Of a stretch of 64,000 nt of DNA, positions 1 to 64,000 are shown in pieces. Position 1 is the stretch's first letter, and every line of letters begins with the position of its first letter. The stretch lies in NCBI GenBank assembly GCA_029688905.1, contig JARULB010000003.1, positions 186,001 to 250,000 on the forward strand. Reading direction: 5' to 3'. The translations under genes and the position numbers were made by a program. Origin of the DNA: Balneolales bacterium ANBcel1 (GTDB taxonomy: Bacteria; Bacteroidota; Rhodothermia; Balneolales; Natronogracilivirgulaceae). The notes beneath the pieces were generated by a model that saw nothing but the letters and a program-made list of their open reading frames with translations, was not told the DNA's origin and did no database searches.

Positions 1-751
1 CGGAACTGACGCCGCCCAGCTCTCTGGATATGGTACCCAGCTCCATGCTCGTCGTCTCAAGGTTTTCAAGGATACGTTCCAGATCTGATTCCCGTCCGGA
101 GCTCAGGGTATCCAGGTTGGCCGTAAAACGACTTAGACTCTTCAGGGAGCGGTCCAGGTCGGAACTGCGCCGCCGAATCAGTTCGTCAACTTCCCGCGAA
201 GTGCTCCTGAGGGCTGCAAGCGTTTGCTGCAAATCATCTTTCCCGCTCTCTTTGAGCAGTCCCTCAAACTGTTCCAGCACCTCTGCAAGGCTACCGGCCG
301 ACCGCTCTACATCGGGCCTGATTCCCTCGGCAAACTCTTCCAACTGGGCAAGAGTACCGTAATCATACTCCCCCTGGATATACCCTCCATCAGGGATCAT
401 CTCCTCCCTGCCGGAGTGAATGATCCGGATGTGCTTTCCGCCGATGAGATCTGACGGCATAATAATCGCCCTGGAACCCACCGGTATCCCCTCGGCATAC
501 GACAGGTTAAGAACAACTTCGACGCTGTCGGGACCGGCGATTGAAACTCTGTTCACGGAGCCTATCTTCACCCCCGACATGTAGATAGAGCTGCCCGGCG
601 TGATGCCGTCCACCCGTTCGAAAGCGGTATACAGCTGCAAGCTGGGCCGAAACAGGGGAACATCCTGCATCAGACGGAAACCGATGACCGCTATCAACAT
701 TGCAACCACAATGGTTAATCCAATTTTGATCTCATTATGAACTTTTTTCAA
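1..751 (-). CDS. mlaD: MlaD-family (MCE domain) lipid transport protein, partial
   Basis: This is the substrate-binding subunit of an Mla-type ABC system that moves phospholipids between inner and outer membrane. Reading frame on the minus strand: a TTG start (749-751) with GGAG upstream gives KKVHNEIKIGL, one N-terminal membrane helix, then an MCE domain (YTAFERVDGITPGSSIYMSG, then VKIGSVNRVSI). A long helical region follows, matching the extended coiled coil seen in MCE proteins. The gene is open at the left window edge, so the C-terminus is missing. It lies 18 bp after mlaF and is clearly the third gene of the mlaE-mlaF-mlaD operon. The TTG start is inferred from the ribosome site; an internal ATG further in would cut into the membrane helix. 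Confidence 0.85.
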   Translation of the reverse strand, partial: MKKVHNEIKIGLTIVVAMLIAVIGFRLMQDVPLFRPSLQLYTAFERVDGITPGSSIYMSGVKIGSVNRVSIAGPDSVEVVLNLSYAEGIPVGSRAIIMPSDLIGGKHIRIIHSGREEMIPDGGYIQGEYDYGTLAQLEEFAEGIRPDVERSAGSLAEVLEQFEGLLKESGKDDLQQTLAALRSTSREVDELIRRRSSDLDRSLKSLSRFTANLDTLSSGRESDLERILENLETTSMELGTISRELGGVSS

Positions 752-769
752 ACCGGGCTCCGCTTATGG

Positions 770-1504
770 TTAAATGGAATATTCGCTTGCTTTGATAAAG
801 GAATTCAGAGCTTTATGATCGCTGGACTTGAGCTGGTCAAGGGTTCCGTACCAGCTCAGCTTCTGTTCATCCAGAAATGCCACTTTATCGGCCACTCGAA
901 GCACACTGTGCATATCGTGTGTAATGACAACGGAGGTAATGTCCAGTGTGTCGGCCATCCTGATGATCAGGTCATTGATTTCATCCGATGTTTGAGGGTC
1001 AAGGCCGGATGTCGGCTCATCATACAAAAGATAATCGGGATTGAGGACAATTGCCCGTGCGAGCCCCACTCTTTTCCTCATGCCGCCGGAGAGCTCGGCC
1101 GGTGACTTTTTGCCGATGTCGTTAAGATGAACCAGTTCCAGCGACTCCATCACACGTTTGTGGATGTCGTTGTCTTTCAGTTCGGTGAAGTAACGCAGCG
1201 GAAATGCAACGTTTTCGTATGCCGTGATCGAGTCGAACAGTGCCGCGCCCTGAAACAACACGCCAAAACGCTGCCGCAGCCTCCGAAGGCGTGCATAACG
1301 CATTTCGAAAACATTGAGGCCGTCAATGGTCACCGTTCCGGAGTCGGGATAAAGCAGAACGTTCAAATGCTTCATCAAAACGGACTTCCCCGAACCCGAC
1401 TTGCCGATTACCGCCAGGGTCTCTCCTTCCTCAATAGAGAGGCTTACATCACTCCAGACAAGATTATTGCCAAAGCTTTTTGTAAGATTTTTAATTTCAA
1501 TCAT
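770..1504 (-). CDS. mlaF: ABC transporter ATP-binding protein, MlaF type
   Basis: This is the ATPase of the Mla phospholipid transport complex at the cytoplasmic face. The 244-residue product shows a Walker A (GKSGSGKS), ABC signature (LSGGMRKRVGLARA), Walker B (LLYDEPTSGLD) and H-loop (ITHD), in the usual order. I chose the ATG at 1504, which gives MIEIKNLTKSFG, because the frame upstream of it adds an atypical 13-residue leader that overlaps the end of mlaE. The gene sits 13 bp downstream of the permease gene and 18 bp upstream of the MCE gene, so co-expression is very likely. No clear Shine-Dalgarno is seen. MlaF and other MCE-linked ATPases cannot be separated from sequence alone. Confidence 0.93.
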   Translation of the reverse strand: MIEIKNLTKSFGNNLVWSDVSLSIEEGETLAVIGKSGSGKSVLMKHLNVLLYPDSGTVTIDGLNVFEMRYARLRRLRQRFGVLFQGAALFDSITAYENVAFPLRYFTELKDNDIHKRVMESLELVHLNDIGKKSPAELSGGMRKRVGLARAIVLNPDYLLYDEPTSGLDPQTSDEINDLIIRMADTLDITSVVITHDMHSVLRVADKVAFLDEQKLSWYGTLDQLKSSDHKALNSFIKASEYSI

Positions 1505-1517
1505 ATAAAAACAGTAT

Positions 1518-2255
1518 CTATAAGAGCACGAAGGCGAGAACAAAATCAGCCAGCAGAATGTAAATACAGCTCAACACCGTTGCCTGCGTGGTTGCCGTAC
1601 CCACACCTTCAGCGCCACCGGAGGCGAAATACCCCTTGAAACAGGAGATTGAGGTTATGATATAACCGAAAACAAAGGATTTTATGACACCGAAACTTAC
1701 ATCCGCCGGTGAAAACACCTGACGGGCGCCCAGCATGAAGTCGGCAATCGGAACGGCGCCGGTCATGATTCCCCCCAGCAACCCACCGATCATTCCGGAT
1801 ATAACCGCCGCCACATAGATGACCGGAAACATGAATATCCCAGCGAGTACACGCGGCATCACCAGGAAGGTTACCGAGTTGAAGCCCATCGACTCCAGGG
1901 CATCGATCTGCTCGCTCACCGCCATCGTTCCAAGTTCTGTGGCGATACGCGCGCCAACGCGCCCGGCAAGCACAAGCGCACTGATGACGGCCGCAAGCTC
2001 AATCAGCAGCGACTGTGATACGATGGATCCGATCGTGGCTGGCGGAATAAATCCGGCTACAAGCTGATAGGAGGTCTGGATTGTCATCACCGCACCGGTA
2101 AAAAAACCGGCCAGCATGATGATCGGCAACGAATCGTAACCCGTCTTGACCATCTCGATGATCAGGTTCTTCCAGTACATGCCAAACTCGGTGGAAGAGC
2201 GTATCGCTTCGTAAATCAATCTGCAGTAGCGCCCGACATCGACAAATAATTGCAT
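1518..2255 (-). CDS. mlaE: MlaE family ABC transporter permease
   Basis: This is the integral membrane subunit of the Mla lipid transporter. The 245-residue protein has an amphipathic N-terminal segment followed by about five hydrophobic helices. It carries the typical MlaE-family stretch with GFFTGAVMTIQTSYQL near residue 50, a RVGARIATELGTMAVSEQIDAL-type region (about residues 101-125) and ALESMGFN just after it. The length matches the family. It is the first gene of the minus-strand operon with mlaF and mlaD, and starts about 110 bp from the divergent PorQ gene, so the shared promoter region is 2256-2365. Recognition is strong; the transported lipid and the direction of transport are not shown by the sequence. 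Confidence 0.93.
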   Translation of the reverse strand: MQLFVDVGRYCRLIYEAIRSSTEFGMYWKNLIIEMVKTGYDSLPIIMLAGFFTGAVMTIQTSYQLVAGFIPPATIGSIVSQSLLIELAAVISALVLAGRVGARIATELGTMAVSEQIDALESMGFNSVTFLVMPRVLAGIFMFPVIYVAAVISGMIGGLLGGIMTGAVPIADFMLGARQVFSPADVSFGVIKSFVFGYIITSISCFKGYFASGGAEGVGTATTQATVLSCIYILLADFVLAFVLL

Positions 2256-2365
2256 GGATCCGTCGTTCTTGTTAGGTGAGTATCAGAACAGATAATATAA
2301 AACAGCCCGTAAACTTTTCTGCCATTCTTGTTGGTTTGGTGTTTTTTTCTTACCTACGAAAGGTA

Positions 2366-3370
2366 ATGAATAAATTTTTCTTCCCGACTGTGAAATATCC
2401 CATCCCTTTTCTGTTACTGCTGATACTCGGCTTCCAGTCTCCCGCGCTTGCACAAATAGGAAACAACGAAGTATTCGGATTTTTGCAAATTCCTGCCGAC
2501 GCACGGTCCGCCGCTCTGGGAGGCAACCACGTATCTCTCGACCAGGGCGGGGTTTCCCTGTTTACAACCAACCCGGCCTATCTTACCGAAGTCTCCCACA
2601 AGGAGCTGTCGGTATCCTATCTGAACCACTTCTCCGATATCTACCTGGCTTCCGCCGGATTTGCCTATCACCTCGGCAATATCGGAACTTTCGCCAGCGG
2701 AATCCGCTTCGTGAATTACGGTGACTTCACCAGAACGGACAGTGACGGAAGGGAACACGGGTCGTTCAGCTCGTATGACTTCTCCTGGAGCGGCGCTATT
2801 TCCCGACCCCTTTTAGACCGGCTTCAGGCCGGCTTCGGAACCCAGTTGATCGTCAGCAGCTACGACAGCTATCAATCAACGGCAATCGCATTTTTCGGCG
2901 GACTCTATTACTCTTTTAATAGTAATTATACCCATGCCGCCCTCTCCTTTCGGCACCTTGGTGCTCAACTGACCCCTTTTGATGACACACGGGAAGACCT
3001 GCCATTTACCATAACCGCCGGAATTACACACCGGCTTCAGCATCTCCCCCTTCGTTTCAATCTTGCGCTGCACTCATTGAACCGCTGGGAGATGCCTGTA
3101 TTCGACGACGAAGACGACCCCGGCTTCACCAGCAATCTGTTCCGCCATATGCGTATGGGAGTCGAACTCCTGTTCTCCGAAAATGTAAACCTGCGCATCG
3201 GCTATGACCACCTCAGGAATCAGGAGCTTAAGTCAGACCAGCGAATTGACCTCTCCGGTGCCGGAATCGGTCTTGGAATCGGCTATCGCGATTTCCGCTT
3301 CGATATAAGCCGCTCCTCCTACAGCGAGACGGGAGGCCTGATACAGCTCAGCCTCAGCCACCACTTTTGA
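2366..3370 (+). CDS. porQ: Type IX secretion system protein PorQ-like
   Basis: This is a predicted outer-membrane beta-barrel of the PorV/PorQ (FadL-like) group associated with type IX secretion. The chosen ATG (2366) has GAAAGG just upstream and yields a signal peptide (hydrophobic LLLLILGFQSPALA, then cleavage near AQIG). The mature protein opens with FGFLQIPADARSAALGG, the hallmark of PorQ/PorV proteins, and continues with alternating beta-strand sequence to a terminal aromatic residue (SLSHHF), as expected for outer-membrane barrels. Length 334 residues fits. An in-frame upstream start at 2276 would place 30 extra residues before the signal peptide and is less likely. Its presence fits PorX and the sorting-domain proteins elsewhere in the window. 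Confidence 0.85.
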   Translation: MNKFFFPTVKYPIPFLLLLILGFQSPALAQIGNNEVFGFLQIPADARSAALGGNHVSLDQGGVSLFTTNPAYLTEVSHKELSVSYLNHFSDIYLASAGFAYHLGNIGTFASGIRFVNYGDFTRTDSDGREHGSFSSYDFSWSGAISRPLLDRLQAGFGTQLIVSSYDSYQSTAIAFFGGLYYSFNSNYTHAALSFRHLGAQLTPFDDTREDLPFTITAGITHRLQHLPLRFNLALHSLNRWEMPVFDDEDDPGFTSNLFRHMRMGVELLFSENVNLRIGYDHLRNQELKSDQRIDLSGAGIGLGIGYRDFRFDISRSSYSETGGLIQLSLSHHF

Positions 3371-3559
3371 TCGCTCAGCAGGCGAACAGAACCCCGGATC
3401 AGCAGAATATTACACCGGAATTCTGGAAGGTTTTTGCTATATTTCGCCGTTGTAACCACTTCTGTCCGTATCCGTGCCATCTCCGTGCATAACCGATCCG
3501 GACCCGCTTTATAATCATATCCCTCCCTTCAGACGGGTGGATTCTCAGAGTGAAGTAAC

Positions 3560-4738
3560 ATGATTCGATATTTGACAGCCGGGGAATCCCATGGCCCCGA
3601 ACTCACCGGCATCGTTGAAGGTTTGCCCGCCGGGCTCCCCCTCAGCCGTGAAGCGATCTCAAAACAACTGGCACGGCGTCAGGAAGGTTACGGACGCGGC
3701 GGACGCATGGCTTTTGAAAAAGACACCGTGGAAATCACCGGCGGAGTCCGGTTTGGAAAAACCATGGGGCATCCCGTTTCCCTGAAACTCGCAAACAGAG
3801 CCTATCATAAAGATGAAGCCAACTGGCCGCTGGTAATGTCCGTTGAGCCGGTGGATGACGACATTGAGAAAATCACAGTCCCCAGGCCCGGTCACGCCGA
3901 TCTTGTAGGTACTCAAAAATTCCGGTTTGACGATATCCGTCCCGTCATTGAACGGTCAAGTGCCCGCGAAACCGCCATGCGGGTAGCCTGTTGTACCACA
4001 GCGCGTGAATTACTGCGTTATTTCGGGATAGAGATCGGTGGACATGTAACCAGGATCGGGGAACAGGGGTACAACTCCTGGGAACATATCCGCGAAATCG
4101 CAGACCCTGTTATCGCCGATGGTGCCGAACGGCTCTCCGAAAGCGCCGACAACTCGGAAGTCCGTTGCCTTGACCCGAATCTTGGTCAACATATGGTTGA
4201 AGAGATCAAAAAACGAAGAAAAGAGGGCAGTTCCCTGGGCGGAATCTATGAAGTAGTTGTAACGGGGCTACCTGCCGGCCTCGGCAATTATGTGCACTGG
4301 GATCGCAAGCTGGAAGGACTGCTGGCCCAGGCCATCATGAGTACCCAGGCGATGAAGGGAGTGGAAATAGGCCTTGGATTTGAATCGGGCAGACGTCACG
4401 GCCATACCGTCCATGATGAAATCACATGGGAAGATAATCGGTACGGCAGAAGAACCAACCGTGCCGGCGGGCTGGAAGGCGGTGTTACCACCGGAATGCC
4501 GCTTATCATCCGGGGAGTGATGAAGCCCATTCCCACCATGCTCAAACCCCTGCAAACCGTGGATATTGTGGAGAAAAAGCAGCAGGATACCCGATACGAG
4601 CGCTCCGACGTCTGCGCTTTGCCGCGGGCTCTGATCGTGGCCGAAAATGTAATCGCGCCCGTTCTGGCCAACGCCTTTCTCGAAAAGTACGGCGGCGATT
4701 CCGTGGAGGAAATCTCGGGGCGCTACCCTTCCGACTGA
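3560..4738 (+). CDS. aroC: Chorismate synthase
   Basis: This enzyme converts 5-enolpyruvylshikimate 3-phosphate to chorismate, the last common step of aromatic amino acid synthesis, using reduced FMN. The 392-residue protein starts MIRYLTAGESHGPELTGIVE, with the classic GESHG motif, and contains RPGHADLVG (about residue 112), RSSARETAMRVA, and the C-terminal region with GGVTTGMPL and DVCALPRALIVAE. Length and motif order are typical of full-length AroC. The 190 bp upstream holds no gene. It is followed on the same strand by a TPR protein and a LysM protein, which may be co-transcribed but have no metabolic link I can see. Confidence 0.98.
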   Translation: MIRYLTAGESHGPELTGIVEGLPAGLPLSREAISKQLARRQEGYGRGGRMAFEKDTVEITGGVRFGKTMGHPVSLKLANRAYHKDEANWPLVMSVEPVDDDIEKITVPRPGHADLVGTQKFRFDDIRPVIERSSARETAMRVACCTTARELLRYFGIEIGGHVTRIGEQGYNSWEHIREIADPVIADGAERLSESADNSEVRCLDPNLGQHMVEEIKKRRKEGSSLGGIYEVVVTGLPAGLGNYVHWDRKLEGLLAQAIMSTQAMKGVEIGLGFESGRRHGHTVHDEITWEDNRYGRRTNRAGGLEGGVTTGMPLIIRGVMKPIPTMLKPLQTVDIVEKKQQDTRYERSDVCALPRALIVAENVIAPVLANAFLEKYGGDSVEEISGRYPSD

Positions 4739-4804
4739 TCTGCCGCAATGAACCAGACCCTCCGGTCGTTTTGATGCCAAGCGAATAACTACCAACAAAC
4801 GATC

Positions 4805-5140
4805 ATGACCCAAGCCAACCAGGACAGAATCGCCAAGTTGAAAGCGTTTCTTCAGGAAGACCCCGACGACAGCTTCTCCCGCTTTGCACTGGCCCTTGAA
4901 TATCAAAAAACCGGAGACCACCAAACGGCCCGGTCGCTTTTCGAACATATTCGCGACAAGGATCCCGGATACATCGGTGTCTATTATCATCTTGGAAAAC
5001 TCTATCAGATGACCGACGAACCCCGCCTGGCCCTGAAAACCTATACGAACGGCATTACCATCGCCAGGAATGCCGGTGACCATCACGCCGCCACGGAGCT
5101 GGAGCAAGCCCTTCAGGAACTGGAATACGACGCGCCTTAA
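4805..5140 (+). CDS. Small TPR-repeat protein
   Basis: This 111-residue protein is almost entirely tetratricopeptide-like helical repeats. The segment DSFSRFALALEYQKTGDHQTAR, followed by DPGYIGVYYHLGKLYQMTDEPRLALKTYTNGI-type sequence, gives about two TPR units, with a short N-terminal helix. There is no signal peptide, so it should act in the cytoplasm as a protein-protein interaction module. It lies 66 bp after aroC and only 11 bp before the LysM protein gene, so it is probably co-expressed with the latter. No enzymatic motif is present. The partner is unknown. Confidence 0.8.
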   Translation: MTQANQDRIAKLKAFLQEDPDDSFSRFALALEYQKTGDHQTARSLFEHIRDKDPGYIGVYYHLGKLYQMTDEPRLALKTYTNGITIARNAGDHHAATELEQALQELEYDAP

Positions 5141-5151
5141 GCTTTTCCCCT

Positions 5152-6381
5152 ATGAGATCCCTTCCGCTATTGCTTTTATTCGTTTTTTGGATGATTCCAT
5201 CCATCGCGGCCGCCCAGCCAGACCGTGAAACCCACACCGTTCGTGCCGGTGAAACCCTCTTCGGTATCTCCCGTCAGTATGACATCCCCGTTGACCAGCT
5301 TCGGGAGTGGAACCAGATGCCCGACAACCAGCTCAGAATCGGCCAGCAGCTCTACCTCTCTCCGGGACATCCGGACTCCCGCGAATCCCGCCGAACGACC
5401 GTTGAACCCGACACCACCGTTCATGCCGTTGAAGCGGGCCAGACCCTGTTCCGGATCTCCAGGATCTACGATGTCCCGGTAGATGACATCCTCGCATGGA
5501 ACGAAATGGACTCTCCGGCGCTCTCCATCGGGCAGGAGCTGGTGATTGTCAGACACCGGCAGGTCGCAGAGCCAACACCCGATGCTGCCACACCGGTTGC
5601 GGACGACTCTCCCCGGCGCGATACCGTACCTGTGACCGATACGGCTCCGGAGGACATTCCCCCGGATGTCACGGCCGAAACGGAGCCCGACCAGCCCGCC
5701 TATTACGAAGTACGGCCCGGCGACTCCCTGTACCGCATTGCCTCCCGATTCGGAATGAGTGTGGATGAATTGATGGAACTGAACCGGCTGGAAGACTCCA
5801 GGATCCATGTCGGCCAGGAACTCCGGGTACGCACACGCCCCACACCTCCCCCTTCCGTTACCGCAGAGTGGGAAAGAGAAAGCACCCCGCAGGGAAAATT
5901 TATTCGATACACCGTTGGCGACCAGGACTCCATATCCCAGCTTCTTCAATTCCATGGCATGGACCACTACGATTTTAGGGCGCTCAATCCGGAACTTGGC
6001 CTGGATGACGTCCGGCCCGGTGATGAAATCACATTGTTGCTGGCCGCCACAACTACGAGGAGCAACCCCTACATAATCCGACAGGGAAGCCAGGAAACAA
6101 CCCGCATGCAGGTATCACGCTACCCCGATAACCGCCGCGGAACTACCACGACCAGTGGTGACCTTTACAACCCGGAGGCACTGACAGCCGCCCACCCCGG
6201 CCTGCCGCTCGGTTCCGTGATTTACATCCAGAACCCCGGCAACAACCGGGGCACTTTTGTCCTCATCAACGACCGCACTACGGATAATCGACTGATGCTT
6301 TCTGAAGCGGCTTTCCAAAGCCTCGCTTTCACAGACGCTGCACAACTTTTCGTCACCATCCAGGAACAAGGGGTGGATTGA
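5152..6381 (+). CDS. LysM-repeat protein with RlpA-like double-psi barrel domain
   Basis: This is a predicted periplasmic or outer-envelope peptidoglycan-binding protein. The 409 residues begin with a signal peptide (LPLLLLFVFWMIPSIAAAQ). Three LysM repeats follow at about residues 27-70, 88-133 and 182-227 (HTVRAGETLFGISRQY; VHAVEAGQTLFRISRIY; YYEVRPGDSLYRIASRF), with a degenerate fourth near 250-297. The C-terminal 90 residues match the RlpA-like double-psi beta-barrel (SGDLYNPEALTAAHPGLPLG ... FVLINDRT). RlpA proteins in other bacteria cleave denuded glycan strands; whether this one is catalytic is inference. A Pro/Thr-rich linker separates LysM2 and LysM3. A 17-bp tandem duplication overlaps the stop codon. 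Confidence 0.88.
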   Translation: MRSLPLLLLFVFWMIPSIAAAQPDRETHTVRAGETLFGISRQYDIPVDQLREWNQMPDNQLRIGQQLYLSPGHPDSRESRRTTVEPDTTVHAVEAGQTLFRISRIYDVPVDDILAWNEMDSPALSIGQELVIVRHRQVAEPTPDAATPVADDSPRRDTVPVTDTAPEDIPPDVTAETEPDQPAYYEVRPGDSLYRIASRFGMSVDELMELNRLEDSRIHVGQELRVRTRPTPPPSVTAEWERESTPQGKFIRYTVGDQDSISQLLQFHGMDHYDFRALNPELGLDDVRPGDEITLLLAATTTRSNPYIIRQGSQETTRMQVSRYPDNRRGTTTTSGDLYNPEALTAAHPGLPLGSVIYIQNPGNNRGTFVLINDRTTDNRLMLSEAAFQSLAFTDAAQLFVTIQEQGVD

Positions 6382-6603
6382 GCGGGATTATCGATTGAGC
6401 GGGATTATCGCCCCGTCAAATCCATATCACTGTATCCGGAAACGAACAATCCTCTGCGGTTGCAAGGATTATTGGATGCCTTTTATTACATTGAAACCAA
6501 TCAGCAGTAACGTACCCTCTCCGAAAAAACAGGTTTTACATAATGCTGCCAGCCAGGTGAAAGGCGAATAACGAACATCAACCTTGATAAAAACCTATTT
6601 TTG

Positions 6604-7173
6604 ATGGATAGAATGACCCGCGAGGAAATTCAGAAGCAAAACGACTTCAACGACGAAATTCTTCCGCACCTTGATGCCATTTACAATTTTGCTCTGAAAC
6701 TGACCGCTAATGAGAACGATGCGGAAGATCTGGTACAGGATACCATCGTCAAAGCTTTCCGTTTTTTCAGCAGCTATGAGAAAGGCACCAATGCCAAAGG
6801 GTGGTTGTTCCGGATATTGAAAAACTCTTACATCAACAATTACAGGAAGGCTTCGAAACAGCCGACCCGGGTTGATTACGATGAAATCGAGCCCTTTTAC
6901 GAATCCATCCGCAGCGAACAGTCCAACACCACCGACCTGGAATCCAGCATGTACGGTCAAATGATGGATGATGACATCAGTTCCGCTTTGAGCAGTTTGC
7001 CGGAGGATTTCAGAACCGTTGTGTTGCTTTGTGATGTGGAGGGCTTTACCTACGAGGAGATCTCAAATATGCTGGATGTTCCTATCGGCACCATCCGTTC
7101 CCGGTTGCACAGAGGGCGTAACCTGCTCAAAGCCCAACTCTCCGAATACGCCTCAAGACGCGGTTACAAGTAG
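6604..7173 (+). CDS. ECF-type RNA polymerase sigma factor
   Basis: This alternative sigma-70 family factor of 189 residues has region 2 at about 25-95 (DAIYNFALKLTANENDAEDL, VQDTIVKAF, GWLFRILKNSYINNYRK) and region 4 at about 125-180 (LSSLPEDFRTVVLLCDVEG, then FTYEEISNMLDVPIGTIRSRL, a helix-turn-helix). It resembles the SigR/RpoE-like ECF group that often works with a zinc-binding anti-sigma partner. No anti-sigma gene follows: the next 180 bp are non-coding, and the next gene is convergent. ATG 6604 follows an in-frame TTG at 6601, and a further ATG lies at 6613, so the exact start is open. The signal it answers to is unknown. Confidence 0.92.
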   Translation: MDRMTREEIQKQNDFNDEILPHLDAIYNFALKLTANENDAEDLVQDTIVKAFRFFSSYEKGTNAKGWLFRILKNSYINNYRKASKQPTRVDYDEIEPFYESIRSEQSNTTDLESSMYGQMMDDDISSALSSLPEDFRTVVLLCDVEGFTYEEISNMLDVPIGTIRSRLHRGRNLLKAQLSEYASRRGYK

Positions 7174-7355
7174 CAGAGACAAGCCAATTAACCTGGGTGG
7201 CGTTTTTGAAATCTTTGCCGCAGTGAGTAATCCGCCATGCGGACAATCGGCCCGGCGATCCGCAAGTCCTCCCCATCCCTGATATCCGCTCATCGATTTG
7301 CCCGGTAATGCAATTGCATCCGGGACCCGATAGGCGACAGGCTTCTGTGGGGCCC

Positions 7356-8729
7356 TCAATTCTCGTTTTCTGCCTCTGTTGCTGTTTCCATCTTGCCTGC
7401 CCAGGGTCGCTTGTTTTGCCCTTTATGCCCGTTATTTGTTGAAACAGGCATCATCAGCCGAATTGTGGTTCCTTCACCGGGAACCGATTTGTGCACAAAG
7501 ATTTTCCCCTGGTGGTAATCTTCAATGATGCGGCGTGTCAGGCTCAGGCCCAACCCCCAGCCTCTCTTCTTGGTGCTGTATCCCGGATTGAATATTTCGC
7601 TTCGCACCTGTTTGCGAATCCCCTTGCCCGTATCCGTCACATCGATTATAAGGAAGCCGTTGTGCTCATGGGTTTCGACATGAACCCTGGCATTGTCACG
7701 GGACTTGTCGATAGCATCGAGTGCGTTTTTCATCAGGTTCTCCAGTGCCCAGGCAAACAGTTCCTGACTCATGGGGATCTTTTTATCGGATGTGATATTG
7801 GCACTTAACGTGACCTGCTTTCCAAGCTGGGGAAGGCGTTTTTCAAGGTATTCCATGACATGCCGAATCACCGGGCCTGGCCGTTTCGGTTTCAGTTCTG
7901 GAACAGAGCCGATTTTGTTGAACCGGTCGGCCACAATCTGCATGCGTTGCAGGTCGCTTGAAATTTCATGCGCTATGTGGAGCGTCTGCTGATCGTTGTT
8001 GGATTCCCGCAGCAAGGCAACCCACCCGTACAGGCTCGACAACGGCGTACCGAGCTGATGAGCCGCTTCCCTGGCCATCCCAACCCACAAATTAGACTGC
8101 TCCGTCCGCTTGATACTGCTCAGGCTCAGATAGCCCATACCCAAAAACAGCGCCAGCAGACCGAACTGCACGTATGGAAAATACCGAAGGGTTCGGATTA
8201 GGCCACTGTCTCCATAGTAGACAAACTGCTCCTGAATGGCGTTACCGGCCTCAAGCTCAATTCGTATAGGCTCGTTAATCGAGGCGTATTCAGCCACAAT
8301 TTCCTGGTCCAGTTCCCGGTTCCCGGTATTTCTGGAGTGGAGAATTTCCAGGTCTTCATCAACCACAACCGAGGGGATTTCAAACCGGTTTTTTATTATC
8401 AATTCAGTGGCGACAAAATCCAGATGGGAGTTCGAAAGATCCGATTCGGCTCGCCGGATGGCTGAAATCCACCGATCACGGTCGCGGTTAGTCACCAGCG
8501 AGGTTCCCGTAATTTCACGGATCACACGTTCGAGCTCCTCTCGTGTATCCGGAAAGTGCGATTTGCTGTTATACTCCATGGCTCGCGCCCAGAGCTCTAC
8601 ACCCGAGCGCTCCTTCTCGCGTATCTTTTCAACCAGATACTGGGTGTAGGTGAAAGAGCCTATGGCGATAATCACCAGAAGGAAAATCAGAGTGCCCTTG
8701 ATTCGGTTTGAGTTGCTTCTGAAAAGCAT
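7356..8729 (-). CDS. Membrane-bound sensor histidine kinase
   Basis: This is a two-component sensor kinase of 457 residues. TM1 lies at about residues 10-30 and TM2 at 183-205, and they bracket a ~150-residue extracytoplasmic sensor region without a recognised domain. The H-box is AREAAHQLGTPLSSLYGW (His near 224). The HATPase_c domain shows an N-box (WALENLMKNALDAID), a G1 box (DTGKGIR) and a G2 box (GWGLGLSLTRRIIED). No HAMP domain is evident, and no response regulator gene is adjacent, so it is an orphan kinase. It ends convergently to the ECF sigma gene. The C-terminal ~25 residues are charged and probably disordered. Confidence 0.93.
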   Translation of the reverse strand: MLFRSNSNRIKGTLIFLLVIIAIGSFTYTQYLVEKIREKERSGVELWARAMEYNSKSHFPDTREELERVIREITGTSLVTNRDRDRWISAIRRAESDLSNSHLDFVATELIIKNRFEIPSVVVDEDLEILHSRNTGNRELDQEIVAEYASINEPIRIELEAGNAIQEQFVYYGDSGLIRTLRYFPYVQFGLLALFLGMGYLSLSSIKRTEQSNLWVGMAREAAHQLGTPLSSLYGWVALLRESNNDQQTLHIAHEISSDLQRMQIVADRFNKIGSVPELKPKRPGPVIRHVMEYLEKRLPQLGKQVTLSANITSDKKIPMSQELFAWALENLMKNALDAIDKSRDNARVHVETHEHNGFLIIDVTDTGKGIRKQVRSEIFNPGYSTKKRGWGLGLSLTRRIIEDYHQGKIFVHKSVPGEGTTIRLMMPVSTNNGHKGQNKRPWAGKMETATEAENEN

Positions 8730-9096
8730 GGGTGGAGGAGATTAGTGGAAGTTACGATGCGGCCTTCGGCGGATTCATTGCGCACCATACAATGTAACGA
8801 AAAGGTGGGAAAAGCTATTTCAGGCCGGATGCTCGAAATTTTTGTCATAGCCCGACACACCCCGTGGCTCCGCGAACCTGATCTGCGCTAATCAAAGGGG
8901 GTACTGATTTCCCACAAACCGGACCTGGCGCTTTACAATCGGGTTCCTATGCAAGCAGAATTATCCTGCCGTCTTCCCGGATCGATGTCGCCAAGGGCAA
9001 CCTGAACGTGCCGGGGCAGCGACAGTAATCCCGTTTGGGCTAAAAATTCACCGACATGCCGGCGCCTTGTCCCGGGGCAACCGCCCGAAGCAACCG
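8730..9096. other. Intergenic region with no gene recognised
   Basis: This 367-bp stretch lies between the histidine kinase start and the clpX stop, both on the minus strand. It should hold the kinase promoter and the end of the tig-clpP-clpX transcript. I see no open frame with family features, no tRNA-like fold and no hairpin followed by a T-tract. A short direct repeat GCAACCG occurs twice near 9077-9093. Confidence 0.5.
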
Positions 9097-10338
9097 TTAA
9101 GCCGAGGCCTTCCGCTTCTTGTAGACTGGAGGGGCGAGTGTGGAAATCGTCTCTTTGGTAATGATACAGCGCTCAATATTCTCCATGGTGGGCAGGGTGA
9201 ACATGATATCGAGCATGGAACGCTCCATGATGGAACGGAGTCCGCGCGCGCCGGTCTTTCGCTTGAGCGCCAGTCTCACCAGTTCTTTGAGCGCCTCCTC
9301 TTCAAACTCAAGCTCAACGCCCTCCATCCGGAACAGTTTCTGGTACTGCTTGATGATCGCGTTCTTTGGCTTGAGCAGAATGTTGATCATCGCTTCCTCG
9401 GAAAGCTCTTCCAGTCCCGATATGATGGGCAGACGCCCGATCAGTTCCGGTATCAAGCCGTACTTCTGTAAATCTTCGGGTTCCACGTATGTGAATATTT
9501 TGGGGTCGTCCTTGTCGAACTTGTCCCGGTAATCGGCGTTGAACCCCATACTTGTTGTTGACAGGCGCCGTGAAATAATCTCGTTAAGCCCTTCAAAGGC
9601 ACCGCCACAGATAAAGAGGATATTTTTGGTATTAACGGTGATAAAGCTTTGCTCCGGGTGTTTCCGTCCGCCTTTGGGCGGTACATTGGCGCTGGTCCCT
9701 TCCAGGATCTTGAGAAGCGCCTGCTGCACCCCTTCACCGGAAACATCCCTGGTTATGGAGGGGTTGTCGCCGCGCCGGGCCACCTTGTCCACTTCATCAA
9801 TATAGACAATGCCCCGCTCGGCCCGTTCAACATCATAATCAGCGGCCTGAAGCAGATTTGACAATATGCTTTCAACATCCTCGCCGACATAACCCGCCTC
9901 GGTGAGCGCCGTGGCATCGGCTATGCAAAACGGGACATCAATAATCCCTGCAAGCGTACGTGCCAGCAGGGTTTTTCCCGACCCGGTCGGTCCCAGGAGC
10001 ACGATATTGCTTTTCTCGATTTCCGCGTCGTCGTCGTCAAACTCGGGACTTGCAATCCGCTTGTAGTGGTTGTAAACCGCTACGGAAAGGGTTTTCTTCG
10101 CATCCTCCTGATCGATGACGTACTCGTCAAGATATGCTTTGATCTCCACCGGTTTGAGGTCGTAGCGGAAATCCTGCGTAAACTGTTTCTCGTCAGAGAG
10201 GTCTTTCTTCACGATACCGGACGCATCCGTGATACATTGATCACAGATGTATACACTGGGGCCGGCCACCATGCTGTTCACTTCGTGACTGGACCGTCCG
10301 CAGAAAGAGCAGCGAATTTTCTTTTCCTTGTCGCTCAT
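9097..10338 (-). CDS. clpX: ATP-dependent Clp protease ATPase subunit ClpX
   Basis: ClpX is the AAA+ unfoldase that feeds substrates, including SsrA-tagged proteins, into ClpP. The 413-residue protein has the N-terminal zinc-binding domain (Cys10, Cys13, Cys32, Cys35), Walker A GPTGSGKT (116-123), Walker B (IVYIDEVDK), the pore loop GYVGEDVE, and the ClpP-binding IGF-type region, seen here as the LIGRLPII segment. The length is typical. It follows clpP by 34 bp in the order tig-clpP-clpX, the common bacterial arrangement. SmpB, encoded at 30.7 kb, supplies tagged substrates via tmRNA. Confidence 0.98.
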
Positions 10339-10372
10339 GTTGAGGAAACCTGGATTTTGATCTTCTTTTCAG

Positions 10373-11023
10373 TTATTTGTCGGCCGGTTTTTCAAGGACT
10401 TTATCGACAAGTCCGTATTCCAGAGATTCTTTGGCATCCATCCATTTGTTACGGTCCGAATCCCGAATGATCTCCTCCACTTTTCTTCCGGCGTGCCTGG
10501 CAATGATCTCGCTCAGTGTCTGCTTGATGCGGATGATTTCGCGCGCCTCAATTTCAATATCGCTGGCCTGTCCCTGGGTCCCGCCCAACGGCTGATGGAT
10601 CATCACCCTGGAGTGCGGCAACAGTGTTCGCTTGCCTTTGGCACCTGCGGCAAGCAGTACGGCTCCCATGGAAGCGGCCATGCCCATGCATATGGTGGAG
10701 ACATCACAGCGCACGTGCTGCATGGTGTCGTAGATGGCCAGGCCGGAGGAGACCACGCCACCCGGACTGTTGATATATAAATTGATATCCTTCTCCGGAT
10801 CATCCGACTCCAGAAACAGCATCTGGGCTACGATGCTGCTGGCCACCGCATCATTGATCGGCGTTCCGAGAATGATAATCCGGTCTTTGAGCAACCGGGA
10901 GTAGATATCGAACGCCCGCTCTCCCCGGTTGGTGGTTTCAATAACCATGGGGATGAGACTGTTCTGGGTGTGTGAACCGCCGAAACTCTTTTCGTCGATC
11001 AGGGGTTGTTTCCAGTCGTTCAT
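10373..11023 (-). CDS. clpP: ATP-dependent Clp protease proteolytic subunit ClpP (Asn at third triad position)
   Basis: This is a serine protease that forms the ClpXP chamber. The 216-residue sequence aligns without gaps to classical ClpP over its core: nucleophile Ser118 in MGMAASMGA and His143 in MIHQPLGG. The expected catalytic Asp (E. coli mature D171, in RDTERD) falls at residue 192, where the codon is AAC, giving RDSDRN. So the triad reads Ser-His-Asn. The oligomerisation motifs (YINSPGG, EYGLVD) are intact, so the protein should assemble. The start ATG overlaps the tig stop by 4 bp, suggesting translational coupling. An Asn at this position is known to me from Listeria ClpP1; its effect on activity here is inference. 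Confidence 0.96.
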
Positions 11024-12327
11024 GAATTGCTCTCTTCGTTACTTTCTGATTTCTTTTTTTTCTGAAACGCTTCTTTATCAAGTTCATTCATCTGAACTTC
11101 GTTCACAATCCGGTCGAACAGCTTGTCTGTCCGGATGGATCGTCGCAGGTTCTCGAGCTGGTCCCCCGACTGGGCGTAGAAGTTCTTGACCATCTCGACA
11201 GGCAGCCCGTATCTGGCCGCTTCGGTGGCAAGGCGTTCGTCCACATCTTCCGGCTTGATTTCAATATCGTCGAACTTCTTCTCGAACTCATCAATGATAA
11301 ACGCCCAGCGGGCTTCGCGCATCGCATCGTCCTTCACCGATTCCTTGTAGTCCTTCTCATCGAAATCCTCCGGCAACGGCTGGCCCTGCATCTGCTGCTT
11401 CATGCGGTCCAGCAGCGCATCCTGAAACTTGGCCAATACGCCTTCGGGAATCTCAATATCGGGATGGGCCTTGATCAGCTTGTCCATAATTTCCTGTTTG
11501 ACCATGTCGCCCGACATCTGGTCGATGTAATTCTGCATCTGGCTTCTGATCCGACTGCGGTAATCATCCACGCTGGTCACTTCGCCGTTGGTAGCCTGCT
11601 TGACGAACTCCTCGTCAAGTTTCGGTACCTCGGGCTCCGTCACTTTTTTAACGGTTAGCCGGAAGGCCTCCTTGTCATCGCCCTCTCCGAGTGTGACATC
11701 AACGGTATCACCGGTTTTGGCTCCCTCCAATGCTACCCGGAACTCCTCGTTCCCGTCGTCACCAAGATCAATCTCCTTATCGGTATCCTTGTCATCCTCC
11801 TGAAGCTCGCCCTCAGCATTCACCGGCACGGCATCAACCGTAACCCGGCACTTCTCATGGATCGGGCTCTCAACCTCTTTCCAGGTGCTGCCTCGCTCCA
11901 GGCTGTGCTCCAACTCCTTTTCAACCTCTTCATCTGTGACATCATGCACCATCTTGTCGACGGTCAGGGAGGATAGTTCCTGAAGTTCGAACTCCGGTTT
12001 AACACCAATAACGATCTTCACTTCCAGCTTGCCGTCTTCCCATTTCATGTCTTCAAACTGCGGCTCGCCGACCGGGTCGTACTTCGGGACCACTTCGTCC
12101 CGGAACACATCCTGTACATAATTGTTGATTTCCTCGGATTCTATCTCCTTGCCAAACCGCTTTTTAACAATCGACTTGGGCGCCTGCCCCGGGCGGAAAC
12201 CGGGCATGTTAATTTTTTTGCGGTAGGAACGGTACGCTTTTTCAAAACGGGGCTCCAGGTCCTCCCGAGTTGCCGAGATGGTCAATACCTTGTCTACCTT
12301 GGATTTATCTTCAACGGATATATTCAC
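11020..12327 (-). CDS. tig: Trigger factor chaperone
   Basis: Trigger factor is a ribosome-associated chaperone and peptidyl-prolyl isomerase. The 435-residue protein has the N-terminal ribosome-binding domain with the signature region [19 protein letters not shown] near residues 41-60 (a variant of GFRxGKxP), a middle PPIase-like domain (about 150-245), and a long helical C-terminal chaperone domain. The length is normal. It is the first gene of the tig-clpP-clpX operon, overlapping clpP by 4 bp, and starts about 80 bp from the tRNA-Leu gene on the same strand. The middle domain is acidic and may be only weakly active as an isomerase; that is inference. Confidence 0.95.
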
Positions 12328-12414
12328 GTAACTGGTTTTTGGGGGTTATGTATATTACAGATCAACGGTAATGGCCGGTTAACAATGAACCTGCAGATTC
12401 CGTTTAAAACTCTG

Positions 12415-12496
<82 letters not shown>

Positions 12497-12775
12497 ATGT
12501 AATGCACCTGCCGCAGGTTTTGGCATACCGCCTTCACAACAACATGCTTCTGTACAAATTAGCTTCGTAATATACAAAAAATGCCCGTTTTTTTCAATGA
12601 GGCGCCCGGTCGGTTCATTTTCCGAAGCTCCATATTTTCTATTATCTTGTGAATGTGTAAATTTGCCCCGTAACAAGCCGGCCTTTGCTATGCTTCGGCC
12701 CTGCTCTTACCGGCAGATATGCGGGATGGTTCCTGATCAACTCCCTTAACCTTCGTAAACAAAAACGGCGATGAT

Positions 12776-13093
12776 ATGGAACATGTATTTGTTTACATCA
12801 CGGCTGCCGACCAGAAAGAAGCAGAGATGCTGAGCCGTCACATTGTTCAGGAGCGGCTGGCGGCCTGCACCAACATTCTCGGTAATATTTCGGCTCTGTT
12901 TTTCTGGGATGATGCGGTTCAGAAGGAGCAGGAGGTCGCCCTGATTGCCAAAACCACAGTCTCCGCATTCCCTCGCCTGCAGGAAAGAGTTAAAGAACTG
13001 CACAGCTACGAGTGCCCCTGCGTCATCGCGCTCCCGATCGCCATGGGCAATCCGGATTACCTCTCATGGATCGATAACGAAGTCGCCAACTGA
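12776..13093 (+). CDS. cutA: CutA family divalent-cation tolerance protein
   Basis: This is a small trimeric ferredoxin-like protein of the CutA1 family, linked historically to copper tolerance, although its molecular role is still debated. The 105 residues match the family: VFVYITAADQKEAEMLSRHI at the N-terminus, LAACTNILGNISALFFWDD in the middle (usual ACVNxxPxxxSxYxW region), and HSYECPCVIALPI with NPDYLSWID at the end. The length is standard. It is transcribed with the enoyl-CoA hydratase homologue that begins 28 bp downstream, but no functional connection is obvious. Confidence 0.93.
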   Translation: MEHVFVYITAADQKEAEMLSRHIVQERLAACTNILGNISALFFWDDAVQKEQEVALIAKTTVSAFPRLQERVKELHSYECPCVIALPIAMGNPDYLSWIDNEVAN

Positions 13094-13121
13094 ACCCCTG
13101 TCACCATTAGACTCCAGAATT

Positions 13122-13886
13122 GTGGCCGCCATCAAAATCAACAAAAAGAAGCACATCTACTGGGCAGAAATCAATCATCCGGAAACCAACAATGCCATCG
13201 ATTTCAAGGTGATGGACGAGCTGGAAAAACTACTGGCAGAGATTGAAAAGAACGGCAGGATACGGGTATTGATCCTCAGCGGCACCGGCCACCACTTTTT
13301 TGCCTCCGGAGAGAACGTAACGGCTTTCTCATCGCTGGAAACAGAAGAGCAGAGTCTGCTTATGGCGGCGCGGATGGGAGACATCCTGCACCGGCTTGAA
13401 GAAAACCGTTTCTGGACCATGGCCTGCATAAACGGAGAGGTTCATGGCGGTGGCTGCGAACTACTGCTGGCTTTTGATTTCGCAATTGCAAGCAAGACCG
13501 CATCGTTTGCTTTTACCCAAACGCGTTTCGGGGTGCCTCCCGGATGGGGCGGCATAACAAGGCTGGTGGAGCGCGTCGGCCGGTCGCGGGCACTGGAGTG
13601 GCTGGGAAGTAACGAGATCATCAGTTCGGAAGAGGCGCTCCAGGCCGGGCTTATCAACAAACTCTCCATTACCTCCGAGCTGCGAAGAAATACCTGGGAG
13701 TGGGCTCTGGAGCTTGCCAAATGCGAACCCGACCTGATTGAAGAATTGAAAAAGAGCACCCGCCTGGCTCTCAAAGACCCCCGCGAAAAATCACTAAAAA
13801 GGGAGCGGAAGCAATTTGCCCGATTCTGGGCCTCCGACGAGCATCAGAACAGGATTGCCGAGCATCTGAAGAAATCAGGAAAATAG
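13122..13886 (+). CDS. Enoyl-CoA hydratase/isomerase family protein
   Basis: This is a crotonase-fold protein of 254 residues from a GTG start (13122). Evidence: NHPETNNAIDFKVMDEL at the N-terminus, the oxyanion-hole segment with FFASGENVTAF, and INGEVHGGGCELLLAFDFAIA followed by FAFTQTRFGVPPGWGG, the family core. The Glu of the EVHGGGCE region and the GVPPGWGG segment suggest an active enzyme. The usual substrates are acyl-CoA thioesters, but hydratase, isomerase or decarboxylase activity cannot be told apart here. An upstream extension in the same frame overlaps cutA and is rejected as coding. No other beta-oxidation gene is nearby. Confidence 0.88.
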   Translation: MAAIKINKKKHIYWAEINHPETNNAIDFKVMDELEKLLAEIEKNGRIRVLILSGTGHHFFASGENVTAFSSLETEEQSLLMAARMGDILHRLEENRFWTMACINGEVHGGGCELLLAFDFAIASKTASFAFTQTRFGVPPGWGGITRLVERVGRSRALEWLGSNEIISSEEALQAGLINKLSITSELRRNTWEWALELAKCEPDLIEELKKSTRLALKDPREKSLKRERKQFARFWASDEHQNRIAEHLKKSGK

Positions 13887-13982
13887 CGGATGACCGGACA
13901 CACCGGTATGCGCCTGTCGTTTGGCACCGGTTCGCGCATGGCCCGGCCGCACGGATAGCCGGCTCCGGATGACGGTGTTCGG

Positions 13983-15005
13983 CTACAATGCCAACCGCAG
14001 CAGGTAGGAGTCCGCTGTCATGTAGAGGATCCGCTGCCCTTCATCCAGAGCACAATTGGAGACAAACTCTCCTGTTTTAATCATTCCAAGCGCCACGCCG
14101 TCCGGCGAAAAAACCCACACACCACCCGGCCCTGTCGCAAAAATATTGCCTTCCCTCGTAACTTTCATCCCGTCGGGAAGCCCCGGCTCACTGCCCACTG
14201 AGTCGGTTACGTCATAAAATACCCGCCCATTGGCGATATCACCGTTTTCCAGTACATCATACACCATCCAAAGGGCGCTCCTGGGATCGGAATTGGCGAC
14301 ATAAAGCAACTGTTCGTCCGGTGAAAAGGCCAGTCCGTTCGGCCGTGTCAGCTCATCTGTCAACAAATGTACCCTGCCGCCGTTGTCGATCCGGTACACT
14401 CCCGAGTAATCGAGTTCTTTTTTGGGATCATCGACATACTCCTCCAGCCCGTAGGGCGGATCCGTAAAATAGATATCTCCGCTGCTGTGCTGTACCAGGT
14501 CGTTGGGGCTGTTAAAGCGTTTCCCGTTATACTTTTCGCCCATTGTGGCAAATTCGGGAGCGGGCCGTCCGACCGGCGCTTCCATGCGGGCAATCCGACG
14601 ATCCCCGTGCTGGCACAGTAACAGCTCTCCTTCGCTGCCGATGATCAAGCCGTTGGAACCCAGCTCTCCGCCCCGACCCGAGTGCCCCGTATAACCTGAG
14701 GGCTCCAGATAGACCGAAATGCCCTCTTCTTCGGTCCATTGGTATATCCGGTTTTCCGGCACATCCGAAAACAGCAGTCCCCCTAACTCTTCTACCCAGA
14801 CCGGGCCCTCCGCCCACTGAAACCCATCGCCGATGATTTCCGGTACCGCCGATGTATCCAGCACCTGATGCAGCCGCTCATCAAACACCTCTATATAGCC
14901 CAGGTAACCGGATTCCGGTTGAACCTCTCGCTCGTCCCCGGAATAACCGGCATGGCTGATTCCGGTTAACAGAACCCAAACAAACACCAAAACTGTTGCT
15001 TTCAT
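13983..15005 (-). CDS. SMP-30/gluconolactonase-like secreted protein
   Basis: This is a predicted periplasmic six-bladed beta-propeller of the SMP-30/gluconolactonase/LRE-like family. Residues 1-23 form a signal peptide (MKATVLVFVWVLLTGISHAG). Motifs include WAEGPVWVEELGGLLFSDVP, LICQ-type strands, FNSPNDLVQHSSGDIYFTDPPYG (the metal-binding Asn/Asp region), and RPNGLAFSPDEQLLYVANSD. These match lactonases that hydrolyse sugar lactones with a divalent metal. The ATG at 15005 has GGGGAG seven bases upstream; an ATG at 15020 is the alternative. It lies 43 bp downstream of nrnA on the same strand. The substrate is unknown. Confidence 0.88.
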   Translation of the reverse strand: MKATVLVFVWVLLTGISHAGYSGDEREVQPESGYLGYIEVFDERLHQVLDTSAVPEIIGDGFQWAEGPVWVEELGGLLFSDVPENRIYQWTEEEGISVYLEPSGYTGHSGRGGELGSNGLIIGSEGELLLCQHGDRRIARMEAPVGRPAPEFATMGEKYNGKRFNSPNDLVQHSSGDIYFTDPPYGLEEYVDDPKKELDYSGVYRIDNGGRVHLLTDELTRPNGLAFSPDEQLLYVANSDPRSALWMVYDVLENGDIANGRVFYDVTDSVGSEPGLPDGMKVTREGNIFATGPGGVWVFSPDGVALGMIKTGEFVSNCALDEGQRILYMTADSYLLRLAL

Positions 15006-15048
15006 AATCTTGCTCCCCATTAGGTTACATGCTTCCGCCTTCAGAAAT

Positions 15049-16014
15049 TCAAAGATGCTTTTTCATCTCGGCAACCACCGCGTCGATTGCATCTGTAACG
15101 GGACCGTCGTGCCAGGCGCCGGCGGCATTGAAATGTCCGCCGCCATTAAATTTTCTGGCAAAACGGTTCAGATCCACCTCGGCTTTCCCCCGAAAGCTCA
15201 TTTTCACACGCCCTTCCCGCTCGGAAAACATCACCGAAACCATCACCCCCCGGATGCCAAGCGGATAATTTACAAACCCCTCCATGTCTTCGTACGAGCA
15301 TCCGGTCTGTTCCAGCATTTTACCGGACACATAGAGAGTGGCCAGTTGCCCATTGTGGTGCAATGCAATGTTATCCAGTGCCTTTCCCAGCAGATGCAGA
15401 TCCTGCAGCCTCTTGTCATCATACAGCTTCTCATGGATTTCCGCGGGTTTGATCCCGCCGGCATCGATGATCCTTGCAATAGCATGGTGGGTACCGGAGG
15501 TAACGGTGGCAAATCGAAACGAGCCGGTATCGGTGACTACGCCACTGTACAGGGCTTCAGCGGCAGCCTTATTCAGAAGCTCCGGTTTCGTCGATTCATA
15601 GAGCTGATACACAAGCATCGCTGTGGAACTGGCTTCGGCATCCCACCACATCGCCCGGAAAAAACCCTCCGGAACATCCAGGTGATGATCGATCAGATAG
15701 ATCGGTTTCTGCGTTTTTTCGAAATATGGACCGGTATTGCCAAAGCGGGACGGATGGTTCCCATCGACAAAAACGAACCCGTCGCACTGATCCAGCAAAC
15801 CCTCGTCAGGTACCTGTATGAGTGATGCTCCTTCCAGCCATGCGAGATTGGACGGCACATGGTCGTCGTTGAACATCTCGGCTTCCACACCCATCTGTTT
15901 CAGCCAGTAATACAGCCCCAGCTGTGACCCGATGGCGTCTCCATCCGGGCTAATATGGGATATCAGACCGAGCTTTCTGTGACTGACCAGCTTTTCGGCA
16001 AATTTTTTGACCAT
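15049..16014 (-). CDS. nrnA: DHH-family bifunctional oligoribonuclease/PAP phosphatase NrnA
   Basis: This cytoplasmic phosphoesterase degrades short oligoribonucleotides and dephosphorylates 3'-phosphoadenosine 5'-phosphate. The 321-residue product carries the DHH motifs: SHISPDGDAIGSQ (about residue 18), FVFVDGNHPSRFG, YLIDHHLDVPEG and VTDTGSFRFATV. The C-terminal DHHA1 domain ends in GGGHFNAAGAWH. Starting at the ATG at 16014 puts 18 residues before the first motif, as in homologues; an ATG at 16050 is possible. It is divergent from thiamine pyrophosphokinase with a ~90-bp shared promoter region. Confidence 0.94.
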   Translation of the reverse strand: MVKKFAEKLVSHRKLGLISHISPDGDAIGSQLGLYYWLKQMGVEAEMFNDDHVPSNLAWLEGASLIQVPDEGLLDQCDGFVFVDGNHPSRFGNTGPYFEKTQKPIYLIDHHLDVPEGFFRAMWWDAEASSTAMLVYQLYESTKPELLNKAAAEALYSGVVTDTGSFRFATVTSGTHHAIARIIDAGGIKPAEIHEKLYDDKRLQDLHLLGKALDNIALHHNGQLATLYVSGKMLEQTGCSYEDMEGFVNYPLGIRGVMVSVMFSEREGRVKMSFRGKAEVDLNRFARKFNGGGHFNAAGAWHDGPVTDAIDAVVAEMKKHL

Positions 16015-16104
16015 CTTGATTATGTTTCTTTTCGGATAATTTACCTGCATATTATCACGCTTTCCGTTGTCTTTTCAAAACATCAAAAATCAACAAGCTG
16101 GTTC

Positions 16105-16734
16105 ATGCGCATACTGATTCTCGCTCACGGAGACCCTCCAGAAAAGCCCCTGATGGAGAAGCTGACAGCGCGCTGTGATTTTTTTATTGCAGCTGATGGT
16201 GCCGGAAATACCGCACTGGAGCTCGGATATCCGCCGGATCTGGTGATTGGCGACCTCGACAGCTTCCGGCCCGCCGATGGATTTACCGGGCGGATAATCC
16301 GTGATCCCGACCAGGAAACGAACGATCTGGAAAAGGCGCTGCTTCATGCCATTACCATGAATGCGTCCAGGGTGGATGTCCTTGGAGCCACGGGCGGGCG
16401 CCTGGACCATACCCTGAAAAACCTTTCCGTCATGCAGCAACTCCATGACCGGTTCGGCCTGCTTGCCTTTTTTGACGCCAGCTTCTATGTACGCATACTG
16501 CCCAGGGATTTTTCCCTGTCCCTGCCGGCCGGTCATCCTGTTTCACTATTTCCGCTCTCAGGCATCGTTGAAGGCATCGTCACCGAAGGGCTGCGCTATC
16601 CGCTGAACAACGAGTCACTTGAGAACGGACGCCGTGACGGCTCCTCAAACGAAACCACCGGCGATACCCTGCGAATCCGGCACAGATCGGGCGCGCTGTT
16701 GTTCATGGCCGGTCACACCGACCTCCTTTTCTGA
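16105..16734 (+). CDS. thiN: Thiamine diphosphokinase
   Basis: This enzyme transfers pyrophosphate from ATP to thiamine to make thiamine diphosphate. The 209-residue protein from ATG 16105 shows FFIAADGAGNTALELGYPPD, VIGDLDSF, DQETNDLEKAL and VLGATGGRLDHTLKNLSVM, all characteristic of the TPK catalytic domain (the GDxDS and D-T-D type motifs bind ATP-Mg). The C-terminal thiamine-binding half is present but diverged. The frame is open upstream of this ATG, but that sequence overlaps nrnA. It precedes an SSS transporter gene by 25 bp. I found no TPP riboswitch upstream. Confidence 0.92.
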   Translation: MRILILAHGDPPEKPLMEKLTARCDFFIAADGAGNTALELGYPPDLVIGDLDSFRPADGFTGRIIRDPDQETNDLEKALLHAITMNASRVDVLGATGGRLDHTLKNLSVMQQLHDRFGLLAFFDASFYVRILPRDFSLSLPAGHPVSLFPLSGIVEGIVTEGLRYPLNNESLENGRRDGSSNETTGDTLRIRHRSGALLFMAGHTDLLF

Positions 16735-16759
16735 ACTGATCACATAAAAACCACAGGAC

Positions 16760-18178
16760 GTGCACCGTATCGACATCCTCATCATTGCGGCGTATTTTCT
16801 GGTGCTGATCATCATCAGCGTCCGGAACCGGCAGAAAAATGAAACCGAGAGCAGCTTTCTGTTATCCGGACGAACGCTCACGCTTCCGGCTTTTATCGCA
16901 ACACTGGTTTCCACCTGGTACGGGGGTATTCTGGGTGTGGGAGAATACAGCTACCAGTTCGGCATCTCACAGTGGGTATTATTCGGACTTCCGTATTACC
17001 TGTTCGCAATTCTCTTCGCCGTCTTTCTGGCGGGCCGCATCCGGCAAAACCGCGCTCTATCCATTCCGGAAGCCATATCGCACACTTACTCTCCGCGATC
17101 CGGAGCCGTATCCGCCATCATCATCTTCCTGCTGGTCAGCCCGGCTCCCTATATCCTCATGCTGGGTCTGCTGTTCCAGTTCCTGACCGGCTCGGAAAAC
17201 CATATTCTGCTCTACGCCTCGGCCACCGCCCTGTTTTCGGTTGCCTATGTAAGTATTTCCGGCTTTCGCGCGGTCATTCGAACGGATATGCTCCAGGTCA
17301 TTCTCATGTATGCCGGGTTTGCCATTTTGCTGATCCTGGCCGTGAGCTATGCCGGTCCGCCGTGGAAGATCACTGCCGACCTTACCGATGTTCACAAGCA
17401 ACCACTTGGTGGACATAGCATTCAATACCTTCTGGTATGGTTCTTTATAGCGCTGTGGACCTTCGTGGACCCCGCTTTCCACCAGCGGGCCGCCGCCGCC
17501 AAAACTCCTGAAACCGCTCGCAAGGGGATTTTTTATTCGGTCGGTTTCTGGTTTGTATTCGACCTGTTTACCGTTATGGCGGGCCTGTACGGATTTGTCA
17601 TACTCGGGGAGATTTCAAACCCGGTACTGGTTTATCCGGAATTGGGATCGTATCTGCTGCCTGCCGGTCTAAGCGGACTCTTTTTCCTTACTCTGCTGGC
17701 CACCATCATGTCCACACTCGACAGTTTTCTGTTTCTTTCGGGCCAAACCCTTGGACGTGACCTGGTCGCCCGTTTCTGGCGGCCTGAAAAGAGCGTCGCC
17801 ATAACCCGATGGTGCATGCTGTTTTCAGCACTTCTTGGAATTCTGCTCATCACCATCTATCCAAGTGTCATAGCTCTCTGGTACGTGATCGGTTCGGTTC
17901 TGATTCCCGGTCTGCTTGTGCCGGTCCTGGGCATCTATATTCCTTTTTTCCGTCTGCGAGCCAATGCGGCAATTGCTGCACTCGTGCTTCCCTGTGGTGT
18001 TGCTACCCTGTGGATGGCACTCGGAACCATTACCGGCGATGACCTCTACCATTATGCGTTCCTGGGGTGGGAACCGTTTTATCCCGGCCTGTTTACAGCC
18101 GGCGTTGTCTGGCTGTTCGGACGTGAACGCGGGCATGGGAACCCCTTAACAACAGACAACAGCAAACTTCAGGGCTAG
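16760..18178 (+). CDS. Sodium:solute symporter family transporter
   Basis: This is a predicted Na+-coupled transporter of the SSS family with about 12-13 membrane helices in 472 residues. It starts at a GTG with HRIDILIIAAYFLVLIIISV. Family features are ESSFLLSGRTLTLPAFIATLV followed by STWYGG, and the helix segment with ATIMSTLDSFLFLSGQTLGRD, which matches the conserved SSS TM8-9 signature. The substrate cannot be named. It follows thiN closely; since thiN makes the active cofactor from thiamine, thiamine uptake is a tempting idea, but nothing in the sequence shows it. Confidence 0.88.
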   Translation: MHRIDILIIAAYFLVLIIISVRNRQKNETESSFLLSGRTLTLPAFIATLVSTWYGGILGVGEYSYQFGISQWVLFGLPYYLFAILFAVFLAGRIRQNRALSIPEAISHTYSPRSGAVSAIIIFLLVSPAPYILMLGLLFQFLTGSENHILLYASATALFSVAYVSISGFRAVIRTDMLQVILMYAGFAILLILAVSYAGPPWKITADLTDVHKQPLGGHSIQYLLVWFFIALWTFVDPAFHQRAAAAKTPETARKGIFYSVGFWFVFDLFTVMAGLYGFVILGEISNPVLVYPELGSYLLPAGLSGLFFLTLLATIMSTLDSFLFLSGQTLGRDLVARFWRPEKSVAITRWCMLFSALLGILLITIYPSVIALWYVIGSVLIPGLLVPVLGIYIPFFRLRANAAIAALVLPCGVATLWMALGTITGDDLYHYAFLGWEPFYPGLFTAGVVWLFGRERGHGNPLTTDNSKLQG

Positions 18179-18349
18179 GGCTGTTTTACCCGGTTGCCCT
18201 TGCTGCAGGCAGACGTAGACACACGGGTTTTCGAATTACGGCACGATCAGGGGTAGGAGTCGTTGCGATGGTCGTACCAAAAAACTCGGCGGGTATATCC
18301 AGAGAGGAGAAAAATTGCCACGGCAGCCCGGAGCAGGGAGAGGCGAATC

Positions 18350-18631
18350 CTATTTCAGTTTCTTAAGCAGGTGAGACAGATTCAGTTTGTGAATCGGTAT
18401 CAGGTACCTGGATTCGAAGGCATCCTTGTGGACTCCATATTCACCGGTACCACGAAAATCGACTATGCAAAAACGGTCAACTACCTTGAGTACTTCGCCA
18501 ATACCGTAAAATTCCGGACTCGGGCCGTAATACACCAGGTCGCCGGTATGCAGGTCATTCACGGCGCGTCTGTGAAACGGCAAAATAACCGGAAGGCGGT
18601 CAAAGCGATATGGCAGTCGTTTGGTTTCCAT
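18350..18631 (-). CDS. Conserved-looking small protein of unknown function
   Basis: The 93-residue protein, from ATG 18631, is not recognised. The middle has a compact beta-rich pattern (LHTGDLVYYGPSPEFYGIG, EVLKVVDRFCIVDFRGTG) that suggests an SH3- or Tudor-like small barrel, with basic N- and C-terminal tails. It lies about 30 bp downstream of tsaE on the same strand and is probably co-transcribed with it and porX. There is no signal peptide or membrane helix. It should be cytoplasmic; binding of nucleic acid or protein is only a guess from the fold-like pattern. Confidence 0.65.
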   Translation of the reverse strand: METKRLPYRFDRLPVILPFHRRAVNDLHTGDLVYYGPSPEFYGIGEVLKVVDRFCIVDFRGTGEYGVHKDAFESRYLIPIHKLNLSHLLKKLK

Positions 18632-18660
18632 GGGCAAAACAGGCAGTAAAGATACAAAAA

Positions 18661-19179
18661 TCAGAGCGATCGATGAATCGAAATATCCCGGGTATTTTCA
18701 TTGATGTGGCGTATTTCGACAACCCAATATTGGTCCGGGAGCCTGGAGTCGATTTTTTCGGGCCACTCTATCAGACAAATGCCGTCTCCGTAAAGATATT
18801 CGTCCAGGCCGATTTGGCCGGCCTGATCTGCATCATTAAGCCGGTAACAATCAAGATGATACAAAGGTACCGATCCGGGATATTCATGGACCAGGGCAAA
18901 CGTGGGTGACTGGACCTCGTCTTCGGGAACGCCAAAGTAACGTGCAACACCTTTCACAAAGTGTGTTTTGCCGGCTCCGAGGTCTCCCTTGAGAAGAACC
19001 GTGTCGCCAGGAGCCAGTTTTTCGGCAAGCCGTTGACCGGCGGCGGTCGTTTCCCCGACACTTTCTGATTTTCTGTTAATGGTGGATGACTTCTTTTCTG
19101 CTTCTGTCAATGTGATTTCTGTTAAAAACTGGTTGCGAATACGTAACCGCCACAACTGCTGCCGGCGAAGTTCAGACAC
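18661..19179 (-). CDS. tsaE: tRNA threonylcarbamoyladenosine biosynthesis ATPase TsaE
   Basis: This P-loop ATPase is part of the TsaB-TsaD-TsaE complex that makes t6A37 in tRNAs reading ANN codons. The 172 residues contain LAPGDTVLLKGDLGAGKTHF with Walker A GDLGAGKT near residue 65, then VQSPTFALVHEYPG, LYHLDCYRL, and CLIEWPEKID. All are TsaE hallmarks. The first ~35 residues before SESVGETTAAGQRL look unlike the family, so the true start may lie further in. It is encoded downstream of porX, a neighbourhood I recall in Bacteroidota. Confidence 0.93.
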   Translation of the reverse strand: MSELRRQQLWRLRIRNQFLTEITLTEAEKKSSTINRKSESVGETTAAGQRLAEKLAPGDTVLLKGDLGAGKTHFVKGVARYFGVPEDEVQSPTFALVHEYPGSVPLYHLDCYRLNDADQAGQIGLDEYLYGDGICLIEWPEKIDSRLPDQYWVVEIRHINENTRDISIHRSL

Positions 19180-19302
19180 GCCCGGGATAACGACCGTGCA
19201 TTATAAACCGGATTCGGCTTTGGAACATTCATGGGACGGATTTTCGCCGCACCGCTGAATGTATTACCGGAAATGCAGCCGCTGCAAACTCCGCCGCTGC
19301 CA

Positions 19303-20850
19303 TCATTTGGACTGAAGGCGCGCCAGGGGGAGGATCATCTCCTCCATGGATGCGCCGCCGTGCTGAAACGAATCCCGGTACTTGTTCTGATACTTGTTGT
19401 AATTGGTCGGGTAGACAAAATAGTAATCTTCCTTCGCAATGATGTAGTTGGTGTTCATGTTCCCCCGGGGGAGAAAATAATCGGCGGGCTTGTCGATGTA
19501 AATGGCCGCGTCATTATCACAACGGAGGTGCCGGCCGAACTTGTATCTGAGGCTGGTGGACGTATCCCGGTCACCCAGTACTTTGGTATCCCGTAACGCC
19601 CGTATGGAGCCGTGGTCGGTTGTAATGATGATATTCACGTCCTGGTCAGACAGCTTTTTCAGCATCTGAAAAAGCGAGGAATGGGCGAACCAGGTTCGTG
19701 TGAGCTCACGAAATGCCGGAACGTCGGGAGCGATCTCCTTGAGCACCGGCGAATCGGATCGCGAGTGCACCAGGGTATCGACAAAGTTGATCACAAAAGC
19801 ACTGAACTTCGACTGCGTGTAGTTAATGATCTTGTCGGAGATTCTCTTCCCCTCGGCCGTCTGCAGAATTTTTTCGTATTTGGGCTTGAAATCTTTCTTT
19901 TTCCGCTCGAACTGCGCCGTCAGCAATTCCGCTTCATACTGGTTCAGCGATGTTTCGTTTTCATCATTGCTCATCCAGAGCTTGGGGTAGTGACGTTCGA
20001 TCTGCGATGGATAGAGTCCAGCAAAAATGGCATTTCTGGAATATGGAGTAGCAGTCGGAAGAATGGAATAGTAAAAATCGGTAGAAATATTGTAGTAGGG
20101 CGTGAGCATCTTCTCGAAAACAAGCCACTGGTCATAGCGCATGCAATCGATCAGAAAAAGAAAAGTGCTCTTTCCTTCATCGATTACAGGCATGACATAC
20201 TCCTCGATCAGGTCCGGCGAAAGCATCGGGCGGTCTTCCCTGCTGGAGCGCAGCCAGTCGTAGTACTCGTTTTCAATAAACCTGCCAAACTCCATGTTGG
20301 CCGTATCGAATTGATCTTGCAGCACCTGTTGCAGCCCCTCTTCCGAACTCTTCAGCTCCAGCTGCCAGTTAACCAGCCTGCGGTAAATCGATATCCACTC
20401 ATTCCACTCAGGCTGATCGTTGATAAGTGCCGTAATCTCGTTGAAGCTTTGGAGGTAGGTCTGCGCCGACCTTTCATCACGGATACGGTGCCTGTCCAGG
20501 ATACGCTTGACCGTAAGCAGGATCTGGTTGGGGTTGACCGGCTTGATGAGATAATCGGAAATCTTCCCGCCGATGGCATCCTCCATTATCTGCTCTTCCT
20601 CGCTTTTGGTAATCATGACCACCGGCAGACCCGGTTTCATTTTTTTCAACTCGTTCAGCGTTGTCAATCCGTCCATTCCCGGCATCTGCTCATCCAGAAA
20701 GATGATATCTATCTTCTCCTTTGAAACCAGCGAAAGGGCATCCTCCCCATTGGTTACCGGGGTCACATCATACCCCTTGTTTTTCAGAAATATGATATGG
20801 GGTTTAAGCTGTTCAATTTCATCATCTACCCACAATATGGAAACGTTCAT
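19303..20850 (-). CDS. porX: PorX-type response regulator with PglZ/alkaline-phosphatase-like domain
   Basis: PorX is the two-component regulator of type IX secretion. The 515-residue protein has an N-terminal receiver domain (acidic pair DD at 9-10, phosphoacceptor Asp53 in [13 protein letters not shown], and the Lys in YLIKPVNP). A middle helical linker and a C-terminal PglZ/alkaline-phosphatase-superfamily domain follow, with [33 protein letters not shown] and [13 protein letters not shown] carrying the metal-binding Asp/Thr/His residues. The domain order and length match PorX. It is the first gene of a set with tsaE and a small unknown. The cognate kinase PorY is not in the window. Confidence 0.95.
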
Positions 20851-21063
20851 TCCTTATGTAATGATTTTTGGTGTTTATTTTTTTGTTTATGCCGGATGTC
20901 GCGCATGAAGGCCCTGTCAATTCAGCAATAACCGTTAATATAATCTGGTTTGCCAGCGCGGAATCTTTTACCGCAAAATGCCGCAAGTAAAACACCCATC
21001 GAAACCTGCGCTATCTCTTTGAAACGCAAAAAAGGAACCGGAAGTATATTTGGCTGCCACCGG

Positions 21064-21660
21064 CTATTCGACATAGACGAGATCCCGGATCCTCTCCAAT
21101 GTAACCGGTCCGATTCCCGATACGTTCAAAAGATCCGACGGTTCGCGAAAGGGACCCTCCGACTCGCGATAGGAAATAATACGATCGGCGATGGCCGGAC
21201 CAATACCCGGCAGACTCATCAATGCTTCACGATCGGCTATCTGGATATTCACCCTGGATTCATTTGCCGAACCATCCCCCTGCGGCCTGTCACGCGTATC
21301 CGTTCCGGACTCTCTTGCAGTTTTCACCGGCGGATCACTCGTATGGCGAACTACTAACAGTGGCGACTCCGACGGATGCCACCGTCCATCCATCAGTGAA
21401 GCTGTAAAGGCCGGACGATTTCCCCCGGGACGGTAGCGCGCCAGTATGACGTCCCGCTCATCCGCCCGCACCCCGGACAAGCGATGAAATTCCTCGAGCA
21501 CCGGCTCGTAGTAGGATTCATCATATACGGTCCGGGCCGGACCAAACAGACTGAAGCCGGCCAGCAAAACACTGACGGCCATCAGACTGAGCATCACACG
21601 CCGTTCACCGGGGGTGATTTGAAGGCGCTCCATCCAGAAAAACCAGCGACGCTTGAACAT
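21064..21660 (-). CDS. comEA: ComEA-like helix-hairpin-helix protein
   Basis: This is a membrane-anchored DNA-binding protein likely involved in DNA uptake. From ATG 21660 (ATG 21696 is the alternative) it has one TM helix (VMLSLMAVSVLLAGFSLFG, about residues 22-40), a ~90-residue low-complexity linker, and a C-terminal pair of helix-hairpin-helix motifs (LMSLPGIGPAIADRIISYR; DLLNVSGIGPVTLERIRDL). This is the ComEA arrangement. Together with ComEC at 38-40.6 kb it supports a natural transformation pathway. The gene stands alone, with the prfC stop and start regions on either side. Confidence 0.85.
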   Translation of the reverse strand: MFKRRWFFWMERLQITPGERRVMLSLMAVSVLLAGFSLFGPARTVYDESYYEPVLEEFHRLSGVRADERDVILARYRPGGNRPAFTASLMDGRWHPSESPLLVVRHTSDPPVKTARESGTDTRDRPQGDGSANESRVNIQIADREALMSLPGIGPAIADRIISYRESEGPFREPSDLLNVSGIGPVTLERIRDLVYVE

Positions 21661-21774
21661 GATAAGAACGAATTGACCGGGATTGACTACCCCCATGATT
21701 CCCGAATCTGCCTCTCCTTACATCAGTCGCACAAAATGGTAACAGAATACATTGCCGTCGCCATCACGCAACGG

Positions 21775-23373
21775 TCACTTCTTGAACTGAAGCAGATTCT
21801 CCTCACCCACCGCCTCCACCGCCGAATTCAGCGCATACATGCTTTCAAACAGAACGATGGGGTTTCCGTCGATATCATATGTGGCGTTGGTGGAGTAGGA
21901 GGCTTTGAGTTTTTCAATCACTGCGGGGTTATCCGGCAGCCATCGTGCCGCCATATAGGAGGTCGGACTCAAAACAATATCGGCCTTGTACTCGGTTTTC
22001 ATCCGGTGTTCCACCACTTCGAACTGAAGGGCGCCTACCGTACCCAGCAGCAGTTCGTTACCGACTCCATCCGGCATCTCAAAAACATTCACGACTCCCT
22101 CCTCCGACAACTGTTTGAGGCCTTCGCGCAACTGCTTTCTCTTGAAGGGGTCTTTGGAGGACGCTTTCCGAAAATGTTCCGGCGAAAAGAGCGGAATCAC
22201 GTCAAAGTTTACCGGTCCGCCGGAATGCAGGGTACTGCCTATGCGGAAATCCCCCGGGTTGAATAGCGCCACGATATCGCCCGGATAGGCTGTGTCCAGC
22301 AATTTCCGTTCCTCGCCCATCAGACTGTGGGGAGTGGCCATGCGGATTTTGCGCCCGTTACCCGAGAGTGTCACCTCCATACCGCGTTCAAACACCCCAG
22401 ATGTTACCCTCATGAACGCCGTGCAATCCCGGTGTTCGGGGTTCATGTTGGCCTGCATTTTAAAGATGAATCCGGAAAAGTCCTTTTGCAGGTCGCGCAG
22501 CTCTCCGTTATCGGTTTCGTAGGGCTGCGGGGCCGGGGCGAGTTGCGAGAAGTGATCGAGAAAAAGATCCAGGCCGTAGTTGTTCAATGCCGAGCCGAAA
22601 AATACGGGTGTGACTTCACCCCTGGCAAAAGCTTCCATGTCCATGCCTCCAAAATCATCCGCGATAAGCTCGATGATCTCCCGATATTCCCCTTTTGTAC
22701 CATCGCCAAGCGTGCTCGCATCCAGCCCTTCCTCCAGGGGCAGCAGTTCGGCCTCGGCTTTCCGGGCGCCGTGCTTCATTTTCCGGTAGAGGTGAAGGTC
22801 CCGGTTAATCAGATCGTAAACCCCCTGAAACTCCGGTCCGTACCCGAGCGGCCAGGATGCCGGCACTGCAGGTATCCCAAGCTTTTCCTCGATATTGCCA
22901 AGCACTTCGAGGGGCTCCATCCCGGGACGGTCGCACTTGTTCACGAACGTGATAACCGGGGTTTTCCTGAGCCGGCAGACCTCGAACAGTTTCTCGGTCT
23001 GCTCTTCCACCCCCTTCGCGACATCAATTACCATGAGCGCGCAATCGGCGGCAATCAGTGTACGAAAGGTGTCTTCCGAGAAGTCTTTGTGACCCGGTGT
23101 ATCGAGTAGGTTATAGCGGATCCCGTCTTTTTCAAAGCGAAGCACCGATGAGGTGACCGAGATACCGCGTTCCTGCTCAATAGCCATCCAGTCGGACGCC
23201 GCGTGCCGTGCCGCCTTCCTTTGTTTGATAGAGCCGGCTTCATGGATTGCGCCGCCATACAGCAGAAGCTTTTCCGTGAGCGTCGTTTTACCGGCGTCGG
23301 GATGGGAAATTATCGCGAAAGTCCGTCTGCGCGCGACCTCGCCGGCAATGCCATTTTCTTGTCTGGGAGCCAT
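21775..23373 (-). CDS. prfC: Peptide chain release factor 3
   Basis: RF3 is the translational GTPase that recycles RF1/RF2 after termination. The 532-residue protein has G1 SHPDAGKTTLTEKLL, the GISVTSSVLRFE effector region, G3 DTPGHKDFSEDTF, and G4 NKCDRPG, followed by domain II and the RF3-specific C-terminal domain. Length and motif order fit RF3 rather than EF-G. It is divergent from the glycosyltransferase gene, separated by ~150 bp. No Shine-Dalgarno is obvious before ATG 23373. Confidence 0.97.
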   Translation of the reverse strand: MAPRQENGIAGEVARRRTFAIISHPDAGKTTLTEKLLLYGGAIHEAGSIKQRKAARHAASDWMAIEQERGISVTSSVLRFEKDGIRYNLLDTPGHKDFSEDTFRTLIAADCALMVIDVAKGVEEQTEKLFEVCRLRKTPVITFVNKCDRPGMEPLEVLGNIEEKLGIPAVPASWPLGYGPEFQGVYDLINRDLHLYRKMKHGARKAEAELLPLEEGLDASTLGDGTKGEYREIIELIADDFGGMDMEAFARGEVTPVFFGSALNNYGLDLFLDHFSQLAPAPQPYETDNGELRDLQKDFSGFIFKMQANMNPEHRDCTAFMRVTSGVFERGMEVTLSGNGRKIRMATPHSLMGEERKLLDTAYPGDIVALFNPGDFRIGSTLHSGGPVNFDVIPLFSPEHFRKASSKDPFKRKQLREGLKQLSEEGVVNVFEMPDGVGNELLLGTVGALQFEVVEHRMKTEYKADIVLSPTSYMAARWLPDNPAVIEKLKASYSTNATYDIDGNPIVLFESMYALNSAVEAVGEENLLQFKK

Positions 23374-23515
23374 AATCAGTTATTTTGTACAGCTTGGTAA
23401 TATACGAATATTCACTCTTTTTTGCCTGACGGGATTGAGACAAGCATCCTGCCGAGGCTTCCGTTCGACTACCTGCCATTATCATTGTATATTACCCCGA
23501 CACCGGAATCGAACC

Positions 23516-23521
23516 AGGAGG
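23516..23521 (+). promoter_or_regulatory. Strong ribosome binding site AGGAGG
   Basis: AGGAGG lies six bases before GTG 23528. It decides the start of the glycosyltransferase gene, because the same frame is open for another ~375 bp upstream, across the divergent prfC promoter and into prfC. Such a full consensus site is unusual in this window. Confidence 0.85.
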
Positions 23522-23527
23522 CAATCC

Positions 23528-26257
23528 GTGCGCGAGCAAGATCCCATACTGTCGGTCATCTGCATATTTCGCAACAAAAAGGAGCGGGTGGAACCCACAC
23601 TCAAAGCGCTGTACGCGCTGGAAGGCATCCCCTGTGAATTTCTTTTTATCGATGACGGATCCACGGATGGAACCAGCGATGCCATCCGATCACTGGTGGA
23701 GCACTATCAGCACAAGCAGACCTACTTTTTTGAACATGAAGCTACGCGCGGCCGCGGAAACTCCCTGAACTCGGCAATAGAAGTAGCCCGGGGCCGCCTG
23801 CTCTGGCTTCCCGAAAGCCTGCAGACAATCCACCGGAAACCGTTACAGCATGCAATGGATTTGCTTCGCGGTTCCGGCGCCCAGGTAGCTGTGGGATCCG
23901 AAGACCCGCTGCCCGAAAATGCTCTGGAATGGCTTCAACTGCTTCAAAACGACCGGCTGCCCAAAGACCGGCACTATCTGTTCGATCTCAAGAGAATCCG
24001 TCCCAACCGCACGTTTGCAGACCCGCACTGGACCACCAGGCATGCAACCGAATGGGCCATCCGGCTGCATCCCGACTCCGACCCGATCCGCGTACCCTCA
24101 TTTTGTATTGATGACGATGACCGTGAGCCGATGGATGACCGGAGCAGAAAGGAGTGTGTGCTTGCCCTGCTGCGAATCCCGGAACTCTCGCTCTCAGGTC
24201 AGGAGAAAGCCTTCCGGATGCTGAGAACGTTCGGGCATACCGATTTTGAGGAAGAGGCCGAAAGCCTGGAACCCCTGTATAATGAAGCCCAGGCCCTGTA
24301 CAAGGGAGGAAACAGTGTCGCCGCTCTCGAATTGCTGAATCGTATTCTTGCAGCTGACCCTGATCACCGCCGGGCCCGCACTTTCAAAGTGGAGATTCTC
24401 GAACGGATGCGACGCTATGTGGAAGCCGCGGAGGTAAAGCACCGGTATCCGCCGGCACGACCGGAGGCCACGCAGGATAAACGGGATGAACGTACCGGCC
24501 GTGACGACAATACGAAGGCACCGGACAAGCTTTCCGAAGATCAGGCCGGGCCGGAATCAGAAGCAGCTGATCCCACCGATTCTGCCGTTGATGCTCACGC
24601 ATCCGCTGAACGCGGCGAAGCTTCCGAAAGCGGGCAGACATCCGTTGACGCCCCCCATCCCGACGAGATCGATGGACTTTCCGACAGCGAAACATTCTCC
24701 GAGGGCGTTGAGCAATCCCATGACGACGGACCATCCGAAAACGAAGAGCCCTCTGAGGTCAGTGATGCCGACGGGACATCCGCATCCGGCAAACCTGCGG
24801 CAACCGGCGAGCCATCCGGTGCCACCGATCAGCAGGAAGCTTCCAAGCCTTCGGAACCCGGAGAACAGCCCGGGTCCGACAAACCTGGCGAACCCGGCGA
24901 AGGCGAAGATTCAACCGAAACCGAAACATCTGATGCACATAGCGGCGAGCCGGCGCCCGGAAACACCCCACGGGAGGTGGCTTCCCAGCTTCCGCTGAGC
25001 ATCATCATCCCCACGGCAACCTGCCGGCGGCCCGATCTTGAGCACTGCCTCACCTCCGTTTTCCGGTTCACATCCCGTGAAAACACCAGGGTGATTGTAA
25101 TCGACAACGGCTCTGTTGATGATACCCCGGAGTACCTCGAAGGGCTGCTTCGAAAAAACCTGCCACTCACCGTCCTGAGAAACGAACAAAATCTCGGTTT
25201 TGCCGCCGCAGTGAATCAGGGGCTTGCAAGGGCCGGCGACGGCTACACCCTGGTCATGCACAACGACGTTGTCCTGAAATCCGCACTACCCGCGCGGCTG
25301 AGCCTGCTGCTTGAGAAAAATCCCGACATCGGCCTTGTTGTGCCGGCCACCGACCACACCTGGCACCCCGAACAGAAGCACGGCGACACCACGGAAGATA
25401 AGATCGACGACCTTGCAGAAACCGACTTCGTGGATGGCTATTGCATGGCCTTCCGAAACGAGCCGGGCCTGGTCATGAGCAAGCAGTACGGACTTGCTTT
25501 CTTTGAGGATGCCGACTTTTGTTGCCGGATCCGCAAGAAAGGATACCGTATCGTCATTGCGCGCGATCAGTTTGTCCACCATACCTCGGAAACCACAACC
25601 AGGGATCTGGGTCTGATCCACTACGGCAAAGCTTACTGGCACAACGCCGCACTTTTTCACGAGGAGTGGCAGAATGCGCCGCGTTTCCCATCCGACCGAA
25701 CCGGCGACGACCCCCTCCACCAATTTGTGCTCCTCGGCAATCTCATCAATCCATTCTATCCGGAGAAACACCTGCTGGACTATTTCCAGGAGTTGTTCAC
25801 CAGTGAACAGAAAACCAGGGTTCTCCACGCGGAGTTTCCACCTGACAAACTCGGGTCCGTTATCCGGTTAATGATGGCGGCCAACCAGCGCGAAGTGCTT
25901 CGCCATCTGGAACAGCAGCTGGACGATCTCGCCCCCGATCCCGTACTCTACCACGATCTGGTCTGCTTTTACTTCGAACGTACCATCTATTCGCGATGCA
26001 AGCGGTATCTGGACCGGCTTGACGACGGAACGCTGCCGCCCGAGATGCAGATCTACCGCCTCAAGATTGCCATCGGCGAAAAGGATTATGAGCTTGCGGC
26101 CGTATTTCTGAAGGAACTGATGGATGCGTCCCCGACCCATCCGGAAGTCCTGGCATCAGCCGCTGAAATCCACCGAAGAAACGGAAACGAGGAGCAATCA
26201 GCGCAATTCATGGAGCTCGCCAGAGTTTTCGACCCCTATATATCGCATGGCCGGTAG
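23528..26257 (+). CDS. Double glycosyltransferase 2 / TPR fusion protein
   Basis: This 909-residue multidomain protein has an N-terminal GT2-like (GT-A fold) domain at about residues 8-230 (LSVICIFRNKKERVEPTLKA; FLFIDDGSTDGTSDA; a DxD-like DDDD near 200). A TPR-like stretch follows near 245-300. Then comes an acidic Ser/Pro/Glu/Gly-rich linker at about 312-484, and a second GT2 domain at 485-720 (SIIIPTATCRRPDLEHC; VIVIDNGSVDDTPEYLE; LVMHNDVVL; ED and HH motifs near AFFEDADFCCRIRKKGYR). It ends with TPR-like repeats. It probably glycosylates a surface polymer or protein. The first domain lacks an obvious C-terminal catalytic half and may be regulatory. Acceptor and donor are unknown. Confidence 0.85.
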   Translation: MREQDPILSVICIFRNKKERVEPTLKALYALEGIPCEFLFIDDGSTDGTSDAIRSLVEHYQHKQTYFFEHEATRGRGNSLNSAIEVARGRLLWLPESLQTIHRKPLQHAMDLLRGSGAQVAVGSEDPLPENALEWLQLLQNDRLPKDRHYLFDLKRIRPNRTFADPHWTTRHATEWAIRLHPDSDPIRVPSFCIDDDDREPMDDRSRKECVLALLRIPELSLSGQEKAFRMLRTFGHTDFEEEAESLEPLYNEAQALYKGGNSVAALELLNRILAADPDHRRARTFKVEILERMRRYVEAAEVKHRYPPARPEATQDKRDERTGRDDNTKAPDKLSEDQAGPESEAADPTDSAVDAHASAERGEASESGQTSVDAPHPDEIDGLSDSETFSEGVEQSHDDGPSENEEPSEVSDADGTSASGKPAATGEPSGATDQQEASKPSEPGEQPGSDKPGEPGEGEDSTETETSDAHSGEPAPGNTPREVASQLPLSIIIPTATCRRPDLEHCLTSVFRFTSRENTRVIVIDNGSVDDTPEYLEGLLRKNLPLTVLRNEQNLGFAAAVNQGLARAGDGYTLVMHNDVVLKSALPARLSLLLEKNPDIGLVVPATDHTWHPEQKHGDTTEDKIDDLAETDFVDGYCMAFRNEPGLVMSKQYGLAFFEDADFCCRIRKKGYRIVIARDQFVHHTSETTTRDLGLIHYGKAYWHNAALFHEEWQNAPRFPSDRTGDDPLHQFVLLGNLINPFYPEKHLLDYFQELFTSEQKTRVLHAEFPPDKLGSVIRLMMAANQREVLRHLEQQLDDLAPDPVLYHDLVCFYFERTIYSRCKRYLDRLDDGTLPPEMQIYRLKIAIGEKDYELAAVFLKELMDASPTHPEVLASAAEIHRRNGNEEQSAQFMELARVFDPYISHGR

Positions 26258-26311
26258 CGGGCGCCCGGCGACATCACATCAGGGAAGCTGCAGGAAGCGG
26301 TGTGGCGCAGA

Positions 26312-27199
26312 TCATGTTCGGGCCTGCATCACATAGCCGAGCAGCCTTTTGAGCCGTATCATCCGCTTTCCCTCCCCGAGCTCCTCATAGCTGATTATCA
26401 GGTTGCGCAGGGTTCTTGCCATAATCGACCAGTCGGAGGCCTTCTCAAAATGGGCGGATTCGGGTGTGATGCCGTTGTTTCTCAGAAAATAGGAGCACTG
26501 GTCAAGGGTGATGACCCGGCCGCTGTTGAACGGATCGAGCATGGTGGAGTCGTTGCCGTATTCGTACTTCACCAGAAAATGCATCGGCATATTGACACCA
26601 TACAGGGGGAAGTCAATGCGGCGGGCGATGAACAGCATCACCATGCTCAGCGATATGGGAATGCCGCGCCTGCGCTGAAGCACTTTGTGCAGAAAGGAGT
26701 TGTCCGGGTTCGCGTAGTCTTTTTTTGCGCCCTTGAAATACTCCTTGTCGAAGAAAAAGGAGACAAACGAGCGAACCTGGTCGGACGGTGAGAACTCCGA
26801 CCGGACTTCCGGTTCAAGACGGGAAGCCATTCTGTCGAGCTGGCGGCGATAGAGGTCGGTGCGCAGGGTCGGGTTGTCGAACCGGCTCAACAGAAGCTGC
26901 CCCTGTTCCAGATCCTCGTTCGATCGGATTCCTTTTTCGGCAAACTCGGCGAATTCCTGTTCCAGAGAGGGAAATGTGATATCATGAATCATCTCCGAAA
27001 GCCTCTGCCGGATGGCCGTATCGCTTGTCTCTCTCCGGATCTCATCCAGCAAAGGGACATGACTCTCCCCCAGCTGCGACAGCCGTTCTTCAACCTTCTG
27101 CTGAACAAATTGGTCGGGGTCGTCCAGCAGAGAGACCAAAGCCCGGAGTTCGCTGCGTCCGGACGAGGTTGTCGATTTATGGGTATCGGCGGATGTCAA
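26312..27199 (-). CDS. SirB1/transglutaminase-like family protein
   Basis: The 295-residue cytoplasmic protein resembles the SirB1 N-terminal/transglutaminase-like family. The N-terminal ~130 residues are helical and HEAT-like (LLDDPDQFVQQKVEERLSQL). The conserved core includes FFFDKEYFKGAKKDYANPDN, SFLHKVLQRRRGIPISLSMV and the MPMHFLVKYEY segment, all typical of this family. A classical transglutaminase Cys-His-Asp triad is not evident: the position that usually reads GxC holds GIPISL. Enzymatic activity is therefore doubtful. It is convergent with the glycosyltransferase gene and divergent from arginine deiminase. Confidence 0.82.
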   Translation of the reverse strand: MTSADTHKSTTSSGRSELRALVSLLDDPDQFVQQKVEERLSQLGESHVPLLDEIRRETSDTAIRQRLSEMIHDITFPSLEQEFAEFAEKGIRSNEDLEQGQLLLSRFDNPTLRTDLYRRQLDRMASRLEPEVRSEFSPSDQVRSFVSFFFDKEYFKGAKKDYANPDNSFLHKVLQRRRGIPISLSMVMLFIARRIDFPLYGVNMPMHFLVKYEYGNDSTMLDPFNSGRVITLDQCSYFLRNNGITPESAHFEKASDWSIMARTLRNLIISYEELGEGKRMIRLKRLLGYVMQART

Positions 27200-27416
27200 C
27201 GTAGCCCTGCATCGTTAGTGTCCGGCAGGAGCTGCAAACCGCGATCCGCATCCAGTGCCCGCGCTCTTGAGTAGCATCCTGCCATTGTACAGATGGTAAC
27301 ATAGCGCCTTCTGGAATCGTTTAAAATGATTTTGAGCTTTTGGGAACTCCCTTTACCTTTGATATTCATTCGGCAGACGGCAATAATGCCGATTCTCTCC
27401 ACTCAGGCCACGATAA

Positions 27417-28652
27417 ATGAATCTGAACGTAAACTCGGAAACAGGTCCGCTTGAGGCGGTCATAGTCCACACGCCCGGTCACGAGGTCTCACTCGTCAAC
27501 CCCGAACTGCGGGAACAGCTTCTGTTTGACGATATTATTTTTGAGGCGGATGCCCGGCAGGAGCATCTCGACATGATCGATATCTTTCGGACAGCACTCC
27601 CCGACCGTGACAAGGTGTTTGAAATCTGTGACCTGGCCCTTGTAACGCTGAAGAAAGAGGAGGCGCGCTCCTTTTTTATTGAAGAGCTGATCCGCTCCGC
27701 CCCCGGCAGCAATATCGGGCTGCTGCGCCGGCAGATGCTGGAGCTTGACGCATCCTATCTGCTGGAATTCATCGTCACGGGAACCACCCCAGGCATACCC
27801 CACGTTTCGCTGGATCCGGCCCCGAACCTGCTGTTTACCCGCGACCTGGCAGCCGTTGTGAATGACTGCATCATACTTTCAAGGGCGGCCAAGGCGGCCC
27901 GTGCCCGTGAATTCCTGCTGATGGAGACGATCGTCCGTTTCCACCCCATGCTAAAAACCCTCCGGAACAACATCATCCACATCGGCAAGCAGGACAGTGT
28001 CGAGGGCGGTGACATTCTTGTGGTCTCTCCCGAGGTGGTAATGGTCGGGATGAGTGAACGAACCACCTTCAGCGGACTGATGAGCATCACCGAACAGTTG
28101 CTTCAGCACGGCGTGAAGCATGTGGTCGCTGTCGACATCCCCAAGCAACGGTCATCCATGCACCTGGACACGATCTTCACATTCGCAAGTCCGCATGAAT
28201 GTATCGTCTTTCCTCCTGCAATTACCCACCGGACCGACAACATCTCCGTTTTTTCTTCGATCGACGGCCATATCACCGTTACCCGTAAGAAGTCGCTTCA
28301 TGACACGCTGGAAGAGTTGCTGGAACGGGAACTGACCTTCATTAACTGCGGCGGGGATAATCTCACAAATCAGTTCCGCGAACAATGGACCGACGGGGCC
28401 AATGTATTTGCCCTGGCGCCGGGAGTCATTGTCGGCTATGACCGGAACACCAACACCTTTGACGCGCTGGCGCAACATGGCTACACCATCATGGATCAGC
28501 AGTCGTTTACCCGAACCTGGCGCAATATGCCCTTCGCACCAGCGGCAGGTCAGAAAATCGCGATTACGTTCCAGGCGAATGAACTGTGCCGCGGCAGAGG
28601 AGGCGCACGCTGTATGACGCTGCCCATTTCCAGACGTGAAGAAACCATTTGA
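27417..28652 (+). CDS. arcA: Arginine deiminase
   Basis: This enzyme hydrolyses L-arginine to citrulline and ammonia. The 411-residue sequence carries the guanidino-group-modifying fold residues: NLLFTRDLAAVV (FTRDP in most homologues), HIGKQDSVEGGDILV, SMHLDTIFTF (catalytic His and Asp), and a C-terminal CRGRGGARCMTLPISR with the nucleophilic Cys (second Cys of that motif, near residue 402). Length fits bacterial ADI. The genes of the rest of the ADI pathway (ornithine carbamoyltransferase, carbamate kinase) are not nearby, so it may serve nitrogen release rather than ATP generation. That last point is inference. Confidence 0.93.
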   Translation: MNLNVNSETGPLEAVIVHTPGHEVSLVNPELREQLLFDDIIFEADARQEHLDMIDIFRTALPDRDKVFEICDLALVTLKKEEARSFFIEELIRSAPGSNIGLLRRQMLELDASYLLEFIVTGTTPGIPHVSLDPAPNLLFTRDLAAVVNDCIILSRAAKAARAREFLLMETIVRFHPMLKTLRNNIIHIGKQDSVEGGDILVVSPEVVMVGMSERTTFSGLMSITEQLLQHGVKHVVAVDIPKQRSSMHLDTIFTFASPHECIVFPPAITHRTDNISVFSSIDGHITVTRKKSLHDTLEELLERELTFINCGGDNLTNQFREQWTDGANVFALAPGVIVGYDRNTNTFDALAQHGYTIMDQQSFTRTWRNMPFAPAAGQKIAITFQANELCRGRGGARCMTLPISRREETI

Positions 28653-28864
28653 GACGGCCGGCCGTTTGCATAATGCAAGTGTCCGGACACCTGGTCCGCA
28701 CTGCTGGCTGCCATCGCGCCTTCAGCATGACCCGACCGGTAATCGTTACTGCCGGGGAGCCATCCAAAAACGAGCATCAGTCCATGTAATCAGCCTATGT
28801 ATACCTTCCACTTCCCTGCTTCAACCTATGCAAATGATCAACCGAATAAAACGGAGAGGGTTTC

Positions 28865-30052
28865 GTGGGCAATGAACTGACTGGCCGAATTCTGTTCCGC
28901 CATCTGCTGCTGTTTGTACTGACCTTTATTTCGACCTCCTTTACCGGTGCTTTTTTTGTAGGTCATACCGCCGGGATCCCGGAAGGCGTCATCCTGTTTT
29001 CATCGGAGGGCCTCCCCTATCTGATGGACATGATCTTCTGGGAAGGGGTGTTATTTGCCGTACTGTTGCTGGGTTTTCTCGGGGTGCATGAGTTCGGCCA
29101 CTACTTCGCAGCGCTCAGGCACCGTATCCACGTTACCCTTCCGTACTTCATCCCGCTTCCGATATCACCGATCGGCACCATCGGCGCGGTTATTCGCATC
29201 AAAAGCAGAATTCAGCATACCCGCCACATGTTCGATGTCGGGGCGAGCGGACCCATTGCCGGTTTCATCGTGGCACTTGTTATTCTGCTGTACGGTTTCG
29301 CGACTCTTCCCGACCCCGACTATCTGCAAAACTTTGGCGGACACGAAGCCATCAACGAATATATTGCCGAACACGGCACCTTTCCCGACGATCCGCTTGC
29401 CGGCGAAAACCGTTCCGATATCGAGGTGATGACGCTCGGCAACACCCTGCTTTTCTCCTTCATCGCCTCATTTTTCGATAATGTCCCGCCGATGTGGGAG
29501 TTGTACCACTACCCGTTTCTGTTCGCCGGATGGCTGGGACTCTTTTTCACAGCACTCAACCTGCTTCCGGTCGGTCAGCTGGACGGCGGCCACATCCTCT
29601 ATACGCTCATCGGCTACCGGAGGCATCGTCTGGCGGCCCGCGGTTTCTTCGTCCTGGTACTGACCCTTGCCGGCCTCGGTGCCATCCCCCTGATCAATAC
29701 CCTTATTTCCGGCTACGATATTCCACAAACCGCCGTCGCCTGGATCCTCTGGATTCTCATCGCCCTCCTGCTGCTGGACCGCGCTTTCCGGCATGATATC
29801 CGATGGATACTCGGGGGATTGGGGGTTGTGCTCGCCGGAAACCTGCTGCTGCTCCGGCTGTTTGAACCCTCCGTTTTCTCCGGTTTCACCATATGGATAT
29901 TCTGGTCCCTTTTCATCGTGTTTCTGGTAAAAATCGAACATCCGCCTGTCGTCTATGAAGAACCGCTCACACCCGGAAGAAAAATCCTGGGCTGGCTGTG
30001 CATGATCATTTTTTTCCTCTGTATCAGTCCGAATCCGATTTATTTCCTTTGA
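28865..30052 (+). CDS. Site-2 protease family (M50) membrane metalloprotease
   Basis: This is an intramembrane zinc metalloprotease of 395 residues from a GTG start with about nine hydrophobic segments. The zinc motif HEFGH is at residues 75-79 in FLGVHEFGHYFAALRHR. The second metal ligand motif is LPVGQLDGGHIL near residue 238. These are hallmarks of the M50/S2P clan. No PDZ domain is seen, so it is of the compact type. S2P enzymes cut anti-sigma factors and signal peptide remnants; the ECF sigma factor at 6.6 kb is far away, so no substrate can be assigned. About 210 bp of non-coding sequence precedes it. Confidence 0.9.
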   Translation: MGNELTGRILFRHLLLFVLTFISTSFTGAFFVGHTAGIPEGVILFSSEGLPYLMDMIFWEGVLFAVLLLGFLGVHEFGHYFAALRHRIHVTLPYFIPLPISPIGTIGAVIRIKSRIQHTRHMFDVGASGPIAGFIVALVILLYGFATLPDPDYLQNFGGHEAINEYIAEHGTFPDDPLAGENRSDIEVMTLGNTLLFSFIASFFDNVPPMWELYHYPFLFAGWLGLFFTALNLLPVGQLDGGHILYTLIGYRRHRLAARGFFVLVLTLAGLGAIPLINTLISGYDIPQTAVAWILWILIALLLLDRAFRHDIRWILGGLGVVLAGNLLLLRLFEPSVFSGFTIWIFWSLFIVFLVKIEHPPVVYEEPLTPGRKILGWLCMIIFFLCISPNPIYFL

Positions 30053-30194
30053 ACCGTCGAACCTGTTTTGCTGTTATAACTCCCGATCGTTCGTAAGAAA
30101 ACCGTGCTGTGTTCGCTTTTATTCTGATACGGCCTGCCTCGTAACGATCGGCTTTAGCCCGAGAAATCCGAAAACCGTTTTGACCCGAAAACCC

Positions 30195-30620
30195 ATGTCT
30201 ATCCTGAAAATCACACCCCTTCTTTTACTACTTGTTATCATCTTCGGCTGTACGGAGCGGTCGCCGGAACCCGGCAATCTGCAGGATGCTGTAGCTCAAC
30301 ACATTGAAGCCAGAGAATTTGAAGAGGCTTTTGAACAACTGAATTCCGCAGAAGACCGGGCCGGCCGGGATGGTGCCGAAGGGCCGGATCCGCAACAAAT
30401 CACCCGGCTCAGGGCGGAAGCACATCTCGCCTATGCCAACTATCTGACGCACGAGGCCGATCACCTGGCGATGGGCGAGCGGATGTCCGATGCATTGAGA
30501 CACTACCGCCGGGTGCTCGAACTGGATCAAAACAACTCCCAGGCACAAACGCACGTGGAACTTATCGAGAGCATTTACCGGCAAATGGACCGGGATATTC
30601 CAGTGGGTGTCGCGGAATAA
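30195..30620 (+). CDS. TPR-containing predicted lipoprotein
   Basis: This 141-residue protein has an N-terminal signal with a lipobox-like LVIIFGC (Cys about residue 20), pointing to a lipoprotein, and a helical TPR-like C-terminal part (LRAEAHLAYANYLTHEADHL; MSDALRHYRRVLELDQNNSQ). I chose ATG 30195; an in-frame TTG lies 15 bases upstream. It sits ~110 bp upstream of smpB on the same strand. The function is unknown; it could be an envelope assembly scaffold. Confidence 0.75.
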   Translation: MSILKITPLLLLLVIIFGCTERSPEPGNLQDAVAQHIEAREFEEAFEQLNSAEDRAGRDGAEGPDPQQITRLRAEAHLAYANYLTHEADHLAMGERMSDALRHYRRVLELDQNNSQAQTHVELIESIYRQMDRDIPVGVAE

Positions 30621-30730
30621 ACGGTCAAATTCCGTTTTCAGCGACATTCTTTTTAACTTGCGCCATACACTCTACACCCATACACCCCCGCACCCCAACA
30701 ACAAAGTGCGGATTCAATTTCACAACGCCC

Positions 30731-31207
30731 GTGGCCAGCAAGAAAGAACAAAAGACAGGAACACCCGCGATCAACAACCGCAAGGCACGTCACGAATTTA
30801 CCATAGTGGATTCGTTTGAGACGGGCATCGTACTGACCGGAACCGAGGTAAAGTCGCTCCGCCAGGGCAATGCCAGTTTCGGGGATGCATTCGCTTACAT
30901 GAAAGAGGGTGAGGTGTGGCTGAAAGAATTTTACATCAAGCCGTTTGAGCACGGCTCCTATAACAACCATGAGCCGCGCCGTGACCGCAAGCTGCTGCTG
31001 AAGCGTGATGAAATTCGAAAACTGGATCGTGCGGTGTCACAGAAAGGGGTAACCTTGGTGCCACTCAGGCTCTATTTCACCAGGGGGCTGGCCAAAATGG
31101 AGCTGGGTTTGGCGAAAGGCAAGAAAAAACACGACAAGAGGGCCAGTATCGCGGAGAAGGATGTGAAGCGGGACATGGCCCGTGAAATCAAGAAAGCACG
31201 GATCTGA
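30731..31207 (+). CDS. smpB: SsrA-binding protein SmpB
   Basis: SmpB delivers tmRNA to stalled ribosomes for trans-translation. The 158-residue protein, from a GTG start, has the family signature NRKARHEFTIVDSFETGI, then LTGTEVKSLRQGNASFGDAFA, LKEFYIKPFEHGSYNNHEPR, and the basic tail KGKKKHDKRASIAEKDVKRD. The length is normal. Substrates tagged via tmRNA would go to ClpXP (9.1-11.0 kb). I looked for tmRNA next to it and did not find it. Confidence 0.97.
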   Translation: MASKKEQKTGTPAINNRKARHEFTIVDSFETGIVLTGTEVKSLRQGNASFGDAFAYMKEGEVWLKEFYIKPFEHGSYNNHEPRRDRKLLLKRDEIRKLDRAVSQKGVTLVPLRLYFTRGLAKMELGLAKGKKKHDKRASIAEKDVKRDMAREIKKARI

Positions 31208-31440
31208 TACGGGTGGCGCCGGACATATGCATCGGCGGCATCCGACACGACACCGCTGTTGTTGGCGAGGGGGCTTGTCAAACAGAAGGGAGTTGCCGTC
31301 CATGACAAACGGCGGTACCGGGCCGGCAAGCCTGCAATGCCGAACGGATGAACCGACAGAGACGAACAGGCAACCCGGTGGTTTCTGCCTGATGTCTGGA
31401 GCCCGCAGATCCGTAACGGGGTACCGGGCCGAAAAAAAAG

Positions 31441-31832
31441 AGGAAGGATTGCCTGTAAGCCGAATTCTGTGATCTGTGCACCGACAGGCGGCGACACAAA
31501 CCGGCAACCATTTATCTGGTCTCACCATTACTGATGAGATCGAGCGGCCTACCCGACAGTGTTGTGGCGGACGGCACACTGTCATGCTTGGCCTTGCACC
31601 CCGCGGGGTTTACCTTGCCCCGTTCCGTTACCGAAACGGGCGGTGGGCTCTTACCCCACCTTTTCACCCTTACTCCGGCGTACCGGAGCGGTCTGTTTTC
31701 TGTGGCACTTTCCATATCCCGCTGTGCGGGATTCCCCGGCTTTCCCGGGGCGCGGTGTCCGCTGGTGTTCGGACTTTCCTCCCTCCGCAGCCGCAAGCGG
31801 CTTTGAAGAGCGATTGCCCGGCAATCCTTCAA
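31441..31832 (-). ncRNA. rnpB: RNase P RNA (class A-like)
   Basis: RNase P RNA is the catalytic RNA that removes tRNA 5' leaders. On the minus strand, the 5' end (near 31830) begins GAAGGATTGCC, which pairs perfectly over 11 bases with GGCAATCCTTC at 31443-31453 (helix P1). The universally conserved GGAGGAAAGTCCG (CR-I, P4 5' strand) is at about 31771-31785, the GGTAAGAGCCCACC region is present near 31650, and the 3' conserved ACAGAATTCGGCTTA precedes P1. Total ~390 nt. A T8 run (complement of 31432-31439) follows P1 directly. It lies 45 bp downstream of the coiled-coil gene, so may also be read from the Nif3 operon. Confidence 0.95.
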
Positions 31833-31876
31833 CTACTGAAATAACGATTAGAAAACCGGCTGCGTGTGCCGTCCGC

Positions 31877-32614
31877 TCAATTGAGCTTCAGCTGCTTGCG
31901 GGCTTCCTCAAAAAAGCTGGGATCAACAACGATGCGGCCGGAATTTTCGTCGATGATGATTTTATTCTTTCTGCGAACCTCCACCTGAACCTGGGGAGGA
32001 AGCATTATGCCCAGACTGGAACCTTTCTCCATGGGCACTACGGCCATTCCGTTGTTCAAGCCCTTGCGAAGACGTTCGTAACTGCGAAGATATCTCGATT
32101 CAAGGCCCTTTGTCGCCTCTTCTCTTTTTTTCCTGAGCTCTTCCTCTTCCTTCTTCGTGCTCTCTACAAGCTTGTCGAGATTGTCCTTTTTTCCCTGAAG
32201 AGCCGCGCGGGTTTCTTCCAGTTTAACCTCGTTTTCGGACACCACCTTTTCCAGAGACTCGGCTTGAACAGCGATCTCCTCCAAACGGGAAGCAGAACTG
32301 CTCATAATTCCCCTCTGGGTTTCGATCTCTTTGGTCAATGCGTCGTACTCGCGGTTGTTGCGCACCGAAAGCTGCTGCTCCTCGTATTTTTCCACCAGCG
32401 ACTCGGCTTCCTTGATCTCCAGCTCCAGGCTGGATTTCTCCATCGCCAGCTCCTTTATCTCCGCTTTGGATCGCTTGATACGGCTCTCCAGTCGCGCCAC
32501 CTCGGTTTCGATATCCAGAATCTCTTCCGGCAGATCACCCCGAAGCCGCTTCAGCTCGTCAATTCGGTTGTCAATAAATTGCAGATTGGTCAGTTTTTGG
32601 ATTACTTCTACCAT
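31877..32614 (-). CDS. Coiled-coil protein of the C4 zinc-ribbon (CdsZ-like) family, cysteines lost
   Basis: The 245-residue protein has a long N-terminal coiled coil (about residues 20-180, heptad-like LESRIKRSKAEIKELAMEKS) and a short C-terminal domain. The family C-terminus usually ends in a zinc ribbon with two CxxC pairs, around the conserved LPPQ motif. Here the same frame reads EKGSSLGIMLPPQVQVEVRR, then KNKIIIDENSGRIVVDP. The LPPQ core and GRIxVD element are kept, but all four cysteines are replaced. So it should not bind zinc. It follows Nif3 by ~25 bp and precedes rnpB, a neighbourhood I recall for this family. The cellular role is unclear. Confidence 0.87.
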   Translation of the reverse strand: MVEVIQKLTNLQFIDNRIDELKRLRGDLPEEILDIETEVARLESRIKRSKAEIKELAMEKSSLELEIKEAESLVEKYEEQQLSVRNNREYDALTKEIETQRGIMSSSASRLEEIAVQAESLEKVVSENEVKLEETRAALQGKKDNLDKLVESTKKEEEELRKKREEATKGLESRYLRSYERLRKGLNNGMAVVPMEKGSSLGIMLPPQVQVEVRRKNKIIIDENSGRIVVDPSFFEEARKQLKLN

Positions 32615-32639
32615 AGGGTATTGATTGCTGTTTGCTTCG

Positions 32640-33545
32640 TTATTCCTGTTTTGTTTTGTCTTGAAAATATCGGACCGGGTTGGTATTTACCTGCGTGGAA
32701 GAAATCGCCAATCCCGGAAAGCGGTTACGCAGACGATCGCGCAGCAACCCGACAACAGGCACCTCGCTTTCATAATGGCCTGCATCCACCAGTAAAACAT
32801 CCGGAGCTTCGAGAAAGAAATCGTGATACTTCAGGTCGGCCGTAACAAAAGCATCTGCCTTCTGCCGAACGGCTTCGTCCTTCAGAAACGATCCCGAACC
32901 CCCGCAAACCGCCACACGTGTGATTTCATCGGGAGACCCGGCGTAACGAATGCCCCGGCTGTCCAGCTGTTGCGCTACATGCTTCAGAAACTCCTCCGGC
33001 CGCAGCGGTTGATCAAATTCGCCAATCACACCGAAACCTGTAGCTTTAGGGAATTCGGCCGCTTCTCCAGCCGTCCCGCTGCCCGCATCCCGGGACGTGT
33101 GTCCGCCCGTCCTACCTGCTCCGGCTCCACTCGGCGGGACATCCACCGGACTCTCATCCTGCTTGAGAAAACGCTGATTTTTCAGTCCGAGACGTTCGGC
33201 CAGTACAAAGGAAACACCTTCGCTGGCGGCATCGAGATTGGTGTGGGCGGCGATCAGGCCTATGTCTGCCTTAATCAACCGATAGAGAAGGGACCCGGTG
33301 GTATCGGCCGGGGTGATGCGGGAAAGCTTCCGGAAAATTAGCGGATGGTGGGCAATGATGAGATCTGTTCTGGTTTCAACCGCCTCATCGACAACTTCCG
33401 GGGTTACATCCAAACAGGTGAGGATGCGTTCGACCGGTTGATTTCCATCTCCGACAAGTAATCCAACATTATCGTACTCGAGCTTGGTGCTTTGTGGTGC
33501 CCATTCTTCCAGAAACCCGAGGATATGATGGATGGCGTACTTCAT
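32640..33545 (-). CDS. Nif3-like dinuclear metal-centre hexameric protein
   Basis: The 301-residue protein is of the Nif3/YbgI (GTP cyclohydrolase 1 type 2) family, a toroidal hexamer with a two-metal site. Metal ligands are visible in LIIAHHPLIFRKL (two His near 65) and DAGHYESEVPV near residue 260. The N-terminal region KLEYDNVGLLVGD is also typical. Between the halves is a Gly/Ala-rich, non-conserved insertion (about 135-165, SGAGAGRTGGHTSRDAG), much shorter than the PII-like insert of some family members. The biochemical role is still unsettled for this family. It is upstream of and co-directional with the coiled-coil gene. Confidence 0.93.
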   Translation of the reverse strand: MKYAIHHILGFLEEWAPQSTKLEYDNVGLLVGDGNQPVERILTCLDVTPEVVDEAVETRTDLIIAHHPLIFRKLSRITPADTTGSLLYRLIKADIGLIAAHTNLDAASEGVSFVLAERLGLKNQRFLKQDESPVDVPPSGAGAGRTGGHTSRDAGSGTAGEAAEFPKATGFGVIGEFDQPLRPEEFLKHVAQQLDSRGIRYAGSPDEITRVAVCGGSGSFLKDEAVRQKADAFVTADLKYHDFFLEAPDVLLVDAGHYESEVPVVGLLRDRLRNRFPGLAISSTQVNTNPVRYFQDKTKQE

Positions 33546-33838
33546 ATTCTCGGTGAGCAGCCCCCCGTCTGCTCGCCTGTCACACCGGCGAAAGCAGGAT
33601 TATACCTAAGATGGAAACGTTTCTTACAGTACACGATAATTGATGCTGTCAGAAATTTTTGTCAGAAAAGAAAAATAGCATTTTTTTCACTTAAATAAAA
33701 GAAGTTGCCGGTTCTCATCTTCACTTTAAATAACGTATCTTTTGATTTCATTATTACGGGACTGTAAACACGGATGACCGTTTCGCCCTGCCGGTTTCTC
33801 CAGTCGTCTCTTTCATCCATCTCTGAAACAGAAAAGCC

Positions 33839-34531
33839 GTGACACAATCCAATATCAGAACGTTACATGAGCACATAAGGCAGGTATGCGCGGCATGTGG
33901 CCGGGATCCTTCGGAGATTCGGCTCGTGGCCGTCAGCAAGACCCATCCGGAAGAAGCGATAATGGAGGCCTATCATGCCGGGATCCGGGACTTCGGCGAG
34001 AACCGGGTTCAGGAACTAACGGCCAAAATGCCCCTGCTTCCCGAAGATATCACCTGGCATATGGTGGGTACGGTTCAGACCAACAAGATCAAGGATATGG
34101 TGGACCGGGTCGACTGGATCCATTCCATGTCGAAAATCAAGTATCTCAAAGAACTGGAAAAACGGGCTGGACGGATCGGCAGAACCATTAATGTGCTTAT
34201 CCAGGTGAATATCAGCGGCGAAGACCAGAAAAGCGGGTGCGAACCGGATGCGCTTGCTGAAATACTTGACTATACGGCCGGACTCAAACACGTTACGGTC
34301 AGGGGCCTGATGGGGATGGCCTCCTTCACCGACGATCGCGAGCTGATCCGGCGGCAATTCCGGACGCTTCGAACCCTGCTCCAGGCGCATCATCCCCACG
34401 AAAGCGAGCGGATTCGGCTTAAGGAGCTCTCCATGGGCATGAGCGGCGACTACGATATAGCCATAGAAGAGGGCGCGACCATCATACGCGTCGGCTCAAC
34501 CATTTTCGGGTCAAGGGACTACGACAACTGA
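33839..34531 (+). CDS. YggS family pyridoxal phosphate homeostasis protein
   Basis: This 230-residue PLP-binding TIM-barrel protein starts at a GTG (33839). The PLP lysine is in RLVAVSKTHPEEAIMEAY (about residue 35). Other family segments are RDFGENRVQELTAKM, WHMVGTVQTNKIK, VLIQVNISGEDQKSG, and LSMGMSGDYDIAIEEGATI, with RVGSTIFGSR at the end. The length is typical. It is thought to control free PLP levels rather than catalyse a reaction. It is divergent from Nif3, with a ~290-bp AT-richer intergenic region between them. Confidence 0.95.
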   Translation: MTQSNIRTLHEHIRQVCAACGRDPSEIRLVAVSKTHPEEAIMEAYHAGIRDFGENRVQELTAKMPLLPEDITWHMVGTVQTNKIKDMVDRVDWIHSMSKIKYLKELEKRAGRIGRTINVLIQVNISGEDQKSGCEPDALAEILDYTAGLKHVTVRGLMGMASFTDDRELIRRQFRTLRTLLQAHHPHESERIRLKELSMGMSGDYDIAIEEGATIIRVGSTIFGSRDYDN

Positions 34532-34774
34532 CCGCACACCCTGTGTCGACTTCTGCCCACCCGCTCCGCCAGGCAACCTCTCTTTCTTTTCATTCCCGGT
34601 TATGCGATATTTTTTATCTTGAAACAGGAGCACGAGAAAAGCGTAAATCCCGGTATGACCCACTGCTGACTGAAGCATTTTTCGATTACGGGGAGCGTTG
34701 GCGGTCAACTGACCGGCAATCCCTTGCGGCACGCTTCCTGTACCTGCTGATGCTATTTCCCAACAAACACACCC

Positions 34775-35110
34775 ATGGAAAGTCTATTGGAATCACTAAT
34801 CCCCTTTTTTGCGATAGCGGCGGTCTTCGGCCTGCCTTTTCTGATTGCCGTGATGATCATTCGCTTTCTCCGTGAACGCATGCATGCCAAAATGCAGATG
34901 ACCACCGGCATCAATCTAAAGCAACGGCTCGAAGAGTATGAGCAACGCCAGGAGCAGCTGATCAAGCGCGTACAAAACCTGGAGACCATTGTGGTGGATG
35001 CCGACCTGGGCAATCCCCGGCTCAAAGAGGCCCGCAGAGATCCCGATTTCCCGGAAAAACGGGAGCAGCGAGAACCTGACCGGCCTCTTAAAAACAAGCT
35101 CCGATCCTGA
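34775..35110 (+). CDS. Small single-pass membrane protein with coiled coil
   Basis: This 111-residue protein has one N-terminal membrane helix (LIPFFAIAAVFGLPFLIAVMIIRF, about residues 8-31), then a basic, glutamine-rich coiled-coil stretch (INLKQRLEEYEQRQEQLIKRV) and a charged, probably disordered tail. The arrangement recalls PspB-like small proteins, but sequence similarity is too weak for that name. It lies between YggS and the DivIVA-like gene on the same strand, separated by 240 bp and 220 bp. The function is unknown; oligomerisation at the inner membrane is a plausible guess. Confidence 0.65.
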   Translation: MESLLESLIPFFAIAAVFGLPFLIAVMIIRFLRERMHAKMQMTTGINLKQRLEEYEQRQEQLIKRVQNLETIVVDADLGNPRLKEARRDPDFPEKREQREPDRPLKNKLRS

Positions 35111-35330
35111 GGTCTTCTGTTGTAATGCTGGAATCACACTGTTAAATTGCAGGTATGCACCATGTATCCTGCTCTCAGGAGTTTTTACGCTGCCTCAGAC
35201 AGGCTATTAAATGGCCGCACCATACTTCCGGTCAATTTCTCCCGGCACGTGCCGAAAAAAGGACCCGGAACTTGACATTCCGATATTGCCGCTTTACGAA
35301 CCGGCCGAATCAAAGCCCAGCCGACATCCC

Positions 35331-35927
35331 ATGAAACTATCAGCCCTTGAAATCAAACAGCAGACGTTCGCAAAATCCATGCGGGGATTCGATGTGGCCG
35401 AAGTGCAATCGTTCCTGAATGTTGTCTCGAACGAGTGGGAACACCTCTCCAACAAGTGCCGCGACCAGGAACAGGAGATCCGGCGCCTGACAGACAAGCT
35501 GGAGCACTACCAGAAAGTGGAGGAGGCCCTGCACGAAACACTTCAGACCGCCAAGGAATCAGCCCAGCAACGCATTTCCAGCTCCAAACAGGAAGCGCAG
35601 AACCGCATCTCCCAGGCAGATCTGGAAGCGGAGAAAATTGTCAGGGACGCCCATCAGGAGCGACAGGCGATACGGCAAAGTATTCAGCGCCTGCTCGAAC
35701 GGCGCCACGAAATCATCAGGGGCATGGAATCCTATCTTGAGCTTGCCACCGAATCACTCGACACCTTCAGGCGCGACGACTCCTCCACCTATTCCCTGCC
35801 GAAGGAAGAGTCGGACACCTCACCCCCCCTCCGACAGAAATCTGCCGACAGCGCATCCACCGCCGCCTCCCCGGCTGCGGGTACCGATGACCTCGACCAC
35901 CTGCTGGACGATATTGACGAAGATTAA
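35331..35927 (+). CDS. DivIVA domain-containing protein
   Basis: This is a 198-residue cytoplasmic coiled-coil protein. The N-terminus MKLSALEIKQQTFAKSMRGF followed by DVAEVQSFLNVVSNEWEHL matches the DivIVA lipid-binding domain and first coiled coil. A second coiled coil (about residues 50-140) and a Ser/Pro/Ala-rich acidic tail follow. DivIVA proteins bind curved membranes and organise poles or septa. I chose ATG 35331; an in-frame ATG 120 bp upstream adds a segment without family resemblance. It ends 18 bp before punA, so the two are likely co-expressed. Confidence 0.87.
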   Translation: MKLSALEIKQQTFAKSMRGFDVAEVQSFLNVVSNEWEHLSNKCRDQEQEIRRLTDKLEHYQKVEEALHETLQTAKESAQQRISSSKQEAQNRISQADLEAEKIVRDAHQERQAIRQSIQRLLERRHEIIRGMESYLELATESLDTFRRDDSSTYSLPKEESDTSPPLRQKSADSASTAASPAAGTDDLDHLLDDIDED

Positions 35928-35945
35928 TCACCGAAACCATCGATT

Positions 35946-36785
35946 ATGCCACAATTTGAAACCGTAGAAGCTTTTCGCAGTAAGAAAGCCGAGGCGCTGG
36001 ACTATCTCAAAAACCAAACCGACCTTATCCCGGACTATCTCATTATCCTTGGCACCGGTCTGGGACGGCTGGCGGAGGAAATTGATGTCCAGAAAGCGAT
36101 CTCCTACAGCGATATTCCTCACTTTCCCACATCGACGGTAGAGAGCCATGAAGGACGACTGCTTTTCGGCACCCTCAGCGGTAAAAAAGTCGTGGCCATG
36201 CAGGGACGCTTTCACTACTACGAAGGATATACCATGCAGCAAATCGTGTTTCCGGTCAGGGTGCTGCATGCACTTGGCGCACATACCCTGCTGGTTTCCA
36301 ACGCTTGCGGCGGTATGAATCCGCTCTTCCGGCGAGGCGACATCATGTGCATCAGCGACCACATCAACCTGCTGGGAGACAACCCGCTGACCGGACCCAA
36401 CGACGACACCCTCGGTGTGCGGTTCCCGGACATGAGCGAACCCTACTCCGAAGACCTTATTCTGATTGCCGAAAAAGTGGCTCTGGAAAATAACATAAAA
36501 ATGCATCAGGGGGTCTATATTGCTGTCGCCGGACCAACCCTCGAAACCCGCGCCGAATATCGCTTCCTACGCAATATCGGGGGGGATGTCGTCGGTATGA
36601 GCACGGTGCCCGAAGTGATCTCCGCCGTTCATATGGGGATGAAGGTTCTCGGAATCTCGGCCATCACCGACGAGTGCTTTCCGGACGCCCTCGAACCGGT
36701 GAACATGAAAGAGATCCTTGAAGCGGCCGACTTGGCCGAACCAAAAATGACCAGTGTGATAAAAGGGGTCCTTGCCAAACTGTAA
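35946..36785 (+). CDS. punA: Purine nucleoside phosphorylase
   Basis: This is a trimeric-type PNP that cleaves purine ribonucleosides with phosphate to the base and ribose 1-phosphate. The 279-residue sequence shows LIILGTGLGRLAEE, SHEGRLLFGTL, AMQGRFHYYEGYTMQQI, LLVSNACGGMNPLFRRGD (phosphate and nucleoside binding), and VVGMSTVPEVISAVH near residue 220. Length and motifs match the class I PNP family (also called PNP-I, DeoD-unrelated). It is part of a short same-strand run with the DivIVA-like gene. Specificity for inosine and guanosine is expected from the family, not shown. Confidence 0.96.
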   Translation: MPQFETVEAFRSKKAEALDYLKNQTDLIPDYLIILGTGLGRLAEEIDVQKAISYSDIPHFPTSTVESHEGRLLFGTLSGKKVVAMQGRFHYYEGYTMQQIVFPVRVLHALGAHTLLVSNACGGMNPLFRRGDIMCISDHINLLGDNPLTGPNDDTLGVRFPDMSEPYSEDLILIAEKVALENNIKMHQGVYIAVAGPTLETRAEYRFLRNIGGDVVGMSTVPEVISAVHMGMKVLGISAITDECFPDALEPVNMKEILEAADLAEPKMTSVIKGVLAKL

Positions 36786-36983
36786 CCCGACAGACCGGAG
36801 CGCCTGTTTGTAGAAGCCCGCGATGGCTGCCGACCCGTTATATGACTGTTTTACATCCCGATACCGCTTTTGAAATTGCCTCGCTCTGCCGTCCTTTTCC
36901 AGTATCCGATCCTTTTCCCGGCCAGGAAATATTGCGCCCTGCTGAACCGTTTACACCGTGTTTGTTGACCAACATCCGCAATC

Positions 36984-37811
36984 ATGTATTCTTCTGATAA
37001 TAACCGTATCTGGGATGAGTTCGAATGGGAGTCTCATATAAACGAGATGGCCCGGAGACATGAGCATCTGCGACAGCTGATCGAATCAGATCACGGCAAC
37101 CGTCCAAGATGGCTCAGCCACATCAACGATTTTCCTACCAAACTGGACGCCGTCGACGCATTCATCGAAGAGGAACTGCTCCTGGAAGAGTCCCATTTCC
37201 CGGTTGATGACGAAGATGAATTTGAATCGGAACAGGACGATGCCCTTTTTGAACTCCTGGATGACGGGGAGGAGGAAGACGATATCTTCGGGGATGACGA
37301 GGATGACCCGGAAATTGATTTTTTTCAGGACTCGGGGGATGACGAGGAGGATGATATGGACGACGACCAGGTAGAAGAGATGTTCGAACAGATTTTTGAT
37401 GAGGAAACCCGGGAGCCCACCGGTTATGATTACGCCTCCCTTGAAAATATCGCCATTTACACCGATGCGCGCGACCTTTCTGCCGACCTGCTGCTTTTCA
37501 ACGACAGTCAACCCCGGTATATGCAGCATCCCGGCTTCATCCGGCTCGTTTCAGATACCCTGCAGATAAGCTCCAAACTGGCCGCAGCTTACTCCATGGG
37601 GTTTGATGTGGAAGTGCTAGGAGCCAATATCGCCTATTGCAAGAAGGCGCTGGCGCATGCCAACCACACCCTTGCCCATCTCCAATCCCTGAAAGGCAAT
37701 CCTGTTCAGGTGGCCGACTACTACGAACTCCACCGCCGCCTGTTTGAGCTTCGAAATAACATCGCCATTCATATCCAGGACACCCGGGCCTTTTTCGCAG
37801 AACTGATGTAG
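36984..37811 (+). CDS. Unknown protein with acidic central region
   Basis: This 275-residue protein is not recognised. Residues 1-65 look helical and charged (DEFEWESHINEMARRHEHLR). Residues ~70-140 are a strongly acidic Asp/Glu stretch (DDGEEEDDIFGDDEDDPEID is representative). The C-terminal ~125 residues form a mostly helical domain (ARDLSADLLLFNDSQPRYMQ; DTLQISSKLAAAYSMGFD; KKALAHANHTLAHLQSL). No signal peptide or membrane helix is seen. The start has no strong ribosome site. It stands between punA and comEC with ~200 bp on each side. It may be a lineage-specific protein. Confidence 0.65.
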   Translation: MYSSDNNRIWDEFEWESHINEMARRHEHLRQLIESDHGNRPRWLSHINDFPTKLDAVDAFIEEELLLEESHFPVDDEDEFESEQDDALFELLDDGEEEDDIFGDDEDDPEIDFFQDSGDDEEDDMDDDQVEEMFEQIFDEETREPTGYDYASLENIAIYTDARDLSADLLLFNDSQPRYMQHPGFIRLVSDTLQISSKLAAAYSMGFDVEVLGANIAYCKKALAHANHTLAHLQSLKGNPVQVADYYELHRRLFELRNNIAIHIQDTRAFFAELM

Positions 37812-38063
37812 TTTTCCGCATGGCATTCCCTCCTGTGCCATTACTATTCCAGATGTGTGATTCATCTGCGATATGTCACCTGTCTCCGCAGCCGCTGTAA
37901 GGAGTACTCGTCAAACGGCTCTTTCTGTTGTACTGTCATCTCATTTGAGAGACTCCGCAATCAGTTGAATCCTTTCACAGGGCGTTTGTATGTGTAACCA
38001 AACCCGTTCCTATGACAATGATACCAGCACAGCTGCCGGCAGAATCAGCGAGGAGCCCATGTA

Positions 38064-40646
38064 ATGTCCGGCGTTAATCGTCCAGCCGTCAACCCGGGTG
38101 CCTACCCGCTTCTGCGCCTGGCGCTGCTGTATTCGGCCGGAATTGTCGCCGGACGAACGTTGCTGCAAACGGTATCCCCTCTGCAAGCTCTGTTCGGCCT
38201 CGCCCTTCTCCTTGTAGTTTGCACCATTTTCCATCTTTTACGGCGTGCCCCGATGCGCATGCTGTTGCTGCCGCTGCTGTATCTGTGCAGCGTGTTCAGC
38301 TTCGGCGTGTTCACCATTCGGATGCATGACCAGCTCCATGAGCCCGAAGAACTCATTCTGTCGGTCTTTCCGGAAGACATGCTGCTTTTTCATGGAGGAG
38401 TGCTTTCGGATCGCAGTACCCGTGGCGGTCACCGAATGGCACGTATCCGCATTGATTCCGTACATATTCAGGGACTGCCGACGTGGCACCGCACGTTTCT
38501 GACGGACGTGCTGATCCGGCAGGAGCCCCGGGATGCCTTTCCTGTCAGCTATGATCCATCTACAGCCAATGATGAAGCCCCCTCAGGGGATTCCTCTGCG
38601 GATACCGTAACAACTCAAAATCGCAGTTTCGGTGATGCCCCGGAAGATCTGTTTCGCGCTTCCGGGACACCATTTTCTCTTGCCGGCGCCTATCTCCGAT
38701 TCGGCGGCAACCTGGAACCGCCCTCACGTCCCGTCAACCCCAATCAGTTTGATTATGCTTCTCACCTTGCACGTCAAGGCATCCATTCGACCATTTTTGC
38801 CATAGATATCGAATCCATCGGGGAGAGCCAGACAGCCCCGCCCTGGCATCGTTTGCAGATATCTATGCAACAACGGACCAGCATGCTCTTTTCGGAGCAC
38901 ACACGGGGTATCGCAAGGGCGATAATGCTCGGTGACCGCTCGGAACTTGACTCCGACCTGCGGATGGCTTTTTCCCGCGCCGGACTGGCTCACCTGATGG
39001 CTGTATCCGGTATGCATGTCGGATTCATATTGCTTCCGGTGTGGCTGCTTCTCCCCTGGTTCCGAGGCTCGGTTTCCGGAAAGTGGGTCGCCCTGCTTTT
39101 TTGCACCGCGCTGCTTGCCGCTTATGCCGGAGCCACCGGATTTTCGGTATCTGTCAACCGGGCCTCCATCATGGCCCTGTTTTTAATCATCGCCCGGCTA
39201 TTCCACAGGCCGGGTGCCTCTTTAAACATTCTGGGAGCGGCAGCACTGTTACTTCTGATATATGATCCCCGCATGCTATTTGATGTAGGTTTCCAGCTTT
39301 CGTTTACAGCGGTGGCCATAATACTGACGACGCTGCCCGGCACCCGGTATCTGCTCCCTGTCAGGTATCGCTATCGCCGTACCGGCGCCCTGTTCCAGTT
39401 CGTCATGGTCAGTGTCCTTGTGCAGGCCGGCCTCTACCCTCTTCTCATCCACTATTTCAATGAATTCTCGATGATCGGCCCCCTGAGCAACACCCTGGCG
39501 GTTCCGTTTGTTCAAGCGATGTTCCTGTGGTCGTTCGCCTGTCTTTTTATCGGCATGATCGATACTTCCATTGCCCACTGGCTCAATATTCCTGCCGATT
39601 ATGTGCTTCAAAGCCTCATTAGCTATGTTACGTTGGCCGGCACGCTTCCGGGAGCATGGATAGAAGGCAAACTTGCAAGTCACTGGATTTTCGGCGTCTG
39701 GTTTTTCGGGACAAGCGTCATCGCATCATTGCGCATCCCTCAGCTGCGCTGGAAAATGCTGTCTGCTTTTCTGTTTTTTTTGGTACTGCTACAGGGAAGC
39801 CTTGTATATGAAAAGCAACTGCGCCGCCCGGTACTTGACGTCACCTTTCTGGATGTGGGTCAGGGTGATGCCATACTAATCGAAACTCCGGGCCGCAAGA
39901 AGTACCTGTATGATGTCGGTGTATGGACGCCGCAGTTCGACTCCGGCGAGCGGGTGCTGCTGCCGGAACTGAAAGCAAGGGGCATCCGCCGGCTTGACGG
40001 CATTATCCTCTCCCACCCGCATGCAGATCATATAGGAGGGATTATGAGCATTATCGAGTCCGTTCCAGTCGATACCATATATCAGTCACCTGCACCCCAT
40101 GATTCGCAGCTCTATCACCGGTACATGGCGCGCGCCGCCGAAATCGGCATACCCGTGCGTCTGCTTGAAAGCGGTGACCTGATTCACACCGACCCCTCGT
40201 TACCGATGATGGTGTTCGCCCCCTCGCCAGACATCCAGGCACGTGATCCGAACAACCAGTCGGTAGTCATAATGGTGCAATACGGCCGGAACCGCATCCT
40301 GCTCACGGGCGATGCCGAGAAAGAGGCGGAAGCCTTTCTTTCCGCAACCTACGGAGCATTCCTTCGGGCGGATATTCTCAAAATCGGGCATCACGCCAGC
40401 CGTACCAGTTCTACTGAGCCCTTCCTTGCACACGCAAATCCTGCATATGGCATTGCATCGCTCGGCTTGCGGAACAGGTACCGTCATCCTCACCGGGAAG
40501 CTATTGAAAGGCTGCACCAGGCGGGAATCCGGAGCCGGTTCACAAGTCTGGAGGGCGCCATACACTATCGCTGCGACGGAGTCCGCTGCAATCTGCAGCC
40601 ATGGCAATCCGGGAACGACAAAATGAGCAAAAGACCGGTACCATAG
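38064..40646 (+). CDS. comEC: ComEC/Rec2 family DNA internalisation protein
   Basis: ComEC forms the inner-membrane channel for uptake of single-stranded DNA in natural transformation. The 860-residue protein has N-terminal membrane segments, a soluble OB-like region, the multi-TM competence domain (AHLMAVSGMHVGFILLPVW near 305-325, then ATGFSVSVNRASIMALFLI), and a C-terminal metallo-beta-lactamase-like domain at about residues 590-850 (FLDVGQGDAILIETPG; IILSHPHADHIGGI with the HxHxDH motif; ILLTGDAEKEAE). This full architecture is typical. With the ComEA-like gene at 21 kb it supports competence. Pili and other com genes are not in the window. Confidence 0.95.
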   Translation: MSGVNRPAVNPGAYPLLRLALLYSAGIVAGRTLLQTVSPLQALFGLALLLVVCTIFHLLRRAPMRMLLLPLLYLCSVFSFGVFTIRMHDQLHEPEELILSVFPEDMLLFHGGVLSDRSTRGGHRMARIRIDSVHIQGLPTWHRTFLTDVLIRQEPRDAFPVSYDPSTANDEAPSGDSSADTVTTQNRSFGDAPEDLFRASGTPFSLAGAYLRFGGNLEPPSRPVNPNQFDYASHLARQGIHSTIFAIDIESIGESQTAPPWHRLQISMQQRTSMLFSEHTRGIARAIMLGDRSELDSDLRMAFSRAGLAHLMAVSGMHVGFILLPVWLLLPWFRGSVSGKWVALLFCTALLAAYAGATGFSVSVNRASIMALFLIIARLFHRPGASLNILGAAALLLLIYDPRMLFDVGFQLSFTAVAIILTTLPGTRYLLPVRYRYRRTGALFQFVMVSVLVQAGLYPLLIHYFNEFSMIGPLSNTLAVPFVQAMFLWSFACLFIGMIDTSIAHWLNIPADYVLQSLISYVTLAGTLPGAWIEGKLASHWIFGVWFFGTSVIASLRIPQLRWKMLSAFLFFLVLLQGSLVYEKQLRRPVLDVTFLDVGQGDAILIETPGRKKYLYDVGVWTPQFDSGERVLLPELKARGIRRLDGIILSHPHADHIGGIMSIIESVPVDTIYQSPAPHDSQLYHRYMARAAEIGIPVRLLESGDLIHTDPSLPMMVFAPSPDIQARDPNNQSVVIMVQYGRNRILLTGDAEKEAEAFLSATYGAFLRADILKIGHHASRTSSTEPFLAHANPAYGIASLGLRNRYRHPHREAIERLHQAGIRSRFTSLEGAIHYRCDGVRCNLQPWQSGNDKMSKRPVP

Positions 40647-40830
40647 TCGGCTGCAAGCAAGACGAACGGAAACGCAACGGTCAATAATTGTGTTCGTGTA
40701 ACCGTTATTTGGCCGTTGCAGCGGGTCTTTGCGTTTCAGGGAACGGCAACATGACCAACTACAATCAGCATCCGCCCGTCAAACATTTCAAACAAACTGA
40801 CCAGATACTACCGCAAGAACAGATTTACAC

Positions 40831-42291
40831 ATGGAGCGTTTCATCCCTTTTGCCATTTTCTTTACCGTTTTTTTCTCCGTGTTCGGATTTATCCAGTGGT
40901 ATTTGCTGCGTTCCTACCTTCGCTGGCTTCGCGGTATCACTTTAGGGGCATCCTATCACCGTTACCGGCGACTGGGTATTGGTGTGCTCATTGCCGCCAA
41001 CATCGTCTTTGTACTTCGCTTTCCATCTACGGATCTCGGATGGTATGACAACCCCTGGTTTCAGGCTTTCATTATCTATCCTGGTGGAATATTTTTCGGT
41101 GCCCTCATCCTGGCATTTATGTTACTGGTCGCTTTCAGCATCGGGCAATGGACTCTCCGGAAGCTTTACCTGCTACGGCAAAAACGGATGCGTTCGCTTC
41201 ACAGCCGCAATAGCGAGGAGTATTCGGACGGCGCCGCTCCAACCTTCAAATCTGCCGCACATACCGTAAATGCGGACCCAGAGCACCGTGATCATCCTCC
41301 GGCTGACGGTGCTGACGAATCCGGCAGCAGGGGCAATACAAATTCAGTAACAGCAGGTCACGGGGATGTTGCATCAGGAGAAAGAGCCACTGACAACTTC
41401 GACACGGCTGCATCGGACAATCCCGCCCAGGGCCTGTTCAGCCGGCGCGAATTCCTGAAAGCAACAGGCACTGCCATGATTACCGCTCCGGTCGCGTTCA
41501 CCATCGGAGCCTCCGCGGCAACCTCCCACGACTATCAGGTGGTGAAAAAAAAGCTGTTCTTCCCGGGTTTGCCACCGGGTCTCGACGGGCTCCGAATCGT
41601 CCAGTTGAGTGATATTCACTCCGGGATATACATGACCGAAAACCAGATACGCGACATATTCCATCTGGCAAATGAGCAAAACCCCGACCTTGTGACCATC
41701 ACGGGAGATTTCGTCGACAACTCCGTATCGGAAATCCCGGCCTTATACCGCGCCCTGCCCGAACTGAAGACCGAATTCGGCGTTTTTGGATGTCTGGGCA
41801 ACCATGACCACTACGCCTCTGCAGACAAGGTCGCCTCCGCGCTTGGACAACGAGGGGTAACGGTTCTCACCAACAACCGCAGCACTCTCGAAATCGATGG
41901 TGGCCGGCTTACACTGCTGGGAGTAGATGACCCCGTGAGCGGCACTCCGGACCGGTACCGCCTCGATGAGGCTACCCGGAATCTTCCTGACGACGCGTTC
42001 CGGATTCTCCTCACCCACCGCCCCGATACGTTTGACCTCGCCCGGGAGTCCGGTATTGACCTGACCCTCGCCGGACATACCCATGGCGGTCAAGTTGGGC
42101 TGAATCTCATGGGTCTGCCACTCTACCCGATTTATCTTTTCCAGAAATACCCCATGGGACTCTTCGAGTACGATGCTCACAAACTCTATGTCAACGTGGG
42201 GATCGGCATGGTGGGAGCACCGGTAAGAACGGTACGTCCGGAAATGACGGTGATTGATCTGACCCGCACACCTCCTGGTTCAGACGCTTAG
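40831..42291 (+). CDS. Membrane-anchored metallophosphoesterase with internal Tat-like motif
   Basis: The 486-residue protein has three membrane helices in residues 1-110, a ~90-residue hydrophilic linker, then FSRREFLKATGTAMITAPVA, a twin-arginine-like signal and hydrophobic stretch near 205-230, and a calcineurin-like phosphoesterase domain (RIVQLSDIHSGIYM, TITGDFVDN, FGCLGNHDHYASAD, LLTHRPDTFD, LTLAGHTHGGQVGLN). The phosphoesterase motifs are complete for a two-metal site. Positive charges flank TM1 and TM3 so that the linker should be cytoplasmic and the catalytic domain exported. The YkuE-like family is the closest I can name. Substrate unknown. Confidence 0.88.
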   Translation: MERFIPFAIFFTVFFSVFGFIQWYLLRSYLRWLRGITLGASYHRYRRLGIGVLIAANIVFVLRFPSTDLGWYDNPWFQAFIIYPGGIFFGALILAFMLLVAFSIGQWTLRKLYLLRQKRMRSLHSRNSEEYSDGAAPTFKSAAHTVNADPEHRDHPPADGADESGSRGNTNSVTAGHGDVASGERATDNFDTAASDNPAQGLFSRREFLKATGTAMITAPVAFTIGASAATSHDYQVVKKKLFFPGLPPGLDGLRIVQLSDIHSGIYMTENQIRDIFHLANEQNPDLVTITGDFVDNSVSEIPALYRALPELKTEFGVFGCLGNHDHYASADKVASALGQRGVTVLTNNRSTLEIDGGRLTLLGVDDPVSGTPDRYRLDEATRNLPDDAFRILLTHRPDTFDLARESGIDLTLAGHTHGGQVGLNLMGLPLYPIYLFQKYPMGLFEYDAHKLYVNVGIGMVGAPVRTVRPEMTVIDLTRTPPGSDA

Positions 42292-42380
42292 TATGATCAG
42301 GATTCCGCTGCAGAATTGTTCGGCCTGCCGGATCGGGCCGGGCTTCCGGATGAATGAGCCGGTTTGGCCTGGATACCGAG

Positions 42381-45041
42381 TCACTTCACGAGCATGATTT
42401 TGTGCGAATCTATCGTTTCGTGTGTCAGCATCCGAACGATATAAACTCCGCTGGCGTAATTATCCGCATTGAAGGTAAGCGTGTACTTTCCGGCGGGGCG
42501 GGGCCTGTTGGTCAATGTCGTCACATAACGGCCAGTGATATCAAACACATCCACCCGAACCGGAACAAGGCCTTCCGCATGCTCCGGAATATTGAACTCA
42601 ATTCTCGTAGCCGTATTAAACGGATTGGGATAATTCGACAGAATTTCGAAGCGATCGCTCTCCACAATTTCAGGATATTCATCGGGAAGATCGAACTCCT
42701 GCAACACCCGGGTGTTCATTACCAGGTTATTATTATCGCGGAGTGACAGCCACAAAACATTTCCTCCATGATCGACCCCTTTCAGCAGAGTCCGTACCGG
42801 GTAGTAGTCCGGGTTGTTTTCATTTTCCGAGCCCTCATCAACCAAAAAATACATGGCGCTCTCTTCGTCGTCTCCCCTTACTTCCAAACTGATATGGTAG
42901 CGTTCCCCTTCCTGCAGAGTAATATCCAGCCCGGAGAGATCCACATGATTCAGACCGGCGCCGAGTTCCGAAAAGTCGACATCAACATACCCCAGTTCAT
43001 TATCCGGAACATAGCTGCCGATACCGGGCATTTGGCGGGAGTCGGCAACCGACACTCTGAGCGTACCGGTACCGGAAACCGCCTCGATTTCGGTGCTTGA
43101 AAGCAATGGAAACTCAACCGACTGGAGGATACTTTCTGCCTCGGAATCTATGCGTTTGGTGATGGTATTCAGAGCCACCGGATCCGGTGAAGCGGCGACA
43201 TTCACATAATCCGGGACTTCAACAAAGAACCTGGAAGGGCCGGAGTTGGAAATGGTAACCATGCGGTAACTGTCCGGGGTCCAGTCGGCCGTATAGGTAA
43301 ACTGACGGGTGCCGTACTCCATATTGGGAACCCGCAATGTATTTATAGATACCAGCGCCACCGACCGGAAGCCGCCCGACAGGCTGATATAGGAATCCTG
43401 CAACCGATCAACTCTGATGCTGCCGTCGGAGCTTTTCGAAATCACATAATGAAAAATCTCGGCCGGTGAGTCCACCTCTATCCAGATGTCATCCACATTG
43501 GGCCAGTGGATGTAATTCGCGCTTCCATACTGCAGAGAAACCCGTTGCCCGCGCACCCAGGGACGGTCTTCCAGTCCGAACTCCCTGCCGGGCTCATTAA
43601 CCCGGACCGACCCCATTTGCGGCAGGGAATACGAATACTCTGCATGCCGTTCCGGGTTCAGCCAGTTGGTGACATAGAACTCGGAAAGTACTTCGGTAAA
43701 CTCAAGGCCTTCATTCAATTCGTTCAAAATGGTCTGATAGAGCACCCATGGCTGCCGGCTGCCGGGCTGCTGGGTCAGCGCTCCGATTTTCAATCCCACA
43801 CGCTCGTAAAGATAACTGTGAAAGAGCTGCGCCCGCTGATAGTCGAACAGCACTTCCGGCTCACCCGTACGCCAGCGGAGGAAGCCGGGAGCCAGTCCCG
43901 ATTCAACATTTCCGCTGAGCTCATCCGGCATATTCAGAAACTGCATGTTCCGGGCGTTGAAGCCATTCAATATTTCGGCCAATTCAGACTGACCTTCATC
44001 CATAAACGTAATCAGCGGGCGGCTGTCGCGATACGCCTGAAGCAGATGCTGGAATTCATGGGCAACCGTGCCCAGAGGCCGGCGGGGATCAACCGTTCCA
44101 TCATCATCAAATCCGTAAATACCGGGGCGGGAATCGATATAGAGCACGGCCGCTTCGTTGCTGTTCGGATTCGCCGATCGCGGGGTAAAATCTCCCGGAT
44201 TGAAGAACCCGGCGACATAGCCACCGTTCGAATCCGGAGTCCAGTCATCCTGAATGTCGGTGATCAGAAACTTGATCATGCCCGATCCCGACGGATTGGG
44301 CACATTTGCCGGGTCGCCCATGGCAAAGATATCGATATTGTTTTGGATGATTCCCTGATCGGGGTTGACCGACCGGGACGGCGTGCTCACCTCAAGCGCC
44401 TCCAGCATGGCCGACACCACTTCGTCATCAATTTTTCCGGGACCAAACTCTTCGGTTTCCACCCAAATCTGGACCCATTCCCCAACGGCATGCAGTTCAA
44501 ACTCCACATCGTCAAACGTGGCGCTGCCGCCGTTACTCTCTTCAAAGTTATACACCTTGAATGTGCGGATGTCTCCCACCTCGTACACCGGCGTCGATTG
44601 CATCAATTCCGGCAAACCGGCTTGTGATTTCTTCAGTTCCAGAAATGCATCATAGGCATCCCTGATTTCCGGCACCCTGTAAAGGTGATCCGTCACATGG
44701 ATAATCGTTTCCTTTCCCGAATTGTGCCCATGGGATTCAATCTGCCCGTTTCCCGCCTGCTGGTGGCTGCTTTCCATACGCCATGGGGATCCGTACGGCA
44801 TACGGGACAAATCATCCATCGCAGAAGTGTTCCGGTGGCCGGCGAGGTTTTCATGGGTTTTTGAAAGCGTGTCATCGCCCTGAGGAATCGGATTGAGCCT
44901 TATTTCCTGGGCCATACCCTGCATGGAAACAGAGAAGAAAAGCAGGGCCGCTGCTGCAAATGGCACAGCATTGCGACCGTATGCATACAGCCATTCAGAA
45001 AACGTAAAGGAGCGAACCGGTTTTATATTTTGCATTTGCAT
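42381..45041 (-). CDS. T9SS-exported HEXXH metallopeptidase-like protein
   Basis: This 886-residue secreted protein has a late signal peptide (AVPFAAAALLFFSVSMQGMA, about residues 25-45). The zincin motif VAHEFQHLLQAY lies near residue 327, followed by an acidic FMDEGQSELAEI ~20 residues on, as in some M6/gluzincin-like peptidases. The middle third is beta-rich. The C-terminal ~85 residues are a T9SS type A sorting domain (ILSNYPNPFNTATRIEFNIP; VFDITGRYVTTL; ASGVYIVRML; final basic HKIMLVK). It should be exported by the PorX-regulated system. It lies 200 bp downstream of the CotH gene on the same strand. The substrate is unknown. Confidence 0.85.
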   Translation of the reverse strand: MQMQNIKPVRSFTFSEWLYAYGRNAVPFAAAALLFFSVSMQGMAQEIRLNPIPQGDDTLSKTHENLAGHRNTSAMDDLSRMPYGSPWRMESSHQQAGNGQIESHGHNSGKETIIHVTDHLYRVPEIRDAYDAFLELKKSQAGLPELMQSTPVYEVGDIRTFKVYNFEESNGGSATFDDVEFELHAVGEWVQIWVETEEFGPGKIDDEVVSAMLEALEVSTPSRSVNPDQGIIQNNIDIFAMGDPANVPNPSGSGMIKFLITDIQDDWTPDSNGGYVAGFFNPGDFTPRSANPNSNEAAVLYIDSRPGIYGFDDDGTVDPRRPLGTVAHEFQHLLQAYRDSRPLITFMDEGQSELAEILNGFNARNMQFLNMPDELSGNVESGLAPGFLRWRTGEPEVLFDYQRAQLFHSYLYERVGLKIGALTQQPGSRQPWVLYQTILNELNEGLEFTEVLSEFYVTNWLNPERHAEYSYSLPQMGSVRVNEPGREFGLEDRPWVRGQRVSLQYGSANYIHWPNVDDIWIEVDSPAEIFHYVISKSSDGSIRVDRLQDSYISLSGGFRSVALVSINTLRVPNMEYGTRQFTYTADWTPDSYRMVTISNSGPSRFFVEVPDYVNVAASPDPVALNTITKRIDSEAESILQSVEFPLLSSTEIEAVSGTGTLRVSVADSRQMPGIGSYVPDNELGYVDVDFSELGAGLNHVDLSGLDITLQEGERYHISLEVRGDDEESAMYFLVDEGSENENNPDYYPVRTLLKGVDHGGNVLWLSLRDNNNLVMNTRVLQEFDLPDEYPEIVESDRFEILSNYPNPFNTATRIEFNIPEHAEGLVPVRVDVFDITGRYVTTLTNRPRPAGKYTLTFNADNYASGVYIVRMLTHETIDSHKIMLVK

Positions 45042-45241
45042 TACAGGGATGAAGGTCTTGCATCCAGATTATCAGCAAAGAAGCGCACTGTGATCCGCCA
45101 AAGCGCGTCACGTATGCCAATCGCCAAACTCAGAGACAGCGAAAGCGCCCCATTTCGGAGCAGCCGGCAAATGGCCCGGCTTCATCACATGCTGCGCCAC
45201 TCCGGACCCTTCCGCAATAATAACAAACTTAACGTTTTATA

Positions 45242-48200
45242 CTATCTAATTAGCATCATTTTTTTTGCCGGGAGCACCATCTCGGAACCGGAGACCGGGA
45301 GAATCCTCATGCGATAGAGATAGAGCCCGCTGGCAAGGCCCTCACCGCTGAAGTGCAGGTGATGGGTGCCGGGCTGCTGCACTCCCGTCTCAAAAGAGCG
45401 TACCACCCTGCCGGTTACGGTAAACACAACCACCAACACCCGGGCCTGCTCTGCAAGTTCATAGGGAATTACGGTGCGGTTGTTGAAGGGGTTGGGATAA
45501 TTCTGTGCCAGGGAATGTCTCGTCGGAATATCTTCGCCGCCGGGTCGGGCGGATGTCTCCCATCCATTAACCGCCGATAATGCCAGGTTATCACTGCCGG
45601 GAGTCCATATGACAACCGGCAGGCCGGTTATGGAGTCATTGTGGATTTCAATATCGTCTCGTTCAAGCAGGTGGCTGTTCTCATCCAGCCAATCATCAAA
45701 CTCAAAACCATTATCGGGCATCGGGGTCACTGTCACCGGCACCCCCTTGAAGTAGGTGCCTGTCCATTCGGTGAGCGCTTCATCTATCCCTGGTGTTTTC
45801 GGATGGATATCCATACCGTTCACCTGCATATATCCCCAGTCTGTATCCTCAACGCGGATAGAGAGATTCGCCGTACCGGGCAAATCAAAATATTCGGACA
45901 GGTGCTTTCTAAGGTAGCCGGGTCTCTTTTCGGCAAAGGTTTTCATTACCTGGATGTGATCGTGCCATCCGGAAAGCGACTCCCCGGCACTGCCCGGATG
46001 GCGGTTCAGGTGCTCCTCCATTTCGGGCTCGTAGAGGTCACGAAACTCCCGGATTCTCTCCTTGACAAATTCCGGGCGAAACCGGGTATTGAGGTCATCG
46101 GCAAGCAGAGTTATAAAACGGTGGCGGAATGATTCGTTTTCGATAAGGGAATTAAACAATGCGTTGACCCACCGGCCCTCATTTCTGGGGTTCCCTATGC
46201 CGGTAATCCACTCCACCATGTTCATATCATACTGTGCCCACCAGGAAGCATTTCCTGCATAGGGATACCCGAATGAAGCGTCCATGTCAAAAATCATCCA
46301 GCGCCAACGACCGTCCGCACCAGGGAGCGCATCAGGGTCGAAAGTATCTGTTCGCTTCCGCCAGAAACGGATATTGTTGTGGGGCCAGTCGGCATTGGCG
46401 GCATACACATTGAGGGTCACATATTTCAGAAAGTTGTCGATATCCATCTGCGTCTTCATGTATGCGTAGTTCTCCTCAATGGCCAAATCCTCCATTACCG
46501 CAAAATCACGCATTTGAACATAGTGCCGGTTGTCGGAGGGCTCACCGGTATTCACATCGGCATTCCTGACCAGGATGGCTACCTTGTCGCGGGGGATTCC
46601 GTAATTGGTTTCGATATACCAGTCATCATAGCGCTCCCGGATATTGTGGATGCCCCAGTATTCGCCATTGATAAATACCACAGAAGGACGAAAACTTTGT
46701 TGATCCACCTTGCGGTCGGAATATAGCGACTGGATCATCGCATCCTTGAACATGGTATGGTGCCAGTCATCGCCGGAGGATCGCAGGATGAGTCGTTTAT
46801 AGGTATCCAGCGGCGCCGTTCTGTCTTCTCTCTGATTACCTGGAATCGCCGGATAGTTGATTTCCGGATACCAGTCATAATCACTTCTGGCGTAAATTCG
46901 CAGCGATTTCTGCGGGTAGCGACGGGTTCCACCGCCATGGATCCGCAAGCCGATATTTTGACGGAATCCATCTTGCTCCTCATATATCGGGGGGATGATA
47001 CCCGAATGGTTGTCATCGGGTTTGTAATGTGACTGATTCCTGTCGGACATGGGCTGTCCGGCTGATGCCGCTTGATGCTCGCTATTTCTGGGAATTCCAT
47101 CACTAAACAGCGGCTTCGCGGTATCATAAAATTCCAGGTGAGCCTCACGCTCCCACTCCCGTCCTCTTTCATAATAGTTTCCACTGTAAATAAAATCAGG
47201 ATCAAACCGGTTGCCGGGCACCAGAATGCCCGTTTCATCACTAAACAGGTGCACCGAGTCCGTTGCAATAGAGATCACCGGAAACGAATACCGATCGCGA
47301 CCCATCGGATCCACGAACCAGGTACCGGTGACAACCTCACTTTCTCTATAGCCCTCCCTGACCGCGATGGCCCGTATGACTTGCCCCTTGAATACCGGTG
47401 TTGCTGGGGGTGACCAGGAAGGGTGCGGCGAGGTCTGAATCCCGGTAAAACGATCTTTTTCGCCGGATCGATGATCGATTCTGATGGGCTCCCGATACAC
47501 CGGGGAGTCGACGGTCGGCCTGGATCCGTCGGTGGTGTAATGGATTCTGTCATGCGGATGCTGGCTTTCGAGCATTAGCAGGAATTCGGTATTGTAGAAT
47601 CCCGGCGGATTCGAAAACTCCGGAGCCGGTGTCAACCCGCCAAACCCCTCTTCGGAATTTGGTTCGCCTGGTGTGGGATATGCAAAAAGTTGCCATTGGT
47701 TAGATCCGTCGGGAAAACGTCCGTAGGAATAATCCGACGGAAGAGCAACGGGAGGAAGCGTATCTGCCTTGTTGCCGTTCATGTCAGTTAACCGCAACGG
47801 TTCTCCTTCACTGGCGATACTGAAGTTGGTATGCAGCGGCCGGCCCGGTGTCCGCCTGTCTTTTCCGGAGGCCCAAATCAACAGAAACTCGCCGGGATTC
47901 AGCAAGGTATCGGGCAGGACCCATCGATAGTGATCTCCCTCCCGGTCGGATAACCCGAAAGAAACCAGGTTTACCGGTTCGCTGCCGGCATTGTAGAGCT
48001 CAATCCAGTCTTCAAAATCCCCGTCTTCGTCGGCGATGGTAGTGTTGTTGGACGCCTGCACCTCGTTGATCACAACATGGGGCAGGGCTTGCATCGTAGA
48101 TGGTGGTACTACCGTATTACTACCATTCCCGTGAGATGGATTTGCGCCAGGCAGGGCAAGCAACCTGGTTGGCGACACCACTGCAAGGGCCAGCAGCAGT

Positions 48201-48280
48201 GCAAAAACAAAGGCTCGCAACCCTGGGCGGGATACAGATACAGGGGGATTACCGGTACAGGAAAAAGACATTCCAGACAA
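45242..48280 (-). CDS. T9SS-exported CotH-family protein kinase with lamin-tail domain
   Basis: The 1012-residue protein has a signal peptide (residues ~20-43), a lamin-tail domain (66-210, PHVVINEVQASNNTTIADED), a chitobiase-like Ig domain (218-325, RIHYTTDGSRPT), a CotH kinase domain (about 435-800) and a C-terminal T9SS sorting domain (AQNYPNPFNNRTVIPYEL, ASGLYLYRMRI). CotH signatures seen are IGLRIHGGGTRRYPQKSLR, SSGDDWHHTMFKDAM, VVFINGEYWGIHNIRERYD, ANADWPHNNIRFW, and the metal-binding WMIFDMDASFG. CotH enzymes of spore-formers and Fam20-like relatives phosphorylate secreted proteins. It is the fourth gene of the VTC-DUF4956-HlyD operon (28 bp after HlyD). Confidence 0.9.
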   Translation of the reverse strand: MSGMSFSCTGNPPVSVSRPGLRAFVFALLLALAVVSPTRLLALPGANPSHGNGSNTVVPPSTMQALPHVVINEVQASNNTTIADEDGDFEDWIELYNAGSEPVNLVSFGLSDREGDHYRWVLPDTLLNPGEFLLIWASGKDRRTPGRPLHTNFSIASEGEPLRLTDMNGNKADTLPPVALPSDYSYGRFPDGSNQWQLFAYPTPGEPNSEEGFGGLTPAPEFSNPPGFYNTEFLLMLESQHPHDRIHYTTDGSRPTVDSPVYREPIRIDHRSGEKDRFTGIQTSPHPSWSPPATPVFKGQVIRAIAVREGYRESEVVTGTWFVDPMGRDRYSFPVISIATDSVHLFSDETGILVPGNRFDPDFIYSGNYYERGREWEREAHLEFYDTAKPLFSDGIPRNSEHQAASAGQPMSDRNQSHYKPDDNHSGIIPPIYEEQDGFRQNIGLRIHGGGTRRYPQKSLRIYARSDYDWYPEINYPAIPGNQREDRTAPLDTYKRLILRSSGDDWHHTMFKDAMIQSLYSDRKVDQQSFRPSVVFINGEYWGIHNIRERYDDWYIETNYGIPRDKVAILVRNADVNTGEPSDNRHYVQMRDFAVMEDLAIEENYAYMKTQMDIDNFLKYVTLNVYAANADWPHNNIRFWRKRTDTFDPDALPGADGRWRWMIFDMDASFGYPYAGNASWWAQYDMNMVEWITGIGNPRNEGRWVNALFNSLIENESFRHRFITLLADDLNTRFRPEFVKERIREFRDLYEPEMEEHLNRHPGSAGESLSGWHDHIQVMKTFAEKRPGYLRKHLSEYFDLPGTANLSIRVEDTDWGYMQVNGMDIHPKTPGIDEALTEWTGTYFKGVPVTVTPMPDNGFEFDDWLDENSHLLERDDIEIHNDSITGLPVVIWTPGSDNLALSAVNGWETSARPGGEDIPTRHSLAQNYPNPFNNRTVIPYELAEQARVLVVVFTVTGRVVRSFETGVQQPGTHHLHFSGEGLASGLYLYRMRILPVSGSEMVLPAKKMMLIR

Positions 48281-48308
48281 AACGGGGTACAGGGTTCGAA
48301 AAGGGAAT

Positions 48309-49400
48309 TTATCGAACCAGTAGCCTCATATCAACAACTTCACCGGGAATAAGATCCAGTTCGTGGTTGAGCGCAACACGCACAGGCAGTCCGGTAGTCT
48401 CGAATGGCTGATCAGGAAACAGCGACGACATATGCTGGATGGTCTCCATGTGGACGCCCACTTCTGCAATTCTCATGACGGTTTCGCTGCGCTGCCGGTC
48501 CTGTTTGCGCACAAGCACTTCCATACCCGGTTCCGGTGTGGTCACGAGGGGATGGCGCAGGTGTGCCAGGATATAGTCGGGTTTTGGAGAGCGGATGATG
48601 GCGATGGTGTCGCCCCGGTCGACATACTCACCACTTGTGCCATAAACAGCGGAAATTTGTCCACTGACCGGTGCATGCAGCGTGATCGGCATCATTTCGG
48701 CTCTGATGCGGTCGATGGTCCGGCGCTGCACTTCAATGGCCGCGGCTCTGGGATCTTCCTCCTTCCAGACGGCCATCAGGTCCTCCAGATCTATGCCGGC
48801 GAGTCTGTTTTCCATACGGTCGACCAGTTCGCCTATTTTTTCAACCTCTTCTTGAAGCGTTAAAAACCCGGTTTGTGACTGCTCGAGCTGTTCGTCGGAG
48901 GCGAGACCGCGCTCGTGCAGGTCCTGCAGTCTTCTGTACTCACGTTCAGCTGCCTGCTTCCGAATTTCGGCGATGCCAAGCCTGGCCCGGTTCTCCATCA
49001 AATCCATCTGAAGGGATTCGTAGTTGAGCAGGTTTCTCTGCTGGTCGGCGATGGGATCCATGGAAAGACGGATGAGTTCAATTTCCGCGAGAACGACGGA
49101 AAGTTCGGCCTCAACGATTCTCGGATCGGTGGTAATCAGCCGGCCGATCTGGTCGCCTGCCGATACGGTATCAAAAGGCCTTACGGAAATATCGGCCAGG
49201 GATCCATTCTGCGGACTTCGTATCTCCGCCTGTTGCCCCACCACATATCCCACCATATTGGCGGCATCAACACGGTCCTTCCAGAGATAGGCAACCACAA
49301 GAGCGACAAGGGCAAAAATCAAAAATGGTAGAATGCGCACACGCATTTCCCGCCACTTTCGTGACGGCGGTACCGGTATTTTATCAAAATTTTCTGCCAT
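48309..49400 (-). CDS. HlyD-family periplasmic adaptor-like protein
   Basis: This 363-residue membrane-fusion-type protein has one TM helix (ILPFLIFALVALVVAYLW, residues ~25-42). A lipoyl/barrel-sandwich half (GQQAEIRSPQNGSLADISV; DTVSAGDQIGRLITTD) follows. A long coiled-coil hairpin spans about 110-230. The second barrel half (ITLHAPVSGQISAVYGTSGEYVDRG) and a C-terminal beta-barrel (LIPGEVVDMRLLVR) end the protein. This is the HlyD/MFP architecture, but no ABC, MFS or RND partner and no outer-membrane channel gene are nearby. It lies 19 bp after the DUF4956 gene and 28 bp before the CotH gene, so it is probably dedicated to this operon. Confidence 0.88.
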   Translation of the reverse strand: MAENFDKIPVPPSRKWREMRVRILPFLIFALVALVVAYLWKDRVDAANMVGYVVGQQAEIRSPQNGSLADISVRPFDTVSAGDQIGRLITTDPRIVEAELSVVLAEIELIRLSMDPIADQQRNLLNYESLQMDLMENRARLGIAEIRKQAAEREYRRLQDLHERGLASDEQLEQSQTGFLTLQEEVEKIGELVDRMENRLAGIDLEDLMAVWKEEDPRAAAIEVQRRTIDRIRAEMMPITLHAPVSGQISAVYGTSGEYVDRGDTIAIIRSPKPDYILAHLRHPLVTTPEPGMEVLVRKQDRQRSETVMRIAEVGVHMETIQHMSSLFPDQPFETTGLPVRVALNHELDLIPGEVVDMRLLVR

Positions 49401-49419
49401 GGCTATACTAACGATATAC

Positions 49420-50106
49420 TTAGACTTCCGATTCTTCCTCGGCTTTCATTGTGGTTACGCGTGATATGGAGGCATTGGCCTGAAGGTCACTTAGAAGATC
49501 ATGTACACGGTCGGGATCGCGCAGCAACAGCCGGTAGGAGAGGTCTGCGCCCTCCTCGTCATGGCCGGATCGCTGGCTGGCCATTTGAATTTTCAGTGCA
49601 TGACGCTCGAGCAGGTGCTGCAGCCCCGGCAGCTTCTTCAGGGAATCGGCCCAGTGCAGGTTCAGGATGAGGTCATATCGCTGGCGGGCGCCGAACGAGG
49701 TAAACCACAGATAGAAGAGCACCATGGACGCGACCAGGGTTCCGATAAGCGCCGTTGAATATTTTTGTGTTCCGCAGGCCATTCCGATTACGATGAGGCT
49801 CAGGATATATACCGTGTCAAGGGTATCCCGCACGATATTCCGGAACCGGACAATGGCGAATACGGCCATGAGACTGAAAGCGGTAACCAGGTTGTTGTCC
49901 AATACCATCATCACCAAGGCAACGGTGATGGGAATTAATATCAGGGAACTGACGTAGGTACGCGAATAGGACAACCCGGAGTGGGTGTACATATACACCC
50001 AGGCCAACATCTGTCCGCACAAAAAGGCCAGCAGCAGCGCCATCAGCAGGGCTGAAAAGTCCGTGGGTAGCGGCGCTACATCACCAAAATAGAACCAGTC
50101 CGACAT
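49420..50106 (-). CDS. DUF4956 family membrane protein
   Basis: The 228-residue protein has four hydrophobic segments in residues ~18-135 (ALLMALLLAFLCGQMLAWVY; LILIPITVALVMMVL; FSLMAVFAIVRFRNIVRDT; YILSLIVIGMACG) and a cytoplasmic ~80-residue C-terminal domain with an ACT-like beta-alpha pattern (DLSYRLLLRDPDRVHDLLSD). The VRFRNIVRDTLDT stretch is the part of DUF4956 I recognise. The biochemical role is not known. It is 20 bp after the VTC-domain gene and 19 bp before HlyD. Membrane placement next to a polyphosphate-polymerase-like domain suggests a channel or membrane partner, which is inference. Confidence 0.85.
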   Translation of the reverse strand: MSDWFYFGDVAPLPTDFSALLMALLLAFLCGQMLAWVYMYTHSGLSYSRTYVSSLILIPITVALVMMVLDNNLVTAFSLMAVFAIVRFRNIVRDTLDTVYILSLIVIGMACGTQKYSTALIGTLVASMVLFYLWFTSFGARQRYDLILNLHWADSLKKLPGLQHLLERHALKIQMASQRSGHDEEGADLSYRLLLRDPDRVHDLLSDLQANASISRVTTMKAEEESEV

Positions 50107-50126
50107 AAATTATTGCGTAAAATTAG

Positions 50127-50882
50127 TCATACGTACGACCGTAAAAACCGGTACTCGCCGAGGTTGGTCACACCGTCGACGTACTTCGCCGCGCCAACCT
50201 GACGCAGCCCGAATATTTGTACCAGGTCTTTAAACCAGTTTGGAAACCGGTTGGTAAATTTCAATTCGAGAATCAGGTCATTGCCAAAGACCAGCCTCGG
50301 ATTGCTCATCTCCGGAGAGAAGGAAATGGTTTTGTGAGGCTCACTTCGCACTTGCCGGTCGATGGTCACCCTGATCTTGTTGGAGCCGTCGGCGACCCAG
50401 GCCTCCCTGAAATAGGCAACATGTACCTTGGGTTCTGCCTGCAGGTGGTTAATCAGTCTCGAAAAATCCAGCAGGGCGTCCATCTGCTCCCCGCTGGGAT
50501 CCACCAGGCAGGAAGAGCCAGGGAGGAAGCCGCGGGCCACATCATCAGCGGCATGACGATGAACGATGGCGCGCTTTTTGGCAATGATCTTGTCGTGACG
50601 CCGCTTGATCTCAAAATATAGCGGAGCGTCTTCCATCTGTTCGTAAAAACGGACGCGTAGCTTGTAGCGATTGCGATCCCCGTTGATGGTGTTCTGGTAC
50701 GTTCTCATGCCCGGGGAGTCGAAGTACAGACTGTGGACCGGGTACGAGAGATTGGGCTGTGTGGCTCCATACGAATCAATATCCAGATAAGACGACAAAA
50801 AGTCGCGTATTCCAAGCGCAACATTCTCATTGATCACATACTTGTGCTCGAATCGCTGCCTTTGAATCGTATCGATACCCAT
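50127..50882 (-). CDS. VTC-domain (polyphosphate polymerase-like) protein
   Basis: This 251-residue cytoplasmic protein is of the triphosphate-tunnel-metalloenzyme superfamily, VTC subgroup. Tunnel residues are visible: FEHKYVIN (Glu12, Lys14), NRYKLRVRFY (Lys74, Arg76, Arg78), YFEIKRR (Glu91, Lys93), RVTIDRQV, and LILELKFTNRFP near residue 215. In eukaryotic Vtc4 these basic and acidic side chains polymerise ATP gamma-phosphates into polyphosphate. Whether this bacterial homologue makes polyphosphate or handles another triphosphate substrate is not shown. It is the first gene of the operon with DUF4956, HlyD and CotH. The GTA-free N-terminus (MGIDTIQRQR) marks a normal start. Confidence 0.9.
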   Translation of the reverse strand: MGIDTIQRQRFEHKYVINENVALGIRDFLSSYLDIDSYGATQPNLSYPVHSLYFDSPGMRTYQNTINGDRNRYKLRVRFYEQMEDAPLYFEIKRRHDKIIAKKRAIVHRHAADDVARGFLPGSSCLVDPSGEQMDALLDFSRLINHLQAEPKVHVAYFREAWVADGSNKIRVTIDRQVRSEPHKTISFSPEMSNPRLVFGNDLILELKFTNRFPNWFKDLVQIFGLRQVGAAKYVDGVTNLGEYRFLRSYV

Positions 50883-51227
50883 GCTGCTTCAGCTTCCTTG
50901 TTCGGTTAGCGCTTCCAGGCCCTGATTTAATAGTACACCTGATCATATAAAACGAAGGATTTCCATCGAATCGCATTCTATGAAAAGATAATAATTTTTT
51001 AACATCAAGAAAAAAAGCAAAAAGTGTGAAAAATACACTAAATAATCGCCCTCCTGTTCATTTGTCCGGCGATCGAACCGTTTTTGCTTTTTTTTGGTTA
51101 TACTTCGGAGTTGTACATGAATACATATAAGTGATTCATGTAAAACTGAATCGATACATAACTGTCCGTTAATATCGTTATCGGCTTTAGTTCGAAAAAT
51201 TTCAGTATCCACAACCCTACACTACCC
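50883..51227. other. Divergent intergenic region between VTC operon and TlpA-like gene
   Basis: These 345 bp are AT-rich compared with the flanks and should contain divergent promoters for the VTC-CotH operon (minus) and the TlpA-like gene (plus). The only structured element I see is an inverted repeat TACATGAAT-N11-ATTCATGTA at 51114-51142. No coding sequence is supported; short frames here lack family features. Confidence 0.55.
51114..51142. promoter_or_regulatory. Inverted repeat, possible operator
   Basis: TACATGAAT at 51114-51122 is matched by ATTCATGTA at 51134-51142 with an 11-base spacer. The symmetry and spacing fit a dimeric regulator site. It is ~85 bp upstream of the TlpA-like start. 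No regulator can be assigned. Confidence 0.35.
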
Positions 51228-51746
51228 ATGCGACGATATATCGCTATTTTCACATTCCTGCTTCTGGCTGGATTCGGCGTCTTATATGCGATCTCCACAG
51301 AAGCACCTGCGGGTGATGCCGCCGACACCAACACGATCCTTCAGGAGGCAGAATTCACCGACCTGAACGGCAACGCACTGACCATGGCTGATTTTCAAGG
51401 CAAAACCGTGTTGATCGACATATGGGAAACCTGGTGCACTCCCTGCATCCGAAGCATGCCGACGCTTCAAAAACTAATGGATGATTATCCGGATGATTTC
51501 ATTGTGTTGGCTGTTTCTCCGGGTTATATGGACTCGCCTGAAGATGTTCGGCAATTTGTCGATAACAATGACTATGATTTCCAGTTTGTCTTCGGGCAGG
51601 ACTTCAGCAATGCGCTTCAGGTACAAAGTCTGCCCTACAAGGTCTATGTCAACCCGTCCGGAGAGTACGTTACAACCGTACTGGGAAGTCACGGTCCGGA
51701 AGCCGATTACGAAAAAACACGGGAAATTATTGAACAGCATCTGTAG
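51228..51746 (+). CDS. TlpA-like thioredoxin family protein
   Basis: This 172-residue envelope thiol-disulphide protein has an N-terminal membrane anchor or signal (IAIFTFLLLAGFGVLYAIS), then a thioredoxin-fold domain of the AhpC/TSA-Redoxin-TlpA type (DLNGNALTMADFQGKTVLID, IWETWCTPCIRSMPTLQKL with a WCTPC active site, and a cis-Pro in QSLPYKVYVNPSGE). It should work in the periplasm, reducing or oxidising protein disulphides, for example in cytochrome c maturation or redox defence. It is monocistronic-looking and ~90 bp before ahcY. The specific partner is unknown. Confidence 0.92.
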   Translation: MRRYIAIFTFLLLAGFGVLYAISTEAPAGDAADTNTILQEAEFTDLNGNALTMADFQGKTVLIDIWETWCTPCIRSMPTLQKLMDDYPDDFIVLAVSPGYMDSPEDVRQFVDNNDYDFQFVFGQDFSNALQVQSLPYKVYVNPSGEYVTTVLGSHGPEADYEKTREIIEQHL

Positions 51747-51839
51747 TTGTGCTGGCGTTTCCCGCAAATTCGCCGGATAAATGGTATCTTGAAGGAAATT
51801 GATTACGCTGATTTTAAACTTTAATGCAGAGAAAAGTAT

Positions 51840-53150
51840 ATGAGTGAAGTAAAGGAGAAGAAACTGCCCTACAAAGTAGCAGACATCACACTGGCCGACT
51901 ACGGCCGAAAAGAGATTGATCTGGCCGAGGCCGAGATGCCGGGTCTGATGGCCTTGCGCGAGGAATTTGGCCGAAGCAAGCCTCTCAAGGGTGCCCGCAT
52001 TGCCGGTTGTCTGCACATGACCATCCAGACAGCGGTGCTTATCGAAACCCTCGTGGAGCTGGGTGCCAGGGTGCAATGGTCCTCATGCAATATCTACTCA
52101 ACCCAGGATCATGCCGCGGCGGCAATTGCCAAAGCCGGCATCCCCGTTTACGCCTGGAAGGGAATGACCGAGGAGGAGTACAACTGGTGCATTGAACAGA
52201 CCCTTATTTTTGATGACGGCCAGCCGCTGGATCTGATCCTGGACGACGGCGGAGACCTCACCAACATGGTACTGGACAACTATCCTGAGCTGGCCCAAAA
52301 CCTGAAGGGTATCTCCGAAGAGACAACTACCGGAGTGCTGCGATTGCACGACCGCATCAAGGCCGGCACGCTTCCGGTTCCCGCGATCAACGTCAACGAC
52401 TCCGTAACAAAGTCGAAGTTCGACAACAAATACGGTTGCAAGGAGTCCTGCGTGGATGCCATTCGCCGGGCTACCGATGTCATGCTTGCCGGCAAGGTGG
52501 CCGTAGTGGCCGGGTACGGTGATGTGGGCAAAGGCTCTGCGGCATCGCTGCGAGGTGCCGGCGCGCGGGTCATTGTCACCGAAATAGATCCGATCTGTGC
52601 ACTTCAGGCGGCCATGGACGGTTTCGAGGTCAAGAAGATGGCTGATGCTGTTAAAGAAGCCAATATTGTGGTCACCGCCACCGGAAATCGCGATATTCTT
52701 TCGGAAGAGCATTTCCGGGGGATGAAGGACAAGGCGATCGTGGGCAACATTGGCCACTTCGACAACGAGATTGATGTCGCATGGCTGAAGGCCAATGCCG
52801 AGGAGATCAACATCAAGCCTCAGGTGGACCTGTACCGATTTTCCGATGACCGGGAAGTGATCCTGCTTTCCCAGGGCCGGCTGATGAACCTGGGTAATGC
52901 CACCGGACACCCTAGCTTTGTAATGAGCAACAGCTTTACCAATCAGACCCTGGCCCAGATGGCCTTGTGGCAGCGGCCGGATGATTTCGAGGTGGGCGTG
53001 CATGTGCTGCCGAAAGACCTCGACGAGAAGGTAGCCAGGCTGCACCTGAAAAAAATCGGCGTGGAGCTGGACGAACTCTCAGACGAACAGGCCGAATATA
53101 TCGGAGTGCCGAAATCCGGCCCGTTCAAAACCGACGCCTACCGGTACTAG
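51840..53150 (+). CDS. ahcY: S-adenosylhomocysteine hydrolase
   Basis: This enzyme splits S-adenosylhomocysteine to adenosine and homocysteine, using bound NAD+. The 436-residue sequence shows [44 protein letters not shown]-type and ETTTGVLRL segments, [13 protein letters not shown], and the NAD-binding [20 protein letters not shown]. The C-terminus ends KTDAYRY, as in most SAHH. The length fits. Only ~90 bp separate it from the TlpA-like gene; I looked for a SAH riboswitch there and saw no fold of the needed size. It is followed by 255 bp of non-coding sequence and tRNA-Arg. Confidence 0.98.
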
Positions 53151-53405
53151 CCGGGAATCAGAATAGCGCTGAACCGAGTCGCGGCAATGGCGGAACTGCC
53201 GCCGGCCGCTGACTCACTGCGCATTTTGCCGGTGATTATTTCGACAGATCCGGGACAATTGCCGCTCTGATTATTCGTAGGTAACCCTCTCACCCGGGAA
53301 AGAAAACGAGAGAATCTCTGCGCCAGATTTTGCACCGACAGAAGCAAACGTTTTCTATTGTATAGCACCGGTTTTACCCTTATCTTTGGGGTCTTATTGA
53401 AAGAT

Positions 53406-53479
<74 letters not shown>

Positions 53480-53488
53480 CCCGAATCC

Positions 53489-53533
53489 AATGCCTTGTGT
53501 TGCAGCGACTTGCTGTGGCGCAAGGCATTTTTT
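53489..53533 (+). terminator. Rho-independent terminator of tRNA-Arg
   Basis: An 18-bp stem (AATGCCTTGTGTTGCAGC with GCTGTGGCGCAAGGCATT, several G-U wobbles), a five-base loop and a run of T residues follow the tRNA by 10 bases. This ends the tRNA transcript. Confidence 0.9.
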
Positions 53534-53818
53534 GTTTGGGGATGCTTTGATGACGGTGTTGACCTGGTTACAAGTCGAAAACATGTCCCTGATCATTAAC
53601 AAGGGTAACCGTGCACTCCTGAGACGGCGATTGTCACTTCTGCTATCATAGCAACTGCCAATACTGGCTCCAAAAGCTACCGTTTGGGCTGATTCTTTCA
53701 CGTGCTCTGCCCGGCAACATACATCAAGGTGACAAAAAAACAACTACTTGTGTAACAAATCGCATCCTCGGTTCTCTTGTATCTGAATCAACCAATAACT
53801 CCGGGACGAGGGTATGTC
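53534..53818. other. Non-coding stretch upstream of the AraC-like gene
   Basis: With the terminator this makes a ~340-bp gene-free gap after tRNA-Arg. Base composition starts to become more AT-rich here, towards the bacteriocin-type block. A promoter for the AraC-like gene is expected, but I cannot point to one. I found no second copy of the tRNA 3' end that would mark an attachment site. Confidence 0.45.
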
Positions 53819-54268
53819 ATGACGATGAATCAACTCAAGAGTAGAGCAGTGCAATACAAGGCAAGAATAGCAATTGATATTTTGCTCGAAAATGTTGAAT
53901 CGATACCGAACGTTCAAGTCTGGGCGGATAAGGCCCGAATGTCGCGGAGATGGCTCTGTAGATCGATTAGAATGGCCTATGGAAAATCACCAAAAGAAAT
54001 ATTGAGAGAAGTGAAATTTGAAAAGGTGGTTTGCCTAATCCTGGATCAGGGGTTGGAAGCCGGCTGCTATTCCGTTGGCATTGATTCCGGATTCAAAAGC
54101 GCATCGGGATTGTCAAAGTTTTTATCAGCTTACCATAATGTGACTTTCACTGAGTTGAAAAACGTGATAATTGCTGAAGGAAAACACCTGAATTTTCACT
54201 GGCTGAAAAAGTACCCAAAACAGAAACAAACTTCTCAAATGGGAAACAGTTTCAGCTTGTGGATTTAG
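53819..54268 (+). CDS. AraC-type helix-turn-helix protein
   Basis: This 149-residue protein has an AraC/XylS-like C-terminal-type DNA-binding domain and little else. The segment NVQVWADKARMSRRWLCRSI, then RMAYGKSPKEILREVKFEKV, reads as the first HTH, and AGCYSVGIDSGFKSASGLSKF, then FLSAYHNVTF, as the second (the usual GFxxxSYFxxxFKKxxGxTP region). There is no sensor domain. It begins the AT-rich block and lies ~85 bp upstream of the double-glycine peptide gene, so it is the best candidate regulator of that cluster. I chose ATG 53819; a weaker in-frame TTG at 53777 also exists. Confidence 0.8.
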   Translation: MTMNQLKSRAVQYKARIAIDILLENVESIPNVQVWADKARMSRRWLCRSIRMAYGKSPKEILREVKFEKVVCLILDQGLEAGCYSVGIDSGFKSASGLSKFLSAYHNVTFTELKNVIIAEGKHLNFHWLKKYPKQKQTSQMGNSFSLWI

Positions 54269-54343
54269 CCTGATTGAAAGTAATTAGCTACGTGCATCCA
54301 TCAATGTATTTCGGTGGATAAAACCATAAGCTAACTCAACAGT

Positions 54344-54347
54344 GAGG
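54344..54347 (+). promoter_or_regulatory. Ribosome binding site GAGG of the peptide gene
   Basis: GAGG six bases before ATG 54354 fixes the start of the double-glycine peptide; a GTG 12 bases upstream is in frame but lacks such a site. Confidence 0.7.
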
Positions 54348-54353
54348 ATTAAT

Positions 54354-54569
54354 ATGAAAACGTTGTGTATAGAGGATTTGGAACAGTTAAATGGTGGGGA
54401 TGTATGTGCCGCAGTCACAGGTGGGGCTGCTGGAGCAGGATGGGCTGCTGCAGTAGGCGGTGGTATTGCCAATGGTGCCAAGTTCGGATGGAAACTAGGC
54501 GCTAAGGGTTTAGCGGTTGCTGCAATTGGAGGCGCGTTAGCTGGCGGAACCTGCTATTTATTAAGTTAA
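54354..54569 (+). CDS. Double-glycine leader bacteriocin-like peptide precursor
   Basis: The 71-residue precursor opens with MKTLCIEDLEQLNGG, a short leader ending in the Gly-Gly cleavage site used by C39-peptidase ABC exporters. The predicted mature peptide (56 residues) starts DVCAAVTGGAAGAG and is rich in Gly and Ala with repeated small-xxx-small spacing (GGAAGAGWAAAVGGG). It contains two cysteines (one near its start, one in GGTCYLLS at its end), so an internal disulphide is possible. This fits class IIb-like bacteriocins. It lies upstream of a C39-peptidase ABC transporter gene at 56.6 kb, which should process and export it. No second, partner peptide was found. Confidence 0.85.
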   Translation: MKTLCIEDLEQLNGGDVCAAVTGGAAGAGWAAAVGGGIANGAKFGWKLGAKGLAVAAIGGALAGGTCYLLS

Positions 54570-54582
54570 TAATGTACTTCAA

Positions 54583-54630
54583 TTTAAAAATCACTGAATA
54601 TGAGATTTCTCATATTCAGTGATTTTTAAA
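54583..54630 (+). terminator. Perfect 23-bp hairpin, probable terminator or attenuator
   Basis: TTTAAAAATCACTGAATATG-type sequence (54583-54605) is perfectly repeated in inverse at 54608-54630 with almost no loop. T- and A-rich flanks mean it can act in both directions. It lies 13 bp after the peptide stop and 20 bp before the next start, so it may let the precursor be expressed more than the downstream genes. Confidence 0.85.
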
Positions 54631-54649
54631 AAAACAAGAGGTCTTAATA

Positions 54650-54964
54650 ATGGACAATGCACTTCCAAAATACTCAATAAATACTTTTCAAGCAGCTTAT
54701 TGGTTAAGCATGGTATTTCTATTATTCATGTGCTTGTTTTTTATTATTGATCATTCTTTTGTATTGATCGAATACAGAATTTACTCACTCACATCAACCG
54801 GTGTTTTGGGGGTGTTGTCAATTTTTTCATTTGGTTGGTATGCTTCAAAAAAAGGCAGGCCTGAAAAATCACTTTTTGAACATCTCCTGTTCTCTTTGGC
54901 ATTTACTATGATAACTGTTGGAATCTACTTTATAGCCTTTTCTATAGCAAAGCTAGTGTCTTAA
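54650..54964 (+). CDS. Small three-helix membrane protein, candidate immunity protein
   Basis: This 104-residue protein has three hydrophobic helices (AYWLSMVFLLFMCLFFIID; TGVLGVLSIFSFGWYA; LAFTMITVGIYFIAFSIAKL) and a short polar loop with KKGRPEKS between TM2 and TM3. AGAGG precedes the start. Position right after the bacteriocin-like peptide and hairpin, and its size, suggest a self-immunity protein, but no sequence family is recognised. The Phe/Ile-rich sequence and AT-rich codons match the block around it. Confidence 0.7.
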   Translation: MDNALPKYSINTFQAAYWLSMVFLLFMCLFFIIDHSFVLIEYRIYSLTSTGVLGVLSIFSFGWYASKKGRPEKSLFEHLLFSLAFTMITVGIYFIAFSIAKLVS

Positions 54965-55103
54965 ACTCCAGAAAGCGTGCTTTATCTGTCTTTTTTTGTC
55001 AATTAAATAATCCTATTCGATTTGTATTTCTTTGCGCATTTGTGGCATTGCTCAATTTTAGTTTTAAAATACATCAGTCTATCTGTGAATACACAAAATC
55101 TAC

Positions 55104-55451
55104 ATGGAAAAAGCAGCCCAAATCTCTACGTTTGAAATGTGGAACATAATGGAAATATTGAGTTGGGTATTGTACTCACTCGCAATTGTCATATTCATAC
55201 TTTCCCAACTAAATGTATTGGAAGCGACAACACTTGTTTCTGTGAATATACATGACACTTCAATCACCTTTGGGTATTCCACAGTTATATTTTTGCTGGG
55301 CGCCTTTTTCCATAGCAGGTCAGTTTTTATAGAGAGAAAAGTTAAGCACCATTTGGGTAATAATACTTTTATATCTGCCTTTGGTTTTTTTCTTGGCATG
55401 TCTGCTATTGCCTTTCTGGTAGTCGTTCTCATCACCGTTATTGAAGGTTAA
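55104..55451 (+). CDS. Second small membrane protein of the bacteriocin block
   Basis: This 115-residue protein has three hydrophobic segments (MEILSWVLYSLAIVIFILS; STVIFLLGAFFHSRS; FFLGMSAIAFLVVVLITVIE) with a basic polar stretch (VFIERKVKHHLGNN) between the last two. Its helix spacing resembles that of the preceding 104-residue protein, but the sequences are not obviously homologous. It could be an immunity or transport accessory. No known family is recognised. The start codon has no strong ribosome site nearby. Confidence 0.65.
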   Translation: MEKAAQISTFEMWNIMEILSWVLYSLAIVIFILSQLNVLEATTLVSVNIHDTSITFGYSTVIFLLGAFFHSRSVFIERKVKHHLGNNTFISAFGFFLGMSAIAFLVVVLITVIEG

Positions 55452-55664
55452 ACATTACCAGATGCAATCCGGCACCCACTATCTCATCATCCCCCCATAG
55501 AACACTTCTTATTGCAATCATATAATCATGAATTGCCGGATTACACCAACACCATCATCGAATTGCCTTGCAACAATAGCACCAAAAAACAACCTTACGA
55601 CAAAACGCTTTTTCTGTCATAACTTATATATGAAAGCCAATCAGGAAAACTATCGTTATATAAT

Positions 55665-56294
55665 ATGAAAACGAATTATTGGCCGCTCCTGATATTATTG
55701 TTGATGTACTTTATCATTAACTTATTTGATCAGCTGTATGTTTTCACAGATGAATTTATATATAGAAGCCTCCGTAATGAATTTTCAGAAAGTGCTCTTG
55801 AAGCTCTGATTACCTCTCACAACCGGTTCGGGTGGATCAGTTTCGCTCTGCTGCCATTCATCATTTTACTGAAAATTCTGTTTACTGCTTTTTGTGTAAC
55901 AACCGGCGCAATTTTTACAGATACAGATTTTTCATTTGGGAATATCTTCCAGTCTGCAACGTATTCAGAATTTATTTTTTTGTTTTCACAGGCTGTATTT
56001 TCACTGAATCTTTTTTTGAACCGGGACGAGTTGACAATTGATAGTGCCGGGAATTTCTTCCCCTTATCCGTTTTAAGCTATTTTGGTGTGGAGAACGTTG
56101 TCATCTGGCTCCACTACCCTCTCCAAACTCTCAACGTGTTTGAAGTCGCTTATGTCCTGTGCCTCACCTGGCTGCTTTCCAGACAGTGGAAACCCGATTT
56201 TGTTGACAGCATTAACATAGTATTGCCTTCCTATGGAATCGGTCTATTGACATGGATGATGCTGGTCGTATTCCTGACACTTCAGATCAGCTGA
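55665..56294 (+). CDS. Multi-pass membrane protein of unknown function
   Basis: This 209-residue protein has about five hydrophobic segments (YWPLLILLLMYFIINLF; WISFALLPFIILLKILF; EFIFLFSQAVFSLNLF; VFEVAYVLCLTWLLS; IGLLTWMMLVVFLTL). The pattern is Yip1-like, as in unknown membrane proteins I associate with peptide-export clusters in this bacterial group, but I cannot confirm a family. It is followed directly (2 bp) by a small open frame and then the C39 exporter, so it is probably in the same operon. A role in export or immunity is inference. Confidence 0.7.
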   Translation: MKTNYWPLLILLLMYFIINLFDQLYVFTDEFIYRSLRNEFSESALEALITSHNRFGWISFALLPFIILLKILFTAFCVTTGAIFTDTDFSFGNIFQSATYSEFIFLFSQAVFSLNLFLNRDELTIDSAGNFFPLSVLSYFGVENVVIWLHYPLQTLNVFEVAYVLCLTWLLSRQWKPDFVDSINIVLPSYGIGLLTWMMLVVFLTLQIS

Positions 56295-56296
56295 CC

Positions 56297-56575
56297 ATGA
56301 TGGACACAAACCTCATAATATTCCTTCAATATTCAGTGGCTGCTCTACTCCCGGCTCCGTGTTTTTTGACACCTGGCAACCTCCCGGAAATCTATAAGAG
56401 ACCTGAACATAAATCACATGGACCGGATTTTCAGATGATCGATTTCCATGACCCGCTTAGCGCCCTGGCCATCTGTTGTCACAACCATGAAGATGAGCTT
56501 GCAAAGCACCGCTCAGGCACTACAGGATCAGAGCATGTACTACTGAAGATGCAAAAGGTCAACTCTTCGGATTAA
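56297..56575 (+). CDS. Possible small protein between membrane protein and exporter
   Basis: A 92-codon frame starts 2 bp after the preceding stop and ends 13 bp before the exporter start, so it fits the gene spacing exactly. The product (MMDTNLIIFLQYSVAALLPA at its start) has a weak hydrophobic N-terminus and a polar, His/Asp-rich remainder; it has no recognised family. It occupies the place where many Gram-negative clusters carry a HlyD adaptor, but it does not resemble one. It could be a real small protein or leftover sequence; coding is uncertain. Confidence 0.4.
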   Translation: MMDTNLIIFLQYSVAALLPAPCFLTPGNLPEIYKRPEHKSHGPDFQMIDFHDPLSALAICCHNHEDELAKHRSGTTGSEHVLLKMQKVNSSD

Positions 56576-56588
56576 AAAAAGACACAAA

Positions 56589-58787
56589 ATGAAGGGGGAT
56601 AAGAAACGGAATCAGCCGTCAATGAAAGCTCTTGAAAAGCTGTGGATCCGGCAGCATGATCAATCCGACTGCGGGGTAGCCTGCCTGGCGTCTGTCATCC
56701 GATACTATGGAGGCGAAGCAGGCCTTGAAAAACTTCGGGAAGAGAGCGGCACCACCATATCAGGAACAACACTTCTGGGCCTGTTTCAGGCGGCGCCCAA
56801 ATTCGGCCTGATCGCCGAGCCGTATGAAGCCGATATTCCCAATTTGAAAGAACAGACCGACCCCTGCATACTGCATATTGTCACGGAAAACCACCTGCAA
56901 CACTTTGTGGTATATTTTGGATTTGATGGAGATTACTTTTTAATCAGTGATCCTGCAGAGGGCGTAAAAAAGTGGCGTGAAGAAGAACTGGAAGCCGTCT
57001 GGAAGTCGAAAGCCCTGCTTCTACTAAAGAAAGGCGATGATTTTGCAACAAACGATGCTACAAAGAGAGAGAAATGGGGGTGGATCAGGAATCTCGCCGA
57101 AGAGGATATTCCGATCCTGGGTGTTGCGGTAGCCATCGGACTTTTTATTGCCGCACTGGGCCTTACAACTGCCATCTTTACCCAAAAGCTGATTGATGAA
57201 TTTCTGCCGGACGAAGACACGCTCAAACTTTTTGTTGGTCTTGGCCTGCTCACCTTTTTGCTACTTGTACGAAACGGGCTGTCCTGGATGCGTGAGCTTT
57301 TTCTCATCCGCCAAAGCCGTGATTTCAACAACCGGATGATCCAGTCATTTTACGGATCCCTTTTGCGGTTGCCCATGCCGTTTTTCCACAACAGAAAAAC
57401 CGGAGACCTCATTGCCAGAATGAACGACACGCGCCGGCTGCAGAGTACCATCACTTATCTCATAGGCGATGTAATTATTGATGTACTGCTGGTTATCACA
57501 GCCGCTGTGTTCATCATGTACTATTCCGTTTTTCTTGGGCTGTTTATACTGCTCTCCCTGCCCGTTTTCTATCTGTTAACCTGGAAGTTTCACGCACCCA
57601 TCCGGGATGGACAGAAAGAGGTAATGAAAGCCCACGCACTCAATGAGAGCAATTATGTGGATACGATTCAGGGCATCGCCGCCATTAAGGAAAGCAACCG
57701 GGAACGCTTCTTTTCAAGCGTAACCAAACAGGTGTACGGCCACTTTCAAAACACCATATTTGACTTGGGAAAAGTCGGCATCCGATTCTCTTTCTGGGCG
57801 GATACGGCAACTGTTGTATTTGTTGCCGGGGTGTTTGCCTGGGGTTCAGTGATGGTACTTAACGGCGACATACTTCTTGGGGCGCTAATTGCTGTCATTC
57901 AAATGAGCGGCCAGCTTATTCCTTCGGCGAACCGTCTGGCACTGACCAATCTTCAAATTCAGGAGGCAAGAGTGGCCTTCGACCGGATGTACGAGTTTGC
58001 GTCATTGAAATCAGAATATAATCTCAATGGCAGACAGGCAGAGGTTGAAGAATTTGAATTCGATGCACTGGACATCCGTAATCTGTCTTTCAGGTTTCCG
58101 GGAAGGAGCCCGTTGCTGAAGGAAGTATCACTGAATGTAAAAAAAGGGGAGGTAGTGGGTATTCTCGGCGAAAGCGGGTGTGGCAAAACCACTATCCTTC
58201 ACATATTGAAACGGTTTTATCAGGAAGAATCAGGTGATCTTGTCGTCAATCACTCAAAGAACCTTTCCGATATCCCGGTTCCAGTCTGGAGGGGCTGTGT
58301 TGCTTCGGTTCCCCAGGAGATCAAAATTTTCAATGCCCCATTGATACAAAACATCAGCCTGGGTGATATCACAAAACCGGAAGATATTGAAAAGGTCATC
58401 GCGTTTTGTAACAAAAGCGGCCTTGGAGCTTTCTTTGAATCCTTTCCCCAGGGTTATGCCACGTTACTGGGAGAGGAGGGTGTGAACATCTCCGGCGGGC
58501 AAAAGCAGTTGGTAGCCTTGGCCAGAGCGCTTTACCAAAAACCACAGTTGCTGCTTTTGGATGAGCCCACTTCCGCCATGGATCGTGAAACAGAAAAAAC
58601 GGTTTTGGATCTTCTAACCAATGCAAGAGATCAAATGGCTGTGATGATGGTAACCCATCGCGTTCAGAGTATAAAATATGCGGACCGAATCTATATTCTG
58701 GAAAACGGCATAATTGATTCCCAGGGCAGTCCGCGAAGCTTGCTTCAGACCGACAATCTTTATTCCCGGGCTGTCAGGGATGTTTAG
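56589..58787 (+). CDS. C39 peptidase-domain ABC exporter (bacteriocin processing and export)
   Basis: The 732-residue protein combines an N-terminal C39 cysteine peptidase (about residues 18-150: QHDQSDCGVACLASVIRYYG with the Gln and Cys, HLQHFVVYFG with the His, ISDPAEG with the Asp), a six-helix transmembrane domain (about 165-450) and an ABC ATPase (Walker A LGESGCGKTT, signature NISGGQKQLVALARA, Walker B LLLLDEPTSAMD, H-loop THR). All catalytic residues are present. It should cut after Gly-Gly in the leader of the peptide at 54.35 kb and export it. ATG 56589 is used; ATG at codon 12 is an alternative. No periplasmic adaptor gene is adjacent. Confidence 0.93.
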   Translation: MKGDKKRNQPSMKALEKLWIRQHDQSDCGVACLASVIRYYGGEAGLEKLREESGTTISGTTLLGLFQAAPKFGLIAEPYEADIPNLKEQTDPCILHIVTENHLQHFVVYFGFDGDYFLISDPAEGVKKWREEELEAVWKSKALLLLKKGDDFATNDATKREKWGWIRNLAEEDIPILGVAVAIGLFIAALGLTTAIFTQKLIDEFLPDEDTLKLFVGLGLLTFLLLVRNGLSWMRELFLIRQSRDFNNRMIQSFYGSLLRLPMPFFHNRKTGDLIARMNDTRRLQSTITYLIGDVIIDVLLVITAAVFIMYYSVFLGLFILLSLPVFYLLTWKFHAPIRDGQKEVMKAHALNESNYVDTIQGIAAIKESNRERFFSSVTKQVYGHFQNTIFDLGKVGIRFSFWADTATVVFVAGVFAWGSVMVLNGDILLGALIAVIQMSGQLIPSANRLALTNLQIQEARVAFDRMYEFASLKSEYNLNGRQAEVEEFEFDALDIRNLSFRFPGRSPLLKEVSLNVKKGEVVGILGESGCGKTTILHILKRFYQEESGDLVVNHSKNLSDIPVPVWRGCVASVPQEIKIFNAPLIQNISLGDITKPEDIEKVIAFCNKSGLGAFFESFPQGYATLLGEEGVNISGGQKQLVALARALYQKPQLLLLDEPTSAMDRETEKTVLDLLTNARDQMAVMMVTHRVQSIKYADRIYILENGIIDSQGSPRSLLQTDNLYSRAVRDV

Positions 58788-58796
58788 AGTTCGCTT

Positions 58797-60854
58797 TTAT
58801 ACCTGAGCCGGTCTGCGCCTTTCCGGGAATCTGACTTCCACTCGGAGTCCGCCCTGCGGCGGAGTAGAAAAAGCAAGTTCACCACCCAGCTGACCGGCCA
58901 GACCATGGATGATGGTATAGCCGAAACTTACCGGTTTGTTGAGTTTTTCCAGATTTTCCAGGCCAACCCCGTCATCCTCAACCGCCAGGCGAAGAAATTT
59001 CCCCTGCCTCTCCTTGTGCTTCTCCAGCAAAATCAATATCCGCCCATTCCGGCGATCGGTATAGGCATGTTTAAACGCGTTGGTCACCACCTCACTGACC
59101 AGCAGAGTGAAGGGTACCGACTTGTTCATATCCAGCATAATATCGCCGGTCCTGATCTCGAACGAGATATTCCTGGCATGCGACAGATAAATCTTTTCCA
59201 GGTACCCCACCAGTCGTTTTAAAAGTTTGCCGGCGTTTATTTCGGTAAAGTTCTGGTGCTCATAGACCATTTCGTGGACCATTGCCATGGACTTGATCCG
59301 AACGGTTATGTCCTGCAGCATCTGGTCGGAGGCATTCTTCTTAAAATCCTGGCTTTGAAGAGATATCATGCTGGAAATGATGGCCATGTTGTTCTTGACC
59401 CTATGATGTATTTCCGAGAGCAAAACGTCTTTCTCTTTAAGGGATTTCTCCAGGGCTTGCTCGGCAAGCTTGCGTTTTTCAATCAACTGCTCCAGCTTTT
59501 CCGTATGCTTTCTGTTTTTTTCAAACAGCAGCGCATTCTCGATCGCCTGTGCAGCCTTTTCCGCAAACCCTTGCAACAGAGAAATATCTCCATCCTGAAA
59601 CGTGTAGGGTTCCTTGTTGGATGAGATTATCAAAACACCGAGCACCTGGTTGCGGAGCCGGATCGGCAAAAAAAGATTTGAGCGCAGGTTCCTTGCCTTT
59701 ATGACCTCTCTTTCAGCCGGTGTAAGTGATGCAGAATGAGCATCGTGCATAATGACAGGCCGCTTCTTGTCGATGGCTTCCTTAATGTGAAGATGGTCCG
59801 CCAGCGAAGCATAGCGAAATTGATCCGGAAAGTTTTCCGGAAGAGCCGGGATGGTCGCATTCAGACACAGCTTTCCCTGGTCCAGCAGATATATGGCACC
59901 ACTATCCAGGTTCATTACCCGTACCGCGCCGTCAACAATCGCCTGCATCAGAAAGTCAAGATCCAGCGAGGTGTTCAAAGCCTGTGTGATATCAAGCAGG
60001 GATTCAAGCCGCTTGTTGTTCTCTTTCAGCCGCTCCTCCGCCCGCCTGTGCTCGGTGATATCCTGAATCATGCCGATGGATTCAATCACGTTACCCATGC
60101 TGTCACGCACGTGTACACAACGCTCATGTACATGGCGAACTTCACCCGTGCTTTGCCGAACAATACGATGCTGAATCTCATAGCTGTCGGTTCCTTCCCT
60201 CAGAGAACGGGAGTACGCTTCATCGACCGCCATCCGGTCATCCGGGTGAACAAATTCAAGAAATGCAGTGTAGATAGCCTCGAACTCCTGCGGTTCGAAG
60301 CCGAAAATGTGATAAACCTCGTCAGACCACTTCAGCACGTTTCCGGTCAAATCCAGCTTCCAGCTCCCTACATGGGCTACCTCCTGGGATCTCGACAGAA
60401 ACTCTTCGCTTTCCCTGAGCGCCTCCTCTATCTGTCTGTGCTCGGTGAGTACCTTTCGCGCATTTTCATCCGCCTGATACAGCCGCAAGGCCATTTTGAG
60501 ATAGGAATGAACTTCCGCCACACTGCTCTTTCTTGTCACAAAACCATAAGAGCCTACTCGATCGACCAATTCCAGGGTTTCCGGATCGGGATTTTCCAGA
60601 ATGAATATGAGCGGCAATTTCTTTTTTTCCAGAATCAGCTCAGCGGTCCTCACTCCGCTCATACTGTCCCAGGGATGAATGTCTATCAAAACCAGGTCTA
60701 CTTCCGCTCCGGAACGGACAATGCTCACAGACCGCTCGTGTGTTTCCGCCAACACAATTTCATATCCCAGATTCTCAAGATCCTTCCTGTACCTGGTGAA
60801 AAAATCTCGGTGCTTATCCACTAGCAAAATGGCGGCGCGATAATCCTTGCCCAT
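58797..60854 (-). CDS. Receiver-PAS-GAF-HisKA_2 histidine kinase
   Basis: This is a 685-residue soluble hybrid-type sensor. Residues 1-125 form a receiver-like domain (phospho-Asp58 in [10 protein letters not shown]), but the acidic pocket reads VDK rather than DD/DE. A PAS domain lies at about 155-275 ([20 protein letters not shown]), a GAF domain at about 290-455, and a HisKA_2/HWE-type kinase with [20 protein letters not shown] (His near 490) and HATPase_c ([30 protein letters not shown]). No membrane segment. It probably phosphorylates a separate regulator. It ends convergently, 10 bp from the exporter gene. Confidence 0.92.
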
Positions 60855-61046
60855 GGCTCTCCCAGCTTATTTTTTAAAACGCTGTATATAAAATCAAAGC
60901 GTGCTACTGAATTCTTGGTAATACCTTTAGCGCATAATGTAAAAAATGTGCCAATCTTGCCATTTTTCTTTTTTATGCACCACTTGTGCGGCATTAAAAG
61001 TTTCCGGACCTCCGAAATTGAAATGGATCAACTCTCTCTGACTGGG

Positions 61047-61925
61047 TTATGCCATGCGAGTTCCCGATTTCATGCTCAATCCTGTTACGGTGATAAGGAT
61101 CAGGCCCATTCCGAGCATTTGCAGGCTGGCCAGGCTTTCACCCAGAAGCACTACCCCAAACAGTGAAGCGGTGACCGGCTCAACCATCGCCAAAACAGAA
61201 GCCACCGCCGGTGCAGTATGCTTTAATCCGATGATGTAGATAATAAACGACACGCCGGCACCAATCACTCCCAGTAACACGAACAAAGGCAACCCCGGAG
61301 ATCTCGGCACTTCCTGAATCTGACCGGAATCACCCAGAAAAGCGAGGATGATTGTCAGCACGGCAAACGCAATCACGAGAATCGCCTGCGGACTGCCGTG
61401 GGGTGCCGCGTATTTGAAACCGAAAATAAACACCGCATAGGACAGGCCGGAAAGCAGGCCGGCGCCTATGGCCAGTGTTGTCACATCTTGCGCATCAACA
61501 TCGTATATACCGGTAAGCATGGCTACACCAAGCAACACCATTGCAATAGCACCCCATTTGAACAGATCGGCGCTTTCCAGTTTGAGTGCAAAAGAGACAA
61601 CATAAACGAAAACCGGCGCGCAATACATCAGAGTTGCCGCAATCGCCACACTGCCCTCCGCGATACTGATGAAATAAAACGCGAAATTACCGGCGACCCC
61701 GATACCGGCTACCGTTGACCAAAACCATAGCTTGCGATTTGCCAATCCGCTGTTCCCCGGACGCAATGCCAGCCAGAGTAGTACGAACAGGAAACCAGTT
61801 GCGCCCCGGAAGAACGATACTACAATCGGATCCCACCCTTCCGCTGTGAGAATGCCGCCGATCCCGCCTGACAGCCCCCAGCATAATGCGGCAACTCCGA
61901 CAAACACCACATTGATATGTTTCAT
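61047..61925 (-). CDS. EamA/DMT-superfamily transporter
   Basis: This is a 292-residue inner-membrane protein with ten hydrophobic helices in two homologous EamA halves (GVAALCWGLSGGIGGILTAE ... and GVIGAGVSFIIYIIGLKHT ...), the second ending ASLFGVVLLGESLASLQMLG, a motif shared by RhaT/EamA exporters. The length is typical. Members export amino acids or metabolites; no substrate is indicated. ATG 61925 begins MKHINVVFVG. It is alone on the minus strand between the kinase and a small membrane protein. Confidence 0.9.
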   Translation of the reverse strand: MKHINVVFVGVAALCWGLSGGIGGILTAEGWDPIVVSFFRGATGFLFVLLWLALRPGNSGLANRKLWFWSTVAGIGVAGNFAFYFISIAEGSVAIAATLMYCAPVFVYVVSFALKLESADLFKWGAIAMVLLGVAMLTGIYDVDAQDVTTLAIGAGLLSGLSYAVFIFGFKYAAPHGSPQAILVIAFAVLTIILAFLGDSGQIQEVPRSPGLPLFVLLGVIGAGVSFIIYIIGLKHTAPAVASVLAMVEPVTASLFGVVLLGESLASLQMLGMGLILITVTGLSMKSGTRMA

Positions 61926-62119
61926 GCTTCTTCCCCCTGTCCGATCCAGCCCGTCTGTTCAGCAATGGCAGTCATGCTTTCCGGCATCAGTAATCAGCCG
62001 CTTCATCAGCATATAAACTTTTTTGGGCCGGAATGCAAACTTGGACAGAGATAAAGGCGGGTTTTGGGGGTCGCATGAAAATGCGCTAACCCGAATTCTC
62101 AGAAATGTGAATGTGGGTA

Positions 62120-62278
62120 TCAGCGGCGCATGTAACGACTGAACGTTCCCATTCCATCGTAGTCGGTGTCGGTTTCCACAATGCTTTTCCTATGCCGGGT
62201 GTAGTCCTGAATCAAGCCAATGGGGAGGATAAGAAGCAGAATGGCAAGGGCAATGAGAGTAGCGAGTAACGGTGTCAT
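62120..62278 (-). CDS. Small 52-residue single-pass membrane protein
   Basis: A short minus-strand frame from ATG 62278 reads MTPLLATLIALAILLLILPI, then GLIQDYTRHRKSIVETDTD and a C-terminal YDGMGTFSRYMRR. It has one clear N-terminal helix and a charged cytoplasmic tail with net positive end (MRR). Length and composition are plausible for a real small membrane protein. No family is recognised. It lies between the EamA transporter and the DUF389 gene. Confidence 0.5.
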   Translation of the reverse strand: MTPLLATLIALAILLLILPIGLIQDYTRHRKSIVETDTDYDGMGTFSRYMRR

Positions 62279-62428
62279 AGGTATTGGCGTTGGATTGATT
62301 CCTGTTGAAACGGAACATGTCAGACAAACACATTATGTTCCTTGTCACGCTCAAAACCCACATTGTGATATTGCCGTTCCTTTTTCCGGCTGGCAAGTTT
62401 TTTTCAACGTGGGGCGGCATCCCGGCGT

Positions 62429-64000
62429 CTAGTTGCGCAGTGCCATCACAATCTCCAGCTCCACCTCCCGGTTCAGCTCTGCTTCGATCTGCTGTTTAAT
62501 GCCTGCTAATTGCTCCTTGTCGAGGGGCTCGTCAGCCACCATCGTGACTGACAGGGTCAGCGGTCTCATACCCTGAATGCGAACATCCCGCAGTGTAACC
62601 TGCTCCGCCTGCCACCCGTCCAGAGCACGGATCACATTGCGCTCAAAAATCATATGCTGAAACCCGAGGTACAGCGGAATGCTGAAGATGACCACCGCCG
62701 CTAATGAGACAAACACCCCTTTTGTCGCAAGCCGAAAAGGACTGTACCCAAGTAGCAGGAAAGTGACCGAACCCGCGAGGACCATCCCTGCCAGGTTGGT
62801 GAGCAGCAGGAGTGTTGCTCCGGAAAAGACATTCCAGTCCATCCACCCCAGACCTATTCCGGCAACGGCGAGTGGCGGAACCAGCGCAACCGCAATTGCC
62901 ACACCTGCCAGTGTCTTTGCAACCTCTTCGCGTGCATGCGCATAAGCACCGGCCACTCCAGAGGTAACCGCGATGCCCAGGTCCAGCAGGTTCGGACTTG
63001 TGCGGGCCATGATTTCCGAGTTTGGTGTATGAATCGGTGTGACCCAGGTGATGGCTACGGCAAATGCAAAGGAGAGCCCAAGTCCCGCCAGAATGGTATA
63101 GATACTCCCGAGAATCAGCTTTTTCTCCTGTCGCAGGGTTGCCATACTCAGCGAGATAATCGGTGCCATAAGGGGGGCCAGAATCATCGCCCCGATAACC
63201 ACAGGCGCAGAGTCTGCAAACAGGCCAAACGTTGCCAGAATCGTGGAGAGGACCATGAGCATCAGATAGGTACCTTTGACCTGCGCGTTACCCCGTAATA
63301 CTTCAAACAGATCCCTGAACTCCTCCGTTGTTGCGCGCCGAATCAGTGGAAGCTTGCGCTCGGTCAGTTCCCTTGCAGCCTCACCCAGTGGAAGTGATCC
63401 CGTCCTGAATATTTCATTCGTTTCGGGAGTTCCTTCCGGCACTTCCATTTGCTCTCCGGGAATAATACGGATCTGTTTTTTTCTGGTTTCAAGCGATATT
63501 TCGGTGGCCGTCCGGTTGTCACCATCTTCGGTAAACGTCAGTTCATCTCCTGATCCGGATAGAGTAAGCTTGTCCGTTCTGATATGCGCACCAAATGCGG
63601 GAAACTGTTGCATCTTCCAAAGGGAGCGAACGGCATTCCTCATCAGCTCCATGATACTTCTGGGGCTGATCATCAGTATATGGAACATGCCATCATTGTG
63701 AAACGAAGTGCCGGGTATAAGGCGTGACAGCCAGGAATATGTTCTGTATGGCACGGCAACAATACCCGAAACAGCCGCCTTCAACACACTACCGTCCTTT
63801 TTTGTTATTTCCAGCCGGAACGGCCGCAACTTTAGAAAGCTGCCGAACAATATCCGTATTCGCTTCCAGAGACCAATCGACATGTAAAACTTGCTGGTGG
63901 TCAGCAGGAAGTTACTTCCGACAACCACACTGCTGAATATCGGCCTTTCATTGCAATAAAGCAGGTCTATCTCCCTTGCCACGGCATCACTTTTAAGATG
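62429..64000 (-). CDS. DUF389 (TIGR00341-type) membrane protein with N-terminal kinase-like segment, partial
   Basis: The frame is open to the right edge: upstream codons of the GTG at 63982 contain no stop, so the true start lies beyond the window. The N-terminal ~160 residues seen (SVVVGSNFLLTTSKFYMSIG; FHNDGMFHILMISPRSIMEL) resemble the C-terminal half of diacylglycerol-kinase-like enzymes. Then a DUF389 region follows with about six helices (LMLMVLSTILATFGLFADSA; VIGAMILAPLMAPIISLSMA; AIAVALVPPLAVAGIGLGW) and a soluble C-terminal tail. TIGR00341 proteins are membrane proteins of unknown role; the fusion to a lipid/NAD-kinase-like domain is my reading of the sequence. Confidence 0.82.
   Translation of the reverse strand, partial: HLKSDAVAREIDLLYCNERPIFSSVVVGSNFLLTTSKFYMSIGLWKRIRILFGSFLKLRPFRLEITKKDGSVLKAAVSGIVAVPYRTYSWLSRLIPGTSFHNDGMFHILMISPRSIMELMRNAVRSLWKMQQFPAFGAHIRTDKLTLSGSGDELTFTEDGDNRTATEISLETRKKQIRIIPGEQMEVPEGTPETNEIFRTGSLPLGEAARELTERKLPLIRRATTEEFRDLFEVLRGNAQVKGTYLMLMVLSTILATFGLFADSAPVVIGAMILAPLMAPIISLSMATLRQEKKLILGSIYTILAGLGLSFAFAVAITWVTPIHTPNSEIMARTSPNLLDLGIAVTSGVAGAYAHAREEVAKTLAGVAIAVALVPPLAVAGIGLGWMDWNVFSGATLLLLTNLAGMVLAGSVTFLLLGYSPFRLATKGVFVSLAAVVIFSIPLYLGFQHMIFERNVIRALDGWQAEQVTLRDVRIQGMRPLTLSVTMVADEPLDKEQLAGIKQQIEAELNREVELEIVMALRN

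Follow-up and report, generated by a model that had tools for sequence, protein, structure and literature searches.

A conserved VTC-DUF4956-HlyD gene core in Balneolales, loosely linked to CotH kinases, as a candidate part of a trans-envelope phosphate-polymer exporter

Four closely packed genes were analyzed in the window, meaning the whole 64,000-nucleotide stretch of DNA under study, which derives from a Balneolales (Bacteroidota) genome of 3.3 Mb, 98% complete. Three of them, coding for a VTC-domain protein, a DUF4956 membrane protein and a HlyD-type adaptor, form a conserved core; the fourth, coding for an exported CotH kinase, is a loosely linked member. The operon is tentatively interpreted as the inner-membrane part of a trans-envelope exporter of a phosphate polymer, along with one exported kinase depending on it. 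The close relatives of the host genome are other Balneolales, mostly metagenome-assembled; the isolate names of its relatives within the order suggest a soda-lake habitat.

Gene layout and conservation

The features of the locus are reported in Table 1. The four ORFs occupy positions 45242-50882 of the minus strand, with intergenic gaps of 20, 19 and 28 bp: this packed arrangement, described in the first-pass annotation, was verified for both coordinates and gaps, and the spacing suggests that the four genes are transcribed as one unit. The gene for a metallopeptidase-like protein, found 200 bp downstream of CotH, keeps this position in close relatives and may possibly belong to the same transcription unit; in L042, where CotH is missing, it directly follows HlyD. 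The genes upstream of the operon, coding for a thioredoxin-like protein and a SAH hydrolase, are divergent. A partly conserved upstream stretch might act as a control element, either of the operon or of the divergent gene. Scans for sigma-70 promoters and terminators scored at chance level only, and the Rfam search returned no matches.

Table 1. Position of the operon genes and of neighboring features in the window
Feature	Position	Strand	Evidence
VTC-domain (triphosphate tunnel) protein, predicted polyphosphate polymerase, 251 aa, soluble	50127..50882	-	Pfam VTC 2.7e-37
DUF4956 inner-membrane protein, 228 aa	49420..50106	-	Pfam DUF4956 2.4e-11
HlyD-type membrane-fusion (periplasmic adaptor) protein, 363 aa	48309..49400	-	Pfam HlyD_3 1.2e-8
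Exported CotH kinase protein	45242..48280	-	Pfam CotH 9.4e-47, plus LTD, Fn3_assoc
T9SS-type metallopeptidase-like protein, HEFQH motif	42381..45041	-	TIGR04183 34.1 bits
Partly conserved upstream stretch, TATAACCAAA...GGTTCG; possible control element	51073..51102	-	Alignment of upstream regions

In 198 genomes of the phylum, a DUF4956 gene is found within 600 bp, on the same strand, of 39 of the 42 VTC matches, a linkage far above chance. For Balneolales, VTC, DUF4956 and HlyD follow each other in constant order at 22 of the 23 VTC loci, the exception being a truncated contig: HlyD, which had been regarded as a special member of the set, is therefore part of its core. HlyD is present at 17 of 35 VTC loci elsewhere in Bacteroidota and at 9 of 14 in Verrucomicrobiota, where labels outside Balneolales come mainly from custom models built on those loci, with Pfam backing for L091, L152 and the window. 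Several VTC-DUF4956 loci of both phyla have no HlyD. The order in other Bacteroidota is often HlyD-VTC-DUF4956, with CotH near, and a second Bacteroidota clade features VTC-DUF4956-DUF2490.

CotH adjoins the VTC operon in the family of the window genome and in a few others of the Balneolales; at one locus (L047) the entire four-gene set is duplicated in tandem. Adjacency was counted with a model of the kinase domain only, missing some CotH proteins detectable by Pfam, so that these counts are lower bounds. The VTC operon lacks CotH in L034, L037, L042, L043 and L048-L050. The genes are conserved neighbors; within the order VTC-DUF4956-HlyD is the constant part, and CotH adjoins it in some lineages.

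DUF4956 genes of Balneolales not accompanied by VTC are found in operons with HlyD and an OEP-like protein of about 410 aa. Pfam OEP matches within DUF4956-HlyD operons were obtained for L037 (7e-40), L105 (1e-34) and L108 (4e-17), and, in Verrucomicrobiota, for L152 (2e-14), L153 (1e-20) and L156 (1e-15); the match in the Balneolaceae-type locus L091 is weak (0.002, below cut-off). The gene order is DUF4956-HlyD-OEP-VTC-CotH in L108, and VTC-DUF4956-HlyD-OEP in the three Verrucomicrobiota loci. The window operon includes no TolC gene; L037, L108, L152, L153 and L156 are sister operons in which OEP is present. On a plasmid of Hymenobacter volaticus, a HlyD-like gene (custom model 8e-84, no Pfam match), DUF4956 and a gene annotated as TolC family (Pfam OEP 5e-41) follow one another, and in L106 DUF4956 is paired with Porin_O_P and CotH. 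Two single-membrane species, Planococcus maritimus (VTC-DUF4956-CotH) and Paenibacillus cellulosilyticus (VTC-DUF4956), have neither HlyD nor TolC in the set: adaptor and channel are thus found where an outer membrane must be crossed. The recurrence of DUF4956-HlyD-TolC operons, with or without VTC, suggests that DUF4956 is the inner-membrane portion of a conduit of the TolC type.

The tie to CotH is evident at the level of whole genomes. Among the 198 analyzed, 59 contain DUF4956, 37 VTC and 81 CotH, and all 37 VTC genomes also have the other two. CotH is found in 55 of the 59 genomes with DUF4956 versus 26 of the 139 without (p 6e-24), a difference which lifestyle may confound. Reducing the sample to a single genome for each genus (median p 4e-11) or for each family (1e-5) preserves the association. 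Within Balneolales, CotH is present in 21 of 21 genomes with DUF4956 versus 1 of 9 without; when only VTC-less genomes of the order are considered, the figures are 15 of 15 versus 1 of 9. DUF4956 and CotH are jointly missing inside three genera (g11, g18 and g26), and in g11 and g18 the two do not form one operon. DUF4956 was not detected in G028, a genome with six CotH genes; four genomes (G076, G083, G103, G204) have DUF4956 without VTC, HlyD or CotH. The DUF4956 of these four probably represents another subfamily; they were kept in the counts, where they weigh against the association.

As to the supply of polyphosphate (polyP), neither PPK1 nor PPK2 was found in the host genome, where VTC may therefore be the sole polyP synthase. 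A general replacement of PPK1 by VTC across the phylum was considered and rejected: PPK1 is lacking in 3 of 37 genomes with VTC versus 16 of 161 without (p = 1). All 22 DUF4956 genomes devoid of VTC contain PPK1, the background being 179 of 198.

Features of the encoded proteins

The VTC protein consists of the VTC domain alone, with no SPX domain, fused TM helices or hydrophobic segment. Its AF2 model has a pLDDT of 91.5, and the best PDB matches found by Foldseek are exclusively subunits of yeast VTC, headed by Vtc4 (top matches 3g3r, 5iiq, 3g3t and 3g3q; E 1e-14 to 1e-13, TM 0.66-0.76); the Vtc4 structure is matched better than hydrolytic TTMs. In the alignment, K14, R76, R78, K93 and K102 correspond to Vtc4 K200, R264, R266, K281 and K294, and R159, R171, E206 and K233 to R361, R373, E426 and K458, where Vtc4 residue numbers were counted along the PDB alignment. 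These nine catalytic positions, basic tunnel residues plus the metal-binding Glu, are invariant in 23 VTC relatives, among which 27 alignment columns are invariant. Three of them, R264, R266 and E426, are positions mutated to inactivate Vtc4 (PMC9911596). The residues needed for the polymerase-like activity proposed in the first-pass annotation are thus intact, with the exception of Vtc4 R253, replaced by T65, and their conservation suggests that the protein makes polyP. The length of a 778-aa VTC ORF in L083 probably reflects a misassigned start site.

For the DUF4956 protein, five TM helices are predicted, followed by a C-terminal ferredoxin/ACT-like domain, which the positive-inside rule places in the cytosol. 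The AF2 model has a pLDDT of 79, the TM part being only moderately confident, and the C-terminal domain finds weak matches to ACT/ferredoxin-like folds. A remote similarity of the TM region to MgtC is detected for 9 of 24 relatives, the window protein itself being unmatched. R87, F88 and R89 do not vary among members, whether VTC-linked or VTC-less. Sequence searches of the PDB with the DUF4956 profile, and with the full CotH protein, gave nothing useful. To our knowledge, no transport activity has been assigned to DUF4956.

The HlyD protein features one N-terminal TM segment (hydrophobic residues 18-44) and an adaptor body, and scores as a periplasmic adaptor (HlyD_3 36 bits, cut-off 22.2). 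The operon encodes no ABC, MFS or RND pump; the inner-membrane component found in that place is DUF4956.

The CotH protein, whose start may be either the TTG at 48280 or the in-frame ATG at 48271, is composed of a lamin-tail domain, a Fn3_assoc/CHB_HEX region, the CotH kinase domain (445-790) and a T9SS type A sorting domain. D631, in ADWPHNN, aligns with the catalytic D228 of B. subtilis CotH, where the D228Q change abolishes activity (PMC7821199); D665 and D667, in FDMDASFG, align with the region of the metal-binding Asp in 5jd9. The kinase motifs are therefore intact, as had been noted from the sequence alone. Export by T9SS, also anticipated, is supported by the TIGR04183 match (26.3 bits, cut-off 23) and by the presence of the PorU sortase in the host genome; the Pfam Por_Secre_tail score (20.5) is below the cut-off of 27. 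The host genome contains nine CotH genes and a single VTC gene, so that many exported kinases may be served by one module.

Possible function of the operon

Conserved linkage and intact residues are best read as an envelope-spanning pathway, in agreement with the first-pass annotation; its further suggestion, that the pathway may sense polyP, finds no support in the analysis. In the exporter tentatively proposed here, VTC would make polyP from ATP at the cytosolic face, by its Vtc4-type active site. DUF4956 would dock VTC and pass the chain through the inner membrane, in the role of the fused TM helices and Vtc1 of yeast, in whose VTC complex polyP synthesis is coupled with passage through TM helices (PMC9911596). 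The HlyD adaptor would bridge the periplasm, from DUF4956 to a TolC-type channel in the outer membrane; the gene for this channel presumably lies elsewhere in the host genome and, for some relatives, lies within the operon. VTC would feed such a conduit in most cases. The polymer would so arrive at the cell surface and there be required by the CotH kinases that T9SS delivers, in the simplest case as phosphoryl donor, or else as polyanion partner of matrix targets. From the gene set we infer polyP as cargo, the direction of its transport and the donor role for CotH; the existence of DUF4956-HlyD-OEP operons without VTC indicates that VTC-made polyP cannot be the only cargo.

A narrower version, with DUF4956 as inner-membrane component of a new TolC-type polyP exporter and polyP as phosphoryl donor for extracellular CotH, is regarded as doubtful, and just as doubtful is the corresponding source of the polymer, namely VTC or, where VTC is missing, PPK1. 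If true, it would explain how a kinase may work outside the cell without ATP; the characterized CotH of B. subtilis is an ATP kinase.

The same genes might instead form an accessory module for exopolysaccharide production, VTC-DUF4956 tuning or feeding a synthase, HlyD/TolC aiding export and CotH phosphorylating a matrix protein or glycan. This is rather unlikely, although not without precedents: VTC, DUF4956 and CotH constitute a known accessory set next to pelDEADAFG in streptococci, clostridia and bifidobacteria (PMC7112168), and a glycosyltransferase is found close to them in C. perfringens NELoc-2 (PMC2879425) and in Planococcus. Paenibacillus, moreover, associates VTC-DUF4956 with a Cthe_2159 carbohydrate-binding protein, and L107 lies among apparent polysaccharide genes. 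No pel or glycosyltransferase gene, however, was recognized in or beside the window operon, or in or near the operons of most relatives, and the polymerase active site would be left unexplained.

It is less probable still that DUF4956-HlyD-TolC exports another small ligand for CotH, such as a nucleotide, a metal or an acidic peptide, with VTC acting as a triphosphate-binding regulator or hydrolase. Other TTM enzymes are indeed hydrolases, DUF4956 is remotely MgtC-like and has an ACT-like domain, and the VTC-less DUF4956-HlyD-OEP set still tracks CotH in Balneolales, as seen in the VTC-less genomes above. The invariance of the nine Vtc4 catalytic residues and a structure closer to Vtc4 than to hydrolytic TTMs argue against such a role for VTC. 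A chance neighborhood of ordinary efflux or adaptor genes, an unrelated storage-polyP enzyme and a secreted kinase may be invoked, HlyD adaptors being common and CotH multicopy in the host genome; it is highly improbable, being contradicted by conservation: two phyla share the set, over several orders and in several arrangements, VTC is almost strictly adjacent to DUF4956, and CotH co-occurs genome-wide.

We know of no settled joint function for bacterial VTC, DUF4956 and exported CotH kinases. The present results assign DUF4956 a testable role, as partner of HlyD and TolC tied genome-wide to CotH kinases, and make two questions testable, namely the product of bacterial VTC, with its destination, and the phosphate donor of secreted kinases. 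If confirmed, the proposed phosphate-polymer exporter would suggest a phosphate source for kinases of the cell surface.

Comparison with known systems

The module resembles the yeast VTC complex (Vtc4/Vtc3/Vtc1) in the triphosphate-tunnel polymerase fold, in the active site and in the closeness of a membrane partner; it differs in lacking both SPX and a fused TM domain, in having a separate DUF4956 protein in place of Vtc1, and in its location, plasma membrane rather than vacuole. With tripartite HlyD/TolC exporters (type I secretion, EmrAB, RND) it shares the adaptor and, in sister operons, the TolC-type OEP, but DUF4956 takes the place of the ABC, MFS or RND pump, and the operon encodes no ATPase. 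The likeness of DUF4956 to the MgtC family concerns the TM region, remotely and for the relatives mentioned above, and the C-terminal ACT-like domain; its gene neighbors are different. The CotH protein has the domain of the Bacillus spore-coat kinase, and D228 and the metal-binding Asp of that kinase have counterparts in it; unlike the spore-coat kinase, the protein is T9SS-exported and multidomain, and is not a spore protein.

The closest parallels are found in Gram-positive bacteria, where VTC, DUF4956 and CotH are likewise adjacent. The pel accessory set is CotH-PPP-DUF4956-DUF4832 (PMC7112168); in NELoc-2, VTC and CotH lie side by side, DUF4956 being annotated otherwise (PMC2879425). The portions available of these two sources report no HlyD, TolC or T9SS; conversely, no pel genes, DUF4832 or glycosyltransferase were recognized in the window operon. 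HlyD/TolC partners of DUF4956 were not found described in the accessible parts of the open-access literature searched: within these limits, the Gram-negative export version and the genome-wide tie to CotH appear to be new, and the Gram-positive pel accessory genes are now linked to such a version.

Flanks of the operon

The gene downstream of the CotH operon, whose position is syntenic, encodes a T9SS-type protein with weak M30 similarity. On the other side, upstream of VTC, several relatives carry a stretch, GATAACCAA...AATGTTCA, similar to that reported for the window in the table.

Features of the window and of compared loci
Feature	Position	Strand
T9SS-type protein, zinc-protease motif HEFQH	window 42381-45041	-
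TATAACCAAA...GGTTCG stretch	window 51073-51102	
Small ORF (209 aa), upstream of the exporter below	window 55665-56294	
Peptidase-C39 ABC exporter, bacteriocin type	window 56589-58787	+
CotH genes of the window's own genome	C1:493021 and 496815; C8:76904 and 79796; loci L065, L066, L068, L069	
DUF4956-HlyD-OEP-like operon, no VTC (Balneolaceae)	L091-L100, L110, L124-L127; example L091:7033-9938	
Single gene run: myo-inositol-1-phosphate synthase, DUF4956, Porin_O_P, CotH	L106:5116-9301 (genome G220)	

CotH copies

Nine CotH genes are present in the window's own genome, some of them arranged as close pairs. Each occupies a long open frame, with lengths ranging from 870 to 1202 aa. Within the sample of 198 phylum genomes, only one of the order, the single-contig genome G028, features CotH, in six copies, without detected DUF4956.

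DUF4956 loci and their partners

The Balneolaceae operon lacking VTC is found in fixed synteny: the gene for a membrane protein of 182 aa lies on one side, that for a short-chain dehydrogenase on the other. The VTC-DUF4956 loci L086-L090 and L113-L122 also encode a protein with DUF2490, which may serve as an alternative partner in the outer membrane.
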